Positions 1-64,000 of a stretch of 64,000 nt of DNA are shown in pieces. The translations under genes were made by a program, and so were the position numbers. The notes beneath the pieces are model-generated. The model saw nothing but the letters and a program-made list of their open reading frames with translations, was not told where the DNA came from and made no database searches. Each line of letters opens with the position of its first letter. Within the stretch, counting starts at the first letter, position 1. Source of the DNA: Weissella hellenica (GTDB taxonomy: Bacteria; Bacillota; Bacilli; Lactobacillales; Lactobacillaceae); NCBI RefSeq assembly GCF_005405545.1, contig NZ_BJEG01000013.1:1-64000 (forward strand), given 5' to 3'.

Positions 1-101
1 TTTTTGTTTCAAGCTTAATGCTTGAAGACCCTACACATTTGTTCTATCGAAACGATATTCAGTTTTCAATGATCAACTTGTACATTAAATAAATAATGCA
101 A
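1..101 (-). other. rRNA-type leader segment downstream of tRNA-Gly
   Basis: Read on the minus strand, the stretch after tRNA-Gly contains TTGATCATTGAAAACTG (about 60-76), which resembles the boxA-like antitermination sequence found before 16S and 23S rRNA in Firmicutes. A hairpin with arms CAAGC/GCTTG lies at 10-24. No rRNA gene body is in the window. The inference is that an rRNA gene lies just beyond the left edge, co-transcribed with the tRNA. Confidence 0.4.
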
Positions 102-173
102 AGCGGACGACGGGAATCGAACCCGCATTCCCAGCTTGGAAGGCTGGAGCACTAGCCATTGTACTACATCCGC
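102..173 (-). tRNA. tRNA-Gly (anticodon TCC)
   Basis: A cloverleaf can be folded on the minus strand. The 7-bp acceptor stem pairs GCGGATG with CGTCCGC. The anticodon stem CCAGC/GCTGG encloses loop CTTCCAA, giving anticodon TCC, and the T-loop is GTTCGATTC. The discriminator is T, as usual for bacterial tRNA-Gly. The 3' CCA is not encoded. Confidence 0.95.
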
Positions 174-203
174 AAAGTGTTTCGTACGTCAACAACAATA
201 TTT

Positions 204-232
204 ATAATACACATTGTTTAAGACAAAGTCAA
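204..232 (-). promoter_or_regulatory. Promoter of tRNA-Gly
   Basis: On the minus strand a -35 box TTGACT (227-232) and a -10 box TATTAT (204-209) are separated by exactly 17 bp. They lie about 30 bp upstream of tRNA-Gly. The tRNA therefore has its own start downstream of queA. Confidence 0.75.
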
Positions 233-263
233 CACTTTTATCAAATAAATATTAAACTACTTG

Positions 264-1310
264 CTAATGATGAATAAACATAGCATCCCCAAAGCTAAAG
301 AAGCGATATTGTTCTTTAACAGCATGTTCATAAGCATTTAAAATATTATCCCGACCAGTAAAAGCAGCTACCAGCATCACTAAAGTTGATTTAGGCAAAT
401 GGAAATTAGTAATAAATGCATCAACAACACGCCATTGAAAGCCAGGTTTAATGAATATTTCCGTCCAACCTGAATCAGCTTTTAACTCACCATCAAATTT
501 AGCCCCAATTGTTTCTAACGTACGAATGGAAGTTGTTCCAGTGGCAACAATGCGACCCCCATTTGCTTTAACCTGATTTAACGTTTGCGCTGCTTCTTGA
601 CTTAGTTGATAGAACTCTGAGTGCATTTTATGATCGTCAATATTGTCTTCTTCAACTGGCCTAAAAGTACCAAGGCCCACATGTAATGTTAATTCAACTA
701 ACTTAATGCCCTTATCAGCTACTTTTTGCAATAATTCAGGCGTCCAATGCAACCCTGCAGTTGGTGCAGCAGCCGAGCCATTCACCTTTGAATAAACAGT
801 TTGATACCGTTCTTGATCTTCCAACTTTTCCTTAATATAAGGAGGTAAAGGCATTTCACCTAACTCTTCTAAAATCTCTAAAAAAATACCCTCATAATGG
901 AACTTAATCATTCGACCACCATGTTCTAATTCCGAAATCACTTCTGCTGTCAAACGACCATCACCAAAAGTGATTTTTTGTCCGACTACGTATTTTTTAG
1001 CTGGCTTGACCAATGTTTCCCAAACATCATCTTGGTCTTGCCGAAGTAAAAGCACTTCAACATGCCCACCAGTCTCCGGACGTTCACCATACAAACGAGC
1101 CGGTAAAACCCGTGAATTATTCATAACAAGAGCATCACCAGGATTTAAATAATCAATAATATCGTAAAAATGACGGTCATGAAGGACCCCTGTATCAGCA
1201 TTCATTTCTAATAGACGTGAACCATCTCGCCTCTTTAATGGTGTCTGTGCAATTAGTTCTTGCGGTAATTCATAATCAAAATCACTTAAACTTGTAAAGT
1301 TTTCTGCCAT
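264..1310 (-). CDS. queA: S-adenosylmethionine:tRNA ribosyltransferase-isomerase
   Basis: QueA transfers and isomerises the ribosyl part of AdoMet onto 7-aminomethyl-7-deazaguanine in the wobble position of tRNA, making epoxyqueuosine in the cytoplasm. The 348-aa length and family segments (start [12 protein letters not shown], then [18 protein letters not shown], and [12 protein letters not shown] near the C-terminus) fit the full-length family. An AAGGGG ribosome site sits about 11 nt before the ATG. It follows ruvB by 18 bp on the same strand, the common queA-ruvAB arrangement. Nothing unusual is seen. Confidence 0.97.
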
Positions 1311-1328
1311 ATATCGTTAATCCCCTTG

Positions 1329-2339
1329 TTATTGTTTAGTATCAGGCACCGGTAGATTTAAATGTTGATACGCTGCCAATGTCACAACCCGCCCACGCGG
1401 TGTTCGCTGTAAAAAGCCAATTTGTAATAAGTACGGTTCATATACTGATTCAATTGTATCAACTTCTTCTCCAATGTTAGCAGCAATCGTATTTACACCA
1501 ACTGGCCCCCCTTGATAAAAGGTAATCATTGTTTGCAAAATTTTATGATCAACCTCATCCAGTCCCATGCTATCGATTTTCAATAATTGTAAAGAAAAAT
1601 TGACCATCTCATCATTAATAACCTTTTGACCTTTAACCGTTGAAAAATCACGAACTCGTCTCAACAGACGATTAGCGATACGCGGTGTCCCTCGTGAGCG
1701 TCGTGCTAATTCAAACGCACCCTCACCAGAAATTTCGATATTAAAAACATCTGATGAACGCTTAATAATTTGTGATAATTCATCGTGTGTGTAATATGCC
1801 ATATGTTCTACAATCCCAAATCGGTCACGTAATGGTTGTGACAACATACCAGCACGAGTTGTAGCCCCTATGAGGGTAAACGGTGGTAGTGGAAAATGAA
1901 TTGGGTGTGCCGTAGGACCTTCACCTGCAATAATATCAACATAAAAATCTTCCATAGCCGAATATAACATCTCTTCAACTTGTTTTGGCAACCGATGAAT
2001 TTCATCAATAAACAAAACATCCCCTGGCGTTAATTCATTTAACAAAGCCAATAGGTCACCAGATTTTTCAATAGCGGGACCAGAAGTTGTCCTTAGACCC
2101 ACACCCATTTCATTGGCAACAACCATTGCTAACGTCGTTTTCCCTAATCCAGGTGGTCCATATAACAATGTATGATCTAATGGTTCTGAACGCTGTTGCG
2201 CTGCTTCAATATAAACCTGTAATCTTTGCTTTAAATCAGCTTGCCCAATATATTGTTGTAAGGTATTGGGCCGTAAAGTTTGCTCAACCGTTTCTTCACC
2301 ATCATCAGTGGACATGTCATGTATAAAATCTTCTGCCAT
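1329..2339 (-). CDS. ruvB: Holliday junction branch migration helicase RuvB
   Basis: RuvB is the hexameric AAA+ motor that drives branch migration of Holliday junctions with RuvA. The 336 residues show the Walker A segment GPPGLGKTT at about residues 61-69, Walker B/DEIH (FIDEIHRL) near 112, the sensor region GATTRAG, the arginine-finger region LRDRFG, and the C-terminal winged-helix domain ([12 protein letters not shown]). An AGGAGA ribosome site precedes the ATG. It lies 14 bp after ruvA, so the two are surely one transcript. It is the usual length for the family. Confidence 0.98.
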
Positions 2340-2353
2340 CTAATAACATCTCC

Positions 2354-2944
2354 TTACTGTAATAGTTTCAACCCAGCACTAACATATTTAGCCGTTGTTT
2401 GTTCATCCAGTTTACGTAATGCTTTTTCAACACGGTTAATATCCTTTTTAGCATAACCTAACGCTTCCAAAGCCAAAAGCGCATCCGCTAATTGACTATT
2501 TGAACTAACCGCCGGTACAACAGGTGCCATTTCATCATTTGCTAACACCAAATCCGATAATTTATTTTGTAAGTCCAATACAATTTGTTGCGCTGTTTTT
2601 TTACCAATACCAGGAAACTTTGTTAAAAATCCAACATCACTTTGTTGAATCGCATTAATCAACCCTGTATGGTCATTATTAGCCAAAATAGCTAATGCTG
2701 ATTTAGGGCCAATACCAGAAACATTTAATAACTTTTGGAATAAGTTTTTTTCTTGCTTGTTCAAAAATCCATACAAAGTATGTTCATTTTCACGAATGAT
2801 TTGTTCAACATAGACTGTCATTTTACTATCCAAAGAAAATGCATATGGATTAGCAACTAAAATTCGATAACCAATTCCCTGTATATCAATCACAATATAA
2901 TTCGGAGAGATTTCTGTGATCAGCCCCTTTAAATATTCGTACAT
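2354..2944 (-). CDS. ruvA: Holliday junction DNA-binding protein RuvA
   Basis: RuvA binds the four-way junction as a tetramer and loads RuvB. The protein starts MYEYLKGLI, has helix-hairpin-helix motifs (VSGIGPKSA and FPGIGKKTA) in the middle, and ends in the small C-terminal domain that contacts RuvB. An in-frame start six codons upstream is possible. I chose the ATG at 2944 because GGGAG lies 8 nt before it and family members begin MYEYLKG. The product is 196 aa. It heads the ruvA-ruvB-queA cluster. Confidence 0.97.
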   Translation of the reverse strand: MYEYLKGLITEISPNYIVIDIQGIGYRILVANPYAFSLDSKMTVYVEQIIRENEHTLYGFLNKQEKNLFQKLLNVSGIGPKSALAILANNDHTGLINAIQQSDVGFLTKFPGIGKKTAQQIVLDLQNKLSDLVLANDEMAPVVPAVSSNSQLADALLALEALGYAKKDINRVEKALRKLDEQTTAKYVSAGLKLLQ

Positions 2945-3066
2945 TTTTTTCTCCCATTCCAATAAATCGTTATTTTCATTATAGCAGAAAAGCAGCGTAT
3001 GCTAATTGACAATTAGCGATTCGCATTTCACGATAACCAAAATTTGTTACCATAAAATTCATGTTT

Positions 3067-3255
3067 TTTTCATATCTATTGGTTACGATATACTTATCGA
3101 CTTAAGTTAAGCAGTAGCTGCCATACACACTATTGCTAAGTCGTTTCGCTCCCTCATAAAGCGAAGAGTTATTTACGATAGTAAACACTCAATTAACATA
3201 TCTCTTATTAAACCTATAGCAAAAGCGAGCTAATTATTAATTAGCTCGCTTTTGT
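3067..3255 (+). ncRNA. Candidate structured small RNA with its own promoter and terminator
   Basis: The 410-bp gap between divergent ruvA and the MFS pump has no plausible gene. It holds a -10 box TATACT (3089-3094) with a weak -35 (TTTTCA, 3067-3072). Four hairpins follow. The first pairs CGACTT with AAGTCG and, after a 6-nt bulge, AGCAGTAG with CTATTGCT (3098-3143). The second pairs TTCGCT with AGCGAA (3145-3165). The third (3166-3190) has a GATA loop. The last is a near-perfect 13-bp stem ending in TTTTGTT (3221-3255). No ATG lies inside. It could be a free RNA of about 155 nt or a leader of the pump. The hairpins are seen; transcription is inferred. A further small hairpin lies at 3001-3017. 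Confidence 0.5.
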
Positions 3256-3354
3256 TGTGACCAATTATTAAAAGGCACTAATCGTGCAGGAAACTGTCAA
3301 AACGCGTAAAATAAATAGTTAAGTAAGAAAAACATTTTAAATTAGGAGACCTGT

Positions 3355-4584
3355 ATGTTGAAAGAAAAATTGTCACAATTACCAACTTGGCAAAGTAATA
3401 TCTTTATCCTTTGGTTTGGTGTCTTTATGACAGGTGTTGGTTTCAGTGAAGTAATGCCTTTTCTATCTTTGTACGTTGATACATTAGGAAATTTTACAAA
3501 AAATCAACTAACTTTTTATAGCGGCATAACCTTCTCCATTACCTTTTTAATGACAGCAATCATTTCACCATTTTGGGGAAAATTAGCCGATAGTCGTGGT
3601 CGCAAACTAATGTTAATCCGTGCTTCATTAGGTATGGCAATTGTCTTTTTCTTAATGGGGGCTGTCCAAAATATTTGGCAACTTATTTTTTTAAGGGCAC
3701 TTCAAGGTTTATGCGGCGGATTCATTTCTAACGCTAATGCGATGATTGCAACCCAAACACCTAAAGAAAAATCAGGTTATGCGTTAGGAACACTTGTGAC
3801 TGGTGTTACTGGTGGGCAGTTATTAGGCCCATTTATTGGTGGTGTCCTCGCCTCACTTGTTAATTACCGGATAGCTTTTATTATTACTGGTATTATTTTT
3901 CTATTAGTATTTTTACTAGTTATCACTTTGGTCAAAGAAGAATTTATTCCCATTCCAAAAGGTAAATCACCTTCTCGTAAAGAAATTTTTTCCCAATTAT
4001 CCTATCCTAAATTGACCATTGGTTTGTTTACAACAACTTTTATCATCCAAATAGTTAATCAATCAATTAGCCCTATTATTGCATTGTTTGTCCGTGAGCT
4101 TAATAATGGCTCTGGCAGCACAACACTGTGGGCTGGGATTATAGCTGCAATGCCTGGAATTGCTACGATGCTTGCAGCACCTCGTTTTGGACAATTAGGC
4201 GATCGAATTGGCACACATCGCATTATGTTAATGGGATTTAGCTTAGCATTTATTTTCATGTTACCAACTGGTTTTGTGACAGCCATTTGGCAATTAGTTA
4301 TTTTAAGATTTATGATTGGTATTTCTGATGCTACGATGCTACCTGCTGTTCAAACATTATTGACCAAAACAACACCAACTCAGGTTACTTCTCGCATTTT
4401 TGCTTATAATCAATCATTTCAATCATTAGGATCCGTCTTCGGTCCAATCATGGGCACTGTTGTTGCAATGTTTTTTGACTATAACGGAATTTTTATTGCC
4501 AGTGCACTGTTAATCTTGGTTAACGCTTGCTTATTCTTCTATCGTACGAAGTCATTAAAGCATGATAAAAATCTTAATTTATAA
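3355..4584 (+). CDS. MFS multidrug efflux transporter (PmrA/MdtG-like)
   Basis: This is a 12-segment major facilitator protein that probably exports drugs by proton antiport. The 409 residues contain the conserved loop 2-3 motif GKLADSRGRKLML (about 78-90) and a GPFIGG segment, with hydrophobic helices spread across the whole length. An AGGAGA site lies 6 nt before the ATG. It is divergent from ruvA and follows a structured, terminated leader region (3067-3255), so expression may be conditional. The substrate cannot be read from sequence. PmrA/MdtG assignment rests on overall resemblance. Confidence 0.85.
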   Translation: MLKEKLSQLPTWQSNIFILWFGVFMTGVGFSEVMPFLSLYVDTLGNFTKNQLTFYSGITFSITFLMTAIISPFWGKLADSRGRKLMLIRASLGMAIVFFLMGAVQNIWQLIFLRALQGLCGGFISNANAMIATQTPKEKSGYALGTLVTGVTGGQLLGPFIGGVLASLVNYRIAFIITGIIFLLVFLLVITLVKEEFIPIPKGKSPSRKEIFSQLSYPKLTIGLFTTTFIIQIVNQSISPIIALFVRELNNGSGSTTLWAGIIAAMPGIATMLAAPRFGQLGDRIGTHRIMLMGFSLAFIFMLPTGFVTAIWQLVILRFMIGISDATMLPAVQTLLTKTTPTQVTSRIFAYNQSFQSLGSVFGPIMGTVVAMFFDYNGIFIASALLILVNACLFFYRTKSLKHDKNLNL

Positions 4585-4590
4585 ACTATA

Positions 4591-4649
4591 AAAGTCTGTC
4601 ATTAATTAATCTCACCTTACATGAGATTAAATCAATGACAGACTTTTTT
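4591..4649. terminator. Bidirectional terminator
   Basis: Outer arms AAAGTCTGTCATT and AATGACAGACTTT enclose an inner hairpin, with T6 on the plus strand and TTTT on the minus strand. It sits between the convergent MFS gene and the DUF1361 gene. Confidence 0.85.
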
Positions 4650-5259
4650 AATCAGTATTTATACGTCTCATCATATGATACAACACTAACAACGCAAACT
4701 GTAGTGATCCAAATGATATAACAAATACTAAGCTATGTGATGATAAGGATGTTAGAAATAAAGTCAGTACTTTATGTGGTGCACTAATTAATTCCCATGA
4801 ATTAATTCGTAAAAATCTTCCCAAATAAATACCATAGGCAGACACAAATGACAATACAACCGTCCATGTTGATGATAGTACACCACCATAAACTCGGCCA
4901 ATGATATGGGCTGATGACAAGCCAAATAGCAATCCCATTAAAACACCAACTGCTAAAATTGCATAATTAAAAAATTGTGTTTCGGTCATTAGTCCCGTAC
5001 CAATTGAAGATAAGTGACTAAAGTCAGTCACCATATACATCGCATTAGGGAAAAACGCTAACCATACCACCGTTAGTCCTAACTTCAATAATAACTGCCC
5101 TTTTTTACCGCTTAAGTACCTAATAATTAAAGCCAAGTCGAAAGGTACTAATGCCAAAAATAAATTCCAAATCAGAAAATTATAGTTGGTTGGCACAAGC
5201 CAAATGACTAAAAGCAAACTTAAAACGACTAAGTGCACCCTTAGAATATCTTTTTTCAT
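4648..5259 (-). CDS. DUF1361 family membrane protein
   Basis: This 203-aa integral membrane protein has about six hydrophobic segments and the family-typical stretch FFPNAMYMVTDFSHL after the third. Its function is unknown. An upstream in-frame TTG exists at 5271, but GGAAG lies just before the ATG at 5259, so that start is preferred. It stands alone, convergent with the MFS gene, and its stop lies inside the shared bidirectional terminator. The family call is by resemblance of the central motif. Confidence 0.75.
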   Translation of the reverse strand: MKKDILRVHLVVLSLLLVIWLVPTNYNFLIWNLFLALVPFDLALIIRYLSGKKGQLLLKLGLTVVWLAFFPNAMYMVTDFSHLSSIGTGLMTETQFFNYAILAVGVLMGLLFGLSSAHIIGRVYGGVLSSTWTVVLSFVSAYGIYLGRFLRINSWELISAPHKVLTLFLTSLSSHSLVFVISFGSLQFALLVLYHMMRRINTD

Positions 5260-5316
5260 TTTTTCTTCCAATACTTTTTGTTCATTAAATCACTTTAATT
5301 ATACCCCGTCTAATGT

Positions 5317-5334
5317 AAAAAAGACTTAAAGTCT
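5317..5334 (-). terminator. Short terminator overlapping a stop codon
   Basis: On the minus strand AGACT/AGTCT with a 3-nt loop is followed by T6. The stem overlaps the stop of the YigZ-family gene. The stem is only 5 bp, so it may be weak. Confidence 0.5.
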
Positions 5335-6034
5335 ATTTTAATGTTTCTGTTTTAGCACTAACTCGCTGTGGATATGGTACCTCAAACCAATCTATACCAC
5401 CAACAACGATTTCGACTTGACCAGCCAATTCATCAATAACGGCCGCTTTAAATGTCATCATATCATCATCAGCTATTGCCACTTTAATTATCACATCAGC
5501 TGTATAGTCTGTATCTAAAATTTCATGATCGTGTTTCTTTAGCCAATAAGCCAATGATTCATATTGACTATACGAAACTTTTAAACTAACTTCATGACGT
5601 TGAATCCGCTCAATTAATCCACAATCTTCAACACCACCAACAACTGTCCCAGCATACGCACGAACCAGACCACCTGCCCCTAATTTAATACCCCCAAAAT
5701 AACGCGTAACCACGACAGCTATATCCCGAATTGCATTATTTTTCAACACTTCCAACATTGGTACGCCCGCAGTTCCTGCCGGCTCACCATTATCAGAATA
5801 CCGTTGGACTTCATTACGATTTCCTAACATGTATGCCCAAACATTATGTGTTGCTTTACGATGTTTTACATTAATTGACTCAATAAATTCTTTTGCTTCT
5901 TCTTCATTAGAAACCCGAGTCATGCTTACAATAAACCGTGATTTTTTAATTGTTCGCTCCCACGTAACCTGTTGATTAGCAATCGTAATATACTTTCCTA
6001 ACTCGCTAACATGCTCAACTTGATTTCCTGCCAT
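5333..6034 (-). CDS. YigZ/IMPACT (UPF0029) family protein
   Basis: Members of this family have an N-terminal UPF0029 domain related to eukaryotic IMPACT and a C-terminal domain resembling EF-G domain V. A link to translation is proposed in the literature but not settled. The 233 residues show KKSRFIVSM, the signature YSDNGEPAGTAGVPML (about 83-98) and VVTRYFGGIKLGAGGLVRAY. AAGGAG lies 5 nt before the ATG at 6034, so the in-frame upstream start was not used. It follows obg across a terminator and is probably transcribed alone. Confidence 0.88.
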   Translation of the reverse strand: MAGNQVEHVSELGKYITIANQQVTWERTIKKSRFIVSMTRVSNEEEAKEFIESINVKHRKATHNVWAYMLGNRNEVQRYSDNGEPAGTAGVPMLEVLKNNAIRDIAVVVTRYFGGIKLGAGGLVRAYAGTVVGGVEDCGLIERIQRHEVSLKVSYSQYESLAYWLKKHDHEILDTDYTADVIIKVAIADDDMMTFKAAVIDELAGQVEIVVGGIDWFEVPYPQRVSAKTETLK

Positions 6035-6062
6035 AATTACTCCTTTCAACATCTAATAAAAT

Positions 6063-6095
6063 AAAAAACGCCCATTTTCGAACAATGGTCGAAAA
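6063..6095 (-). terminator. Terminator after obg
   Basis: Minus-strand hairpin from CCATT/AATGG, with alternative pairing TTTTCGA/TCGAAAA, followed by GCGTTTTTT. It lies between obg and the YigZ-family gene. Confidence 0.6.
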
Positions 6096-6124
6096 CAAGC
6101 ATCTTCTAAAATTAAAAACCGCTA

Positions 6125-7435
6125 CTAATCTTCGTATTCAAACTGGAAGTCCACAATTTGCACCGTATCACCATTTTTTGCGCCGGCTGCGTGCAACGCT
6201 TCATCAACACCCATAAATCGGATTTGACGGGCAAAACGCATCAATGATTCGGTATAATTTGTATTTGTACGTTTAAACAAACGTTCAATTTCATTTCCAG
6301 ATAGCACCCAAACACCATCTTCATCACGACTTAGTTCAAATGGTTGCTCACGTTCTTCAAATTCATAGTTAGCTTGATCTGCATCATCTTCAACCATACC
6401 CTTAGGCAAGAATATTGGTGTTTCATCTAACAAATTAGCTGTTCGACGTAACAATGGTTCTAGACCTTCACGTGACAATGAAGAAATTGGCATAATTTCA
6501 ATATTATCGGGTATATTTTCATCGTTTTGCAACTGATCTTTAAACATGGCCAAAGCGGTTTGTGCATCTGGCATATCCATCTTAGTTGGTACAATAATTT
6601 GGGGACGTTCTAATAGGGCCGGATCATATGCAGCTAGCTCTTGATTAATCTTTAGATAGTTATCATATGGATCTTGCTCAGGATCAACACCAGACATATC
6701 AATCATATGCAAAATAACACGCGTACGTTCCACATGACGTAAAAACTGAATTCCTAAGCCAACTCCTTCAGATGCCCCTTCAATTAACCCCGGCAAATCT
6801 GCCATTACAAAATCACGACCGTCTTCTAAACGAACCATTCCCAAATTAGGAACTAAGGTCGTAAAATGATAAGCTGCAACTTTCGGCTTAGCCGCCGTCA
6901 CAACTGACAGCAACGTTGACTTCCCTACAGATGGGAAACCAACTAATCCAACATCCGCTAAAACTTTCAACTCTAAGGCGATATCAAGTTCTTCACCTGG
7001 CTCTCCATTTTCAGCAATTTCGGGCGCTGGATTCTTAGAAGAAGCAAAGCGGATATTACCACGACCGCCACGACCACCTTGCGCAATAACTAGACGTTGA
7101 TTTTTTTCAGTTAAATCACCAATAATTTCACCAGTTTCGCTATTGGTAATCGTTGTTCCTTGTGGTACGCGAATGATCAAATCCTCTGCTGAGCGTCCAG
7201 TCATAGCCTTGGTAGCACCATTGCCACCTACTTTTGCTTTGAATTGACGCTTATAGCGAAAGTCCATCAAAGTACGTAATCCTTCATCAACTTCCATGAT
7301 TACTGAACCACCGTTACCACCATCGCCACCAAAAGGGCCACCCATATTAATATATTTCTCATGACGGAAAGAGACTGCTCCATCGCCACCTTTTCCTGCT
7401 TTAACAAAAATCTTTACTTGGTCGACAAACGCCAT
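6125..7435 (-). CDS. obg: Ribosome-associated GTPase Obg
   Basis: Obg is an essential GTPase linked to 50S assembly and stress control. Three domains are visible in 436 residues: the glycine-rich Obg fold (about 1-158, with many GGDGG/GGRGG repeats), the G domain with P-loop GFPSVGKST near 167, DLPGLIEGA and the TKMD specificity motif, and the C-terminal OCT domain. GAGGTC precedes the ATG. It is flanked by uvrC upstream and a terminator downstream. Length is normal. Confidence 0.98.
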
Positions 7436-7526
7436 CGTTTATGACCTCACTTTCTTTTTTAGCTTCCTTAGCCAACTGTAAACTGTCGCATTTCATTTTA
7501 CAGCACTTTCTCATATTTGACCACCA

Positions 7527-9320
7527 TTAGTCAGCATGATGTTGTGTTGCCGTTAAGGAAATTTTGATATTATTAGCTACTTTTTCAGATATACTCAGTT
7601 TTTGTAACTCACTAATTGATGCTTGCGCCATTTTATTCATTGACCCAAAATTAGTCAACAATTTACGTCGTGTTTTAGGTCCTACACCTGCAATTTCATC
7701 TAACCTTGAACCAAGTGAACTTTTAGAGTGCAATTGGCGATGAAAAGTAATCACAAAACGATGTACTTCATCTTGAATACGCTGTAATAAATAAAAACCT
7801 TGTGAATTTGGATCAAGATGTACATGGTCTGCACCTTCTTCTTTTAACAAATCAGCAGTCTTGTGCTTTTCATTCTTAACCATTGCCGCCACTGGAATCG
7901 ACAACCCCAGCTCATCTTCAATCACTTCTTTAGCTGCATTCAATTGAATCACACCACCATCCATAAGAATCAAATCTGGCAACGTGCTATGTTCTTTTAA
8001 TAGCCGCGTGTAACGTCGCCGGATCACTTCCATTGTTTCAGCTCGTTCATCTGCATGCAAGACATTTTTATTTTTATATTTACGGTACTTATTCTTGTTT
8101 GGGACACCATCTTCAAAAACCACCATAGCTGAAACCATATCTGCACCTTGTAAATGAGAATGATCAAATGCTTCAATCACATTGATTTTTTCAATCCCTA
8201 ATGCATTCGCAATTTCTTGCATTGCGCCCGTTGTTTTTGATTCATTCATTGCTAATAAACGAAACTTTTCATCTAAAACAATTTTGGCATTTTTACCAGC
8301 CAATTCCAATAATGCCCGCTTTTCACCACGTTGAGGCGTTCTAACAGGCGTATTCAATACAGCCGCTATCGACTGTGTATCAACACCTTTAGGAACAAGA
8401 ATTTCCTTTGGCAACACAGAATTACGACGATTATAAAATTGTAAAATAAACTGGGCTAACTCTTCTTCTGGTGAATCAATAATAGCAAACAAACGCTTTT
8501 CTCGCTTCAATAAGCGTGATTGTCTAATAAAGAAAATTTGTACCGACAACCAACCTCTGTCCATATAAAAGTTAAAGATGTCGCGTGGTGTCCCATCACG
8601 CGATATAATCTGTTGCTTTTCTACCGTTGCCTCAATAAATTTTATTTGATCACGTAAATCGGCCGCCCGCTCATACGCCATGTCAGCGGCAGCTGTCGCC
8701 ATCTTATTTTGCAACATCTTACGAACTTCTTTCGTATCACCATCTAAAAAGCGTTTGATCTTTTTAATCTGCTCAGTATATTCAGCTGCAGGGACTTCTT
8801 TATAACAGGCACCTAGACATTGCCCAATATTTGCGTATAAACAAGGTCGTCCTTGATAGCCATTACACCGGCGTAAAGGATACACTTTTTGTAAGAAATG
8901 AAGTGTTTCTTGTGCTGCATACACATTGGGATATGGGCCAAAATAATGAGCACCATCTTTCGTTACCTCATTAGCTAGTAAAATTTGTGGATCACGTTCA
9001 TTGGTAATTTTAATATATGGATAACCAGTCCCCCGCTTCAAACGAATATTATAGTAAGGTTGATATTTTTGAATCAACGTAATTTCTAAAAGTAACGATT
9101 CCTTTTCTGAACTAGTCACAATAAAATCAAAATCAGCAATATTTTCTACTAACTGAGCTGTTTTACCAGTATGGTCACTTTTAAAATACGAACGGACTCT
9201 GTTTTTTAAATTTTTAGCTTTACCCACGTAGATAATTTTGCCATTTTTATCTTTCATTTGATATGAACCTGGCAAATCGGGTAATAACATTAACTTTTGT
9301 TCAATATGTTTTGTTGTCAT
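7527..9320 (-). CDS. uvrC: Excinuclease ABC subunit C
   Basis: UvrC makes both incisions around lesions recognised by UvrAB in nucleotide excision repair. The 597-aa protein has the GIY-YIG nuclease domain at about residues 15-95 (GSYQMKDKNGKIIYVGKAKN), a UVR domain near 205-235, the RNase H-like nuclease region (DHSHLQGADMVSAMVVF; ILMDGGVIQLNAA), and C-terminal helix-hairpin-helix motifs (IAGVGPKTRRKLL). AGGAAGG lies about 10 nt before the ATG. The uvrA and uvrB genes are not in the window. Confidence 0.98.
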   Translation of the reverse strand: MTTKHIEQKLMLLPDLPGSYQMKDKNGKIIYVGKAKNLKNRVRSYFKSDHTGKTAQLVENIADFDFIVTSSEKESLLLEITLIQKYQPYYNIRLKRGTGYPYIKITNERDPQILLANEVTKDGAHYFGPYPNVYAAQETLHFLQKVYPLRRCNGYQGRPCLYANIGQCLGACYKEVPAAEYTEQIKKIKRFLDGDTKEVRKMLQNKMATAAADMAYERAADLRDQIKFIEATVEKQQIISRDGTPRDIFNFYMDRGWLSVQIFFIRQSRLLKREKRLFAIIDSPEEELAQFILQFYNRRNSVLPKEILVPKGVDTQSIAAVLNTPVRTPQRGEKRALLELAGKNAKIVLDEKFRLLAMNESKTTGAMQEIANALGIEKINVIEAFDHSHLQGADMVSAMVVFEDGVPNKNKYRKYKNKNVLHADERAETMEVIRRRYTRLLKEHSTLPDLILMDGGVIQLNAAKEVIEDELGLSIPVAAMVKNEKHKTADLLKEEGADHVHLDPNSQGFYLLQRIQDEVHRFVITFHRQLHSKSSLGSRLDEIAGVGPKTRRKLLTNFGSMNKMAQASISELQKLSISEKVANNIKISLTATQHHAD

Positions 9321-9402
9321 CTAGTCGCCTTCCTTTATGATTTAGCTGACAATTTTTTATATTATATCACTACCAGGCATTTAACCAATTATTAAGCAAA
9401 CA

Positions 9403-9411
9403 TGCTATAAT
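9403..9411 (+). promoter_or_regulatory. Extended -10 promoter of the 41-aa gene
   Basis: TATAAT (9406-9411) is preceded by TG one base upstream, an extended -10 element. No good -35 is seen. It lies 34 bp before the start codon of the small gene. Confidence 0.55.
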
Positions 9412-9444
9412 AAGTCTAATTTATTAATTAGGAGGTTCTCTTTC

Positions 9445-9570
9445 ATGCCACTACAAACAAAAAGAAACGATGAACTAACTCGTCAGGTTGACGAACTATT
9501 CGACATCCCTGACTTGAATGACAAGGACAAAGATCGTTTTCTTAGTAAGAACGATCACGAAGAAAATTAA
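9445..9570 (+). CDS. Small acidic protein, 41 aa (possibly SPJ_0845 family)
   Basis: This short gene encodes MPLQTKRNDELTRQVDELFD and continues to 41 residues, ending DHEEN. It is highly charged, rich in Asp, Lys and Glu, with no hydrophobic segment. A perfect AGGAGG site sits 9 nt before the ATG, an extended -10 promoter precedes it, and a strong terminator follows at once, so it looks like a genuine monocistronic gene. The layout (basic start, then a LPDL/IPDL-like acidic core) reminds me of the small SPJ_0845 family of lactic acid bacteria; that is from memory. Function unknown. Confidence 0.75.
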   Translation: MPLQTKRNDELTRQVDELFDIPDLNDKDKDRFLSKNDHEEN

Positions 9571-9583
9571 AGATAACGATATT

Positions 9584-9614
9584 AAAACCACCATAATTAA
9601 ATGGTGGTTTTTAG
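9584..9614 (+). terminator. Terminator after the 41-aa gene
   Basis: Perfect 11-bp stem AAAACCACCAT/ATGGTGGTTTT with a 6-nt loop followed by T-rich sequence, 14 bp after the stop codon. Confidence 0.85.
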
Positions 9615-9637
9615 TTTTTATTTACTTATTTAATCAT

Positions 9638-9676
9638 AACAACCCCATACTATTTTCTCAATAGTACAGGGTTGTT
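9638..9676 (-). terminator. Hairpin after the ABC permease gene
   Basis: Long stem from AACAACCC and ATACTATT paired with AATAGTA and GGGTTGTT. The tail on the minus strand (GTTATGATT) is not a clean T-run, so it may be a processing or weak termination hairpin. Confidence 0.5.
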
Positions 9677-9690
9677 AATTTATATAACCA

Positions 9691-10932
9691 TTATGATTTT
9701 TTCGAGAAAAGTCCTTTTAAACTAAGCAATGCTGCTTTAGTAATATTACCATCATTATAAGTTAAAACATTACGCTTATACACACGTAGTCCATAACGTG
9801 CTAAGAAAATTAAGACAATTATCTCTAACGCTAATGCGATAAATGCATCTGACATGTTTGCATATTGCAATCCTAAACGTGCAGGCATCAGGGTTTGCGA
9901 AATAAATGGGACATATGACAAAGCATTAATAAACGCATTATTAGGTTGACCATTCAAAACAAACGTCAAAATATAACCAATCATCGCAATATACGTTATT
10001 GGTGAAACTGCTTGTTGCACCTGGCTCAGGTCATTTACCATTGCTGAAACAATTGCTGTTAAAATCATGTACAAAAAGATACCAACAAGTGCCAAAAGTC
10101 CCGTCATAATTGCAAATTCTGTATCTACACCCGTTAAGAGACCTTTAATCAGCTTGACGAATTGATTATCACCAAAGAAAATTGCCGTTACCCCAACTAC
10201 CACAAGATAAATTAAACCGTGCGTAATTGCTAACCCGGCTATCCCTAATAATTTACCAAAGAATTGGATCCCCGGCGAGGTCACTGCCAGCAAAATTTCC
10301 ATGATACGTGATGATTTCTCGTTAGCAATTTCTTGTGAAATCATCCCAACATAAGCAGTTAGAAAGATAAAAATAAAAATTCCTAGCGCGGCTGATAACA
10401 TCTGATTAGCTTGATCTGTTGCCTGACCGCCTTGTGATGACTTACCACTTTTACTATAAATACTGGTTTGAAAATCTGGTTTTGAAACCAAACTATTAAG
10501 TTGATTTGGCGTCAAATGTAATTTATCAGCCTGACTAAGCATATGATACTGATCAATTGTCGTTTGTAAAGTTGTCTCTGACAAATTTTCAGCATCAACT
10601 GACATCCTTAACGCATAACTCGTTGGCGTTGATGTTAAATAGCCATCAATTCTATCTTGCTTTAAATCCTGTTTTGCGGTTGCTAATGAATCAACATTTT
10701 TAAACGTTGCTGCCACTGCTTTATTTTGTTTTAAATAACGATTTAAGGGCTGGTTAGCAACAACCGCAACAGTTGGTTGCTTATGACTTTGCGTTGCATC
10801 CATAATCAATGTAATACCAACAATTGCCAAAACAATTAGCAACGGTGCTAAAACAACCGACCAAAAGCCAAACGTCTTAAAACGATTCAGATATGTTTGA
10901 TGCGCTACTAAATATAATTGTCGTTTACTCAT
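9691..10932 (-). CDS. ABC-2 type exporter permease (NatB/YhaP-like)
   Basis: This is the membrane part of a two-gene ABC exporter. The 413 residues start with one membrane helix (about 21-43), then a roughly 130-residue extracytoplasmic domain, then five to six helices including ANEKSSRIMEILLAV, the conserved cytoplasmic coupling segment of NatB/YhaP proteins. The start at 10932 was chosen because the GGGGG site is too close to the ATG two codons upstream. It overlaps the ATPase stop by 8 nt (ATGAGTAA), implying translational coupling. The substrate is unknown; Na+ export by NatB is only a family precedent. Confidence 0.85.
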   Translation of the reverse strand: MSKRQLYLVAHQTYLNRFKTFGFWSVVLAPLLIVLAIVGITLIMDATQSHKQPTVAVVANQPLNRYLKQNKAVAATFKNVDSLATAKQDLKQDRIDGYLTSTPTSYALRMSVDAENLSETTLQTTIDQYHMLSQADKLHLTPNQLNSLVSKPDFQTSIYSKSGKSSQGGQATDQANQMLSAALGIFIFIFLTAYVGMISQEIANEKSSRIMEILLAVTSPGIQFFGKLLGIAGLAITHGLIYLVVVGVTAIFFGDNQFVKLIKGLLTGVDTEFAIMTGLLALVGIFLYMILTAIVSAMVNDLSQVQQAVSPITYIAMIGYILTFVLNGQPNNAFINALSYVPFISQTLMPARLGLQYANMSDAFIALALEIIVLIFLARYGLRVYKRNVLTYNDGNITKAALLSLKGLFSKKS

Positions 10933-11827
10933 AAACATTTCCCCCTGTTACTTCACGACGGAAAATTTCATCTAAGGTTGGTGGTTGCTGTGAAAATACC
11001 GGTACATATCCATCCTTAGCCACTACCGAAAAGACTTCCTTACCAGCATTCGGATCACCTAATTTAAGATGTCGGCCAACACCTTCCGATTGAATATCTA
11101 ATACACCAGGGATTGCTAACAATTGTTCATCCGTAACTGAAGATTCCAGATAAATCTCGCTACGACCAAATGATTCGCGTATCGTATTCAGTTCCCCACT
11201 TAGTACTGTTTTACCATGTTTTAACATTAACAGTTCATCAGATAATTTTTCAACACCACTCATATTATGCGAACTAAAAATAATATGGGCACCATTTTGT
11301 TTAAGTCGTAAAATTTCATTCATCATTAATTGCGTATTTACTGGATCTAATCCCGTAAAAGGTTCATCTAAAATTAACAATGAAGGCTCTGTAATCACAG
11401 TTGCAATTAATTGCACTTTTTGTGCATTACCCTTTGATAAACTTTGCACTTTATCAGAAACTTTACCAACAACATCTAATTTTTTCATCCATAAATTTAA
11501 CTGTTGTTTGGCATCAGATTTTTTCATACCATGCAATTCGGCAAAATAAACCACCTGCTGTTCTACTGATACTTTTTGGTATAAGCCCCGTTCTTCTGGT
11601 AAAAAGCCGATATTTTGCCTATCTTCATTCATAATGGGATGACCATCCCAACTGATTGTGCCCTTGGTTGGTTGAATGAAATCTAGCATCATACGAAAAG
11701 TCGTTGTCTTACCAGCACCATTTTGCCCAATTAGACCAACAACATGACCCGGCTTTAGTTGCATGTTCATATCATCAACCGCTAGTTTGTCACCAAACTG
11801 TTTGGTTAAATTTTTTAATTCAATCAT
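10925..11827 (-). CDS. ABC transporter ATP-binding protein (NatA/YhaQ-like)
   Basis: This ATPase powers the downstream permease. The 300 residues carry Walker A GQNGAGKTT (about 34-42), the atypical signature LSKGNAQKVQL used by the YhaQ/NatA group in place of LSGGQ, Walker B LLILDEPFTGLDP, and the switch histidine in FSSHNM. A C-terminal DUF4162-like domain covers about 210-300. TAGGAG precedes the ATG. The two genes form an isolated operon between ftsK and the 41-aa gene. Confidence 0.9.
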   Translation of the reverse strand: MIELKNLTKQFGDKLAVDDMNMQLKPGHVVGLIGQNGAGKTTTFRMMLDFIQPTKGTISWDGHPIMNEDRQNIGFLPEERGLYQKVSVEQQVVYFAELHGMKKSDAKQQLNLWMKKLDVVGKVSDKVQSLSKGNAQKVQLIATVITEPSLLILDEPFTGLDPVNTQLMMNEILRLKQNGAHIIFSSHNMSGVEKLSDELLMLKHGKTVLSGELNTIRESFGRSEIYLESSVTDEQLLAIPGVLDIQSEGVGRHLKLGDPNAGKEVFSVVAKDGYVPVFSQQPPTLDEIFRREVTGGNVYE

Positions 11828-11923
11828 ATAAAAACTCCTATATTACATTGGCAGTTAACATTAATAGAATATCATACTTATGAAAGTAATATCACAAATT
11901 AAATTTAACGGAAAGTTTAACTT

Positions 11924-11970
11924 AAAAAAAGCCGTTACGTCACTATTCATATAGTAACCTAACAGCTTTT
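11924..11970 (-). terminator. Terminator after ftsK
   Basis: Minus-strand stem with arms AAAAGCTGTTA and TAACGGCTTTT and an inner extension, followed by a T7 run. Confidence 0.8.
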
Positions 11971-12014
11971 AATTATTTTACAAAATATTAAATCTTTAAT
12001 GCATAGTCCAATAA

Positions 12015-14771
12015 TTAATGGCCATTTCGTTTAAAACGATCCATCATTTCAGCAGTAAATTTTAATTCACGTGGCTTAGAACCATTTGCCGGCCCAATTA
12101 AGCCACGATCTTCTAACGAATCAATGATTCGTCCTGCACGATTATAACCCATACCAAAGTGACGCTGAATTGACGATGTCGATGCACCATCAGCACGAAG
12201 AATGAATTCTAAAACGTCATCCCATTTTTCATCAAGATCATCATCACCTGAACTATGACCGCCTTCTAATGCTTGAACTTCAGCATCAGATACGGTCATT
12301 GATTCATCGTATTGTGCACTACCCTGTTGTTTAATAAAGTCAGTCAAAGACTCAACATCTTCATCTGAAATAAAGGCTCCTTGAACACGTTGCGGCCCAT
12401 TTGAACCAATTGGTGCAAACAACATATCACCACGTCCAAGTAGCTTTTCAGCACCGTTACCATCCAGAATAGTACGTGAATCAACCCCTGAAGAAACTGC
12501 AAACGCCATACGTGATGGTACATTAGCTTTAATCAAACCAGTTATAATATCAACAGATGGTCGTTGCGTTGCAACAATCATATGAATACCAGCAGCACGA
12601 CCTAGTTGCGCAATTCGCACAATCGCATTCTCCACATCACCAGATACTGATGAAGTCATCATTAAATCAGCTAACTCATCAATAATAACAACCAAATAAG
12701 GCATTTTTTGACTAACAATTCCTTTTGTCGCTTCATCACGTTTTGTCACTAAGCGATTGTACCCATCAATGTTACGTACACCTTCTTGGGCTAATAGTTT
12801 AAAGCGTCGATCCATTTCAGCCACAACTTTTTTCAAACCTAATGCTGCTTTCTTTGGATCAGAAACAACTGGTGTGATTAGATGCGGGATATCGTTATAG
12901 ACTGATAACTCAACTTTCTTTGGATCCACTAACATTAGCCGAACTTGTGATGGCTTAGCTTGCAACAAAAGTGATGCTAAGATACCATTGATGGCTACTG
13001 ATTTTCCAGAACCGGTTGAACCAGCAATTAACAAGTGTGGCATCTTCGTCAAGTCAACTTTAACCACCCCACTCGTCACACCACGTCCGATTGGTACCAC
13101 TAATGGTTTATCTGTATCAATACCTGCTTCTTCAACCATATCACGGAAGCCAACGGTCGCTTGCTGATCATTAGCAACTTCAATTCCAACGACATTTTTA
13201 CCAGGAATGGGTGCTTCTATACGTAAGGATTTTGCTGCTAAAGCTAGTGCTAAATCATCAGCTAAGTTTTGAATTTTTGAAACTTTCACCCCAACAGCTG
13301 GCTTAATTTCATATTGGGTTACAGTTGGTCCTAAGACCACCTTCTCAACCGTTGCATTTATTTTAAAGCTTTGTAATGTTTCATGAAGAATACGTGCTTT
13401 TTCACTTAACGCATCGCGTTCTTTAGACTGATCAGTTGAGCCAATATGTTGTAACAGATCGGTTGTTGGTAACCGATAGTCTTTATCATCAATTACCGTC
13501 CCTAAGCCACTAGCGTCAACATCAGCTGTTGGCTCATACAACATATCAATATGCGAATGACTCGATGATGTTGACTCCTGTTGTGTTGATGCCAAATTCG
13601 ACTTAGCCATGAACTCTTGTTCTGGTATAAAATCCTCTTCTGGTAAATCTTGACCATAAACAACTGGTTCAACTCGATCTGCTGATTGAATAACACGTTT
13701 AGAATCAGAACTTTTCGGTGATACCGTATCGAACGGTACATCCTCATCAGCTTGTGATTGCACTGGTGGTTGTTGCCATGATGATTCTTTTGCATTCAGC
13801 AAATTTGGGTCTACAGCCATTGTGGCTTGATCTTCTGATTGCGACTGCGGTGCCACAATTTCTGGCAACACAAAATCAAATTTTGTTGCCGAAGCTTCTT
13901 GCTCATCTTGTTGTTTATCAGATAATGTTGGTTTTGCTTTAAAATCAACCTTGCCAGAAGACGTGGCTTCGATAGTTGGGGATTTGGTCTTTTTTTGACC
14001 ATCACCAAATGGATCCTCACTAAAGAAATCCTTCATCGCCTCTTGTTGGCGCTCTTTTTGATTACTACGGAAAGTATTAATTGATTCGGTCATTTTTTCA
14101 TGAGCATTTGTTGCTTGTGTTTGGACCAAATCGCCGGCACCTTCTGCTAACGTAAAGAAATTATCAAAAACACTGCGCAAAGGTAGTTTAAACATGACAA
14201 CCAAACCAACCAGTAGAAAAACAATCGCAATAAGCCATGAACCAAAGTTGCCCATTGCCAAGTAAGTATATTGGTACAAGATTGCACCTATGACACCGCC
14301 CCCAACTGGCGTTGTTACAGCATGATTATTTAAATCTTGGTTAATCAAGGATTGAATAGTCGTTACATACTCACTATGCAAATTCATTTTGTTAAATAAC
14401 AAAATAGAACCCATTAAAATAATTCCGATATAAAATACCATGAAGCCAATATAGTGATATCCTTTAATTCGAGGTGGCCAGGTACCATATGCCATTACAA
14501 CTAGAAATGGAATTAATAAGATAACTAACAAAAATTGATATGAGCCACCAACAATTAAGCGCACTAGATTAGCCACTAACTTACCAACTAATCCAACTTT
14601 AACAATCGCTAAAATTGATAAAACAACGGCAATTAATCCTGAAAATTGCGGTAATCGTTGTATAAACCACGCCAATGTATCGTTGCTCTGCTTTTTTTTG
14701 CGAGCCGTGGTTTTCGTTGGACGTCGTTTTGTGGTTGTTTTTTTCCTGGCAGTTGTTTTTTTATATGCCAT
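12015..14771 (-). CDS. ftsK: DNA translocase FtsK/SpoIIIE
   Basis: FtsK pumps chromosomal DNA through the division septum. The 918 residues begin with a very basic Lys/Thr-rich tail, then four to five membrane helices (about 35-200), a long low-complexity acidic/Gln-Ser linker (about 230-450), the RecA-like motor with Walker A AGSTGSGKS near 580 and Walker B VVIIDELADLM near 690, and a winged-helix gamma domain (about 850-910, ending SKPRELKFT) that reads polar DNA motifs. AGGAGG lies 6 nt before the ATG. It is a stand-alone gene with its own terminator. Confidence 0.97.
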   Translation of the reverse strand: MAYKKTTARKKTTTKRRPTKTTARKKKQSNDTLAWFIQRLPQFSGLIAVVLSILAIVKVGLVGKLVANLVRLIVGGSYQFLLVILLIPFLVVMAYGTWPPRIKGYHYIGFMVFYIGIILMGSILLFNKMNLHSEYVTTIQSLINQDLNNHAVTTPVGGGVIGAILYQYTYLAMGNFGSWLIAIVFLLVGLVVMFKLPLRSVFDNFFTLAEGAGDLVQTQATNAHEKMTESINTFRSNQKERQQEAMKDFFSEDPFGDGQKKTKSPTIEATSSGKVDFKAKPTLSDKQQDEQEASATKFDFVLPEIVAPQSQSEDQATMAVDPNLLNAKESSWQQPPVQSQADEDVPFDTVSPKSSDSKRVIQSADRVEPVVYGQDLPEEDFIPEQEFMAKSNLASTQQESTSSSHSHIDMLYEPTADVDASGLGTVIDDKDYRLPTTDLLQHIGSTDQSKERDALSEKARILHETLQSFKINATVEKVVLGPTVTQYEIKPAVGVKVSKIQNLADDLALALAAKSLRIEAPIPGKNVVGIEVANDQQATVGFRDMVEEAGIDTDKPLVVPIGRGVTSGVVKVDLTKMPHLLIAGSTGSGKSVAINGILASLLLQAKPSQVRLMLVDPKKVELSVYNDIPHLITPVVSDPKKAALGLKKVVAEMDRRFKLLAQEGVRNIDGYNRLVTKRDEATKGIVSQKMPYLVVIIDELADLMMTSSVSGDVENAIVRIAQLGRAAGIHMIVATQRPSVDIITGLIKANVPSRMAFAVSSGVDSRTILDGNGAEKLLGRGDMLFAPIGSNGPQRVQGAFISDEDVESLTDFIKQQGSAQYDESMTVSDAEVQALEGGHSSGDDDLDEKWDDVLEFILRADGASTSSIQRHFGMGYNRAGRIIDSLEDRGLIGPANGSKPRELKFTAEMMDRFKRNGH

Positions 14772-14809
14772 ATGGGCCTCCTTTCTTAAATATTAACGAT
14801 AAATTAATA

Positions 14810-15325
14810 CTATTTTAGTTTATCGTAATCGTATTCATGTGTTAAATCAAGATCTGGAAAATTTTGTTGACGCAAGGCTTCATAAATAATAATTGAAGCC
14901 GTATTCGATAGATTCAATGAACGAATATGTTCATCATTTTGTGGAATACGCAAAGCTTGATCAGGATGAGCTTTCATAAATGGTTCTGGTAAGCCCGTTG
15001 TTTCCTTACCAAATAGGAAGTAATAATCATGATCTGGGTTGGTATAATCTGCTTGATGATATGCTTGCTTGGCAAATTTTGAAATTAAAAACAATTCATC
15101 CGTTTCCTTTAAGGTTGCCATAAAGGCCGGCAAGTTCTTGTGAACTTTAATATCAACATTGTCCCAATAATCTAATCCTGCACGCTTGACGTGCTTATCA
15201 TCTAATTTAAACCCCAATGGCTCGATTAGATCTAATTTTGTATTTGTACCTGTAGCCGTTCTAGCAATGTTACCGGTGTTAGCTGGCATTAGTGGTTCAA
15301 ATAAAACAATGTGATTCGTACTCAT
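14810..15325 (-). CDS. trmL: tRNA (cytidine/uridine-2'-O)-methyltransferase TrmL
   Basis: TrmL is a SPOUT-fold enzyme that 2'-O-methylates the wobble base of tRNA-Leu isoacceptors. The 171-aa protein shows the trefoil-knot segments FEPLMPANTGNIART, LFGKETTGLP and RSLNLSNTASIIIYEALRQ. An in-frame start 26 codons upstream gives an untypical N-terminus. The ATG at 15325 has AGAGGAGAA before it and gives the family length, so it was chosen. The gene lies upstream of ftsK, with 38 bp between them. Confidence 0.93.
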   Translation of the reverse strand: MSTNHIVLFEPLMPANTGNIARTATGTNTKLDLIEPLGFKLDDKHVKRAGLDYWDNVDIKVHKNLPAFMATLKETDELFLISKFAKQAYHQADYTNPDHDYYFLFGKETTGLPEPFMKAHPDQALRIPQNDEHIRSLNLSNTASIIIYEALRQQNFPDLDLTHEYDYDKLK

Positions 15326-15380
15326 AAAATAAATTCTCCTCTTCTTAGGCCATTTTAACCTATACGTGATTAATGCATAC

Positions 15381-15428
15381 AAAAACAAGTATAGCACGGA
15401 CAACAGGTCACTTGCGCTATACTTGTTA
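15381..15428 (-). terminator. Terminator after the AI-2E family gene
   Basis: Arms AACAAGTATAGC and GCTATACTTGTT, followed on the minus strand by TTTTTG. Confidence 0.85.
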
Positions 15429-15442
15429 AAATTTATAATGTT

Positions 15443-16594
15443 TTAAAGTGAATCGGACTTTTCTTCAAATAAATTAGAAGTAGCCCGCCACCAACTGTAA
15501 AATCGTGAAATCAAAACCTTCATAATAGCGTAACCAGGTACACCAAAGATAACACCTAAGATACCAAAAATATTACCTGCTGATAACAATACTAGCAATA
15601 CTGTCACTGGATGAATCTTCAATGATGATCCTAATAACTTTGGTGAAATAATTCGTCCTTCTAATGTTTGCTCAATCATAAAGACAATCAATACCGACAC
15701 TAACATCATTGGTGAAATAAATATTCCCACTACAATAGGCGGTACCATTGATAAAAACGATCCCAAAAATGGAATAATATTTAGTATTCCTGCAATAATG
15801 GCAATTAACCAACCATATGGTAATCCAATAATCGTGTATCCAATCGCAAACATAACCATCACTGCAAATGCAACTGAAATTTGACCACGAATATAATTTG
15901 AAATTTGCCGACTAATTTCCTTTAAAGTTGTTAAAAATGACTGACGTGTTTTAACTGGTAAAAATTTTGCAATATATTTAGGCATTTGGTGCCCGTCTTT
16001 CAATAAATAAAAGAGGACAAATGGAAATGTAATAATTGCAATTACCACTGACGTCACAGTGCCCAGTACTGAGGTTACACCATGTAGACCTTTTTTAGCA
16101 TATTCGGCTGAATAATCTTTTAACCAACTAGATATTTCATCATTCGTATTATTAAACCATTTGTTTACATTATCAAATTTACGATCAGTTGTAACCTGAT
16201 CGACAATCCGGACAATTTTGTGCCAATAGACTGGCCATTGATTAATCAGTTCCATAATTTGGCCACTAATCCATGGAATAAAAACAGCCAATCCCCAGAT
16301 AATCAATAAAGCTAAGACAATAAATTGAATAGTAATAATAACTATTCTTGAAAGATTGAATCGGCGCTCCGCCCAATCTACCATCGGATTAAGTAAAAAG
16401 TAAAAAACACCCGCTATCACAATCGGTACCCCTACGGCACTAAAAAATTGTGCAATTGGCTTAAAAAGGAATGCAACCTTATTTAGCATAAATACAATAA
16501 TTAAGAACAATAAAATAACCAACATAACTGACACAATTTTATTATCCAAAAACCATCGTTGGAAACTTGATTGTTCTTTAGGTTCCTTTTCCAT
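15443..16594 (-). CDS. AI-2E family transporter (TqsA/YhhT-like permease)
   Basis: This 383-aa membrane protein has about eight hydrophobic segments, a soluble region between the third and fourth segments (about 105-190), and the conserved family core (GLPYGWLIAIIAGILNIIPFLG split across two helices; GPLLLG-like KLLGSSLKIHPV). The family includes AI-2 exporters and sodium/proton antiporters, so the substrate is open. AAAGGAG lies 7 nt before the ATG at 16594; the in-frame start 17 codons upstream lacks a site. It is monocistronic, with terminators on both sides. Confidence 0.88.
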   Translation of the reverse strand: MEKEPKEQSSFQRWFLDNKIVSVMLVILLFLIIVFMLNKVAFLFKPIAQFFSAVGVPIVIAGVFYFLLNPMVDWAERRFNLSRIVIITIQFIVLALLIIWGLAVFIPWISGQIMELINQWPVYWHKIVRIVDQVTTDRKFDNVNKWFNNTNDEISSWLKDYSAEYAKKGLHGVTSVLGTVTSVVIAIITFPFVLFYLLKDGHQMPKYIAKFLPVKTRQSFLTTLKEISRQISNYIRGQISVAFAVMVMFAIGYTIIGLPYGWLIAIIAGILNIIPFLGSFLSMVPPIVVGIFISPMMLVSVLIVFMIEQTLEGRIISPKLLGSSLKIHPVTVLLVLLSAGNIFGILGVIFGVPGYAIMKVLISRFYSWWRATSNLFEEKSDSL

Positions 16595-16621
16595 ATTCTG
16601 CTCCTTTAGGACATACGTTAT

Positions 16622-16657
16622 AAAAAACACTCCAGTTGTGTGCATGCAACTGGAGTG
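16622..16657 (-). terminator. Terminator after the lactonase gene
   Basis: Perfect stem CACTCCAGTTG/CAACTGGAGTG with an 8-nt loop, followed on the minus strand by TTTTTT. Confidence 0.9.
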
Positions 16658-16691
16658 CTAATCGTTTGTAACTGCCACTTTTTCATCATTA

Positions 16692-17720
16692 TTAATCAAC
16701 AAACAATACACGAATTGCTTCAGGTACTGCAAAATCTTTTTGAACAAGTGCTAACTTTCCTGACTCACTATCACGTGAATAGACTGAAACATTATCAGTA
16801 TTTTGATTAGCCACAATCAAGTAATTTTCTTCTTGATTCAAAGCAAAATCACGTGGAAAGTCGCCTTCTGTTGAAATCCATTGTATATGTTCAACAGCAG
16901 CACCATTATCTTTAACAGCGAATACGGCAATTGAATTATGACCGCGATTTGATGTATAAATAAAGCGACCATCTTTTGATAGATAAATAGCAGCACCACC
17001 ATTATGTGCATCCCAATCTTCTGGAATCATGGCAACTGTTTGTAATAATGTAAATGAACCATCTTCGTTATACTTTAATACTGATAGCTTTGATGATAAC
17101 TCCCCTAATAGATAGGCGTAATGACCATCTGGACTAAAGCGAATATGGCGAGGACCAAACCCGGCTTCAGTCGTATAAGTAGCCTTTAATGTTAGCTTAC
17201 CTTGATCTGAAACATCAAATGTTAATACTTTATCAGCACCTAAATCAACGACAACAATCCGATTATCAGGCGTTAAATTACTAAAGTGAACATGTGTATG
17301 TTCTTGTTCTGGACGAGGTCCATCCCCTTGTGATTGATAAGTATCAGCTAAAACAAGATTCCCTTTTTCATCAATCGTATAAACATCCAGTGTTCCTTTA
17401 TGATAATTTCCTGTGTAAACTAATTGACGTTCTTCATCAACGGCAACATATGCGGGTGATGCACCGTCAGTTAATACTTCTTGTTGTAGGGTAGCTTGAC
17501 CGTCAGTATAATCATACACTGCGATACCACCCTGTCCATTATTTTTATCAACTGCATAAAGTTTATTTGCTTTGCTTATTGTTAAATAAGTTGGTGAACC
17601 AATTTCTGCAACTAATTTTGTGTTAGCAAGCGTTCCTGCTTGCGTATCAAAATCTGCCGCATAAATCCCTTTTGAAACACGCTTTGTATACGTTCCAAAT
17701 AAAATATGTTCTAATGCCAT
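16692..17720 (-). CDS. Lactonase family seven-bladed beta-propeller protein (6-phosphogluconolactonase-like)
   Basis: The family includes YbhE-type 6-phosphogluconolactonase, which hydrolyses 6-phosphogluconolactone in the oxidative pentose phosphate/phosphoketolase route. The 342 residues show the start LFGTYTKRVSKGIY, the repeated propeller blades, and conserved segments DGPRPEQEHTHVHF and GFGPRHIRFSPDG. The start at 17720 was preferred over one nine codons upstream because the family begins close to LFGTYT; the ribosome site (GTGGG) is weak either way. The lactonase role is a family inference. Confidence 0.85.
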   Translation of the reverse strand: MALEHILFGTYTKRVSKGIYAADFDTQAGTLANTKLVAEIGSPTYLTISKANKLYAVDKNNGQGGIAVYDYTDGQATLQQEVLTDGASPAYVAVDEERQLVYTGNYHKGTLDVYTIDEKGNLVLADTYQSQGDGPRPEQEHTHVHFSNLTPDNRIVVVDLGADKVLTFDVSDQGKLTLKATYTTEAGFGPRHIRFSPDGHYAYLLGELSSKLSVLKYNEDGSFTLLQTVAMIPEDWDAHNGGAAIYLSKDGRFIYTSNRGHNSIAVFAVKDNGAAVEHIQWISTEGDFPRDFALNQEENYLIVANQNTDNVSVYSRDSESGKLALVQKDFAVPEAIRVLFVD

Positions 17721-17747
17721 TGATTTGCCCACTTTCTTGAATATCAT

Positions 17748-18057
17748 TCATTTTAAATTGTTAATATTATAACATAATTTAAAGATACAATTAAATGCAT
17801 ATGATTATACAAAAAAGAGTGCACAACAAAAGTCGTTTGAATCCTCATAATGAATACATTTTTAACTAAAAAAGTTGGGACATCTTCTTGTGTCCCAACT
17901 TATCTTTAAAATGAGTTCTAAAAAATTTTATATAATACCATTCATTTAACATCGCTATAATTAGCAAAACGCTTATCTTAACACTGCTAAATCATGTGTT
18001 ACAAATGGCTTAAAATCATCTTTCACCCACGCTCTATGTAATCAAACAACGTATTGC
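17748..18057. other. Intergenic region between the lactonase gene and glyS
   Basis: This 310-bp AT-rich stretch holds the glyS terminator hairpin at 17868-17901. A TATAAT-like element pointing to the lactonase gene lies near 17768. I see no gene or other structured element in it. Confidence 0.5.
17868..17901 (-). terminator. Terminator downstream of glyS
   Basis: Stem AAGTTGGGACA/TGTCCCAACTT followed on the minus strand by TTTTTT. It lies about 160 bp after the glyS stop, with no gene between. Confidence 0.85.
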
Positions 18058-20139
18058 TTAGTTTGATTTAACATCCAAGGCCATAAAGTTAGCCACTTTG
18101 TTAGCTTGATTTGAAACACTTTGCAAACTTGCCAAGCGATTTTGCTTAACGGCTTCATCATCAACCATAACCATCGTCTCATCAAAGTAAGCTGCAATAG
18201 CTGGTTGTAATCCTAATAATGCCTTTAGCAATTCATCAGTTGTAAATTCAGCGCCTTCTAATAATGAAGCCTCAGCGTACAATTGACTTTCAGCAGCATT
18301 TTCAAATAGTGCTGAATCTACAGCAGCATCAGTTGGATTCTTAGTTGTCAAACGCATAACACGCGTCAATGATTCAACACCCTCACGGAAGTTATCATCA
18401 TCAATGTGTGCTGACAAAGCTACCGCTGATTTAAACATTTGTGTCGTATCAGTCAATTCACCAGTCGTTACAGCATTAATAATGTCATAGCGAACCTTTT
18501 GTGACTGCAAAGCCTTAACAACACGGTCTGTCAGGAATGAAACAACATCATTGACAACATTACCTAAGTTAGCCGCAACATCTTCAGGCAATCCAAAATG
18601 ACTCTCTTCAGCATTAATTTCACTGATTAAATCAGTCAAAATTGCATCAATTGGTAGGTCCCATTCATTATCATGCAAAATGTTAACGACACCAGAAGCG
18701 GCACGACGTAATGCATAAGGGTCATTTGATCCAGAAGGCATCATGTCACCAGCAAAGAATGTTAATAGGCTATCTAATTTATCAGCTAGTGCCAAAACTT
18801 TACCTAATTGTGATGCCGGTAGTTCACCATCTGCTGAAATTGGCATGTAGTGCTCACGAATAGCTTGTGCGACAGGTGCTTCTTCACCGAAGATAAGCGC
18901 ATACTTTTCTCCCATAACACCTTGCAATTCGTCGAATTCACCAACCATCCCCGTCATCAAGTCAAACTTATAAATTTCAGCAGCACGGGCTAATTGTTGT
19001 TGTGCATCAGTTAATGCAACACAGTGACCAATAATTGCAGCTAAGGCCTTAACTCGTTGTGTATGACTAGCAACAGAACCCAACTTAGCGTGGAATGACA
19101 CAACATTTAACTTATCATTGTAAAAGGCGATGTCATGCTTTTGATCTTCATGATAGAAGAACTTTGCATCTTCCAAACGTGCAACTAGCACCTTTTCATT
19201 ACCTGCAATGACGTTATCCAAGTGCTCAGCGTTTCCATTTCGAACTGAAACAAAGTATGGCAACAAAGAACCGTTCTCATCCACAACGTGGAAGAAACGT
19301 TGGTGCTCACGCATTGAAGTAATCAAAACTTCGTCAGGCAATTCTAGATATTCAGGATCAAATTTACCCACAAAAGCTGTTGGATATTCAACAATGTTAT
19401 TAACTTCTTCTAATAAGTCATCATCTTTTTCAACACGCCAACCATTCTCACTAGCCAATGCGTCAATTTGTGACACAATATTTGCCTTACGTTCATCAGC
19501 AGATGCTTGGACATATGCCTTAGCTAAGTCATCAACGTAATCAGTTGCATTCGCAACATCTACTGATTGACCTAAGAAACGGTGACCACGAGTTTGACGA
19601 CCTGTTTTAACATCAAGAACTTCAAATGGCACAACCACATCATCCAACAAAGCAACAATCCAACGAATTGGACGAATATACTCAAAAGTATGGCGTGACC
19701 ACTTCATAGTTGTGGTAAATGTCATGCTAGTCATAACATCCTTCATACCAGCCAATACTTCAGCAGCTGGTTTACCAGCCTCAAATTTTGTCACAAAGAT
19801 GTATTCGTTACCCTTAAATTCTTTAAAGGTAATATCATCGGTTGTTAAACCTTGACCACGAGCAAATCCTTGGGCTGCACGTGAGTAGTTACCTTCTTTG
19901 TCAAAAGCAGCTTTTTTAGCAGGTCCTTTAACTTCTTTCGTTAAGTCATCGGCCTTATCTGCAACGTCCGAAATCAAAACTGCCAAACGACGAGGAGTTG
20001 AAAATGGCTTAATTGCACCATATTGTAGACGATTGTCTTTCATAAAATCTGCTGCGCGTTCAACCAATTGGTTAATCGCTGGTGTTACCAATTGTGCAGG
20101 CATTTCTTCCAAACCAATTTCTAATAAAAAGTTTGCCAT
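18058..20139 (-). CDS. glyS: Glycyl-tRNA synthetase beta subunit
   Basis: GlyS is the beta chain of the heterotetrameric glycyl-tRNA synthetase and contributes tRNA recognition. The 693-aa product starts ANFLLEIGLEEMPAQ after Met, contains TTMKWSRHTFEYIRPIRW and LDDVVVPFE, an HD-like region and a C-terminal anticodon-binding part. The start at 20139 was chosen because GAGGAGGAA, which lies inside the end of glyQ, precedes it and one nucleotide separates it from the glyQ stop. It is translationally coupled to glyQ and under the same T-box. Confidence 0.97.
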   Translation of the reverse strand: MANFLLEIGLEEMPAQLVTPAINQLVERAADFMKDNRLQYGAIKPFSTPRRLAVLISDVADKADDLTKEVKGPAKKAAFDKEGNYSRAAQGFARGQGLTTDDITFKEFKGNEYIFVTKFEAGKPAAEVLAGMKDVMTSMTFTTTMKWSRHTFEYIRPIRWIVALLDDVVVPFEVLDVKTGRQTRGHRFLGQSVDVANATDYVDDLAKAYVQASADERKANIVSQIDALASENGWRVEKDDDLLEEVNNIVEYPTAFVGKFDPEYLELPDEVLITSMREHQRFFHVVDENGSLLPYFVSVRNGNAEHLDNVIAGNEKVLVARLEDAKFFYHEDQKHDIAFYNDKLNVVSFHAKLGSVASHTQRVKALAAIIGHCVALTDAQQQLARAAEIYKFDLMTGMVGEFDELQGVMGEKYALIFGEEAPVAQAIREHYMPISADGELPASQLGKVLALADKLDSLLTFFAGDMMPSGSNDPYALRRAASGVVNILHDNEWDLPIDAILTDLISEINAEESHFGLPEDVAANLGNVVNDVVSFLTDRVVKALQSQKVRYDIINAVTTGELTDTTQMFKSAVALSAHIDDDNFREGVESLTRVMRLTTKNPTDAAVDSALFENAAESQLYAEASLLEGAEFTTDELLKALLGLQPAIAAYFDETMVMVDDEAVKQNRLASLQSVSNQANKVANFMALDVKSN

Positions 20140-20140
20140 G

Positions 20141-21067
20141 TTAGTTTTCCTCCTCATCAGCTGGCGAATACTTTGCCCGCAATGCTTCATCCTTCAACAA
20201 AGGGAATCCCAGTTTCTTACGTTCATCAATAAATGCACGTGCAACTGAACGCGCCATATTACGAATACGTGAAAGATACTTAGCACGCTCAGTAACTGAT
20301 ACCGTACCACGTGCATCCAACAAGTTAAAAGTATGTGATGATTTCAAAATGTAATCATAAGCTGGATGTACTAAGCCATCAGCCAATAATTTCTTAGCTT
20401 CAGCTTCATATTCATTAAAGTGACGTAGCAACATCTCTGAATCTGACTTTTCAAATGAGTAAACAGAGTGCTCATATTCAGGTTCTTTAAAGATATCACC
20501 ATACAAGACACCATTTCCCCATTCCAAATCATAAACTGTTGGTACGTCTTGGATATATGATGCCAAGCGTTCCAAACCATACGTGATTTCAGATGTAACA
20601 GCATCTACTTGAATACCACCAACTTGTTGGAAATAAGTGAATTGGGTAACTTCCATACCATCAAGCCAGATTTCCCAACCAATACCAGCAGCACCCATTG
20701 ATGGGTTTTCCCAATTATCTTCGACGAAACGAATATCATGGGCTAGCGGGTCTATTCCTAACGCCTTTAATGAATCTAGATATAATTCTTGAATATTATC
20801 AGGGGATGGCTTCATAACAACTTGAAATTGATGATGTTGGTACAAACGATTAGGATTGTCCCCATAACGACCATCAGCTGGACGACGTGATGGTTCAACA
20901 TAGGCAGCATGCCATGGCTCTGGTCCATTAGCACGCAAAAAAGTGTACGGACTCATCGTTCCTGCACCCTTTTCCGTATCATAGGCCTCCATCAACATGG
21001 CTCCTTGATCAGCCCAAAACTTTTGCAACGTCAAAATAATATCTTGCACACTCATCTTTGCGCTCAT
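20141..21067 (-). CDS. glyQ: Glycyl-tRNA synthetase alpha subunit
   Basis: GlyQ is the catalytic alpha chain that activates glycine and charges tRNA-Gly. The 308 residues start [20 protein letters not shown] and contain [19 protein letters not shown] and [18 protein letters not shown], highly conserved class II core segments. AAAGGAAA lies about 10 nt before the ATG at 21067; an upstream in-frame extension would run into the leader and is not used. It is the first gene of glyQ-glyS, preceded by a glycine-type T-box. Confidence 0.97.
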
Positions 21068-21104
21068 TATGACAATTTCCTTTCTTTTGTACAAGCAAAA
21101 CCAC

Positions 21105-21319
21105 AAAAAAGCCCTACATCAACCATACTAAAACGGTTAATGTAGGGACGATAATATCGCGGTTCCACCCTACTTCTAGTATCACTACTAGCAGCTTTTT
21201 TCATTTAATTTATTAGCTAATGATGCCCCTTAACAATAATTAGACCATTCTCACATTAACAATGGTTTGCTGTGCTAATTATTAATTAATTCCTTCATTA
21301 GTATTTTTAAGCTTTACAA
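21105..21319 (-). promoter_or_regulatory. T-box leader of glyQ-glyS
   Basis: On the minus strand the leader contains the full T-box sequence AGGGTGGAACCGCG (21158-21171), which pairs with the acceptor end of uncharged tRNA. A terminator stem (CCCTACAT/ATGTAGGG, followed by T6; 21105-21147) lies just downstream. Stem I is closed by CTAATGA/TCATTAG. The likely specifier is GGC (21225-21227), followed by A as is usual, which fits glycine. Uncharged tRNA-Gly should favour read-through into glyQ. Confidence 0.93.
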
Positions 21320-21325
21320 TTTATA

Positions 21326-21353
21326 AGTTTAGCACGCCTTATCCACTTGTCAA
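21326..21353 (-). promoter_or_regulatory. Promoter of the glyQ-glyS T-box transcript
   Basis: A perfect -35 TTGACA (21348-21353) and a -10 TAAACT (21326-21331) are spaced by 16 bp on the minus strand, just upstream of the T-box leader. Confidence 0.7.
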
Positions 21354-21363
21354 TAAGGATATT

Positions 21364-22155
21364 TCAAGACTTATCTTCCCCTGATTCTGGTTTACGATTT
21401 ATCATTCGATTTTGCCAGCTATCTAATTGTTGAATAAACGATTTGGCACGTAAATGTATACCCACCTGGTCATCATATAATTTATCCATTAATCGGGTCA
21501 TTTCTTGTTTTGTCTTATCTTGCAAATTCAGTGAGCCAAGCAAATGCAAATCAATTTCAGCTAATTTAGATAAAATACGAACAGCCCGATTATCAATATG
21601 CATCCGATAGGGATCAACCTCCCAATGTTGCTGGCATAGTGTTCCATTCAATTTTTCAGAAAAATCTAATGGTAAATCACGACGACCGCACACAACACAC
21701 TCTCCCCATGTTGGTTGAATTCCAAATACAGGTAATAATTGTAATTCAAAATAATTAGCAATGCCCTGTGGGTCTAATCCTTTTTGTAATTTTTGCATTG
21801 CTTCAGCCACTAAATCATACCATTTAACAAGTGGTTGATTATCAACAAACGCTGCATCAATCAAACCAATAATATAGGTCATATAGGCATTTAAAACAAT
21901 ATCTGTCATTAAAAATGATGTTGGCTTGGTCTCTTTAACATCGTTAATAAAACTCAATCCACTAGTATTAATCACACCCTCAAATGTCGCCATACTTAAA
22001 GGCTGCATTTCCGCAGCAAATTGATATCGTTTACTTTTACCATAACGAACATAAAACATTCGCTTGCCTGCTTGTCGTGTTAACATTTTAACCATCAAAT
22101 CTTTTTCTTTATGATCACGTTGATACATCACAATTGCATCAAAAATTTCTGTCAT
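21364..22155 (-). CDS. recO: DNA repair protein RecO
   Basis: RecO works with RecR and RecF to load RecA on SSB-coated DNA. The 263-aa protein has an N-terminal OB-fold (FDAIVMYQRDHKEKDLMVKML), a helical C-terminal domain and a zinc-binding Cys cluster that includes CVVCGR and a later Cys near CQQHW. The ATG at 22155 follows AGGTG, which itself reads as an upstream in-frame GTG and was rejected as a start. It lies after era, with a terminator-like hairpin in the 44-bp gap. Confidence 0.93.
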   Translation of the reverse strand: MTEIFDAIVMYQRDHKEKDLMVKMLTRQAGKRMFYVRYGKSKRYQFAAEMQPLSMATFEGVINTSGLSFINDVKETKPTSFLMTDIVLNAYMTYIIGLIDAAFVDNQPLVKWYDLVAEAMQKLQKGLDPQGIANYFELQLLPVFGIQPTWGECVVCGRRDLPLDFSEKLNGTLCQQHWEVDPYRMHIDNRAVRILSKLAEIDLHLLGSLNLQDKTKQEMTRLMDKLYDDQVGIHLRAKSFIQQLDSWQNRMINRKPESGEDKS

Positions 22156-22169
22156 TGCATTCACCTACT

Positions 22170-22197
22170 AAAAAAGAGACCCGACAGCCTCTTTTTT
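22170..22197 (-). terminator. Attenuator-like hairpin between era and recO
   Basis: Arms AAAAAAGAG and CTCTTTTTT flank a 10-nt loop. The minus-strand T6 run follows right after the era stop. It would terminate or reduce transcription into recO, whose start is 15 bp further on. Confidence 0.7.
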
Positions 22198-22199
22198 CA

Positions 22200-23108
22200 T
22201 TAAATATCTGAATCTTCTTTGTAGCCATATGATTGGAGCGCCTGTGGCTTATCACGCCAACGATCCTCCACTTTAACCCAAGTTTCAAGGAAAATTTTAT
22301 CACCTAACAAGCGTTCGATATCCTTACGTGCACGAATACCAATTTGTTTAATCATTGATCCTTGCTTACCAATGACAATATTTTTTTGACTCGAACGTTC
22401 AACAACAATAGTTGCCTGAACGTGTAAATGTTCTTCATCTTCTCTTTCAATTTTATCAATAACAACTGCAACAGAATGAGGCACTTCTTGGCGTGTTAAT
22501 TCAAGCACCTTTTCACGAATCAATTCACTCATAATAAAGCGTTCTGGGTGGTCTGTAATTTGATCTGCAGGATAATATTGTGGACCAGCCGACATATGAT
22601 CCATTGTAAACTGCAACAATTCAGGTACACCTTCGCCTGTTAATGCAGATACTGGGAATATTTCAGCAAAATCCATTTGCGTATTATAATCAGCTATTTG
22701 GTCTAGTACTTCTGCACGGTTAATCAAGTCTACTTTGTTAATAATTAAATAAACAGGTGTATTTGATTCCTTTAGTCGATGAATAATGAAGTCATCACCC
22801 ACACCACGTTTTTGATCAGCGTTAACTAGCATCCATACCATGTCAGCTTCACGTAAAGCTGACATGGCTGTTTTCACCATAAAATCACCTAATGAATTGT
22901 GAGGTTTATGGATTCCCGGGGTATCCATAAACACCATCTGACCTTCATTAGTTGTATAAATACCTTGGATTTTATTACGAGTTGTTTGTGCTTTAGGTGA
23001 CATGATGGCTATTTTTTCACCAATCATTTTATTCAAAAGCGTTGACTTCCCCACATTAGGACGACCAACTAACGCAATAAAGCCAGACTTAAATTCTTGT
23101 TCGCTCAT
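22200..23108 (-). CDS. era: Ribosome-maturation GTPase Era
   Basis: Era binds the 3' end of 16S rRNA and helps 30S assembly. The 302 residues contain P-loop GRPNVGKST (about 15-23), [12 protein letters not shown], and a C-terminal KH domain ([17 protein letters not shown], about 230-245). The ATG at 23108 is preferred to an adjacent upstream TTG; AGAGAGAA is the ribosome site. It sits in the classic phoH-ybeY-dgkA-era-recO order. Confidence 0.98.
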
Positions 23109-23133
23109 CAATATTCTCTCTATTTCTTTTATT

Positions 23134-23559
23134 TTATCTAAAAACCATTTGTAGATTAGGCAATAAGTATGGCTGAAAAATTAATACACCAATAACAACT
23201 GCAAAAACAGCAGCAGCTAACACACCACCAGAAGCCACATCCTTGGCAACTTTAGCTAGGGGATGATAATTTTCACCGACAATTAAATCAACAATTGCCT
23301 CAACAATTGTATTTAAAAATTCAGCACTAATAACCGTAAAAACAGCAACTGAAATCCAAAGCCAATCTGATCTCCCTAAATCTACATATATACCAACAAT
23401 CAAAACAATACAAGCAGCAAAAATATGAAAATGCATGTTACGTTCACGTACTAATAGCTCACCAATTCCAGCTATAGAATGGCCAAACGCTTGTAAAAAG
23501 TGCGAATTTTTTTCGACTTGCTTTTGATTATTGTTTTTTTTATTATCGTTTGAGTCCAT
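23134..23559 (-). CDS. dgkA: Undecaprenol/diacylglycerol kinase family protein
   Basis: In Gram-positive bacteria this small trimeric membrane kinase phosphorylates undecaprenol, feeding the lipid carrier of cell-wall synthesis. The 141-aa protein has a charged N-terminal tail rich in Asn and Lys, three membrane helices, and the signature [13 protein letters not shown] followed by [12 protein letters not shown]. It overlaps the 3' end of ybeY by 17 nt, implying coupled translation, and precedes era. The undecaprenol specificity is a family inference for Firmicutes. Confidence 0.93.
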
Positions 23560-24025
23560 AATTATCTAATATTTCTCGTTGTAAATCAAACATCACTTTT
23601 TCGTCTGCTTCACTCAACATATGATCGTAACCATTTAAATGTAAAAAACCATGTACAACTAAAAATCCTAATTCACGTTCGTACGAATGTTCTAGGTATT
23701 CAGCTTGCTCACGAATTTTATCAACTGAAACAATGATATCACCAATATTTTTCGCAATTTCATCACTCATATCTTCATCCATCAATAATGGTAAGTCATC
23801 ACCATCATCTTCAATTGCAAATGAAATGACGTCTGTTGGCTTATCCAAGCCACGATACTCCCGATTATAACGCTGAATTTCGTCGTTATTAACAAATGTT
23901 ACTGACATTTCCGTGTTGTCAGGTAAGGAGATGTATTGACCTGCATAGTTTAAAACATCATTTACTAATTTGATTTGTTCTTCAGGCACTCCTGGTTGTG
24001 ATTGATCAATTATTGCTAAGTCCAT
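23543..24025 (-). CDS. ybeY: Endoribonuclease YbeY
   Basis: YbeY is a zinc-dependent endoribonuclease for 16S rRNA 3' maturation and 70S quality control. The 160 residues contain the metal-binding motif HGFLHLNGYDH near 122-132, with three histidines spaced as in the family, plus the YRGLDKPTDVISF segment. AAGGAT lies 7 nt before the ATG, and the gene starts 2 nt after the phoH stop. Its end overlaps dgkA. Confidence 0.95.
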   Translation of the reverse strand: MDLAIIDQSQPGVPEEQIKLVNDVLNYAGQYISLPDNTEMSVTFVNNDEIQRYNREYRGLDKPTDVISFAIEDDGDDLPLLMDEDMSDEIAKNIGDIIVSVDKIREQAEYLEHSYERELGFLVVHGFLHLNGYDHMLSEADEKVMFDLQREILDNYGLKR

Positions 24026-24027
24026 GT

Positions 24028-25014
24028 TTAATCCTTTTCAATTGTCTCTTTCTTTGTTTCGGTATATGAATCGTAAGCATTAATAATCGCCCCAACGACT
24101 GGATGACGCACAACATCATCTGCGCTGAAGTTAATAAATGTAATATGATTAATATCTTTTAATATGTGTTGTGATTGAATTAGTCCAGATTGTGTATGGG
24201 ATGGTAAATCAATTTGAGAAACATCTCCATTCACTAACATCTTCGAGCCAAAACCAAGTCGAGTTAAAAACATTTTCATTTGTTGAGGCGTGGTATTTTG
24301 TGCCTCATCCAAAATAATAAATGCATTATCCAGGGTTCGCCCACGCATATACGCTAGTGGTGTAATTTCAATGGTTTCACGATCCATTAAACGTTCTGTA
24401 TGTTCTTTACCTAAAATAGCATACAGTGCATCATAAATTGGTCGTAAGTATGGATCGACTTTTTCTTTTAGATCTCCTGGTAAGAAGCCAAGACTTTCGC
24501 CAGCTTCAACGGCTGGACGCGTAATAATGATGCGTTCAACATCACCACGTTTAAGCGCTGCTATCGCCATAACGACTGCCAAATAAGTCTTACCAGTACC
24601 GGCTGGTCCAATCCCAAACGTCACATCATTTTGTCTAATTGCATGAATGTAGCGTCGTTGACCATAATTTTTTACTCGCACTGGATGACCTTTGGCATCG
24701 CGCAACAAAGTCTCAGTATACATATCTTCAAAATATTCAATCGTCCCACGCTTAGCCATATTAACCGCAGAAATAATATCGGCCGGACTAATTTTAACAC
24801 CACGTTTTATCAAAGAAGTTAATGCACTAATGACTGCCTTGGCTTGCGATACTTGTTCTGCATCGCCTTTGATCGTTAATTGCGTACCTAAGACTGATAA
24901 ACTAACGGCTAAGCCTTCTTCGATTAAATTTAAATGACTATCCTGTGGACCAACTAAACCAATTTCTTGTTCTGCATTTTCAAAATGGTAATTCTCTTCA
25001 ACTTGAACTGTCAA
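24028..25014 (-). CDS. PhoH-like ATPase (YbeZ type), TTG start
   Basis: This cytoplasmic P-loop ATPase is encoded with YbeY in most bacteria and is thought to act with it in RNA metabolism. The 328 residues carry Walker A GPAGTGKT (about 135-142), Walker B IILDEAQN, and the PhoH stretch ITRPAVEAGESLGFLPGDLKEK (two blocks). No ATG is available: an in-frame TAG lies two codons upstream, and the only early start is TTG at 25014, with GAGGA about 11 nt before it. It heads the ybeY-dgkA-era group. Confidence 0.93.
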   Translation of the reverse strand: MTVQVEENYHFENAEQEIGLVGPQDSHLNLIEEGLAVSLSVLGTQLTIKGDAEQVSQAKAVISALTSLIKRGVKISPADIISAVNMAKRGTIEYFEDMYTETLLRDAKGHPVRVKNYGQRRYIHAIRQNDVTFGIGPAGTGKTYLAVVMAIAALKRGDVERIIITRPAVEAGESLGFLPGDLKEKVDPYLRPIYDALYAILGKEHTERLMDRETIEITPLAYMRGRTLDNAFIILDEAQNTTPQQMKMFLTRLGFGSKMLVNGDVSQIDLPSHTQSGLIQSQHILKDINHITFINFSADDVVRHPVVGAIINAYDSYTETKKETIEKD

Positions 25015-25110
25015 CCGCTACATTCCTCACATTTCAAAATATTTGATTGCCTATTTTATTATACATAAGCTAATCATCTATGTATCGAGGTTATCCCCCG
25101 CTTTACTAAA

Positions 25111-25551
25111 TTATAGTAAAGTTTGCACCTTTTGGCTAACCATCTTACCATCAGCTTTTCCTTTAACCTTTGGCATTAGTGCACCCATAACTTTACCCAT
25201 GTCTGCTTTGCTGGTAGCCCCGACTTGTGCAATCGTTTCTTGAACAATCTTTTCAACTTCAGCTTCTGATAGTTGTTCTGGCATATACTTTTCCAACACA
25301 TCAATTTGGTTTTGAATACCTGTTACCAAATCATCACGACCAGCTTCTTGATAAGATGTCATTTCTTCAACTCGTTGTTTCATTTCACGCGATAAAACTG
25401 TCATTTCATCTTCAGCAGTTAAGTCATGACCGAGTTTAATTTGCTCATTTGACAAAGCTGATTTCACCATACGAATAACGCTTAAGGTCTCTTTGTCCTT
25501 AGCTTTCATTGCTGTTTTCATATCATCTGTTAATTGTACTAATAATCCCAT
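25111..25551 (-). CDS. yqeY: GatB/YqeY domain-containing protein
   Basis: YqeY proteins share the C-terminal helical domain of GatB, the tRNA-dependent amidotransferase subunit; the role of the free protein is unclear. The 146 residues include AMKAKDKETLSVIRMVKSAL, PEQLSEAEVEKIVQ and GKVMGALMPKVKGKADGKMV. TAGGAG precedes the ATG. It follows rpsU on the same strand, a common pairing, but a terminator lies between them. Confidence 0.93.
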   Translation of the reverse strand: MGLLVQLTDDMKTAMKAKDKETLSVIRMVKSALSNEQIKLGHDLTAEDEMTVLSREMKQRVEEMTSYQEAGRDDLVTGIQNQIDVLEKYMPEQLSEAEVEKIVQETIAQVGATSKADMGKVMGALMPKVKGKADGKMVSQKVQTLL

Positions 25552-25586
25552 GTCTTAACTCCTAATGTTTTTCTTTATTATACAAC

Positions 25587-25616
25587 AAAACCGGACTATC
25601 AACTAGGATAGCCCGG
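25587..25616 (-). terminator. Terminator after rpsU
   Basis: Minus-strand stem CCGGGCTATC/GATAGTCCGG with one G-U pair, followed by TTTTG, between rpsU and yqeY. Confidence 0.8.
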
Positions 25617-25627
25617 CATAGATCGTT

Positions 25628-25813
25628 TTACCGACCCTTCTTGTTCTTACGCTTACGTGCGGCCTCAGCCTTCAACTTACGTTGTACTGATGGCTTAATG
25701 TAGTATTCACGCTTACGGTATTCTTGTAGAGTACCGTCCTTTGATACACCACGCTTAAAGCGACGGAGAGCATCATCAAGAGACTCATTCTTACGAACAA
25801 CAGTCTTTGCCAT
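25628..25813 (-). CDS. rpsU: 30S ribosomal protein S21
   Basis: S21 is a small basic subunit protein near the anti-Shine-Dalgarno end of 16S rRNA. The 61 residues show [18 protein letters not shown] at the start, then [18 protein letters not shown] and a Lys/Arg-rich C-terminus. A strong GGGAGGG site precedes the ATG, a good promoter lies at 25887-25914, and a terminator follows. Confidence 0.98.
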
Positions 25814-25886
25814 AATGTTTACCCTCCCTTCACGTGTGAAGATTTCAACTTATATTTAATATACGTCGCACACTTTGTTCTTTACT

Positions 25887-25914
25887 ATCTTATCAAAAAT
25901 AGCGTTATTGTCAA
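25887..25914 (-). promoter_or_regulatory. Promoter of rpsU
   Basis: Minus-strand TTGACA (25909-25914) and TAAGAT (25887-25892) are separated by 16 bp, upstream of rpsU with a leader of about 65 nt. Confidence 0.7.
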
Positions 25915-25934
25915 TGCTTTCTTTCAAATTCTCA

Positions 25935-26816
25935 CTACAATTTTGGTTCGTAAAAACCACCAAATATTCGATCAACCTTCCAAAGTGATGCCCAAGCGGT
26001 TGGATCTGCTTTAAAGATAGCCTCATGTAACTCAAATTGTTCATACATTGAGATAACCGTAAATAAAATTTCCTTATTATGGTGATTATAACCACCCTCA
26101 GCATGATGGACAATTGTAATGCCCCGATGCAATTCATCTTGAATTTCTGCAATGACTTGCTCTGCATTTTCAGTCACAATCATCACTTGCATTTTTTGTT
26201 GTCTTGTATATACCAAATCAATAACACGAGCATTTACTACCAAACCAATTCCAGTAAACAACGCATACTGTACACCAAACATGATACCTGATGCAATCAA
26301 TATAAAAAAGTTAAACGTCAAATTAACGGCACCCATTTTAGCACCTGTCCTACGTCGAATCAAAATACCAATTATATCTAGCCCACCAGTTGATAATCCA
26401 TTACGTAACGCAAATCCTGTCCCAAATCCGTTCACTGCACCACCAAAAATCGCCATTGCTAGCGGATCTTCTGTCCATAATTGTGCTGGTTGCTTAATCC
26501 AATTCATAGCTAACGCTGCTAGCAAAATAGCTAAACCTGTAAAAAAGGCAAAGCGTTTACCTATTTTGCGATATGCTAACACAAATAGCGGTAAATTCAA
26601 TATAACTAGCCAAGCACCAACAGGAATACTTACGTCAAATACTCGCCGCATTAAAGTATTTAATAATTGTGCTAAACCTGTAAAACCTGATGAATAGATA
26701 TGTCCGGGTGTCCAAAAAAAGTTTAACGCAATCGCTGACGCCAATGCATAAACCATCGCACTTCCAATACGTGTCGAATATTTATGATGATCTAGATACT
26801 GTTTTAACTGGTCCAT
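25935..26816 (-). CDS. YitT family membrane protein with C-terminal DUF2179
   Basis: This 293-aa protein has five to six membrane helices (about 15-195), including the family pattern GLSTGGLDIIGILIRRRTG, and a C-terminal soluble DUF2179 domain (about 205-293, with ITIVHHAEGGY). Function is unknown. AAAAGGAACA sits before the ATG at 26816; a longer in-frame start lacks a ribosome site. A paralogue of the same layout lies at 61813-62784. Confidence 0.9.
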   Translation of the reverse strand: MDQLKQYLDHHKYSTRIGSAMVYALASAIALNFFWTPGHIYSSGFTGLAQLLNTLMRRVFDVSIPVGAWLVILNLPLFVLAYRKIGKRFAFFTGLAILLAALAMNWIKQPAQLWTEDPLAMAIFGGAVNGFGTGFALRNGLSTGGLDIIGILIRRRTGAKMGAVNLTFNFFILIASGIMFGVQYALFTGIGLVVNARVIDLVYTRQQKMQVMIVTENAEQVIAEIQDELHRGITIVHHAEGGYNHHNKEILFTVISMYEQFELHEAIFKADPTAWASLWKVDRIFGGFYEPKL

Positions 26817-26910
26817 TGTTCCTTTTCTTTCGTCATACAATCTAATAAAGTCGCATATGATTTTATCATGGTTAATCAATATATCAAAACTATGTTGAAT
26901 AATCTCAGCA

Positions 26911-26945
26911 AAAAATTGCCCTGCATATTAAACGCAAGACAATTT
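26911..26945 (-). terminator. Terminator after aspS
   Basis: Minus-strand 12-bp stem AAATTGTCTTGC/GCAGGGCAATTT with G-U pairs, followed by TTTTTT partly overlapping the stem end. Confidence 0.75.
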
Positions 26946-26957
26946 ATAAATGATTTT

Positions 26958-28763
26958 TTATTCTTCAGCCATATTTGGTGCCGTAACATCTGCATATACT
27001 GGTGCCGTTAACTTCAAATCACCAACAACTTGCGCCTCAGCTACGGGCGTTGGTGCTTGTGTCATTGGCTCAGTTGCCTTTGAATTCTTTGGGAATGCAA
27101 TCACTTCACGAATATTATTTTGACCAGCCAACAACATTGCTAGACGATCAAGTCCCAAAGCAATACCACCCATTGGTGGGAATCCATATTCCATTCCTTC
27201 TAACAAGAAGCCAAATGCTTCATGTGCTGCTTCTTTTGTAAATCCAAGTGCAGATAGCATCTTTTCTTGAACCGCCATTTGGTGAATACGAATTGACCCA
27301 GAACCCAATTCATAACCATTCAAAACCAAATCATATGATTGTGCATGCGCTTGATGAGCGCCATCAGTTGTTTCTAACAATGGCAAATCTTCTTCATTTG
27401 GCATCGTAAATGGATGGTGTGCTGCAATCCAACGATTTTCTTCTGGTTGATAATCAAACAATGGCCAATTTATAACCCATGCAAAGGCCCACTTGCTTTG
27501 GTCAATCAAATCCAATTCTTGTGCTGTACGACGACGCAAAGCATCCAAGGTAGCGGCAACAACACTGGCGTTGTCAGCAGCAAATAACAACAAGTCACCA
27601 GCATTAGCACCAGTTGCTTGCAGTAACTCTTGCTCCTTAGCCTTTAAGAACTTGGTAACTGGTCCAGTAATACCATCTTCACTAACCTTCAACCAAGCTA
27701 ATCCCTTAGCACCAAAACGTGTCACATACTGTGCCATTTTATCAATATCTTTACGTGAATAGTGGTCTGCTCCACCTGGCACAACCATTGCCTTCACTTC
27801 ACCACCAGCTGCTACTGCATTAGCAAAGACACCAAATTCTGAATTAGCCATTAATGATGATAAATCTTGTAGTTCCATGCCAAAACGCATATCTGGTTTA
27901 TCAGTTCCAAAACGACGCATTGCATCAGCATATTCGATAACTGGAATATTGTCAGCATCTAAGTCGTAATCAACCGTCTTCTTCATAATTGCAGCCACCC
28001 ATTCACCAACCAAAGCCATAATTTCATCTTGGTTCATAAATGACATTTCAACATCAAGTTGTGTAAATTCTGGTTGACGATCGCCACGTAGGTCTTCATC
28101 ACGGAAAGCACGTGCAACTTGATAATAGCGATCAAAGCCAGCACCCATTAACAATTGCTTAAACAATTGTGGTGATTGTGGCAATGCATAGAATGATCCA
28201 GGATAGACACGTGAAGGCACCAAATAATCACGAGCACCTTCTGGTGTTGACTTTGCCAAATAAGGGGTTTCAATATCAATAAAGCCATTTTCATCCAAAA
28301 ATTCATGAGTTGCTGCTGTAATCTTTGAACGAATACGCAAATTACGTTGCATTTCTGGACGACGTAAATCTAGATAACGATACTTCAAGCGTAATTCATC
28401 TGAAACATTAATATCATCTTCAATATAGAAAGGCGTTGTCTTTGATTCTGATAAAATTTTAGCATCAGTAACTTGTACTTCGATTTTGCCGGAACGCAAA
28501 TTATTGTTAACAGCCCCCTCACCACGTGATTTGACAGTTCCAACAACTTCAACAACGTATTCCGTACGCATATTTTCAGCAACCTGCAAGGCAGCTTCAT
28601 TAAATTCATTAGAAAATGCTAATTGGACAAGCCCTTCACGATCACGTAAATCAACGAAAATTAAGCCACCTAAATCACGACGCTTTTGGACCCAACCTTG
28701 TAAGGTTACAGTTTGTTCTAAATAATTCTCATCAATTAAGCCTGCATAATTTGTTCGCTTCAT
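26958..28763 (-). CDS. aspS: Aspartyl-tRNA synthetase
   Basis: AspRS charges tRNA-Asp. The 601-aa bacterial-type enzyme has an N-terminal OB-fold anticodon domain ([20 protein letters not shown]), class II core motifs (motif 2 [21 protein letters not shown] in part; motif 3 [14 protein letters not shown] near the end), and the inserted GAD domain. GAGGAACAA, which is also the end of hisS, serves as ribosome site, 2 nt after the hisS stop, so it is coupled to hisS and shares its T-box leader. Confidence 0.98.
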
Positions 28764-28765
28764 AA

Positions 28766-30076
28766 TTATTGTTCCTCGTTCTCTTCCGCATCTGTCACAT
28801 AATCTGGCAAATTAGTATATAATTCAACCAGTTTTACAGTAAGCTCTTTACCAGTAGTCATGTTTTTAATGTTCGCACTTTGTTCAGCCAATTCGCGTTC
28901 ACCAATTGTAATCATATAGCGCGCATTTAGACGATTAGCCGTTTTAAATTGTGCCTTTAATTTACGATCTTCATAATCACGATCAGCACTATAACCAAAT
29001 GAACGAATTGCTTGTACCATCTGCATTGCCGTAACATCTGTATTATCGCCTTGATTAGCGACATAAACATCCAAATTATTAGCGGTTGGTAACGGCGAAT
29101 TTTCTGATTCTAGTAGCAGCATCAATCGTTCCAAACCAATCCCAAAACCAACCCCTGCCATTTCAGGACCACCAAATTGTGAAACAAGACCATTATAGCG
29201 ACCACCACCTGTGATGGTTGACCAACCGTGGCCTAATGCTTTAGCTTGTGTCATCACTTCAAAAATTGTGTGGTTATAATAATCTAAGCCTCGAACAACC
29301 GTTGCATCTACTTCATAATCGATGCCTAATGCATCTAAATATTGTTGTACTTTTTGCCAGTGCTGCTGTGCATCGTCAGTTAGGTAATCTAAAATTGATG
29401 GGGCATCAGCTACAATTTCTTGATCCTTAACATCTTTTGAATCAAGCACACGCAGTGGATTTTTTTCTAAACGTTCTTGTGAATCATGTGATAATTCATC
29501 AAAATGTGGTTGCAAAAAGTTAATCAAAGCCTGGCGATAGTTTTCACGAGATTCTTGGTCACCTAGCGAATTTACTTTAACTTTTAAATTCGCAATACCA
29601 AGTGTCTGGAAAAAATCAACAGCCATTGCAATCACTTCAGCATCTAATGCTGGTGATTCTGATCCTAATGCTTCAACACCGATTTGGTGAAACTGACGCA
29701 TGCGACCTGCTTGTGGTCGTTCATAACGAAACATTGGGCCAATATAAAAGAGTTTATATGGCTTAACATGTTCCGGACCATATAATTTATTTTCAACAAA
29801 AGCCCGCACTACTCCAGCTGTTCCTTCTGGACGTAACGCAATATGCCGATCACCTTTATCTTTGAAATCATACATTTCTTTTGTCACCACATCTGATGTA
29901 TCACCAGCTGAACGTGCAAAAATATCAAAGTTTTCAAAAATTGGTGTTCGTACTTCTGCGTACTGATAATCACTAAATAACAAACGCGCTGTTTCTTCAA
30001 CATAATGCCACTTAATAGAATCTCCCGGTAATAAATCAGCAGTCCCTTTGGGCTTTTGGAATAATTGTTTTGCCAT
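28766..30076 (-). CDS. hisS: Histidyl-tRNA synthetase
   Basis: HisRS charges tRNA-His. The 436 residues contain the class II motifs and the two histidine-specific blocks, [15 protein letters not shown] and the glycine-rich [10 protein letters not shown], with a C-terminal anticodon-binding domain. GGGAGAA precedes the ATG. It is the first gene of hisS-aspS, behind a T-box leader whose specifier region reads GACAC. Confidence 0.98.
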
Positions 30077-30098
30077 TGTTTTTCTCCCATCATTTTCT

Positions 30099-30318
30099 AA
30101 AAATAAAGGAGCACCCCCAACGATAATGAATCACTATCGTCAAGGGTGCTCATCAAAAAGCACGGTACCACCTTGTGTTTGGCTAAAAACCGTAACGTGG
30201 TTCAACGCACAATTATGTGACCTTAAAAGTGTCCCCTCAATCTTTACAATACGGACTTACACCTTACTCCGCTCGCTTGATTTGTGCTAATTGAGTTTTC
30301 TTTCTCATTGGCTTCATT
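30099..30318 (-). promoter_or_regulatory. T-box leader of hisS-aspS
   Basis: The minus-strand leader contains a T-box sequence AAGGTGGTACCGTG (30161-30174), close to the AGGGTGGNACCGCG consensus. A strong terminator stem lies at 30109-30151 (GAGCACCC/GGGTGCTC arms) with a T-rich tail. Stem I includes CTCAAT/ATTGAG, and the specifier loop 3' strand reads GGGGACAC. It holds GAC (Asp, 30231-30233), followed by A as the family prefers, overlapping CAC (His, 30229-30231). A TATAAT box sits at 30325-30330 without a clear -35. Confidence 0.9.
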
Positions 30319-30371
30319 TTAAATATTATACTTCATTATCTTATAGTTATAAAATACCGTCAAGTAAACAT

Positions 30372-31256
30372 TTATTGTCCAACAGTAACTTGCTGCGTTA
30401 GATAATTTTGTAACCCAACTGGCACGGCTTTAGCAACTTTTGCTTGGTATTTTTTTGATTTAATGTAATTAAAATCTTTTTTATTATTCATATAACCACT
30501 TTCCAACAAAATCGCTGGCACCGTATTTTGCCGAATAACTAAGAAGTCACCAAATTCAACGCCTTTATTTGTTAATGGCAAATCCATCGCTGTATTCACA
30601 CTTTTAGCTAGAGCATACGAGCCGTTGTTTTGATGATAGTAATACGTTGTATAACCAGTTGCTTGATTTTTTGAAGGTGCCGAATCAAAATGGAACGACA
30701 CAAATAAATCGGCATGCTTGTTTTCAGCAACTTTAGGAATATTTGCTAAATAAACTAATTTATCTGTACTACGCGTCATAATTACCCGAGTACCAGATTT
30801 AGCTAACTCTTTTTTAACACGCTTAGCTAATTGTAACGTATAGGTCTTTTCATATTTACCAGTACTTGATAACGAACCTACGTCTGAACCACCATGTCCT
30901 GGATCCAAAACAACCGTTGCCTCAGATAACGGGGTAACTTTTTTCAACGGCGTTTTCCTTTTTAGTAGCCAACCTGCAACCCATCCAGTGGATTCATCAT
31001 CACGCCGAACTTGATACCAACCTTCTTTTTTTTCAATAATTTGTAGGTGTTCACCTTTTTTTAAAACAGATATTGGTAATCCATTAAGCCCATATTGCTT
31101 TCTCAAGGTTAAATTTGGAATTTGTACGGTTATTTGTTGTTTATGTAGCATAATAACCGTCAACGAAATAGCCGTGCTCAACATGATGATGACAATCGCT
31201 AAAGGTGCCCAAAATTTTATTAACCATTGTTTTATTAATTGTATGATTTTTTTCAC
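30372..31256 (-). CDS. N-acetylmuramoyl-L-alanine amidase with SH3b domain, GTG start
   Basis: This cell-wall hydrolase cuts the amide between muramic acid and the stem peptide. The 294 residues have an N-terminal membrane anchor (about 14-38), an SH3b domain (about 45-100) and an Amidase_3 domain. The zinc/catalytic residues are present: His in VVLDPGHGGSD, Glu in KYEKTY, His in SFHFDS, and Glu in LLESGYM. The start is GTG at 31256, with TGAGG 9 nt upstream. It is transcribed alone, upstream of the hisS leader. Confidence 0.92.
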   Translation of the reverse strand: MKKIIQLIKQWLIKFWAPLAIVIIMLSTAISLTVIMLHKQQITVQIPNLTLRKQYGLNGLPISVLKKGEHLQIIEKKEGWYQVRRDDESTGWVAGWLLKRKTPLKKVTPLSEATVVLDPGHGGSDVGSLSSTGKYEKTYTLQLAKRVKKELAKSGTRVIMTRSTDKLVYLANIPKVAENKHADLFVSFHFDSAPSKNQATGYTTYYYHQNNGSYALAKSVNTAMDLPLTNKGVEFGDFLVIRQNTVPAILLESGYMNNKKDFNYIKSKKYQAKVAKAVPVGLQNYLTQQVTVGQ

Positions 31257-31336
31257 AATCGGAACCTCATATTTTGATTATCTGACCACAATTTTACCCT
31301 TTTTTATAAAAAATAGCGATATTAATACAATAAAAA

Positions 31337-31363
31337 ATAGTTGCTAAGTATCTAACAACTATT
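31337..31363 (-). terminator. Terminator after the deoxyribosyltransferase gene
   Basis: Arms ATAGTTG/CAACTAT, with inner pairing and a minus-strand T6 run. Confidence 0.7.
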
Positions 31364-31380
31364 TTCATCAAATTTATTTT

Positions 31381-31821
31381 TTAGAAAGTCTTCCCTGTCC
31401 ATTCGTTAGCAGGCAATTTATCAAAGTCATAATTTGCAATATCTGCCACGTCAGTCACAACGGCATGTGCTGGTGCTGAAATCATCAAATTAATCGCACC
31501 TTCTTTTTCTTTCACTAAAATCACTGGCTTATTCATTGCTTCTGAATAACCAATTTCCCAAGCCGTCCCTGGATCAACATAATCGTTGTCATAGTCAATT
31601 ACAGCAACAACTACTTCTGCAGGATCTAAATGTTCTTTGTCACCCTTATAGATAGCTGCTGCCCATTCTTTTGAACCAAATTCAAATTCATCGTGCACTT
31701 CGGTACGCGGACTAAAAAAATCAGCAACTGTTTTGTTATCAGTTAATGCTTTTTCTAATCTTTCAATACGATCAATTTGTTCATCGTCAAAAAATGGTCC
31801 AGCTAAGTATACGCGTTTCAT
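31381..31821 (-). CDS. Nucleoside 2-deoxyribosyltransferase
   Basis: This enzyme moves the deoxyribose between nucleobases, a salvage activity typical of lactobacilli. The 146-aa protein starts KRVYLAGPFFDDEQ after Met, contains AVIDYDNDYVDPGTAWEIGY with the expected Asp/Glu residues, and ends ANEWTGKTF. GAGGATGAA lies before the ATG. It is monocistronic with a terminator. Whether it prefers purines only or all bases cannot be told from sequence. Confidence 0.9.
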   Translation of the reverse strand: MKRVYLAGPFFDDEQIDRIERLEKALTDNKTVADFFSPRTEVHDEFEFGSKEWAAAIYKGDKEHLDPAEVVVAVIDYDNDYVDPGTAWEIGYSEAMNKPVILVKEKEGAINLMISAPAHAVVTDVADIANYDFDKLPANEWTGKTF

Positions 31822-31943
31822 AAATTCATCCTCGTTATATATTATTAGTATATTTCATTTTAACCAATAAATACCGAACAATCAATCATAAAATCATTTA
31901 ATTTTGAATGATTTAAGAACTTAAAGCGAGTTTTTGCCTACTT

Positions 31944-33110
31944 TTAATGACAAATATACTGACGTTGTTCATTTTCCAAACCGCTCAAAACAAATTTTGC
32001 TGTGTCTTGTTGCGTATCTAATTGACGATCTGTTAGTCCATTTAATTGACTATCAAAAATTTCTTCATATTCTGCAATTGTAAGTTGCTCTCGATTAGAT
32101 AATAATTCCTCTAGCTGGCCATTAATCAACCCGGCTTTAAAATGAGGACGCAATGTTAATGAATAAAATTCACCTTCAGCTCCTGACCCATATGAGAACA
32201 TCCCCACGTGATCACCAGCTTTTAAAGTTGCCGAATTAGCTAATAACGAATATAAACTTAAGTACAATGAGCCCGTATATAAATTACCAATCCGTTTATT
32301 ATAAACTCGGCTCGCCTCAAATTCTCTCATCAAGTTAGCTTGTTGCGCCTCACTTGCTTCTGGTAAAACATCACGTAAAGCCTTTAAACCCATTTTAGTA
32401 AATGGTAAGTGAAAAGCAAACGCTTGAAAGTGGGTAATATCTAGTCCTGTTTTTTGCTTATAACGCATCCAAATGGCTTTAAAAAAATCTTGATAAATAT
32501 TAGCTGAATATTTACCATCAACGCGAGCAGTATCAGCATATACTGGACGCCAAAAATCCATCACGTCGCGTGATAAATATTGACTATCTTGATTAATCTG
32601 AGCAATCGCCGGATTAGCTGATACTAACATCGCAACTGCACCACCACCTTGTGTTACTTCGCCACTTGTATTCAAACCATAACGTGCAATATCTGAAGCA
32701 ATTACCAATACCTTTTCGGTCGGATGTAACGTCACATAATCGCGAGCTTGCATTAAAGCAAATGTGCCAGCATAACAAGCCTGTTTTAATTCAATTGTAC
32801 GTGCGTATGGATTAATGCCTAACAGACGTTGCAAATAGACAGCACCTGATTTGGAATTATCAATTCCCGACTCAGTTGCAAACAAAATCATGGTGATTGT
32901 TTTACGATCTGAAGCAGTCAACATCTCATCAGCAGCATTAGCTGCCATCGTCACAACATCTTGTGTTGGTGGGATGACAGCTTGTTGCGTCTGACCAATT
33001 CCAATGAGGTATTTATCGGGTTCTTCCCCACGTGCATTAGCTAATTCAACCATATCAATATATTGCTGTGGTGAGAAAAAGCTCATTTTATCAATTCCAA
33101 TAACTGTCAT
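31944..33110 (-). CDS. mvaS: Hydroxymethylglutaryl-CoA synthase
   Basis: MvaS condenses acetoacetyl-CoA with acetyl-CoA in the mevalonate route to isoprenoids. The 388 residues start TVIGIDKMSFFSPQQYIDM after Met, with catalytic Glu in LFATESGIDNSKS, the nucleophilic Cys in LKQACYAGTFAL (near 110), and a His in the FAFHLPFTKM segment. AGGTAA precedes the ATG. It follows coaBC by 19 bp and is likely cotranscribed. No other mevalonate gene is in the window. Confidence 0.96.
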   Translation of the reverse strand: MTVIGIDKMSFFSPQQYIDMVELANARGEEPDKYLIGIGQTQQAVIPPTQDVVTMAANAADEMLTASDRKTITMILFATESGIDNSKSGAVYLQRLLGINPYARTIELKQACYAGTFALMQARDYVTLHPTEKVLVIASDIARYGLNTSGEVTQGGGAVAMLVSANPAIAQINQDSQYLSRDVMDFWRPVYADTARVDGKYSANIYQDFFKAIWMRYKQKTGLDITHFQAFAFHLPFTKMGLKALRDVLPEASEAQQANLMREFEASRVYNKRIGNLYTGSLYLSLYSLLANSATLKAGDHVGMFSYGSGAEGEFYSLTLRPHFKAGLINGQLEELLSNREQLTIAEYEEIFDSQLNGLTDRQLDTQQDTAKFVLSGLENEQRQYICH

Positions 33111-33129
33111 TTTTATTACCTGCCATTTA

Positions 33130-34329
33130 TTAATTAATTACTTCACTAATTTTTTGCATAATTTTTCGTGCCACTGACAATTTATCTTGTAATGGTAGCA
33201 CTTGCGGTTCCTGATTTTTAGTCAAAATAGTAACTTGATTGGTATCATAACCAAAGCCAACTTGCTGTTTAGAAACATCATTAGCAACCAACATATCTGC
33301 ATTTTTCTTCACTAATTTTGTTTGTGCATACTCTAAAAGGTTTTGTGTTTCTGCAGCGAAACCAACCAAATATTGCTCTTTTTTCATAGCACCCAACTGA
33401 GCTAAAATATCAGGATTTTCTACTAAGGTCAACGTTAATTGACCTGATGTTTGTTTTTTTAACTTATTTACAGCCGGTTCACTTATTCGATAATCAGACA
33501 CGGCAGCTGCCATAATCATGATATCAGCTGCGGGAAGTGCGGCCATCATTTGATCGGACAAATCTTGTGCTGATTGAATATGAATGGTTTTAACACCAAT
33601 TGGATCTGATAAGGTTGTCGTTGCTGAAACCAAAGTAACCTGTGCGCCTTGTTCAGCAGCTGCCTTAGCTAGTGCGTACCCCATCTTCCCCGACGAACGA
33701 TTTGAAATATATCTAACTGGATCAATTGGCTCAACTGTCCCACCTGCTGATATCACAACATGTTTATTTTGTAGCCTGCCTTGCTTTTGATGTAATACCA
33801 ACTCGCTATAAGCTAAAATGTCCGCTGGTTCTGGTAATCTACCTTGTCCCGAGTAGCCTTCAGCCAAAAGACCTTCAGCTGGTTGAATCACAATATCTCC
33901 ATCTGCCACAATATTTTGTAAGTTCTTTTGAACAGCTTTTTGGCGATACATATTTTCATTCATCGCTGGTGCAATAATCAACGGCGTATGCCTAGCTGCT
34001 AACACCGTGCTGGCAGCATCATCTGCAATCCCGTTTGCTATTTTAGCGATTATATTAGCAGTTGCAGGCACAACAAAAATATAATCTGCCCAATCAGCCA
34101 CAGAAATATGATCAATTTTTGCATCTGTTGGATCTGCAAATAAGTCTGTTAAAACGGGTTCATTAGTCAAAACTGCCATCGTCTTAGGCGTGATAAACTC
34201 TGTTGCTGATTTTGTCATCACAACTTTAACATGCGCTTTTTCTTTAATTAATAAGCGTGCAAATGTTGCTGCTTTATAGGCGGCAATGCCACCACTGACA
34301 ATTAATACAATATTTTTTTCTGAAAACAT
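33130..34329 (-). CDS. coaBC: Bifunctional phosphopantothenoylcysteine decarboxylase/phosphopantothenate-cysteine ligase
   Basis: CoaBC carries out two steps of coenzyme A synthesis. The CoaC flavoprotein half (about 1-185) shows IVLIVSGGIAAYKA, the active-site His in DHISVADW, the substrate-clamp PAMNENMY and the LLAEGYSGQGRLPEP flap. The CoaB half (about 190-399) shows ISAGGTVEPIDPVRYISNRS, then AAAVSDYR and KLKK, with VGFAAET near the C-terminus. AAGGAG precedes the ATG. It pairs with mvaS downstream. Confidence 0.97.
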   Translation of the reverse strand: MFSEKNIVLIVSGGIAAYKAATFARLLIKEKAHVKVVMTKSATEFITPKTMAVLTNEPVLTDLFADPTDAKIDHISVADWADYIFVVPATANIIAKIANGIADDAASTVLAARHTPLIIAPAMNENMYRQKAVQKNLQNIVADGDIVIQPAEGLLAEGYSGQGRLPEPADILAYSELVLHQKQGRLQNKHVVISAGGTVEPIDPVRYISNRSSGKMGYALAKAAAEQGAQVTLVSATTTLSDPIGVKTIHIQSAQDLSDQMMAALPAADIMIMAAAVSDYRISEPAVNKLKKQTSGQLTLTLVENPDILAQLGAMKKEQYLVGFAAETQNLLEYAQTKLVKKNADMLVANDVSKQQVGFGYDTNQVTILTKNQEPQVLPLQDKLSVARKIMQKISEVIN

Positions 34330-34473
34330 CCACTGTTCTCCTTAATATTCAAAATCACAATATGCTAAGTTTACCACTTTGGTTAACTGAAATTTAAGCA
34401 TTATTCACAATCGTAATTTTAGCGATATTCTACGTGAATGGCAAACCTTTTAAATTTTTTTGTAAACTAAGTA

Positions 34474-34502
34474 TTGCATCATTTCAATTCATCTGGTATA
34501 TT
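34474..34502 (+). promoter_or_regulatory. Promoter of the tRNA-Glu cluster
   Basis: The -35 TTGCAT (34474-34479), 17-bp spacing and -10 TATATT (34497-34502) are present, with TG one base before the -10. It lies about 38 bp upstream of the first tRNA-Glu. Confidence 0.75.
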
Positions 34503-34539
34503 ATTAAACGTTGTTGAAACGAATGTTTTACAATTTTAT

Positions 34540-34611
34540 GGCTCATTGGTCAAGCGGTTAAGACTCCGGTTTTTCACACCGGCATCCAGGGTTCAACTCC
34601 CTGATGAGCTA
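34540..34611 (+). tRNA. tRNA-Glu (anticodon TTC), copy 1
   Basis: Acceptor arms GGCTCAT/ATGAGCT (with a G1-U72 pair) close the cloverleaf. The anticodon stem CCGGT/ACCGG has loop TTTTCAC, anticodon TTC. The T-loop is TTCAACT and the discriminator A. CCA is not encoded. It is the first of three units repeated every 100 bp. Confidence 0.95.
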
Positions 34612-34639
34612 TTGGTTTCACCAAATATTTTAATTTCAT

Positions 34640-34711
34640 GGCTCATTGGTCAAGCGGTTAAGACTCCAGTTTTTCACACCGGCATCCAGGGTTCAACTCC
34701 CTGATGAGCTA
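34640..34711 (+). tRNA. tRNA-Glu (anticodon TTC), copy 2 with anticodon-stem change
   Basis: Identical to copies 1 and 3 except that the 5' anticodon stem reads CCAGT in place of CCGGT, giving an A-C mismatch at the middle (29-41) pair. The anticodon TTC and all other stems are unchanged, so it may still work or be partly impaired. Confidence 0.93.
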
Positions 34712-34739
34712 TTAGTTTCACCAAATATTTTAATTTCAT

Positions 34740-34811
34740 GGCTCATTGGTCAAGCGGTTAAGACTCCGGTTTTTCACACCGGCATCCAGGGTTCAACTCC
34801 CTGATGAGCTA
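34740..34811 (+). tRNA. tRNA-Glu (anticodon TTC), copy 3
   Basis: Same sequence as copy 1. A strong terminator starts 8 bp after its end, closing the three-gene transcript. Confidence 0.95.
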
Positions 34812-34819
34812 TATTCATG

Positions 34820-34848
34820 ACTAGGATATTTATTATCCTAGTTTTTTT
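34820..34848 (+). terminator. Terminator of the tRNA-Glu cluster
   Basis: Stem ACTAGGATA/TATCCTAGT with a 5-nt loop followed by T7. Confidence 0.92.
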
Positions 34849-34852
34849 ATAC

Positions 34853-34881
34853 TTGAAACCCCTTTTAAATATCGGTATAAT
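34853..34881 (+). promoter_or_regulatory. Promoter of tRNA-Ser
   Basis: The -35 TTGAAA (34853-34858) and a perfect -10 TATAAT (34876-34881) are 17 bp apart, 12 bp before the mature tRNA end. Confidence 0.88.
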
Positions 34882-34893
34882 ATTCAATGTTAT

Positions 34894-34982
34894 GGAGCTA
34901 TGGCAGAGTGGTAATGCAGCGGACTCGAAATCCGCCGAACCGGTGTAGAGCCGGCGCACGGGTTCAAATCCCGTTGGCTCCT
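34894..34982 (+). tRNA. tRNA-Ser (anticodon CGA)
   Basis: A type II tRNA with acceptor arms GGAGCTA/TGGCTCC, anticodon stem GCGGA/TCCGC around loop CTCGAAA (anticodon CGA), a long variable arm (CCGGT/GCCGG) and T-loop TTCAAAT. The base after the acceptor stem is T, while bacterial tRNA-Ser normally has G73. CCA is not encoded. Confidence 0.93.
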
Positions 34983-35051
34983 TATTGTGTTTTAGAGAAT
35001 TTCCTTATAAACGTAAAAATACCCCTATTCAACTTTTGTAAGTTGTTACGT

Positions 35052-35102
35052 CCATATTATTGTCGAAGAAAAATTTCTCTTGTCAATAATATGGCTTTTT
35101 TT
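35052..35102 (+). terminator. Terminator downstream of tRNA-Ser
   Basis: Stem CCATATTATTG/CAATAATATGG with an inner hairpin, followed by C and T7. It lies 70 bp after tRNA-Ser. Confidence 0.85.
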
Positions 35103-35154
35103 ATGGCATATGATACTTCGATTATCTAAAAACACATGACTAATTTCTAAACTC

Positions 35155-35187
35155 AAAAAGCGCTGCTCATCATCGAACAACGCTTTT
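35155..35187 (-). terminator. Terminator of the flavin reductase pseudogene
   Basis: On the minus strand a 13-bp stem (AAAAGCGTTGTTC with GAGCAGCGCTTTT, three G-U pairs) is followed by TTTTT. It lies about 80 bp after the remnant stop, an intact terminator of a dead gene. Confidence 0.7.
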
Positions 35188-35265
35188 AAAATTTTTATTT
35201 TTTGCGTCTAACTATTACCCATAAAATTAAAAATCCCCATAAATCATGATGCATAGAAGCATCAT

Positions 35266-35811
35266 TTATAAAACATGGTCTAACTCTGTAGACAGCAGTT
35301 TTATTTTATAAGCATCATCCTTTAAAGCGCAATCTACATCTTTAAAACGCCCACTCTCATCAAGATCTGTCTTGTTAATCGATAGCGTTGGATTAACTCA
35401 ATTCCTGCATTTTTAAACCTTTGACTACTAATTTAAAAGCTATTAAAGCCTGCGTCCCACCATGATTATCATAAGTAATTAAACTAATGGGTTTGTTCTG
35501 TCATTCCTTATACAGATAGTCAAAAGCATTTTTTACAACAGCAGAATAGCCCCAATTATACTGTGGAAATACAACGATAGAACCATCATATTGCTTTACT
35601 AATTGGCTCCATACTTTAGTATGTTATTTTTGATACATCCCCTCAGCAAGCACCACCGATTCATCAAACATCGATAAAACAATTTCAGCCAAATTAATCA
35701 ATTCACTAATAAAAAGATTGCTCTACAAATTTTCTTGAACCCAGTGAGCTATTTGAATACTAATTTTACTTTCTCTTGAAATTCCAATAATAATCCCAAT
35801 TTTTTAGACAT
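35266..35811 (-). pseudogene. NADPH-dependent FMN reductase family pseudogene
   Basis: Translating across frames recovers about 182 codons of a flavodoxin-like reductase: GIIIGISRESKISIQIAHWV, then PQYNWGYSAVVKNAFDYLYK (typical PQYNWGYP..LKNALDYLY) and ITYDNHGGTQA. The lesions are a one-base deletion in an A-run after codon 4 (35800-35805), stops TAG (35723-35725), TAA (35626-35628) and TGA (35501-35503, where the family has Trp), and a frameshift near 35390, after which NKTDLDESGRF continues to a final stop. An AGGAG site and ATG remain. It cannot make a full protein. Confidence 0.85.
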
Positions 35812-35858
35812 ACTTACTCCTATAAATTAATGAGTAGTCTTTCATGTTCCTTCGGCAA

Positions 35859-36167
35859 TCATTCACCATGCTTTTTACCTCGTAACACATGATCAGCATG
35901 CTCAAAAGTTTCATTAATCACATCCAAAATATGCGGATCATTTAACTGATAATAATTATATTTACCAATTCTTTCACTTGTCACCAGCTGGTGATTTCGT
36001 AATAGAGCCAAATTGTGAGAAACAACTGATTGCTCAATGCCTAATATTTCACTTAATTCTTTTACATTTAAAGTCCTATCCTCTAAATAATACAGCCTAT
36101 TAATTCTAATACGATTACTTAATAGTTTCATAATGCTGGTCATTTCTGCCAAATGTTGATCATCCAT
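35859..36167 (-). CDS. ArsR/SmtB family metal-sensing repressor (CzrA-like)
   Basis: This 102-aa winged-helix repressor should release DNA on binding zinc, cobalt or cadmium. The recognition helix region is EQSVVSHNLALLRNHQLV. The C-terminal helix carries Asp77, His79, His90 and His93, the exact D-x-H-x10-H-x2-H spacing of the alpha-5 site of CzrA; no alpha-3 Cys pair is present. AAAGGAG precedes a GTG at 36170 and the ATG at 36167, so the start is uncertain by one codon. It follows the transporter by 16 bp as one operon. Confidence 0.88.
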   Translation of the reverse strand: MDDQHLAEMTSIMKLLSNRIRINRLYYLEDRTLNVKELSEILGIEQSVVSHNLALLRNHQLVTSERIGKYNYYQLNDPHILDVINETFEHADHVLRGKKHGE

Positions 36168-36183
36168 CACACACCGTGCTCCT

Positions 36184-36747
36184 TTATAAATATAATAAAA
36201 TATGATGAATTAAGCCGCTATCCCAAAATACGTATAGGCCAATTAAAATGTAGCAAATTTTCATCAAGGTCTCGCCATATCGATTCATTAATTTCACAAT
36301 AGCTTTAGTTGTTAGCAATAATTTAATTATAAAAACAATCAGAACAGTCAGCACCGCGATCTTCAAGATAGTTAATAATAATTCACGAATACTTCTACCA
36401 ATCAAAATTGGCAAAAAAATTGCTAATACACACCCGGAACATACTGATAAGTAAGTCAATAAGACCGTTACAATAGGTTGTTTGTGCCATTTAGGTCCGC
36501 CGTCATCATCATTATCATGAAAAGCCATATATATTGGTAGTATCCCTAACAAGCCTAAAAGCCACTCCGGTAAAAACATGCCTAGTGTTACACCAACCAA
36601 ATAACTACCCACCAATAAAAGTATAACACCTGCTAAATAGCCTACTAAAACTTCCACCACGTTATATTTTTTTAGTAAAAACAACAACATGAAGAAAAAA
36701 TCTATATTAACTCCTAAAAACGTCATAACGATAACAACTATATTCAC
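36184..36747 (-). CDS. CadD-like cadmium resistance/LysE-superfamily transporter, GTG start
   Basis: This 187-aa membrane protein has about five helices and resembles the Cad family of heavy-metal exporters: start VVIVMTFLGVNIDFFFMLLF, then PEWLLGLLGILPIYMA and a charged loop HDNDDDGG. The segment where CadD proteins usually have an NGADN-like motif reads CSGC (Cys103, Cys106), a plausible metal-binding pair. The GTG at 36747 was chosen because GGAGG lies 5 nt before it; the in-frame TTG further up overlaps that site. Pairing with an ArsR sensor supports metal export. Confidence 0.75.
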   Translation of the reverse strand: MNIVVIVMTFLGVNIDFFFMLLFLLKKYNVVEVLVGYLAGVILLLVGSYLVGVTLGMFLPEWLLGLLGILPIYMAFHDNDDDGGPKWHKQPIVTVLLTYLSVCSGCVLAIFLPILIGRSIRELLLTILKIAVLTVLIVFIIKLLLTTKAIVKLMNRYGETLMKICYILIGLYVFWDSGLIHHILLYL

Positions 36748-36782
36748 TTCAGCCTCCAATAAAATATATGTTATTTTTTACA

Positions 36783-36800
36783 TATGTTAATATTAACATA
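36783..36800. promoter_or_regulatory. Palindromic operator over the cad promoter
   Basis: TATGTTAATATTAACATA is a perfect 18-bp palindrome. It overlaps a minus-strand -35 TTAACA whose -10 TATATT lies 16 bp further on, upstream of the CadD-like gene. It is a good candidate site for the ArsR-family repressor encoded in the operon. Confidence 0.6.
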
Positions 36801-36809
36801 CATTAGATA

Positions 36810-37157
36810 GTGTTTATTTATGAGCGAATCGAAATTATACCGCCCATCAAACGGCATGAAAATGGTATTCGGGATATTGATGAAGAGGACTTACGTTGGC
36901 TACAATTTAGTCGTCAAATGCGTGATGCTGGTGTCTCCATTGAAGCGTTAATTGAATATATTAAGCTATTTCAAATGGGTGACCAATTAATTCCTGCTCG
37001 TATCAAGCTATTAAACGAGCAAAAGGAACAATTACAGGCAAAAATTAATACTTTATCACAAGCAAAAGATCGTTTGTCTTATAAAATAGACAATTACAAA
37101 ACCCACACTATCCAAGCTGAGGATAAATTGCGACCTTTTCCTGGTAAAAATGATTAA
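36810..37157 (+). pseudogene. MerR family regulator remnant lacking the N-terminal HTH
   Basis: The reading frame matches the C-terminal part of AdhR-type MerR regulators: YERIEIIPPIKRHENGIRDI, then DEEDLRWLQFSRQMRDAGVS and a long dimerisation coiled coil. A complete member would have about 20 more residues with the helix-turn-helix before YER; here the sequence before it is the cad promoter. The only early start is GTG at 36810, without a ribosome site. It is therefore probably a 5'-deleted gene. The coiled coil is intact, so a dimerising fragment cannot be excluded. Confidence 0.75.
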
Positions 37158-37178
37158 ATTTTTAATATTCGATAATTC

Positions 37179-37218
37179 AAAAAGCGTAGCGCCAAAATTT
37201 ATTGCGCTACGCTTTTAA
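37179..37218. terminator. Bidirectional terminator
   Basis: Perfect 13-bp stem AAAAGCGTAGCGC/GCGCTACGCTTTT between the MerR remnant (plus) and the aldo/keto reductase gene (minus). Confidence 0.9.
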
Positions 37219-37235
37219 TTTACTGCGATACTGTT

Positions 37236-38105
37236 TTATTTATCGGTCTTATCATAAACTGGGAATGAATCTGACTCCCCGTAATTATCAATATGATCAA
37301 CCTGCTTTAAAGTTACCATATCATTATCACTGATTGTGAATGCTAATTCAGTATTACTAATAATATGACTTGGCGTTTCTGCCTTTGGCAATGGTAGCAT
37401 CCCCAACTGCAAGCAATATTGCAAGCACAATTGTGCAACACTAACACCATAGTTATCAGCCATCTTTTGTAATTCTGGATTATGCAAAATCTCACCATGA
37501 GCAACTGGTGAGTATGCTTCAACTAATACGTCGTTGTCCTGGCAATATTTAATTAAATCAAATGGTGTATTAGATACGTGCGCCAAAATTTGGTTAACGG
37601 CTGGTTTAATGCGACCATTCTGTAAAATGTTATCTAAATCAACTTGTTCGAAATTCGAAACACCAATAGCCTTAATTTTACCGGCATCATAAGCTTCTTC
37701 CAAAGCTTGCCATGCTGCTAAGTTGCCTTCAAAATAATGTTCACCATTTCTAAAATCAGCCCATGGTTGTGGTGCATGAATAATCATCATATCCACATAG
37801 TCTAATCCTAAATCTGCAAGTGATTGATCGATAGCAGCAACAGCTTCATCATACGACTTAATTTCAGCCGCTAATTTAGTTGTCACAAAAATATCTTCAC
37901 GTAGTACTGAAGACTCACGTAGTGCCAAACCTACGCCCTTTTCATTGCCATATGCTTGCGCTGTATCAATGTGTCGATAACCAGCATCAAGCGCTACTTT
38001 AACGGGTTCAACAACTTTATCATTATCAATTAACCACGTACCAAAACCTAACTTTGGAATTTTGACACCGTTTGATAACGTAAATGTTTCATCTAAAACT
38101 GTCAT
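37236..38105 (-). CDS. Aldo/keto reductase
   Basis: This NADPH-dependent reductase of carbonyl compounds has 289 residues and the catalytic tetrad: Asp in GYRHIDTAQAYGNE, the Tyr five residues on, Lys in FVTTKL, and His in MIIHAPQP. The GVSNF substrate-loop motif is present. AAGGAGG lies before the ATG. It is the third gene of a cupin/decarboxylase operon read from a MerR-type promoter, which suggests aldehyde or electrophile detoxification, as for adhR-controlled genes of Bacillus. Confidence 0.92.
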   Translation of the reverse strand: MTVLDETFTLSNGVKIPKLGFGTWLIDNDKVVEPVKVALDAGYRHIDTAQAYGNEKGVGLALRESSVLREDIFVTTKLAAEIKSYDEAVAAIDQSLADLGLDYVDMMIIHAPQPWADFRNGEHYFEGNLAAWQALEEAYDAGKIKAIGVSNFEQVDLDNILQNGRIKPAVNQILAHVSNTPFDLIKYCQDNDVLVEAYSPVAHGEILHNPELQKMADNYGVSVAQLCLQYCLQLGMLPLPKAETPSHIISNTELAFTISDNDMVTLKQVDHIDNYGESDSFPVYDKTDK

Positions 38106-38130
38106 TTAATCCTCCTTTTATAGTTGCCGT

Positions 38131-38544
38131 TTATTTTTCTAATTGATTATAAACATCGTCTGCAACGGGTTCTAGCCATTCTGACTCACCAGTCGTAATC
38201 GCCAAATGACTAAACCAACTATCTCTGGTTGCCCCATGCCAGTGCTTGACACCATCATGAGCAATAACAACATCACCAGGATTTAATAGCTGTGCAGGCT
38301 TTCCCTCTTCTTGATACCAACCTTGGCCACCGGTAACCAACAAAATTTGACTACCATTATGATGAATGTGCCAATTATTACGGCATCCTGGTTCAAAGGT
38401 CACGTTACCAACTGGTACACTCACATCATCCCCTGGCGTAACCAGTGTTTGATTGTAACTTTGACCAATAAAATACTGTGCGAAAGCATCATTGGTTGGG
38501 CCAGTTGGAAAAACACCTGGTTGTTCAACTTTTTGATTTGTCAT
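38131..38544 (-). CDS. Cupin domain protein
   Basis: This 137-aa single-domain cupin has the two family motifs: GCRNNWHIHHNGSQILLVTG with two His and a Gln, and PGDVVIAHDGVKHWHGA with further His. Such proteins bind a metal ion, but the reaction is unknown. AAGGAG precedes the ATG. It is placed between the carboxymuconolactone decarboxylase-like gene and the aldo/keto reductase, with gaps of 25-32 bp, so all three are one operon. Confidence 0.9.
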   Translation of the reverse strand: MTNQKVEQPGVFPTGPTNDAFAQYFIGQSYNQTLVTPGDDVSVPVGNVTFEPGCRNNWHIHHNGSQILLVTGGQGWYQEEGKPAQLLNPGDVVIAHDGVKHWHGATRDSWFSHLAITTGESEWLEPVADDVYNQLEK

Positions 38545-38576
38545 ATTATTTTCTCCTTAATTCTAAATAATCTTAT

Positions 38577-38894
38577 TTATTGCCAAATTTCTTTAGCGCG
38601 ATTAAAAGCTGACCATGCTTTAGGCCAACCAACATAAAATGCAAGGTGTGTAATCTCGGCTACAATTTCTTCCTGCGTAATACCATTAGTCTTACCAATT
38701 TTTAAGTGCGTTGCTAATTGCACAGTATTTCCCATTGCAATCAGTGCTGCAATTGTTACTAGTGAACGATCATGTGCACTTAATTCATCTTCTTTATCCC
38801 AAACTTCACCAAATAAAACATCATCATTTAAATGAGCAAATTGTGGTGCAAACTCACCTAGTTGCTCTTGTCCCGCCGTTTGTTTCTTAGCCAT
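38577..38894 (-). CDS. Carboxymuconolactone decarboxylase family protein
   Basis: This 105-aa helical protein of the CMD/AhpD superfamily reads DRSLVTIAALIAMGNTVQLA, then HLKIGKTNGITQEEI and HLAFYVGWPKAWSAF. It lacks the CxxC pair of AhpD, so a thiol peroxidase role is unlikely; many members of this subgroup have no known reaction. GGGAGGTG precedes the ATG. It is the first gene of the operon, divergent from the frameshifted MerR gene. Confidence 0.9.
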   Translation of the reverse strand: MAKKQTAGQEQLGEFAPQFAHLNDDVLFGEVWDKEDELSAHDRSLVTIAALIAMGNTVQLATHLKIGKTNGITQEEIVAEITHLAFYVGWPKAWSAFNRAKEIWQ

Positions 38895-38932
38895 AATGGC
38901 ACCTCCCTAATCCATATTTATTCAACAATTTT

Positions 38933-38963
38933 ATTGTAAGACCTAAAGTGCACTTTAAGTCAA
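38933..38963 (-). promoter_or_regulatory. MerR-type promoter and operator of the CMD-cupin-AKR operon
   Basis: On the minus strand TTGACT (38958-38963) and TACAAT (38933-38938) are 19 bp apart, the over-long spacing typical of MerR-activated promoters. The palindrome TAAAGTGCACTTTA fills the spacer. A related imperfect dyad (CTTAAAGTCAACTATAAG) lies near 39011-39028, before the MerR gene. Confidence 0.8.
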
Positions 38964-39040
38964 ATATTTCACTTAATAATACTTAGATACATTTTTTCTG
39001 TATAATAATACTTAAAGTCAACTATAAGGAGCATTTAGTC

Positions 39041-39476
39041 ATGCCAACTACTCAAAAGGCCTATAATATTGGTGAATTTAGTCAATTAACCGGTATTCCG
39101 ACATCAACTTTACGTTATTATGAATCTGAAAACTTGATCATGCCCCAACGCTCAGCCAATGGACATCGTTACTACACTAGTGATGACTTTGATTGGTTGC
39201 TTTTTTTTAAATCACCTAAAGGGTGCGGGAATGAGCATCGCCGATTTAAAACAATACATCACCCTGCGCGAACAAGGTGACCAAACAATTCCACAACGTC
39301 TATCACTCTTAAAAACAACTAAGACCAACTTCTTAAAAGAGTTAGCAGAAATTCAGCAGCATCTACAAATTTTAAACGATAAGATTAACTGGTATGAAGC
39401 TAAAGATGCTGGCATTATTTCTGAAAGTGAAAAATTCAAAACCTATCTAGAACACTTAGGTCACGAAAATTATTAA
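39041..39476 (+). pseudogene. MerR family regulator (AdhR-like), frameshifted
   Basis: Frame one encodes the HTH half, YNIGEFSQLTGIPTSTLRYY to HRYYTSDDFDWLL, then runs out after about 50 residues. The rest, NHLKGAGMSIADLKQYITLR and the coiled coil to the stop at 39476, is in another frame. The break is in a run of eight T (39201-39208); seven T would restore a continuous protein of about 145 codons. An AAGGAG site and promoter remain. It is probably the regulator of the divergent CMD operon. A sequencing error in the T-run cannot be ruled out. Confidence 0.88.
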
Positions 39477-39523
39477 TTACCCAAAAATTTTCTATTAATA
39501 GGAAATTTGTGATTTAATAAAAA

Positions 39524-39560
39524 GCAAGTACTTGCATTCATTTTGTGTTAGCCGTATAAT
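39524..39560 (+). promoter_or_regulatory. Promoter and palindromic operator of the YhgE-like/TetR operon
   Basis: The -35 TTGCAT (39532-39537) and -10 TATAAT (39555-39560) are spaced 17 bp. The palindrome GCAAGTACTTGC (39524-39535) overlaps the -35 and is a likely binding site for the TetR regulator two genes down. Confidence 0.75.
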
Positions 39561-39595
39561 AACCACGTAAACAAAATCATGCGGAGGTTTCAATA

Positions 39596-40915
39596 ATGAA
39601 ATTTAAACAATTTATCTCAAGTAAAGGCCCTATCCTAGCCTTAGTAGTTGGATTACTATACGGCATCATTGTTTTCTTCATTTACTATTCAGGTTATAGT
39701 GCTGTACCAAATAATGTAGATGAACTGCCTGTTACAATGGTTAATCAAGATCAAAAAAGTAATCAGTTATCGAAACAAATTAAAAAAGCTTTACCCTATA
39801 AACACATCAAATCAACAACCAGTCTTTCAAGCGCAAAGAAAGCATTGGATGCTCGTGATACATTCTTAGTTATTAATATTCCCAAAAATTTTGCTACAGA
39901 TATTTCAGCAAATAAACAGCCAAATTTGAATTTTTATATTAATGAATCAAACCAAACTTCAGTCGTTAGTGCCATGAAATCAACGGCTACAACTATCGGT
40001 AACACCGTTCAACAACAAATTGGCGTGCAAAAAGGGACTTTATTAATTGCTAAACCACAATTAGAATCCTTACAACAGCAGCTTAAGCAAGACCAAACAA
40101 CTGCTAAAGCTAAAATTGGTCAGCAACAGCAAGTAATTAGCGCTGCTCCAGCCGAACAACAGGCAGCATTGACACAAAAACTTGAAGAACAAACTAAGCA
40201 AGCGCAGGTTAAAGCACAACAGACTGCCATTGATAAAAAAGATAAAATTATAAACGAAGCACAATCTCAAGCACGACCATTAATAAATAACATCAATATT
40301 AATATTGAACGTCAAAATAAAGTTGATACTGGTTTAAATAACTCACTAGCCCCATTCTTTGCTAGTTTGTCAATTTATCTTGGCTCGCTCATTGGTGCAT
40401 TAATTCTCTACAATACTTATGCTAAATTCGCTCCGCAAATTGGTCGTTTTAAAGCTTTTGCCAATCTCGAACTCACCATGTTATTTGAATCAATCATTAT
40501 TGCAGGGGTTGTTTCATGGGCAATTTCAGCAATGATTGGCACTGGTAATTTCGGTGAACTTTGGTTATCACACCTATTAACTATCTTTGCCGCTTATAAT
40601 TTCAATTCAATAATGTTACTAATACTTGGTCAAGTTGGAACCGCATTAAATATTCTCCTAACAATGTTACAAATTGTTGCCGGTGCTGGTATGATTCCAG
40701 TAGTAACAATGAATGCTTTCTTCAAGGCAATTCACAGCTTTACCCCTATGTATTATGGCATTACAAATGATTTTAATGCTATGTATGGTGGTACAGCACC
40801 AACATCGTTATGGCATAACTTTATCGCCCTAATAGTTGGTATCATAGTAATTAACCTAATTATTGTTACTTTCAAGAAGCGACAAACAATGTTAAGATTT
40901 GATAAACTAGGTTAA
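39596..40915 (+). CDS. YhgE/Pip-like ABC-2 family membrane protein
   Basis: This 439-aa protein has an N-terminal helix (about 15-35), a large extracytoplasmic domain (about 40-250) with a Gln/Lys-rich coiled-coil stretch, and five to six C-terminal helices. This is the layout of YhgE/Pip and related DUF3533 exporters that lack their own ATPase. GGAGG lies 9 nt before the ATG. It is the first gene of an operon with a TetR regulator, which suggests inducible export of a toxic or membrane-active compound. Substrate unknown. Confidence 0.75.
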   Translation: MKFKQFISSKGPILALVVGLLYGIIVFFIYYSGYSAVPNNVDELPVTMVNQDQKSNQLSKQIKKALPYKHIKSTTSLSSAKKALDARDTFLVINIPKNFATDISANKQPNLNFYINESNQTSVVSAMKSTATTIGNTVQQQIGVQKGTLLIAKPQLESLQQQLKQDQTTAKAKIGQQQQVISAAPAEQQAALTQKLEEQTKQAQVKAQQTAIDKKDKIINEAQSQARPLINNININIERQNKVDTGLNNSLAPFFASLSIYLGSLIGALILYNTYAKFAPQIGRFKAFANLELTMLFESIIIAGVVSWAISAMIGTGNFGELWLSHLLTIFAAYNFNSIMLLILGQVGTALNILLTMLQIVAGAGMIPVVTMNAFFKAIHSFTPMYYGITNDFNAMYGGTAPTSLWHNFIALIVGIIVINLIIVTFKKRQTMLRFDKLG

Positions 40916-40930
40916 CGGAGGCTTACACTT

Positions 40931-41512
40931 GTGTCAAACGACAATCATGTTCAAGAAACAATTTTAAAAGCATTTTCAGACCTGATTCGCCAATATGGTT
41001 ATCGGGGTACAACAACGAAAAAGATTGCTGCAGTTGCCAACGTTAATGAAAGCACCGTTTTTAGACATTTTAAAAATAAAGCTGGTATCTTAAAGGCATT
41101 AATTCAAAACTATCTGTTTGATGTAAAACAGGCAGCTAATGATTTTGAATTTCATGATGATATTGAAACAGATTTAGTGCAAGCTGCCAGTATTTATCAG
41201 CAATTCATTAAACAACATCAATCAATCTTTCTACTTTCACTACATGAATCAGCAGAATTTCCAGAAATTGAATCGGTAATCAATCAGTTACCACAGTATT
41301 TTCACGACTTATTAATGGATAAATTCCGTGAGATGATGCAAGCAGGCGAAATAAGTTCCGAAATTGATATTGCCACTGAAGTCGATAGTTTTGTCACCCT
41401 CTGTTTCGGTAATGCTGTTTCTTCATTTGTTTATCCTAATTCAGCGTTATTCGTTAAGTCTGAACAATTTTTAGAAAACAATATTCGCACTTTTGCTAAA
41501 CACTTAAAGTGA
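40931..41512 (+). CDS. TetR/AcrR family transcriptional regulator, GTG start
   Basis: This 193-aa regulator has the N-terminal HTH (YGYRGTTTKKIAAVANVNES, then TVFRHFKNKAGIL, about 20-60) and a variable ligand-binding domain. GTG at 40931 follows GGAGG by 9 nt, 15 bp after the membrane protein gene, so the two are cotranscribed. It probably represses their shared promoter through the GCAAGTACTTGC palindrome. The ligand is unknown. Confidence 0.88.
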   Translation: MSNDNHVQETILKAFSDLIRQYGYRGTTTKKIAAVANVNESTVFRHFKNKAGILKALIQNYLFDVKQAANDFEFHDDIETDLVQAASIYQQFIKQHQSIFLLSLHESAEFPEIESVINQLPQYFHDLLMDKFREMMQAGEISSEIDIATEVDSFVTLCFGNAVSSFVYPNSALFVKSEQFLENNIRTFAKHLK

Positions 41513-41541
41513 AATAATGAAGTAAAATTTAACAAATAAAC

Positions 41542-41587
41542 AAAAATAGCAGATTACCAATTTATCAAAAGGTAACCTGCTATTTTT
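41542..41587. terminator. Bidirectional terminator
   Basis: Arms AAAATAGCAG and CTGCTATTTTT with an inner ATTACC/GGTAAC pairing, between the TetR gene and the convergent aminotransferase-fold gene. Confidence 0.85.
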
Positions 41588-41599
41588 ATATGAATTCAT

Positions 41600-42940
41600 T
41601 TACCAACCAATATGATGACGACCATTTGGTTCTGCCAACTTACCTGCAGCAAAATCAGCAAATACTTGATGCATTACTGTAAACGCACGTTGTAAATCGT
41701 CTTCCTCAATAACTAGAGGTGGTTGAAAACGTAATGTACTGCCACGTAGTGAAATCATTAACACCCCATTTTTAAACAAGTTATAAATAATTGTATTTGT
41801 TGCTTGTTCATCACCCAAACCTGTTTGGGGATCCACGATATCAATACCACCATTTAGCCCATACAAGCGCACATCCCCAATAAAATCAAATTGTTCTTTC
41901 TCATGATTAAAGAATTTTTGGGCAACTTCACCTAACCTTGCTGAACGTGCAACTAAGTCTTCTGATTTAATAACGTCTAACGTTGCTAAAGCTGCTGCCG
42001 CACTCACAACATTGCCAGCTGTCGTGTAAACATTAGCTGGTGCTTCCAGACTCTGCATGATTTCACGTCGACCTAAGACTGCACTTAGTGGCATTCCTGA
42101 AGCCATTGACTTACCCATGGCGATCAGATCCGGTTCTAAGCCAAAGTGTTCAAACGACCAGAATGTACCAGTACGACCGTAACCTTGATTAACCTCATCA
42201 ACAGCTAATAGAATGCCATGCTCGTGAGCAAAGGCGGCGACCTTTTCCCAATATCCAAGCGGTGGTGCCATAATACCACCATCCCCTTGAATCGGCTCAA
42301 TCATAATAACCGCTGTTTCTTCAGCTGGTAAATAATTTTCGAATGGTTCTTTAAATGCCGCAAACATCCGCTCAACAAAATCTACTTCACTCTCATCTGC
42401 TAAACGTTTATCCGGTGACGGAAAAGGCACCTTATAAAATCCTGGTAACAACGGCCCAATCTTGCGCCCCATGTTTAAACTAACTGCTGAGGCCGAAATG
42501 GAACCATAAGTTGAACCATGATAGGCACCAACAAAAGACACAACATTTGGGCGTCCTGTATAACCCCGAGCAAACTTGATGACGGCATCATTGGCATCTG
42601 AACCTGAGTTACCATAGACAACCATCCAATCATCTGGGTTACCTGGTGCTAATTTAACTAGCTCACTTGCTAACCTTGCTTCTGTTGAAGTAGCAAAATA
42701 CGCTGCGGTGTAATGGACTAAATTTTCAGCCTGATCTTGAATTGCCTTAACAATTGTAGGATGGGCATGACCTGTGTTAGTGGCACTAGCACTAGCTAAT
42801 AAGTCAATATATTCATTACCATCTACATCAGTTAAAATGACACCTTTCCCTGAATCAATGACCATATCAAAATAGTAGACACGGCCTGCACCCGCAAAGT
42901 TTTGTTCTTCTTGATTTAAAATTTCATCATTTTTGCCCAT
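41600..42940 (-). CDS. Isoleucine 2-epimerase-like class III PLP enzyme
   Basis: This fold type I PLP protein of 446 residues resembles the isoleucine 2-epimerase of Lactobacillus buchneri: DLLASASATNTGHAHPTIVK, GNSGSDANDAVIKFARGYTG, DEVNQGYGRTG, the PLP Lys in MGKSMASGMPLSAVLGRR, and the C-terminal HHIGW. The buchneri enzyme racemises branched amino acids at C2. The ATG at 42940 is preferred to an in-frame TTG that overlaps the AAGGGGG site, though the spacing is long. It follows an amino-acid permease in one operon. A 4-aminobutyrate-type transaminase is the alternative. Confidence 0.75.
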   Translation of the reverse strand: MGKNDEILNQEEQNFAGAGRVYYFDMVIDSGKGVILTDVDGNEYIDLLASASATNTGHAHPTIVKAIQDQAENLVHYTAAYFATSTEARLASELVKLAPGNPDDWMVVYGNSGSDANDAVIKFARGYTGRPNVVSFVGAYHGSTYGSISASAVSLNMGRKIGPLLPGFYKVPFPSPDKRLADESEVDFVERMFAAFKEPFENYLPAEETAVIMIEPIQGDGGIMAPPLGYWEKVAAFAHEHGILLAVDEVNQGYGRTGTFWSFEHFGLEPDLIAMGKSMASGMPLSAVLGRREIMQSLEAPANVYTTAGNVVSAAAALATLDVIKSEDLVARSARLGEVAQKFFNHEKEQFDFIGDVRLYGLNGGIDIVDPQTGLGDEQATNTIIYNLFKNGVLMISLRGSTLRFQPPLVIEEDDLQRAFTVMHQVFADFAAGKLAEPNGRHHIGW

Positions 42941-42975
42941 AGTTATTTTTTGTTCCCCCTTCAAAAAAATAACGC

Positions 42976-44448
42976 TTAATCGTTTGTTTTATTTCTCAAT
43001 ACTGAATGTCTTGCACCGTATACAAAGTAGACAATAATACCAACAATAAACCACACTAATGCGTAAATTTTAGCTTCTGTACTTAGTCCCCAGAAGACCC
43101 AAACAGACAAAAGGGCTCCAATAGCTGGTGTTACCGGGTAACCAGGCATTTTAAAACCAGCTTCCGGCAAATCCTTACCTTCACGTTTATGCAACGCATA
43201 CATTGCCAATGACACAAAAATAAAGGCAATCAATGTTCCTGCTGAAATTAGTTCTGACAAGAATGAGAATGGGAAGAATGAACCAACAATAATCGCAATT
43301 AATGTCAAAACCAATAAACCACGATTTGGTAACCCTTTGTCTGACGTTACTTTACCTAACCACTTAGGAAGCATCCCATCACGTCCAAATGAGTAAAGCA
43401 AACGTGAACCGGCCATCATCATACCAATCAAGGCTGTTACCATTCCAACAACAGCGATAATTGAAGTAACAGCTGCGACAATTGGATGTCCTGCTTCTCG
43501 CAATGCCCAACCAACTGGCTCAGCATTATCAACATATTGTGTATATTTAAACATTCCAACCAAAACAATTGAAACACCAATAAATAAAGTTACTGCAATC
43601 AACAATGATCCCAAAATTCCACGTGGCATTGTCTTTTGTGGATTAACGGCTTCAGCTGAATTAGAAGCAATTGAGTCAAACCCAATATATGCTAAGAAAA
43701 TACCTGAAACACCTGCCCAAATCCCTTGGAAGCCACCCATAGTTGCCCCATTTGGATTATATGCTGGTACAAATGGTGAATAGTTTTCAGGATGAATAGC
43801 TGTTAAACCAACAAAAATAAACAGCAAAATTGCAAAGACTTTAACGACAACTAAAATAACTTCGATACGTGATGCCTCATGCACGCCACGTGATAGTAAC
43901 AAAGCAACCAAACCAATGGCGATAAAGGCAACAATATCAATAACACCACCTTTGGGCCCACTAACTGCCTGTGACCAGCCAAACAAGGTATGCGTGTCTA
44001 GCGCCCCTGATAGTGAAGGCGGCAATTCAACATTGACTTGTGTTAATAGTCCTCTAAAATTCGCAGATAACCCCGATCCAACAAACGCAACAGCAATAAT
44101 ATACTCAGCTAACAATGCCCAACCAGCAATCCAACCAAACCCTTCACCAAACAGTACATTAATCCATGAATAAGCTGATCCAGCAACTGGTAATGTTGAA
44201 GCCATCTCAGCATATGCTAATGCCACAAATCCAGCAACAACTGCTGCCAGTAAAAATGAAAAGACTACGCCGGGGCCGGCATACTTTGCAGCTACAACTC
44301 CAGGCAAAGTAAAAATAGCCGTCGAAACAATTGTCCCAACACCTAGTGCTAAGAAATCCTTTGTGTGCAAAACACGTGGCATTTCTGAATCTTTACTAAT
44401 ATATGTAGAAGCGTCCTCACGCTCCATAAAATTTGAAAATAGCCCCAT
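42976..44448 (-). CDS. APC family amino-acid permease (cationic amino acid transporter type)
   Basis: This 490-aa transporter has twelve or more membrane helices and the APC signatures GVGTIVSTAIFTLPGVVAAK and VAGSAYSWINVLFGEG, with FIGFDSIA-like AYIGFDSIASNSAEAVNPQ in the middle. TAGGAG lies 10 nt before the ATG. It is the first gene of an operon with the epimerase-like enzyme, so it may import or export the branched or D-amino acid that the enzyme handles; that link is inferred from position only. Confidence 0.88.
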   Translation of the reverse strand: MGLFSNFMEREDASTYISKDSEMPRVLHTKDFLALGVGTIVSTAIFTLPGVVAAKYAGPGVVFSFLLAAVVAGFVALAYAEMASTLPVAGSAYSWINVLFGEGFGWIAGWALLAEYIIAVAFVGSGLSANFRGLLTQVNVELPPSLSGALDTHTLFGWSQAVSGPKGGVIDIVAFIAIGLVALLLSRGVHEASRIEVILVVVKVFAILLFIFVGLTAIHPENYSPFVPAYNPNGATMGGFQGIWAGVSGIFLAYIGFDSIASNSAEAVNPQKTMPRGILGSLLIAVTLFIGVSIVLVGMFKYTQYVDNAEPVGWALREAGHPIVAAVTSIIAVVGMVTALIGMMMAGSRLLYSFGRDGMLPKWLGKVTSDKGLPNRGLLVLTLIAIIVGSFFPFSFLSELISAGTLIAFIFVSLAMYALHKREGKDLPEAGFKMPGYPVTPAIGALLSVWVFWGLSTEAKIYALVWFIVGIIVYFVYGARHSVLRNKTND

Positions 44449-44769
44449 ATACTCTACTCCTATCTAAGGTGACCGTATTAATCATGATTGACTAATTTAT
44501 TAATTGCCTTACTTAGGCAATTATTATTTACAATAAGACCAACAAAATAAAATAAAAATCGGTCAGTAGTAATTATTTTAGCTATATAACAAAATAGATA
44601 ATTACCCTCAAAACCAATTATTATCAATAATACCTTGTTGGTTATAAAAGTCAACTTTTTTCTAATCTTTTTATCATTTAACTTCCAAAAGCCTTACCCT
44701 ATCATGCTTAAAGTCAACCACATGAAAAAAGTACATAAAATTTATGTACTTTTTATGGTCTATATTTTT
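44449..44769 (-). promoter_or_regulatory. Long 5' leader with hairpins upstream of the permease operon
   Basis: The 321-bp gap carries a minus-strand promoter (TTGACT 44649-44654, 16-bp spacing, TATTAT 44627-44632) and hence an untranslated leader of about 170 nt. It contains TAATTAT/ATAATTA, GACC/GGTC and AATTGCCT/AGGCAATT hairpins, the last at 44503-44523. None has a clear T-run. No known riboswitch or T-box motif was recognised. The ccpA terminator fills the other end. Confidence 0.55.
44725..44755 (-). terminator. Terminator after ccpA
   Basis: Arms AAAAAGTACATAAA/TTTATGTACTTTTT separated by one base, ending in T-rich sequence on the minus strand, 15 bp after the ccpA stop. Confidence 0.85.
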
Positions 44770-45780
44770 TTATACTGATTTTTTTGTTGAATCACGTTCA
44801 ATATAACCATGTGGCAAAACAATATTATTAATTGCTGGTTCTTCATGATTCATTAATTTTGTTAACATACGCATTGCTACCGCACCAATATCATATATAG
44901 GTTGTGTAATTGATGACAATTGTGGTCGTGTTATAACTGTTACTTTTGAGTCATTACTTGTAATGATTTCAAATTCTTCAGGTACTTTCACATTAGCATC
45001 CGTCAAACCATTAACCAAACCAGCAGCCATTTCGTCATTAGCTACCACCGCAGCTGTTACTTTTGATGACTTAACTGCTTGAGATAGCTCATAACCTGAT
45101 TGGTAATCATAGTTACCTTGGAATACCAATTGCTCATCATATGGTATATCATATGTTGCTAGCGCATCTTGATACCCTAATAAACGATGTTCTTTATTCA
45201 TAAAGTGATTTAAATCACCAGTGATAAAGGCAATGTCTTTATGACCCGCCTTTAATAAACGCGTTGTTATATCATTCATGGCTGATCGATAAGCAATATT
45301 GACTGATGGTTGCGCTTCATGATCATCAAGTAAACCTGCCAAAACCACGGGCACATCTGCTTTTTTAAATTCATCACGAATGGCATCATTAACAAAATTA
45401 CCCATAAAAATAATACCATCAACTTGCTTGCTCAAAAGATTTTCCATTACTTGTACTTCTTTGTCATTTGATTCATCTGAATTTGCCAAAATAATTTGAT
45501 AATGGTACATTGCTGCAACATCATCAATTCCACGGGCTAATTCAGCAAAATAATGATTCGTCACATCTGGTATAACAACACCGATGGTCGTTGTACGACG
45601 TGATGCCAAACCACGGGCAACTGCGTTTGGACGGTATCCCAACCGATCAATAACAGCTTTAACTTTATCTTTCGTTTCTGACTTAACATTCGCATTACCA
45701 TTAACTACTCGTGAAACGGTAGCCATCGATACCCTTGCTTCACGTGCAACATCATAAATTGTAACTGTTTGTTTATCCAT
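44770..45780 (-). CDS. ccpA: Catabolite control protein A
   Basis: CcpA is the LacI-family regulator of carbon catabolite control, activated by HPr phosphorylated at Ser46. The 336 residues begin with the HTH TIYDVAREARVSMATVSRVV and the hinge YRPNAVARGLASRRTTTIGVV, followed by the periplasmic-binding-like domain. AAGGAG precedes the ATG. Its divergence from pepQ is the classic arrangement in lactic acid bacteria, and a cre-like site lies upstream, consistent with autoregulation. Confidence 0.93.
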   Translation of the reverse strand: MDKQTVTIYDVAREARVSMATVSRVVNGNANVKSETKDKVKAVIDRLGYRPNAVARGLASRRTTTIGVVIPDVTNHYFAELARGIDDVAAMYHYQIILANSDESNDKEVQVMENLLSKQVDGIIFMGNFVNDAIRDEFKKADVPVVLAGLLDDHEAQPSVNIAYRSAMNDITTRLLKAGHKDIAFITGDLNHFMNKEHRLLGYQDALATYDIPYDEQLVFQGNYDYQSGYELSQAVKSSKVTAAVVANDEMAAGLVNGLTDANVKVPEEFEIITSNDSKVTVITRPQLSSITQPIYDIGAVAMRMLTKLMNHEEPAINNIVLPHGYIERDSTKKSV

Positions 45781-45873
45781 TACTATTCTCCTTATCTTAT
45801 CAATACAAATATGTATTCAAGTTTCGTTACTAAATCAAGTTACTCTAGTATATAGTAAGAACTTACGTGCATT

Positions 45874-45888
45874 ATGAAACCGCTCTCA
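45874..45888. promoter_or_regulatory. cre-like site upstream of ccpA
   Basis: ATGAAACCGCTCTCA matches the cre consensus WTGNAARCGNWWWCA at 13 of 15 positions. It lies 94 bp upstream of ccpA, between ccpA and pepQ. Confidence 0.65.
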
Positions 45889-45945
45889 AAGTGATTGTAA
45901 CATGTTTTCACTGTTTTTTTCATCATTTAATAATAATTTCACACA

Positions 45946-46014
45946 ATGATTAATTGTACCATAACTTTTCTGGATGGATAGGCAATTTTTAAAAATGAGC
46001 GTACAATTAATCAT
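45946..46014. repeat. 14-bp perfect inverted repeat in the ccpA-pepQ interval
   Basis: Arms ATGATTAATTGTAC (45946-45959) and GTACAATTAATCAT (46001-46014) are exact reverse complements 41 bp apart. The right arm abuts a TATAAT box (46014-46019) 21 bp before pepQ. It may be a paired operator or a stem in RNA; no T-run follows. Confidence 0.7.
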
Positions 46015-46039
46015 ATAATTATTAAAGGAGAATTTTTTA

Positions 46040-47140
46040 ATGACTGATAAACTCATGTCAATTCAAAATTGGCTTAATGAACAACAACTTGATGTTGCCT
46101 ACTTCTCAGATTTCCATTCAATTGACTACCTAACTGGTTTTAATTCTGATCCAATTGAACGTGTCTTGGCACTGTTTGTTTTCCCAGAAGACGAACCATT
46201 TATTTTTGCACCTGCCTTAGAAGTGGAAGCAGTAAAGAACTCTGGCTGGCAATATCCTGTGTATGGTTACCAAGACCAAGAAAATCCTTGGAATTTAATC
46301 AGCGAGCATCTTCACACCCGTACAAAGCATACTGAAAAGTGGGCTGTTGAAAAAGACCAATTAACGTTAAACCGCGCTTCATTTATTCAAACAGCAGTAC
46401 CAGAAGCAAAGTTTATTGGTAACTTATCACCTTTGATGACAGAAATGCATCTTATTAAGACTCCTGATGAAATTGTTAAATTACACAAAGCTGGGCTTGA
46501 TGCTGACCGTGCCTTTGAATTTGGTTTTGCTGCCCTTCAAGCAGGTGTTTCTGAACTACAAGTCATGGCAAAGCTAGAATATGATTTGAAATCTGCTGGT
46601 GTTGCCGGCATGTCTTTTGAAACATTAGTACAATTCGGTGCACATGCTGCTGAACCTCACGGCGATACTAGCAACAATACACTAAAGTCAGGTGATCTAG
46701 CCCTATTTGATTTGGGGACAATTTACGATGGTTATGTTTCTGATGCTACGCGTACAGTTGCATTCCAATCAGCATCTGATCACCAACGTGACGTTTACAA
46801 CGTTGTCTTAGAAGCCCAATTAACTGCCCAAAATGCTGCTAAGCCTGGTATGACTGCTGGTGAATTAGATGGTATTGCTCGTGATGTTATTACTAAGGCT
46901 GGTTACAGTGACTACTTCGTACATCGTTTAGGTCACGGTATCGGATCATCTGTTCATGAGTCAATTCAGATTGCTCAAGGTAATGATCTTATTTTGCAAC
47001 CAGGTATGTCTTTCTCAATTGAACCTGGTATTTACATTCCCGGTGACCTAGGAATTCGTATCGAAGACTCTGTTATTATGACTGAAACTGGTGTTGATTC
47101 ATATACACACTCATCAAAAGAATTACGTATTATTGATTAA
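46040..47140 (+). CDS. pepQ: Xaa-Pro dipeptidase PepQ
   Basis: This M24 metallopeptidase splits dipeptides with C-terminal proline, important for growth on casein peptides. The 366 residues have an N-terminal creatinase-like domain and a pita-bread catalytic domain with the metal ligands: Asp in ALFDLGTIYDGYVSDATRT, His in VHRLGHGIG, Glu in FSIEPGIYIP and Glu in IRIEDSV. AAAGGAG lies 9 nt before the ATG. It is divergent from ccpA. Confidence 0.95.
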   Translation: MTDKLMSIQNWLNEQQLDVAYFSDFHSIDYLTGFNSDPIERVLALFVFPEDEPFIFAPALEVEAVKNSGWQYPVYGYQDQENPWNLISEHLHTRTKHTEKWAVEKDQLTLNRASFIQTAVPEAKFIGNLSPLMTEMHLIKTPDEIVKLHKAGLDADRAFEFGFAALQAGVSELQVMAKLEYDLKSAGVAGMSFETLVQFGAHAAEPHGDTSNNTLKSGDLALFDLGTIYDGYVSDATRTVAFQSASDHQRDVYNVVLEAQLTAQNAAKPGMTAGELDGIARDVITKAGYSDYFVHRLGHGIGSSVHESIQIAQGNDLILQPGMSFSIEPGIYIPGDLGIRIEDSVIMTETGVDSYTHSSKELRIID

Positions 47141-47151
47141 GCTTGTTTAAT

Positions 47152-47186
47152 AAAAGCGCTAGTCTCAATTTGAGGCTAGCGCTTTT
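47152..47186. terminator. Bidirectional terminator after pepQ
   Basis: Arms AAAAGCGCTAG/CTAGCGCTTTT with inner CTCAA/TTGAG pairing, between pepQ and the YtxH-like gene. Confidence 0.9.
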
Positions 47187-47204
47187 AATTTGAATAAAAA
47201 CCCC

Positions 47205-47765
47205 TTACTTTTCAGAAAGATCAGATAATCCTTTGACACCTGTTTGTGATAAACCAACATTAGGGTTTAAGATTTCAGATTCTGCAGATGCTTCTGCTAA
47301 TTCTTCAAAAGTTTCTGAATCTAAAGCATCATCAGTTGGTGATAAAACAATATCCTCCTCAGGAGCATCTGTCTCATCTGATTTGACTTGATTCTTTAAA
47401 TCATTAGCTTGACTCCGTAAGTCTGCAGCTTTTTCTTGTGCTGAAGCGATTAAATCATCAGCCTTTTCACGTAATTCAGTTGACTTATCTTCAGCTGAAG
47501 CTTTTAAATCGGCTACCTTTGTATCAAATGCATAGCTTTTATCTGAGACAAAATCATCAGCTTTCTCACGAACAGAAGCAACGGCATCAGTTGCTGCATA
47601 ACTATAGTCAACAACTTTATCACGTACATCTGCAACAGTATCATCAAACTTTGCTTTTAAATCAGCTTGTTGTTCAATTGTTAGCATCTTGTAGTAACCG
47701 TATCCGGCTGCTGCTACCAAACCACCAAAGATCGTTCCTGCTAAAAATCCTTTTGTTTTTGACAT
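47205..47765 (-). CDS. YtxH-like envelope/stress protein
   Basis: This 186-aa protein has an N-terminal glycine-rich membrane segment (KGFLAGTIFGGLVAAAGYGYY), then a long Ala/Asp/Lys-rich helical stretch with repeated ADDFVSDK/ADDLIASAQEKAADL-type heptads (about 30-130), and an acidic tail. This is the pattern of YtxH-type general stress proteins. AGGAGG precedes the ATG. It follows the DUF948 gene by 24 bp, a pair often found beside pepQ/ccpA. Function unknown. Confidence 0.8.
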   Translation of the reverse strand: MSKTKGFLAGTIFGGLVAAAGYGYYKMLTIEQQADLKAKFDDTVADVRDKVVDYSYAATDAVASVREKADDFVSDKSYAFDTKVADLKASAEDKSTELREKADDLIASAQEKAADLRSQANDLKNQVKSDETDAPEEDIVLSPTDDALDSETFEELAEASAESEILNPNVGLSQTGVKGLSDLSEK

Positions 47766-47789
47766 AATATGATCCTCCTATTTTATCAA

Positions 47790-48188
47790 CTATTCTGCTG
47801 TTTTATTTGCTTTTCTATTTTTCTTATGATTCTTACGTGCTGTATTAGCTGCAAATACAGCTGATGCTACCTTTGTCGTATTCAAGCTTGCTGAACCCTT
47901 AACCTTACTAGTTAAATTAGACGTCGCTGCATTTAAATCAGATACTGACGTACCTAAATCAGCAATTGCTTGGAAGGCTGGATCAATTGTCGCAACTTTA
48001 CCATTAACATCGCTTAGTAACGTGTCAACATTTGCTAATATATCATTAGCCCCGCGAGCAATTACATCAACATCCTTTGTTAACACACCCAAAGTTTGCG
48101 TCAATTTAACTAAAAACAATCCAATAAATAGAACCAACAACAATACCGCAACGGCTAAAATTATTAGTGCAATTTGTCCACCTGACAT
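47790..48188 (-). CDS. DUF948 domain protein
   Basis: This 132-aa protein has a single N-terminal membrane helix (about 5-27) and a predicted helical domain (LTQTLGVLTKDVDVIARGAN, then a Val/Asp/Ala-rich coiled segment), ending in a Lys/Arg/Asn-rich tail. The family is of unknown function but is commonly paired with YtxH-like proteins. AGGAGGG precedes the ATG, and a good promoter lies at 48224-48252. Confidence 0.85.
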   Translation of the reverse strand: MSGGQIALIILAVAVLLLVLFIGLFLVKLTQTLGVLTKDVDVIARGANDILANVDTLLSDVNGKVATIDPAFQAIADLGTSVSDLNAATSNLTSKVKGSASLNTTKVASAVFAANTARKNHKKNRKANKTAE

Positions 48189-48223
48189 GTATTCATTCCC
48201 TCCTAGTTCTCTGTATAATTTTT

Positions 48224-48252
48224 ATTTTACCGTGTTACATCACAACTGGCAA
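48224..48252 (-). promoter_or_regulatory. Promoter of the DUF948-YtxH operon
   Basis: Minus-strand TTGCCA (48247-48252) and TAAAAT (48224-48229) are separated by 17 bp, about 35 bp before the start codon. Confidence 0.65.
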
Positions 48253-48303
48253 TTATCATATTTTAATTAGTGACTCTATTATATACAACTGTCGTTAAAA
48301 GAT

Positions 48304-50121
48304 TTATTTATCTAATGATAATTCATCAACTATCGCTTCGAATTCATTTAGGCGTTCCTCAAACACTGCAAAAGTTTCTCGCAAGTAATCTGGTTTGGTC
48401 ATATCAACACCTGCTTTTTTCATCACATCAATTGGAAAGGCTGATGAGCCTGTTTTTAGGTAATCTTTGTAGTCATTAACAGCCTGATCACCTTCATGTA
48501 AAATTTTATCTGCTAATGCAGTAGCCGCTGCAAATCCTGTACTATATTGGAACACATAATAATTATAATAGAAATGTGGGATGCGTTCCCATTCATGTGC
48601 AATTTCTTCATCAGCAGTTAGCGTTGTACCATAATAATGCTTATTCAATTCACCATAGGCTTCGTTCAAAATGTCTGCTGTTAATGGTGTGCCTTGGGCA
48701 TCAGTTTCATGCATCCATTGCTCAAATTCAGCAAATTGCGTCTGACGGAACAACGTACCTTTAACCCCATCTAAGTATTGATTTAATATATAGGCCTTTA
48801 ACTTTTTATCATCTACCGTCCGTAATAAATAATCAGTTAATAAGTTTTCATTGGTCGTCGATGCAATTTCAGCTAAGAAAATTGGATAATCCCCATATTG
48901 ATAAGGTTGATTTTCTCGTGTTAAATATGAATGGACCGAATGCCCCATCTCATGGACTAACGTACTTAAATTATTAAGATTATCGACCCAGTTTAACAAA
49001 ATGTATGGGTTTGTATCATAAGCACCACCCGAATAGGCACCAGAACGCTTACCTTTATTTTCAATGACATCAATCCAACGATTATCAAATGCTTTTTGCA
49101 CAACATCAAGGTAATCTTGACCTAATGGTGCCAAGGCCTTTAATGCTTCTGCTTGCGCACTAGGATAATCAATATCATAATCCGGTTCACCAAGGATTGG
49201 TGTATATAAGTCATATGAATGTAGTTCTGAAAGCCCTAATAAACGTTTACGCAAAGCCATGTAACGGTGTAACAATGGCAAGGCCTTATTTACTTCTTCA
49301 ACCAACGTATCATACACAACCTCTGGCACATTATTAGCTGCTAAAGCTGCTTGTCTAGCCGAATCATAATGATGAACGGTTGCTAAATAATTGTGGCCTT
49401 TAACGTGGTTCCCAATTAAAGAGGCAAAAGTATTATCTAAAGCCATATATGAGGCATAAAAGGTCTTAAAAGCATTTTTTCTAACTTCAGGTTTAACCGA
49501 TTCCAGTAACCGTGCATACACGCCATCTGATAAAGTTTCTAATTCACCTTCGTCATTTTCTACAGCATCAAAAGTAATATCGGCATTATCTAACATGCCA
49601 AATGTTCGCTCAGATGCACCAAAGATATCTCCAGCTGCTGCCAAAAGTTTTTCTTGATCCTCTGATAAAACATGTCCCTTTTGCGTTAGAATATCTTCAA
49701 AATAGTGCGTATATTCTTGCAAACGAATTTCTTGTGAAAAATAGTCTGCTAACTTATCTTTTGAAAGTGATAATACAGCTGGATCAAAAAAAGAAATTGC
49801 AGCTGATACCTTAGCTGCTAATGACTCTGCTTTATTACTTAATCCTTGGTAAAGTCCATTTGCTGTATCTTGATCTGATTTCATAGATGCATAAACATAC
49901 AGCGTTTCCAAATCACGCATAAGACCTAAACCATATTGTAATGCGTTATAAAGGTCTTTACCTGAATTGACTGCCGTTTGGGCAAAAAAATCAGCATTTA
50001 CTAGTCGTTCATTTAATTCATCGTACGCAGTTTGCCAATCAGTATCACTTGCAAAAATTTTCGTTAAATCCCAAGTCGCTGATTCTGGTAACTCATTACG
50101 TAAAGGTAATTCTTTTGCCAT
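48304..50121 (-). CDS. pepF: Oligoendopeptidase F
   Basis: PepF is a cytoplasmic M3 zinc metallopeptidase that cuts peptides of about 7-17 residues. The 605 residues carry the HExxH motif in TLVHEMGHSVHSYL (near 390) with the downstream Glu in IFLAEIASTTNE. The second of two adjacent ATGs (50121) was chosen because GAGGG is only 3 nt from the first. It follows coiA, the order known in several lactic acid bacteria and streptococci. Confidence 0.96.
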   Translation of the reverse strand: MAKELPLRNELPESATWDLTKIFASDTDWQTAYDELNERLVNADFFAQTAVNSGKDLYNALQYGLGLMRDLETLYVYASMKSDQDTANGLYQGLSNKAESLAAKVSAAISFFDPAVLSLSKDKLADYFSQEIRLQEYTHYFEDILTQKGHVLSEDQEKLLAAAGDIFGASERTFGMLDNADITFDAVENDEGELETLSDGVYARLLESVKPEVRKNAFKTFYASYMALDNTFASLIGNHVKGHNYLATVHHYDSARQAALAANNVPEVVYDTLVEEVNKALPLLHRYMALRKRLLGLSELHSYDLYTPILGEPDYDIDYPSAQAEALKALAPLGQDYLDVVQKAFDNRWIDVIENKGKRSGAYSGGAYDTNPYILLNWVDNLNNLSTLVHEMGHSVHSYLTRENQPYQYGDYPIFLAEIASTTNENLLTDYLLRTVDDKKLKAYILNQYLDGVKGTLFRQTQFAEFEQWMHETDAQGTPLTADILNEAYGELNKHYYGTTLTADEEIAHEWERIPHFYYNYYVFQYSTGFAAATALADKILHEGDQAVNDYKDYLKTGSSAFPIDVMKKAGVDMTKPDYLRETFAVFEERLNEFEAIVDELSLDK

Positions 50122-50179
50122 CATTTTCCCTCATTTCAGTCTAATATATTGTTCATTTTACCATATTTCTAGTATATCA

Positions 50180-51214
50180 TCAGCGAAAATTAGTAGTATC
50201 TATTTTTAATAGTACTTGTAATTTTTCTTGATACGTATTAAACCATTTTAATGTTCTAGCTAACACAATTGTATCACCTGTCCGCTTTATTAACCCGCGC
50301 GACATCAAATCATCTAATAAATAATTTAGCCACAACTTTTGAACTTTTTTTACTGATATGCACTCAAATCGTTGCCATGGAAACTCTGTCATAATCTTCA
50401 ATAATTGCAACATTGTTCTTGGCTGTTTTTCTAATGTAAGCAACACCCGTACAATAACCTGCCACTGTGCGACTTTCAGCCCACCTGGCAATGGGTATTG
50501 GGGATGACATTCCCATGGTATGCCAATAACTAATCGTTTGATTTTGTATAGTTCATTTTGAATAGACCAAATTTCAGGCTTCGCTTGTATAACTGCTTGT
50601 TGTAGTTTCAGCAATTGTTGTGGTTGATTATCTACCAGTTGACGGTTTAACACCCTTGATTTACCATCAAGCTGCCACCACGCTTGCCAGAAAAGCCCTC
50701 TCGTTAGTTGCCAAAAAGCAACTTGTAGTTGTTGCTGGTAAATTACAGTAAACTTAGCAAACGTTCTAGCTTGTAGCCGTTTACGTTGATAATTTTCGCC
50801 CAAAATCCAAATCACTTTATAGTTTAATTGTCGATAACCACTTGTTCGTGCCTGTACCTTTTCTAGGGAAATTGGTGCACATTGAAATTCAATAACAAAC
50901 CAATTCATCCCCTTCCTAACTATTAAATCAGGTCGTTGCTTAATTTGGCTAAGCCATGGTTCTAATCTAACTTCATCATATTTTTGTATAAACAGTGCAA
51001 ACAATGCCAATTTCCCTTGTAAATGGTTTACTGTTTCTCCTTCTGCGCTAACATCACAATTACTTTCATTAATGTGTGCAAAATGAGGTATATTAATGTT
51101 ACCTTTTTTTAACTGTACCCGTGCTTTACATCCTGGACAATAATATATTTCACTATTATTAGCTTGCGTTGCCTGGATTAATTGATCATTTTCTATTATT
51201 TTAGCAATTAACAT
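50180..51214 (-). CDS. coiA: Competence protein CoiA
   Basis: CoiA is required for DNA transformation in streptococci and is found across lactic acid bacteria. The 344-aa protein has a Cys-rich N-terminal segment (YYCPGCKARVQLKKG, then IPHFAH) and a nuclease-like core (RPDLIVRKGMNWFVIEFQCA, with conserved Asp, Glu and Gln), then a variable helical C-terminus. GGAGGAG precedes the ATG. It sits between mecA and pepF. Whether the organism is transformable cannot be told. Confidence 0.92.
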   Translation of the reverse strand: MLIAKIIENDQLIQATQANNSEIYYCPGCKARVQLKKGNINIPHFAHINESNCDVSAEGETVNHLQGKLALFALFIQKYDEVRLEPWLSQIKQRPDLIVRKGMNWFVIEFQCAPISLEKVQARTSGYRQLNYKVIWILGENYQRKRLQARTFAKFTVIYQQQLQVAFWQLTRGLFWQAWWQLDGKSRVLNRQLVDNQPQQLLKLQQAVIQAKPEIWSIQNELYKIKRLVIGIPWECHPQYPLPGGLKVAQWQVIVRVLLTLEKQPRTMLQLLKIMTEFPWQRFECISVKKVQKLWLNYLLDDLMSRGLIKRTGDTIVLARTLKWFNTYQEKLQVLLKIDTTNFR

Positions 51215-51299
51215 CTGTCACTCCTCCATATAATAAGGAAAGTTTACATGGGATTATGTCCAAAAGTATTTTCTAAAATTTATTTAAATTAGATAAGAT

Positions 51300-51344
51300 A
51301 AAAAACTCGCAACACCAACATCATGTCAGCATTACGAGATTTTT
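51300..51344 (-). terminator. Terminator after mecA
   Basis: Minus-strand arms CTCGTAA/TTGCGAG (imperfect) with further pairing and a T6 run, between mecA and coiA. Confidence 0.65.
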
Positions 51345-51355
51345 CATAAATTTTA

Positions 51356-52114
51356 CTAGCCAAAATAAGTTGCAACACTCATTATCGCATCATTTTTAAA
51401 AATTAATTGACCGTGCTCAATTAAAACATCGGGTGAAATATCAGGTATTTGTGCAAACTCATAAGCAATTGCTTTTAAATCTGCCATTGTATAATTATAT
51501 TCTAAAGACTCACGATCAATCTTGATAACATAGAAGAATTTTTCTTGATATTTGACTAACTGACTACCAAATACAAATTGTTGTTTTGCCATATTCAATG
51601 AAAATTGGATAACATTTTCAAAATTATTAAATTGCAAAACTAAATTTTGATCTAGTGTTATATCAGAAAAGCCCACTGAATCAACCAGATTCTGTCTTTG
51701 TGTCGTTTTAATTTTTTGTGCTTCTTCATTTGTTAATTTTTGCGTACTACGTGGTTTAGAATCATCATTATCAAGCAATGCGTCTAAAACATCATCAGAT
51801 ACATCATCTTCAGCATCGCTTATATCACGTTTCCCCAACACTGAATTAAGCATACCTTCCATAACAGACTTATCGTCAATATTTTTAGAAATGAATAATT
51901 CTAATCCATTTTTATTAGGTAAAACTTGGAAAGTCACTGCTTCGTTATTTTCAAAATCACCCTCAATATCAATTTCTTCTAAAATGCTATAAAAGAATTC
52001 CTCAATTTTATCTTGGTTGCCCAACAAATCAACAATCGAAATATTCCGCTCTGCTAAATCATCATTGGTGACCACAACTCGGATTGTATCATCATTTATT
52101 CGTTCCATTTCCAT
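51356..52114 (-). CDS. mecA: Adaptor protein MecA
   Basis: MecA hands substrates such as Spx or ComX/ComK to the ClpCP protease. The 252 residues start MEMERINDDTIRVVVTNDDL and show the N-terminal substrate domain, an acidic linker (about 105-135), and the C-terminal Clp-binding domain (FNNFENVIQFSLN). AAGGGG lies 9 nt before the ATG at 52114; an in-frame GTG three codons upstream overlaps that site. It is located between spx and coiA, so its likely substrates are encoded next door. Confidence 0.93.
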   Translation of the reverse strand: MEMERINDDTIRVVVTNDDLAERNISIVDLLGNQDKIEEFFYSILEEIDIEGDFENNEAVTFQVLPNKNGLELFISKNIDDKSVMEGMLNSVLGKRDISDAEDDVSDDVLDALLDNDDSKPRSTQKLTNEEAQKIKTTQRQNLVDSVGFSDITLDQNLVLQFNNFENVIQFSLNMAKQQFVFGSQLVKYQEKFFYVIKIDRESLEYNYTMADLKAIAYEFAQIPDISPDVLIEHGQLIFKNDAIMSVATYFG

Positions 52115-52204
52115 AATGGGCACCCCTTTCTTCTCACTAAGATGAGAACACTTTTCAATAAGACATTATACCAAATTATCTGTCTTTTAGATGCATACAT
52201 TAGA

Positions 52205-52237
52205 AAAAAAGTTGATGCTTTTCATGACATCAACTTT
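52205..52237 (-). terminator. Terminator after spx
   Basis: Arms AAAGTTGATG/CATCAACTTT with a 10-nt loop and a minus-strand T7 run. Confidence 0.9.
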
Positions 52238-52275
52238 ATGCTAAATTATTTTCGAATATTATAAATATATTACTA

Positions 52276-52674
52276 CTACAAATCAACTAAAGCCGTAACG
52301 CGTGCCAATTCTTCTTGGCGCATTTCATGTGGCAAGAAACGACGAATTTCATCTTCATTATAACCAACTTGCATTCGTTTCTCGTCCATAATCAATGGTC
52401 GTTTTAATAATGCAGGTTCTTCATGTAATAGATCGATTAACATACTTAGCGACATATCATCCAATTTAACGTCTAATTTCGTAAACAATTTTGAGCGTGT
52501 TGAAATAATTTCTTCTGTTCCGTCTTCAGTCATTCGTAAAATATTTTTAATCTCATCTCGTGTTAATGGCTCTTTGAATATGTTTCGTTCTTGATAAGAA
52601 ATTCCATTTTCTTTTAGCCAGGCACGGGCCTTTCGGCATGAGGTACAACTAGGTGATGTATATAACGTTACCAT
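52276..52674 (-). CDS. spx: Transcriptional regulator Spx
   Basis: Spx binds the RNA polymerase alpha C-terminal domain and redirects transcription under thiol and oxidative stress. The 132 residues have the redox CxxC (Cys10, Cys13 in [12 protein letters not shown]), the [20 protein letters not shown] segment, and the arsenate-reductase-like fold. GGAGG precedes the ATG. The length and C-terminus are typical. Its neighbour mecA is a known control factor for Spx-type proteins. Confidence 0.95.
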
Positions 52675-52809
52675 AATGGCCTCCTCTCGGCACTACAATG
52701 ATTCGACTATTCTTTATAGACTCCATTATAACGGTATTGTGTCAAACATGTAACCCTTTTTTGTTAAATTCCTGTAATAAATTAAAAAAATCTCATTATA
52801 AAACCGAAC

Positions 52810-53817
52810 TTACTCCTGATTCATAGCGTAGTCTACCAACTGATTTAACTGTTCATTTAAATTTTGGATTTTTTGTTCAAGTACTTCTATTTTTTTATGA
52901 TTGTTTCTTTGGTCAAGAGTAACTGCTGTCGTAATGGCAATCAAATGTTGTTGTACTTGCTGTAGCTGCTTAACATTTTCTGCATTTTCGGTTGCTTGCA
53001 AAGAACCATTTTTTTTATGTCTATAACCTTCTTGTTTTTGACCAAACAATGTAAGCGTTAAAATAAATTGGTTCTGCCACGAAGCCAATACAGTATAAAA
53101 ATCAATACTAATTTGGTCAATTAAATTTTGATTATTTGATTTTAGTGTCTGAATTTGAATTGATTGATCCGCAATAATACGACTTGTTAAATACAAATTT
53201 TTAATTCGCGCTAGCAATAATTGCTTAAATTGATCTAGGTGTTGAATTTGCGTAACTTCCGTTACCTTAATAGCAGTTGGTAATTCCCTTTTTTCAATAT
53301 CTGTCAATTTCATAGCCGCACCAGCCTGATAGATACTTATTCTTTTAGAAAATAATTCATTTTTTTGATATACACTATTCAACCAATTATTTTCATTAAT
53401 TAATTCCTGTTGGCATGCATCTAACTGATTAACAATTTCTGAAACATCTGCACCTATCTGTTGATACCGCGCTATTAATGCATCAACCGTCGTCTGCATA
53501 TTATTAAAAACATGAGCCAAAAAGCTTTGTTGAATTGGCATTAATTGATTAGAATCAACCTGGTCTAGCACTGGTTTAAGCGTATTTAACGCATCACTAA
53601 TCCCATATCGAATATCCTTTGTATGACTAGCCATTAGAATTTTTTGATAGAAATCCAACAAATTTTTTTGGGTTGCTACCCCATATATCAAGATCGATTT
53701 ATTATCATTTGCGTCTAAACTCTGTGCTAATTGTAACGCTTTAACTCGTTCTTTTGGGGTTAATTTTTTATAATTAGTAACCTCATCACTAATTGGTAAG
53801 GTATGTTTGTCCAACAT
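52810..53817 (-). CDS. TelA/KlaA toxic anion resistance family protein
   Basis: This 335-aa helical protein matches TelA in spacing and motifs: LAQSLDANDNKSILIYGVAT, then ISIYQAGAAMKL and the region QTLKSNNQNLIDQISID to SWQNQFILTLTL. Relatives are tied to tellurite resistance and cell-envelope stress, but their mechanism is unknown. It ends in a long coiled coil (about 280-325). The ATG at 53817 follows GGGGG; an in-frame GTG five codons up overlaps that site. It follows a PsiE-like gene by 32 bp. Confidence 0.78.
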   Translation of the reverse strand: MLDKHTLPISDEVTNYKKLTPKERVKALQLAQSLDANDNKSILIYGVATQKNLLDFYQKILMASHTKDIRYGISDALNTLKPVLDQVDSNQLMPIQQSFLAHVFNNMQTTVDALIARYQQIGADVSEIVNQLDACQQELINENNWLNSVYQKNELFSKRISIYQAGAAMKLTDIEKRELPTAIKVTEVTQIQHLDQFKQLLLARIKNLYLTSRIIADQSIQIQTLKSNNQNLIDQISIDFYTVLASWQNQFILTLTLFGQKQEGYRHKKNGSLQATENAENVKQLQQVQQHLIAITTAVTLDQRNNHKKIEVLEQKIQNLNEQLNQLVDYAMNQE

Positions 53818-53849
53818 GTTTTGCCCCCACACCTGATATTATTTAATTA

Positions 53850-54353
53850 CTATTTTTTTTCATTTGGCGTATCAATTACAGAATGGTTATTTTTTATTGA
53901 TTCTGTATTAGGATGTTCTTCAGCAAAAATAAATTCAGTACGTTCTTCTTGATGTTCTAAATCAGCTAGATAACGAAGTGACCAACGATAAACAATTAAG
54001 ACTAAAATCATCAAACCAATTGCAACTGATTGAATCAGAATACCAAGCGTATCATCATGATAAACCAACAAATTACGCAACATAGCTGTAATACCAATGT
54101 ACATAAAATTTTCTAATGAAATATGATTTTTCAAAAAATATTCTTGTGTCAAAACGACAAATTCAAAGAACAAAAATGTTTCTAAAATTAAACGTGTTAT
54201 ATTATAAAAATTGTCCGTTAAATTAACCTGCCAAAGTAACTGTGCTAATTGCCAGACGTCCTTCAAAAAGAAACCAAACATAATGATTCCAAGTACTAAC
54301 ATACCAATCCCTAATACGACATTGTAACTTTTTTCAAGATGTTTATTATTCAT
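53850..54353 (-). CDS. PsiE family phosphate-starvation-inducible membrane protein
   Basis: This 167-aa protein has four hydrophobic helices and the PsiE-like stretch NFMYIGITAMLRNLLVYHDD, then a polar C-terminal tail. The function of PsiE is unknown; the name comes from E. coli expression. GGAGG lies 8 nt before the ATG at 54353, and a longer in-frame start has no site. It is followed closely by the TelA-family gene, probably as a two-gene operon, so both may act in envelope or anion stress. Confidence 0.75.
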   Translation of the reverse strand: MNNKHLEKSYNVVLGIGMLVLGIIMFGFFLKDVWQLAQLLWQVNLTDNFYNITRLILETFLFFEFVVLTQEYFLKNHISLENFMYIGITAMLRNLLVYHDDTLGILIQSVAIGLMILVLIVYRWSLRYLADLEHQEERTEFIFAEEHPNTESIKNNHSVIDTPNEKK

Positions 54354-54420
54354 TCTAATGCCTCCGTTACTTATTATTCTATCAAAAACGTGCAACTTGT
54401 TATCATAATTTGTCCAAATA

Positions 54421-54457
54421 AAAACTCTAGTGTCCTTTTAATTAGGGTACTAGAGTT
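54421..54457 (-). terminator. Terminator after the 168-aa gene
   Basis: Arms AACTCTAGT/ACTAGAGTT with inner CC/GG pairing and a minus-strand T5 run. Confidence 0.85.
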
Positions 54458-54557
54458 ATCAAGCAGTCATTTACAACAATCAAACTCGGCTGATACTAAT
54501 CTCATATCAACTGCTAATTGTTTTTATTATACCAGAAAATATCTGTGAACGATTGCA

Positions 54558-55064
54558 TTAAATATTTTGTTTTGAGAAAGCTGCGAAACTCAATTGTTTT
54601 GATCGTAAATTATATTGGCTATGCTTATAACGATCAAGTGGGAAATTCGCCGTCATACGCCAATCAGTAAAGTTCTTTTTTAGTTGCCATGTAGATAAAA
54701 TCACAATTTCATGATTATTATCAATGCGCTGTAATACATATGAGCTAATAAAACCTGCCGTACTAATCGCAAACGTTTCATTATTATAACGACGTAAGAA
54801 GTTATCTCGCTCCAAATCGTTTAAAGTAATTGAAACAAAACTCATCCAACCACGTAATTCATCTGTTTGACCATGACTTGAAAGCACTTTATAAGTCGTT
54901 GGCATTGCAAATATTGATTTTTCACTCTCTGTTTTCTCTAACAGTTCGTAACGTTGTGCATCGGCATCATCACGCATTAACAAAAGCTCTCGTTGCAAAT
55001 TTTGATTCCTAATGTTTTGCAACACTGCACGTGATCCGAATGTTTCATGTAAGTACTCAGTCAT
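54558..55064 (-). CDS. Protein of unknown function, 168 aa (possible antibiotic-biosynthesis-monooxygenase-like fold)
   Basis: I do not recognise this gene with certainty. The product is soluble and mixed alpha/beta, with no membrane segment. The last 80 residues (FAISTAGFISSYVLQRIDNN, then EIVILSTWQLKKNFTDW and an FPLDRY segment) have the strand-helix pattern and the conserved STW of ABM-type dimeric barrels. GGGGGG lies 8 nt before the ATG at 55064. It stands alone, with a terminator, between the PsiE/TelA pair and a CPBP protease gene. Confidence 0.6.
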   Translation of the reverse strand: MTEYLHETFGSRAVLQNIRNQNLQRELLLMRDDADAQRYELLEKTESEKSIFAMPTTYKVLSSHGQTDELRGWMSFVSITLNDLERDNFLRRYNNETFAISTAGFISSYVLQRIDNNHEIVILSTWQLKKNFTDWRMTANFPLDRYKHSQYNLRSKQLSFAAFSKQNI

Positions 55065-55129
55065 AATAAATCCCCCCGTTATCATTTATGATATTACATT
55101 TATAAAATGAGCATCTAAAAGTTAATTGA

Positions 55130-55858
55130 TTAGGCGTTCAAGGCAATGTTAATCAAACTAATTGCTGCAATAGCATTATTTAACATATGTACAGCCATAG
55201 AATACTGAATTTGCTTAGTCTTTTTATAAACAATTGCCAACGCAACTCCCATCAATGAATACTGTAATAACGCAAACCATTGAAAATCTTGGAATACATG
55301 AAAGTAACCGAATAAAATACCAGACAAAGCGACATTTAGCCACCAAGGGCCCGCCTTAAAAAAATAATTAAGGACAATGCCTCTAAAAATTAATTCCTCG
55401 ACTAATGGTGCAACAAACACTGCTAGTATCACAACAAAAATTAATGCTGCACCACCTTTTCCGGCCATACTTTCTAATGTTGCTTGATTACTAGCAGTAA
55501 TTGGTTTATGTGATATTAGTGTCTGTAAGAGCAAGGTAACCATCCCTGCACCTAAGATCATAATATAGCCATACCCCACCCACGCTAATTTATCAGCTCG
55601 GAATGGATGCAAACCTGTTTTTGGTGATTTTTTTCTAACAGCATAAACTAAAATTTTCACCGTAATAAACGTCAATATTGCTGCAACAACCACCATTGTA
55701 ATAATAGCAATTGGATTATTGCGATCAACACGTAACCAACTTACAACTCCTAGTTTACTATAAGTACTCCCTATTTGGATAATAAAGTCTAAAACTATAC
55801 CTACAACTAACCAAATAACCCCCATTATTAGGGTGCTTAATCCTTCAATTTTTTTCAT
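55130..55858 (-). CDS. CPBP family intramembrane metalloprotease
   Basis: This 242-aa Abi/CAAX-type protein has about seven to eight helices. The catalytic motifs are complete: Glu-Glu and Arg in VEELIFRGIVL, His in FGYFHVFQD, and His/Asn in HMLNNAIA. In lactic acid bacteria relatives serve in bacteriocin immunity or processing; no bacteriocin is seen here. The second of two adjacent ATGs fits the AGGAGG site better. It overlaps the stop of the small gene upstream. Confidence 0.88.
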   Translation of the reverse strand: MKKIEGLSTLIMGVIWLVVGIVLDFIIQIGSTYSKLGVVSWLRVDRNNPIAIITMVVVAAILTFITVKILVYAVRKKSPKTGLHPFRADKLAWVGYGYIMILGAGMVTLLLQTLISHKPITASNQATLESMAGKGGAALIFVVILAVFVAPLVEELIFRGIVLNYFFKAGPWWLNVALSGILFGYFHVFQDFQWFALLQYSLMGVALAIVYKKTKQIQYSMAVHMLNNAIAAISLINIALNA

Positions 55859-56051
55859 CATTATCCTCCTGCTTTTTCTTTTGTAAGGCTAAGGATAAAC
55901 GAGTCATCGAGCCAGTTGCCAAAATAAATAATATCAAAAGCAGACTGAAAATCAACCATGTTGGCCAATTAAAAAAATTAGCAGACCAGGTAAATCCTAC
56001 AAATACTGCCATAACAATGATACTTGCGCCAATTTGAATTACAACTCGCAT
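55845..56051 (-). CDS. Small membrane protein, 68 aa
   Basis: This short product has two predicted membrane helices (about 5-24 and 31-49) and a highly charged tail ending KKKQEDNDEKN. It belongs to no family I know. The ATG at 56051 lies one base after the HAD gene stop, with GGTGAA before it. Its own end overlaps the CPBP protease start by 14 nt, so it is translated in tandem with both. Confidence 0.7.
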   Translation of the reverse strand: MRVVIQIGASIIVMAVFVGFTWSANFFNWPTWLIFSLLLILFILATGSMTRLSLALQKKKQEDNDEKN

Positions 56052-56052
56052 T

Positions 56053-56892
56053 TTATTGTTCACCGATCAACACAAATTGGTTTAATACTTCTGCAATTGC
56101 CCCTTCATTATTTGTGCGTTTTGTGACGATGTCGGCTGCTTCTTTTACAACATTAATACCATTTGCAACGCTAATACCAAGTCCAGCCGCCTTAATCATT
56201 TTCAAATCATTATTATTATCACCGATAGCCATAATTTCATCTTTTGTGATACCGAGCTTTTCGCCTAATAATAGTGATGCTGAACCTTTATCCACGCCTT
56301 TAAGATTAAATTCAACATAGCGATCAGAAGAATATGTTACTTCAACTTGATCAATCCCAACACTAGCAACCACAGCATCATGAATTTTGTGACGAACTTG
56401 AATGTCTGGGTGTTCAAAAATAACTTTCATAATCGGTTGTTGCATATTTAAAAATGATAAATCAGTCGTCTTTAATGCTACATATGCCACACCACGTGTC
56501 GCTAAATATTGTTTATCTGAATCACTTATATTATAAATAAATAATTTATTAAGAGTATAAATATGAACATCGACTGATGCATCAATCAAGCCTGCTTTAA
56601 AAATTTGTTTGGCCATCGTAAACGGCATATCTTGAGTCGCAATAATCTGATTATTTTTATTTTCCACAATTGCCGAACCATTAAATGAAATGACATATTC
56701 ACCAACTTGATCATATAAATCAAGTTGTTTTAACATTTTTTGCACGGATTCAAATGAACGTCCTGTATTGGGAACAAATTTAAAGCCCTGTGCCACTGCT
56801 CTTTTGACCGTTTGTACATTTTCTTCATGAATTGTGCCATCATCATTTAGAAATGTTTCATCTAAATCTGACACCAACATTTTATAAGTCAT
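56053..56892 (-). CDS. Cof-type HAD superfamily phosphatase
   Basis: This 279-aa phosphatase hydrolyses sugar phosphates or related metabolites. It shows HAD motif I SDLDETFLNDDG (nucleophile Asp9), a C2B cap, the motif III Lys (NLKGVDKG) and motif IV GDNNNDLKM. AAGGGG lies before the ATG. It is the first gene of a three-gene run with the 68-aa membrane protein and the CPBP protease. Substrate unknown. Confidence 0.93.
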   Translation of the reverse strand: MTYKMLVSDLDETFLNDDGTIHEENVQTVKRAVAQGFKFVPNTGRSFESVQKMLKQLDLYDQVGEYVISFNGSAIVENKNNQIIATQDMPFTMAKQIFKAGLIDASVDVHIYTLNKLFIYNISDSDKQYLATRGVAYVALKTTDLSFLNMQQPIMKVIFEHPDIQVRHKIHDAVVASVGIDQVEVTYSSDRYVEFNLKGVDKGSASLLLGEKLGITKDEIMAIGDNNNDLKMIKAAGLGISVANGINVVKEAADIVTKRTNNEGAIAEVLNQFVLIGEQ

Positions 56893-57058
56893 TGGTTTTC
56901 CCCTTTAAATATGCGTGCTTGTCTTTATTCTAACAGAAAATTTTGATTTACTTCTAATCATATTAGATTAATTTTTTTATTATATGTTATATGTTCTTTT
57001 GACTTAGCGCGCCTGCTATGGCAATATATAAGACAAGTTTAATAAAGGAGAAATTTTT

Positions 57059-57448
57059 ATGCGTAATTTTATAGGTGAATTCCGTGATTTTATCATGCGT
57101 GGTAATGTAATGGATCTTGCCGTTGCTTTCATTATGGGGGCTGCTTTTCAAACTGTTATTAAATCTGTTGTTGATGACCTAATCATGCCATTAATTGGTA
57201 TTATTACCGGATCAATTTCATTTTCAAATATTGTTTGGCATGTCGGAGCAGCTAATATTAAAGTCGGTTCGTTCATTGGAACTCTAATCACTTTCTTGTT
57301 AACTAGTTTTGCTGTCTTCTTAATTCTAAAAGCGATTCGCAAAGCGCAAGCAATTGCAAGCAAGAATTCTGAAGAAGAAGCTGTTCCTGAAACTGAATTA
57401 GTTGTGTTACAAGAAATCCGTGATGCTCTAGCAGAAAAGAAAGATTAA
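57059..57448 (+). CDS. mscL: Large-conductance mechanosensitive channel
   Basis: MscL opens under extreme membrane tension to release solutes after hypo-osmotic shock. The 129 residues show FRDFIMRGNVMDLAVAFIMG in the pore-lining first helix, the variable loop, TM2 (GTLITFLLTSFAVFLILKAI) and the charged C-terminal helix. AAAGGAG lies before the ATG. A strong terminator follows. Confidence 0.97.
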   Translation: MRNFIGEFRDFIMRGNVMDLAVAFIMGAAFQTVIKSVVDDLIMPLIGIITGSISFSNIVWHVGAANIKVGSFIGTLITFLLTSFAVFLILKAIRKAQAIASKNSEEEAVPETELVVLQEIRDALAEKKD

Positions 57449-57470
57449 TATTTATTTTTAATATTTATTG

Positions 57471-57525
57471 AAAAAGAACGCCCTTATATCAGCATTTATG
57501 CGGATAGGTACGTTCTTTTTATTTT
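57471..57525 (+). terminator. Terminator after mscL
   Basis: Arms AAAAAGAACG/CGTTCTTTTT with inner pairing around GCATTTATGC, then T-rich sequence. Confidence 0.85.
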
Positions 57526-57648
57526 GTCAAGCCGTTGAATTTATTTCTAATATTGGCTAATATAGTTAACAGCTGATAAGCTCACTCATGTACTTTTTAT
57601 TAGATGAGTATTTAGAGAAAATATAATCCTGAAGGAAGAAGGACTACC

Positions 57649-58284
57649 ATGGTGATTATCACAGCTGGTATGATCGGTGTTGGAAAAACAACACTAACTG
57701 ATTTGATTGCAACACATCTTAACACGCAGGCTTTTTTTGAACCTGTTGGTGAAAATCCCGTGTTACCCCTTTATTATGCAGATCCCAAACAATATGGATT
57801 TCTGTTACAAATTTACTTTTTAAACAAGCGTTTTGCCATGATAAAAAAAGCCTTATCTGACGATAACAACGTATTGGATCGATCAATCTATGAAGATGCT
57901 TTGTTCACGCAAGAGAACCATCGTGAAGGAAACATTTCTGATGCCGAACTAAAAGTTTATATGACTTTGTTAGACAATATGATGTCTGAAATCCAGACAA
58001 TGCAGAAAGGCCGCCCTGATTTGATGGTCTTTGCTAACGCAGATTTTGATACAATCCTATACCGTATTAAAAAGCGTGGTCGTGACTATGAGCAATTTGA
58101 AGATAATGATGAATTACGTCAATATTACTTTAAAATGTGGTCAGCATACCAAAAATGGTATGAAGATTATGATGCATCACCAAAAATGACGATTGATTTA
58201 CAAAAATATGATTTGGAGAATGAAGCTAGTCGTAAAATCGTATTACAACAAATTGATGACCGTCTAGCCGCTTTATCTGAATAA
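57649..58284 (+). CDS. Deoxynucleoside kinase (deoxyadenosine/deoxyguanosine kinase type)
   Basis: This salvage enzyme phosphorylates deoxynucleosides. The 211 residues carry the P-loop AGMIGVGKTTLTD, the FEPVGENPVLP motif, the catalytic region VLDRSIYEDALF (DRS) and the lid arginines in RIKKRGRDYEQFE. AAGGA precedes the ATG. Lactobacilli often have two such genes in tandem; here one is seen, followed by a terminator. The nucleoside 2-deoxyribosyltransferase at 31.4 kb acts in the same salvage pathway. Confidence 0.92.
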   Translation: MVIITAGMIGVGKTTLTDLIATHLNTQAFFEPVGENPVLPLYYADPKQYGFLLQIYFLNKRFAMIKKALSDDNNVLDRSIYEDALFTQENHREGNISDAELKVYMTLLDNMMSEIQTMQKGRPDLMVFANADFDTILYRIKKRGRDYEQFEDNDELRQYYFKMWSAYQKWYEDYDASPKMTIDLQKYDLENEASRKIVLQQIDDRLAALSE

Positions 58285-58304
58285 CGTATACACTATTTAT
58301 ACAC

Positions 58305-58346
58305 AAAAAGTCGAGGAACAAATAATGATGTTCTTCGACTTTTTTA
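58305..58346 (+). terminator. Terminator after the deoxynucleoside kinase gene
   Basis: Arms AAAAAGTCGAGGAACA/TGTTCTTCGACTTTTT with one G-U pair and an 8-nt loop, then TTTATT. Confidence 0.92.
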
Positions 58347-58354
58347 TTGCTTAA

Positions 58355-59761
58355 TTATTTAAAATTATATACCCCAACAAAGTCGGGCAAAATTTCAGAA
58401 TCAGCCAGCGACATAACCCGTGCTTGTTGACCAGGTTGTGCAGCAATGACGTATTGACCGTTACCAATATAAATAGCCACTTGCCAAGATGCACCATGAC
58501 CACCCCAGAATAGTAAATCTCCAGGTTGTGCAATTTGCATAACATCAATGCTTGATTGTACATCAGATGTTGTCATATGTGCTTCTTGGGCAATCGTATA
58601 GCTTGGAATATAAACCCCTGCTTCATGGTATGCGCTAGCAGTTAGACCAGAAGCATCTAAACCAGCTGTTGTTTTACCACCCCATACATAGGGAATTTGT
58701 TGTTCAGCAAAACTTTTAGCAGCAGAAACAATACTTGACCGTTGATCAGCTGTCAATGCCGTCGCTGTTTTAGTTTGGGTGATTGCTTTTGTATCATTAT
58801 CATCTTGCGCAACAACGCTACTATTATCTTGAGCGACCGTTGCATCTAATGAATTTAACACAACATCTCCATTAGACATAGTTGTTGCTGCAGGCGCCTG
58901 TTTTGGTGCAGCAACGCCTAACGACTTAACAGTTAACTTATCATCTGAATTATCAACAGTAGCTGCTTGCATCCTAAGGGTTGTGTCATCATATGATTGT
59001 TGTACAGGTTCACTTGCAACTGATGGATCAGTAACATTATCGTTAGAATATGTTGTTGTAGCATCAATACTTTGTGCTGCTTGGTCCGTGTATTCTTGAT
59101 CCGGCACTGCAGACGCTGGTTCAACAGTTGTATCGACATAGCCACCATTAGGTATTGAAAGTGATTGTCCAATACTTAACATGGTTGTGTCCGCATTTGG
59201 ATTAGCAGCTTGTAACGCATCAATTGAAACACCATTATTGGCAGCAACCGTCGCTAATGTATCACCGTCTTGAATCGTGTAAGATGACGTCGCAACAGCA
59301 TCCGTAGCATCTGATTCAGCAACCACTGCATCTTCTGCAGGTGTCGTTGGTTGCTGAATATCTGTTTCTGCTGTTGTTGAATCATCATAATATGATGCTG
59401 ATTCTGCTGTGGCGTCTGATTGTGAATTTGATGCACTAATAGCATCCGTCATTGCTTTAGACGCAACCGTATTAAGGTTACTTTTCGGTGATTTTACCTG
59501 CTTGGTTCCCTCTTTAAACGTTGCTAATTTTGCATCCTTTGTGTGCTTTTCACGAAGAATATCTGATTTCATCGTTACTTGACTAGATTTCTCATGAATA
59601 AATGTTGCGACATTAGAAAATCTCCCAACTTGTTTTTCATTGGATGTGACATTAATAGCTGTATTAACAGCTGCTTTTACATCAGGGATTTGTGTTGTCG
59701 CCACAACTCCTGCTGCACCAGCAATACCAGTGAAAAACAACTTAGTTGAAGCCTTTACCAT
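58355..59761 (-). CDS. Secreted LysM-NlpC/P60 protein with a degenerate active site
   Basis: This 468-aa exported protein has a signal peptide (about 1-30), a Ser/Thr/Ala/Asp-rich linker, one LysM domain (about 160-210, YTIQDGDTLATVAANNGVSI) and a C-terminal NlpC/P60 domain (about 345-468). The fold landmarks are present (PYVWGGKT, PGDLLFWGG, VAIYIGNGQY). The catalytic Cys of the D-C-S-G motif is Ala (GLDASGLT, Ala370), the active-site His before VAIY is Gln427, and the third polar residue is Ala440. It should bind peptidoglycan but not cut it. GGAG lies 10 nt before the ATG at 59761. Confidence 0.88.
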   Translation of the reverse strand: MVKASTKLFFTGIAGAAGVVATTQIPDVKAAVNTAINVTSNEKQVGRFSNVATFIHEKSSQVTMKSDILREKHTKDAKLATFKEGTKQVKSPKSNLNTVASKAMTDAISASNSQSDATAESASYYDDSTTAETDIQQPTTPAEDAVVAESDATDAVATSSYTIQDGDTLATVAANNGVSIDALQAANPNADTTMLSIGQSLSIPNGGYVDTTVEPASAVPDQEYTDQAAQSIDATTTYSNDNVTDPSVASEPVQQSYDDTTLRMQAATVDNSDDKLTVKSLGVAAPKQAPAATTMSNGDVVLNSLDATVAQDNSSVVAQDDNDTKAITQTKTATALTADQRSSIVSAAKSFAEQQIPYVWGGKTTAGLDASGLTASAYHEAGVYIPSYTIAQEAHMTTSDVQSSIDVMQIAQPGDLLFWGGHGASWQVAIYIGNGQYVIAAQPGQQARVMSLADSEILPDFVGVYNFK

Positions 59762-59881
59762 AGGTCCAACTCCTCTCAAATTATACTTGTTAAAAGTTAA
59801 CCTAAATACACATTCCCCAATTTATATTTAAATTGAACTTAACATTTATATCATACCTTATATTTATCTAAATTTTTAGGG

Positions 59882-59893
59882 GAACGTACGTTC
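59882..59893. repeat. Short palindrome upstream of the LysM protein gene
   Basis: GAACGTACGTTC is a perfect 12-bp palindrome 121 bp upstream of the LysM-NlpC/P60 start, between it and the glpK terminator. It may be an operator; nothing else supports this. Confidence 0.35.
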
Positions 59894-59910
59894 TTTTTGT
59901 TTAGATAAAC

Positions 59911-59969
59911 AAAAAAAGCCAAAAGCAAGTTGACAAAATCCACTAATTTATCAACTTATTTAAGGCTAT
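59911..59969 (-). terminator. Terminator after glpK
   Basis: Minus-strand arms AGCC/GGCT and AAGTTGA/TCAACTT form a two-part stem followed by T7. Confidence 0.75.
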
Positions 59970-59988
59970 TTTGTATCTGAAAAGAATA

Positions 59989-61500
59989 TTAATTCTCATT
60001 TAAAGGAAAAAGGCGAGTCGCTTTTACAGCGCGTTGCCATCCCTTGTATGCTTTTTGTACTTGATTACGCTGTTCAGTATTTGGCTGTTTAACTTCCAAA
60101 TTATTTGATGCTGGCAAATTAGTCAAATCTGACCAGAAGCCCACGCCCAAACCTGCCAAATAAGCAGCACCTAATGCTGTTGTTTCTAATTGCTGTGGTC
60201 GTTTTACCGGCTGATTAATTAAATCTGCTTGGAATTGATGAATATAATCATTTGCAGCGGCACCGCCATCAATAACAAGATTCGTGACTTCAATGCTAGT
60301 GTCATCTTGCATGGCTTCTAAGACATCACGTGTTTGATACGCTATTGATTCTAGCGTAGCACGCACCAAGTCACCTTTGGTCGTTGAACGAGTTAACCCA
60401 AACATAGCACCTCTAGCATTTTGATCCCAATAAGGTGCCCCTAATCCCGTAAATGCCGGTACCAAATAAATTGGCGCAATGTGTTGTTCTCGCGCAATTG
60501 TCGCAATTTGTGCAGTTTCTTTAGCACTCTTAATTAGTTGTAATCCATCTTTAAGCCATTGAATTGCAGCACCAGCTATAAAGACTGATCCTTCTAAAGC
60601 ATAAGTTACTTGACCGTCAATACTATAAGCAATCGTTGTTAAGAGACCATTTGTTGAGCGTGCAATATCTTGTCCTGTATTCATCACAATAAACGAGCCA
60701 GTACCATACGTATTTTTAACATCACCTTTATTGAACGCCTGATGACCGATTAATGCTGCTTGTTGATCACCAGCAATACCTGCTACTGGCACTTGCAATC
60801 CGAAAAAAGCATACTCAGCAGTATAGCCAAAGATTCCTGCAGAATCTCGTACTTCCGGTAACAAAGATGCTGGAATGTTAAATTCAGCTAATAGATCTTT
60901 ATCCCATTCTTTAGTATGAATATTAAATAACATCGTTCTTGAGGCATTAGAATAATCAGTTGCATGAACCTGCCCATTGGTTAATTTATATAATAACCAA
61001 GTATCAACTGTACCAAACAGTAGTTCCCCCTTTTCTGCCCGCTCACGAGCACCAGGAACGTTAGCTAGTAACCACATTATTTTAGTTGCTGAAAAGTAAG
61101 CATCAATCCATAAACCAGTTTTTTCATAAATATAACTAGTTAGTCCCTTTTCTTGCAATTTTTCAGCAATTTTGTCACTTTGCTTAGACTGCCATACAAC
61201 CGCCGGGGCAATAGGCTCACCTGTTTGTCGATCCCAAATAATGGTCGTCTCACGCTGATTAGTTAGTCCAATACTGACAACTTTATATGGTGGTATATTA
61301 GCCTGTATAACTACCTGTGCAATAAGTTGCCGGGCATCGTTCCAAATAGTCATTGCATCATGTTCTACCCAACCAGGATGATTAAAAATTTGTGGCAACT
61401 CCTTTTGTGCAGTTGCAACTACTTGCCCTTGTGCATCAAACAACATGGCACGCGTACTTGTTGTTCCTTGATCAAGTGCCATTACATATTGATCAGTCAT
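59989..61500 (-). CDS. glpK: Glycerol kinase
   Basis: GlpK phosphorylates glycerol to sn-glycerol 3-phosphate. The 503 residues show the FGGY signatures (start YVMALDQGTTSTRAMLFD, NQRETTIIWDR, GAPYWDQNARGAMFGLTR, and the C-terminal DGGAAANDY). GGGAG precedes the ATG. No glpF or glpO neighbour is present, so the gene stands alone. No clear cre site was found upstream. Confidence 0.97.
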   Translation of the reverse strand: MTDQYVMALDQGTTSTRAMLFDAQGQVVATAQKELPQIFNHPGWVEHDAMTIWNDARQLIAQVVIQANIPPYKVVSIGLTNQRETTIIWDRQTGEPIAPAVVWQSKQSDKIAEKLQEKGLTSYIYEKTGLWIDAYFSATKIMWLLANVPGARERAEKGELLFGTVDTWLLYKLTNGQVHATDYSNASRTMLFNIHTKEWDKDLLAEFNIPASLLPEVRDSAGIFGYTAEYAFFGLQVPVAGIAGDQQAALIGHQAFNKGDVKNTYGTGSFIVMNTGQDIARSTNGLLTTIAYSIDGQVTYALEGSVFIAGAAIQWLKDGLQLIKSAKETAQIATIAREQHIAPIYLVPAFTGLGAPYWDQNARGAMFGLTRSTTKGDLVRATLESIAYQTRDVLEAMQDDTSIEVTNLVIDGGAAANDYIHQFQADLINQPVKRPQQLETTALGAAYLAGLGVGFWSDLTNLPASNNLEVKQPNTEQRNQVQKAYKGWQRAVKATRLFPLNEN

Positions 61501-61572
61501 TTTTCTCCCTAACTCCCGCTTTTATATTTTAAAATCACCAATTTATAGTTGATATCCCGTTAGATTCGATAC

Positions 61573-61603
61573 AAAAAAAGATGGAACGTTGTCTGTTCCA
61601 TCT
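61573..61603 (-). terminator. Terminator after the tautomerase gene
   Basis: Perfect stem AAGATGGAAC/GTTCCATCTT with a 7-nt loop and a minus-strand T7 run. Confidence 0.92.
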
Positions 61604-61616
61604 TGATAGCACGAAA

Positions 61617-61802
61617 CTATTTTTCAGAACGTAAAACTCCACCATCCATAAAGCGATTAGGTTGCATTTCATTAACCACAATCTTAACGTTTTCTCGTGG
61701 TACCCCAACGTGTTTTTCAATAGCAGTTGTAATATCTGTCATCATGGCCTTTAATTGCTCATCACTACGTCCGGCTACTAAATCAATATGAACTAATGGC
61801 AT
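61617..61802 (-). CDS. 4-oxalocrotonate tautomerase family protein
   Basis: This 61-aa enzyme exposes Pro at its N-terminus after removal of Met (PLVHIDLVAGRSDEQ), the catalytic base of the family, and continues VGVPRENVKIVVNEM to the end. The physiological substrate is unknown. GAGGAAAC precedes the ATG. It starts 11 bp after the YitT gene stop, so the two are probably cotranscribed. Confidence 0.93.
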   Translation of the reverse strand: MPLVHIDLVAGRSDEQLKAMMTDITTAIEKHVGVPRENVKIVVNEMQPNRFMDGGVLRSEK

Positions 61803-61812
61803 CTTTGTTTCC

Positions 61813-62784
61813 TCACTTTTTTTCTTGATTATCTAAACCAATTTTATCAGCTTCTTCACTGATATTCAATGCGTCAGTAATTTGAGCTTTTGCCACCACA
61901 CGTTCACGTTTAATTTGAGACTGTAAATCCTCATTCCAAAAGTTATTAGATACTTCAACCGTACTAACAATATTAATAAATGAAGCATGATCTATTGATT
62001 TAACCAAATTTTGCATTTCAGTCAATTCATAACGTGATAACACCATCATTAACGTTGTATTTGGTTCTTGCGTAAAAGCACCTCGCGATGGCATAACCGT
62101 AATACCACGTACTAAAGCTGCTTGTAACGCTTGAATCACTTCATCTGGATGTGTCGTAACGATAAAAGCTGTTAACTTTTGATGACGTGTATGGATAGCA
62201 TCTACTGCAGCTGACGTTGCGTAAATACCAATAATTGTGTACATGGCATTTTGCCAGCCAATGAAGGCGCCTGCTACCACCACAATAAAGACATTAATAA
62301 ACATGTTAATTGAACCAATCGACTTACCTGTTGTCTTTTGCACAATCATGGCGACAATATCCATACCACCAGTTGAAAAACCAACTTTAAAGGTTAACCC
62401 TATTGATATTCCTAGCAACAATCCCCCAAATAATCCCGCTAATATAGGTTCATGCGTTACTAATGTTGTTTTAGGCAAAACAATTTGCATAAATGAAGCC
62501 GCAAAATTGTTTAAAAAAGACAAAATCGTAAACTCTCGTCCAGCATATATCCAACCTGCAATTGCTAGAGGAATATTAGTTGCCATAATAATAGCACCGA
62601 CTTCAACATGTAAGCCAAATACGGAATCAAAAAATAAACTAATCAGTTGGGCCACACCGTTAAATCCACCCGAAAAAATATTATTAGGAACAAAAAAATT
62701 ATTCATTGAAATAGCTACTAAAACAGCTGCAATAATAAATACAACTGTTTTAATACTGTATTCCTTTACTCGTGCTAATCCCAC
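61813..62784 (-). CDS. YitT family membrane protein with DUF2179, GTG start
   Basis: This is a paralogue of the protein at 25935-26816. The 323 residues have five to six helices with the GFSTGGMDIVAMIVQKTTGK pattern and a C-terminal DUF2179 domain (ITVMPSRGAFTQEPN), then a charged tail. GTG at 62784 follows GGAGG by 8 nt. It heads a two-gene unit with the tautomerase. Function unknown. Confidence 0.9.
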   Translation of the reverse strand: MGLARVKEYSIKTVVFIIAAVLVAISMNNFFVPNNIFSGGFNGVAQLISLFFDSVFGLHVEVGAIIMATNIPLAIAGWIYAGREFTILSFLNNFAASFMQIVLPKTTLVTHEPILAGLFGGLLLGISIGLTFKVGFSTGGMDIVAMIVQKTTGKSIGSINMFINVFIVVVAGAFIGWQNAMYTIIGIYATSAAVDAIHTRHQKLTAFIVTTHPDEVIQALQAALVRGITVMPSRGAFTQEPNTTLMMVLSRYELTEMQNLVKSIDHASFINIVSTVEVSNNFWNEDLQSQIKRERVVAKAQITDALNISEEADKIGLDNQEKK

Positions 62785-62896
62785 AATTTATGCCTCCAAT
62801 CTTAAACCAAAATTATTTTACCATTATTACACAAACGACAGTATTATTCTATATGAATTGACAATTTCAATTGAATTTTTAAATTTATAAGATAAC

Positions 62897-62937
62897 AAAA
62901 GTCACATACAAACAATAACTATTGTCTGTACGTGACT
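62897..62937 (-). terminator. Terminator after the symporter gene
   Basis: A 17-bp stem with two G-U pairs (arms AGTCACGTACAG... and ...TATGTGACT) is followed on the minus strand by TTTTG. Confidence 0.88.
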
Positions 62938-62952
62938 GATATTCTAAAATTA

Positions 62953-64000
62953 TTATTTAATACTTTTTAAATATGCGATACGTTTAGTATCATCAAAGTC
63001 TTTCTCTGATTTAGCAATGACGATGGCTGCCGTTGAATTCCCCACAACATTGACAACTGTTCGACCCATATCTACTAAACGGTCAACGCCAGCGATGAAA
63101 GCTAATCCTTGTGCAGGAACACCGATTGTAGCAACTGTCGCTAACAAAACTACGAATGAGGCTCCTGGTACACCAGCCATTCCCTTAGAAGTAATCATCA
63201 ATACTACCAAAAGCGTTATTTGTTGTGCTAATGATAAGTGAATATTGTAAGCCTGTGCCATAAATAGAGCCGCAATTGCTTGATAAATTGCCGAACCATC
63301 CAAATTAAATGTGTATCCAGTTGGTACGACAAACGACACAACGCCCTGGTTTACACCAAATTTTTCCATTTTACTAACAATTCGAGGCAATGTTGCTTCA
63401 GAAGAAGCCGTTGTAAATGCCAAGATAATCTCTTCACGTAAAACTTTGAATAAATCAAAAATATTAATATGATAAAATTTCAACACAAGTCCTAAAACGA
63501 CCACGATAAAAATAATCATTGTCAAGTAGGCCACAAAAATAAAATAACCTAATGACGTTAATGAACCTAATCCCATTTGAGCAACAGTGGCACCAATTAA
63601 GGCACCAACACCAATTGGTGCTAAACTCATAACCCAATTAGTGACTTTAAACATTACTTCGGCAACAGCATCTAGCAGATCAATAATGACCTGCCCTTTT
63701 GGCCCAATGGCAGCTGTTCCTAAACCAAAGAACACTGAAAACAAAATAACTTGCAACATTTTATTCTCAGACAATGAAGAAAATATATTTGTTGGTACAA
63801 TGTCCATAACCGTTTCCCAAAGACTACCTGTACCAGCCGACTTAGCAGTTGAAAGATAACTACTAATATTAGTTGCCTGCAGATTATGAATATTAACATG
63901 CGCACCCGGTTCAAAAACGTTACCTGCAATCATACCCAAAACAATCGCAATCGTTGATAAAATTTCAAAATAAATCAGTGTTTTTAACCCGACTCGACCT
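62953..64000 (-). CDS. Dicarboxylate/amino acid:cation symporter, partial (GltP/DctA type)
   Basis: The frame stays open to the right edge (minus-strand reading GRVGLKTLIYFEILSTIAIV before GMIAGN), so the N-terminus is outside the window. The visible 349 residues include the family core: helices with SLAPIGVGALI, the serine-rich AFTTASSEATLP re-entrant loop, PTGYTFNLDGSAIY and the C-terminal MTSKGMAGVPG-like ITSKGMAGVPGASFV and DRLVDMGRTVVNVVGNS. It imports glutamate/aspartate or C4-dicarboxylates with protons or sodium; which one cannot be decided. Confidence 0.93.
   Translation of the reverse strand, partial: GRVGLKTLIYFEILSTIAIVLGMIAGNVFEPGAHVNIHNLQATNISSYLSTAKSAGTGSLWETVMDIVPTNIFSSLSENKMLQVILFSVFFGLGTAAIGPKGQVIIDLLDAVAEVMFKVTNWVMSLAPIGVGALIGATVAQMGLGSLTSLGYFIFVAYLTMIIFIVVVLGLVLKFYHINIFDLFKVLREEIILAFTTASSEATLPRIVSKMEKFGVNQGVVSFVVPTGYTFNLDGSAIYQAIAALFMAQAYNIHLSLAQQITLLVVLMITSKGMAGVPGASFVVLLATVATIGVPAQGLAFIAGVDRLVDMGRTVVNVVGNSTAAIVIAKSEKDFDDTKRIAYLKSIK

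Follow-up and report, generated by a model that had tools for sequence, protein, structure and literature searches.

A putative LysM-anchored pseudo-endopeptidase of Weissella and the stepwise loss of its NlpC/P60 catalytic residues

The window, i.e., the whole stretch of 64,000 nucleotides of Weissella hellenica DNA analyzed here, encodes a LysM-NlpC/P60 protein in which the catalytic Cys and His are both replaced. Is this protein still an endopeptidase and, if it is not, how did its dead domain arise and why does it persist? The origin of dead NlpC/P60 domains is usually seen as an end state, whereas here living intermediates are found at one syntenic locus in a genus of food bacteria. The gene and its signals were mapped as follows.

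58355..59761, minus strand: coding sequence of the LysM-NlpC/P60 pseudoenzyme, 468 aa, ATG start (open reading frame)
59770..59774, minus strand: ribosome-binding site AGGAG, 8 nt upstream of the ATG (read directly)
59672..59761, minus strand: signal-peptide-like N-terminus, residues 1-30, MVKASTKLFFTGIAGAAGVVATTQIPDVKA (cleavage site placed by eye)
59150..59281, minus strand: LysM domain, residues 161-204 (Pfam PF01476, E 3.4e-10)
58397..58693, minus strand: NlpC/P60 domain, residues 357-455, catalytic residues lost (Pfam PF00877, E 3.8e-17)
58305..58344, no strand assigned: palindromic hairpin resembling a terminator, AAAAAGTCGAGGAAC...GTTCTTCGACTTTTT, separating the pseudoenzyme gene from the convergent kinase gene

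Both domains exceed their Pfam cut-offs (62.6 vs. 23 bits for PF00877 and 40.1 vs. 20.9 bits for PF01476). The NlpC/P60 domain forms the end of the protein, with no repeats C-terminal to it, and the signal region is common to orthologues of every C-terminal type. The LysM domain, the signal region, and the ribosome-binding site had been noticed in an earlier account made from the letters of the window (hereafter, the sequence-only reading), and all three are present.

The positions of the active site were assigned by gapless alignment to the domain of Enterococcus faecium SagA, an enzyme that cleaves muropeptides and has the triad C443/H494/H506 (PMC6483599).

58652..58654, minus strand: catalytic Cys position, GCT = Ala370, in D-A-S-G (codon comparison)
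58481..58483, minus strand: catalytic His position, CAA = Gln427 (codon comparison)
58445..58447, minus strand: third position (SagA His506), ATT = Ile439 (gapless SagA alignment)
58682..58684, minus strand: Trp360, the retained equivalent of the SagA substrate clamp W433 (SagA alignment)

The replacements of Cys and His had been located exactly, down to the codon, by the sequence-only reading. Its broader claim that all three catalytic residues are lost stands for these two, whereas the third had been placed at an Ala (58442-58444) that proves to be Ala440, one residue off from Ile439, with which SagA His506 aligns. The loss at this third position is also older and by itself not diagnostic, since Ala is found there in the intact Cys-His relatives of the genus; it further occurs in 6 of the 35 homologues outside the clade. 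The argument that a single sequencing error is no explanation was borne out, because the same GCT and CAA codons are present in an independent genome (G011), and Gln occupies the His position in four further ones; thus, sequencing error is rejected. A Cys/His pair elsewhere in the protein that would rebuild the site was looked for as well, and this displaced active site was ruled out, as there is no cysteine at all among the 468 residues. Without a thiol, the protein cannot cleave by the NlpC/P60 mechanism, and changing the catalytic Cys to Ala inactivates SagA (PMC6483599); from the sequence, we safely infer that the window protein has lost endopeptidase activity. The automatic annotation of the gene as an endopeptidase is wrong.

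The remainder of the domain is well preserved. Outside the clade, 29 columns are conserved in at least 90% of 35 homologues; the window protein deviates at only four of them, and these include both catalytic columns, more than expected by chance (Fisher p = 0.015). The other two deviating residues, Pro441 and Val447, are near the third position in sequence, and 25 of the 27 non-catalytic conserved columns are retained, as are the core motifs PYVWGGK, D-x-SGL, QPGDLLFWG, and AIYIG. The AlphaFold2 model of the domain (38 homologues; pLDDT 93.9, pTM 0.90) predicts that the papain-like NlpC/P60 fold is intact. Its best fold match is SagA (6B8C; Z 19.9, rmsd 1.4, 40% identity), followed by other NlpC/P60 proteins; RipD of Mycobacterium tuberculosis (4JXB) matches with Z 15.9 and rmsd 1.9 over 115 residues. 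Both W433, the substrate clamp (PMC6483599), and W462 are important groove aromatics in SagA; the latter corresponds to Tyr388 in the window protein. In G011 the clamp residue is lost, the equivalent of Trp360 being Ser.

The pseudoenzyme gene is located between the genes for deoxynucleoside kinase (dNK) and glycerol kinase (glpK), and the order of its neighbors (deoxynucleoside kinase, MscL, HAD, GlpK, tautomerase, and YitT) is alike across most of the genus. Proteins encoded between dNK and glpK were therefore treated as orthologues regardless of differences in their C-terminal part. The window protein shares 84% identity with its W. sagaensis counterpart and 55% with the one from W. paramesenteroides. 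The genome has three GlpK-like genes, among them the neighboring glycerol kinase gene (window 59989-61500). No phage-like genes were found in the neighborhood, which leaves the suggestion of a phage surface protein in the sequence-only reading with nothing to point to around the gene, and a defence gene was ruled out, as there was no PADLOC match. The orthologue in G003 (L232:5308-6659) is split into two frames, one with the LysM part and one with the NlpC part, and the genome G004 (L231), which is 66% complete and has almost all genes of the region frameshifted, is unfit for gene calls.

Collecting orthologues, as the sequence-only reading had proposed, was done at this locus and revealed that the loss of the active site is common to orthologues in other genomes. 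The Cys, His, and third positions are occupied by Cys/His/Ala in the W. confusa group (L035, G023) and G008, by Cys/Gln/Ile in W. paramesenteroides (G018), G013, and G024, by Ser/Gln/Ile in W. sagaensis (G022), and by Ala/Gln/Ile in G011 and the window. At the codon level, His is encoded by CAC or CAT in the W. confusa group and G008, whereas the Cys position reads TGT in the W. paramesenteroides group and TCT in W. sagaensis; TGT, TCT, and GCT form a path of single-base changes through Ser. A tree of five neighboring genes joined the six species having Gln with full support and placed the W. confusa group beside them, and the same six-species clade was obtained in the glycerol kinase tree. 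Taken together, the trees and codons indicate that His was replaced by Gln first, on the stem of the six species, and that Cys was lost later, in a three-species sub-clade. Within the latter, Ala at the Cys position may have arisen twice, or Ser may have reverted in W. sagaensis.

Two further groups of orthologues lack parts of the site. In G001 and G025 the PYVWGG stretch is missing, and Ala and Asn occupy the Cys and His positions, respectively; in G002, G017, G005, and G015 the D-C-S-G stretch is missing, and Gln substitutes for His. Both deletion groups have kept the glpK locus and the signal region, and both are apart from the clade of the window in the two trees. The presence of Cys and His in G008, the W. 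confusa group, and other Lactobacillaceae suggests that this state is ancestral; if it is ancestral to the NlpC-bearing species, the distribution suggests that the NlpC/P60 site was inactivated at least three times in the genus. In six other genomes, a similar N-terminus and LysM are followed by a CAP domain as the C-terminal domain, which was identified by Pfam PF00188 in G007, G010, and G019 and by sequence pattern in G016, G012, and G009. On the direction of the exchange between CAP and NlpC, the trees differ: the CAP species are nested in the concatenated tree and basal in the GlpK tree with outgroups, neither placement being strongly supported.

L226:178-1404, strand not given: CAP-type orthologue at the glpK locus (PF00188)
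L227:3978-5138, strand not given: CAP-type orthologue at the glpK locus (PF00188)
L228:3782-5167, strand not given: CAP-type orthologue at the glpK locus (PF00188)

Selection on the NlpC domain was estimated as pairwise dN/dS by the Nei-Gojobori method, in which high dS makes several of the values rough. Pairs with Cys and His gave 0.045-0.047, well-diverged pairs with Cys and Gln gave 0.06-0.09 (and the closely related G013/G024 gave 0.14), and pairs lacking Cys gave 0.18-0.21. Constraint in the Cys-less clade is 2.3-3.4-fold weaker than in the Cys/Gln clade and 4-5-fold weaker than in the Cys/His group; between the latter two, the difference is not significant. The ratio reached 1 in none of 2000 bootstraps. 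Neighboring genes have dN/dS of 0.01-0.04 in all groups, and since they are steady, the relaxation in the domain is not genome-wide. In the closest pairs of both deletion lineages, no part of the protein is better conserved than the dead domain, with 87% identity vs. 60% before it in G001/G025 (dS saturated) and 91% vs. 64% in G002/G017 (dN/dS 0.03). A dead domain that is held so tightly must do something; in the clade of the window itself, slow decay fits too.

The genome of the window contains only two NlpC/P60 domains. The second protein (180 aa; L195:9619-10161, G000:C21) has no visible signal peptide and carries Thr in place of the catalytic Cys as well as the His. With both domains dead, the genome is without an intact NlpC/P60 enzyme, and compensation by another NlpC/P60 protein was ruled out, as the only other copy is dead as well. 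Two CHAP proteins and two M23 proteins are kept; one of the former is a LysM-CHAP protein that retains the motifs QCTWFVKG and YGHVAVVD. Compensation by extra CHAP genes was also ruled out, since their number is no higher where the site was lost (2-4 in the clade vs. 3-4 in the W. confusa group). In a domain census of the genus, to which the empty genome G012 was added, an NlpC/P60 domain having Cys and His together was missing from approximately 11 of 28 genomes. Some Weissella species therefore live without any intact NlpC/P60 enzyme.

The second dead protein belongs to a family with relatives in 22 of the 28 genomes of the genus, all of them lacking Cys and His and having diverse replacements, with dN/dS of 0.03-0.09 in the pairs tested. 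It probably represents a cytosolic pseudoenzyme spread over the whole genus, and is arguably a stranger case than the main finding. In genomes where both families were mapped, its gene is located directly downstream of a CHAP gene. In the protein from the window's genome, residues 1-25 (MPFKIEPGRVIHFNDYEVIDAEILF, L195:9619-9700) resemble the start of the next gene (MNFTYEPGRLFHETDGIVGAEILF, L195:10197-10280), which encodes a GNAT-like acetyltransferase.

The absence of Cys, the intact predicted fold, purifying selection, and the loss of the site in orthologues favor a secreted, wall-associated pseudoenzyme, as the sequence-only reading had proposed. More specifically, with a probability of approximately 0.68, the product would be an inactive, secreted, LysM-anchored pseudo-endopeptidase that serves, like RipD, as a non-catalytic wall-binding or adaptor protein. 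Its ancestor at the same locus would have been a Cys-His NlpC/P60 protein, in which the catalytic His was replaced by Gln in the ancestor of the six-species clade, and the Cys was lost afterwards in the sub-clade of the window. Most likely, the dead domain still recognizes peptidoglycan stems, or else another wall or protein partner, and would act in this together with LysM. A more sweeping version is tentative and has, in our view, well below an even chance: the C-terminal module would be a non-catalytic recognition domain for which cutting was never essential, whose site was shed at least three times in the genus under selection, and which is interchangeable with CAP.

We regard it as unlikely that the domain is simply vestigial, with the N-terminus and LysM still useful and NlpC/P60 drifting after its job was lost, to be lost itself or replaced. 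The increase in dN/dS of the domain, which is 0.05 with the catalytic residues present and about 0.2 with them lost, is what drift would produce, and so are the higher constraint on LysM than on the NlpC domain in the window genome and G011 (0.107 vs. 0.207), the replacement of the module by CAP, the absence of the gene in G020 and its breakage in G021 (L192:9438-10200), and the lost Trp clamp of G011, which would equally suit slow decay. However, dN/dS far below 1, the kept core motifs, and the high-confidence fold model argue against it, as does the conservation of the dead domain in the two other dead lineages. A negative regulator or decoy, which would occupy stem peptides or bind a hydrolase and thereby shield the wall from CHAP or amidase enzymes, is improbable: the genome does have the two CHAP proteins, among them the LysM-CHAP protein with both motifs, and the groove aromatics are kept in the window protein, but no hydrolase gene adjoins it in the window, and one groove residue is lost in G011. 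Scarcely probable at all is an enzyme with altered chemistry based on Ser371, the gained His379 and His395, or a metal. These two His residues occur in all three Cys-less species but in none of the Cys-bearing orthologues, and the domain of the Cys/Gln intermediates is strongly constrained, yet the protein has no thiol and Gln in place of the catalytic His, and Ser371 is the conserved Ser of D-C-S-G that Cys-His relatives have as well. His422 is not new either; it is present in all Cys-His orthologues compared, which means that it is no replacement.

The preferred reading, a non-catalytic wall-binding or adaptor protein, has precedents of differing closeness. Nothing direct on Weissella NlpC/P60 proteins or NlpC pseudoenzymes was found in a literature search that was not exhaustive, and within the same limits we found no precedent for a setting with LysM, for such a stepwise series, or for recurrent loss and CAP exchange at one locus. 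The Cys/His, Cys/Gln, Ser/Gln, and Ala/Gln series, with the orthologues as natural controls, makes the timing of catalytic loss and the role of the dead domain testable. The nearest such controls, the orthologues of the W. confusa group (L035, G023) and G008, share the locus, the domain order, and a similar signal region, but differ in having kept Cys and His and in the dN/dS of the domain (0.045 vs. about 0.2). SagA (6B8C) is the closest solved protein in both fold and sequence, with the Trp clamp and the groove aromatic retained in the window protein; it differs in its active C443/H494/H506 triad, compared with Ala/Gln/Ile, and the window protein carries LysM in its N-terminal part. Dead NlpC/P60 domains as a kind are already known from RipD (Rv1566c; PDB 4JXB/4LJ1), for which a review gives the catalytic site Ala83-Ser132-Glu144 and describes a non-catalytic, peptidoglycan-binding protein (PMC12067865). 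RipD resembles the window protein in having an NlpC/P60 domain with Ala for the catalytic Cys and with the His lost, the latter being replaced by Ser in RipD and by Gln in the window protein. RipD carries C-terminal pentapeptide repeats, whereas the window protein carries LysM. The window protein is not a member of the RipD model NF033743 (42.8 bits vs. a cut-off of 215). RipD belongs to another phylum, its loss was independent, and the peptidoglycan binding described for it is, for the window protein, a putative property.
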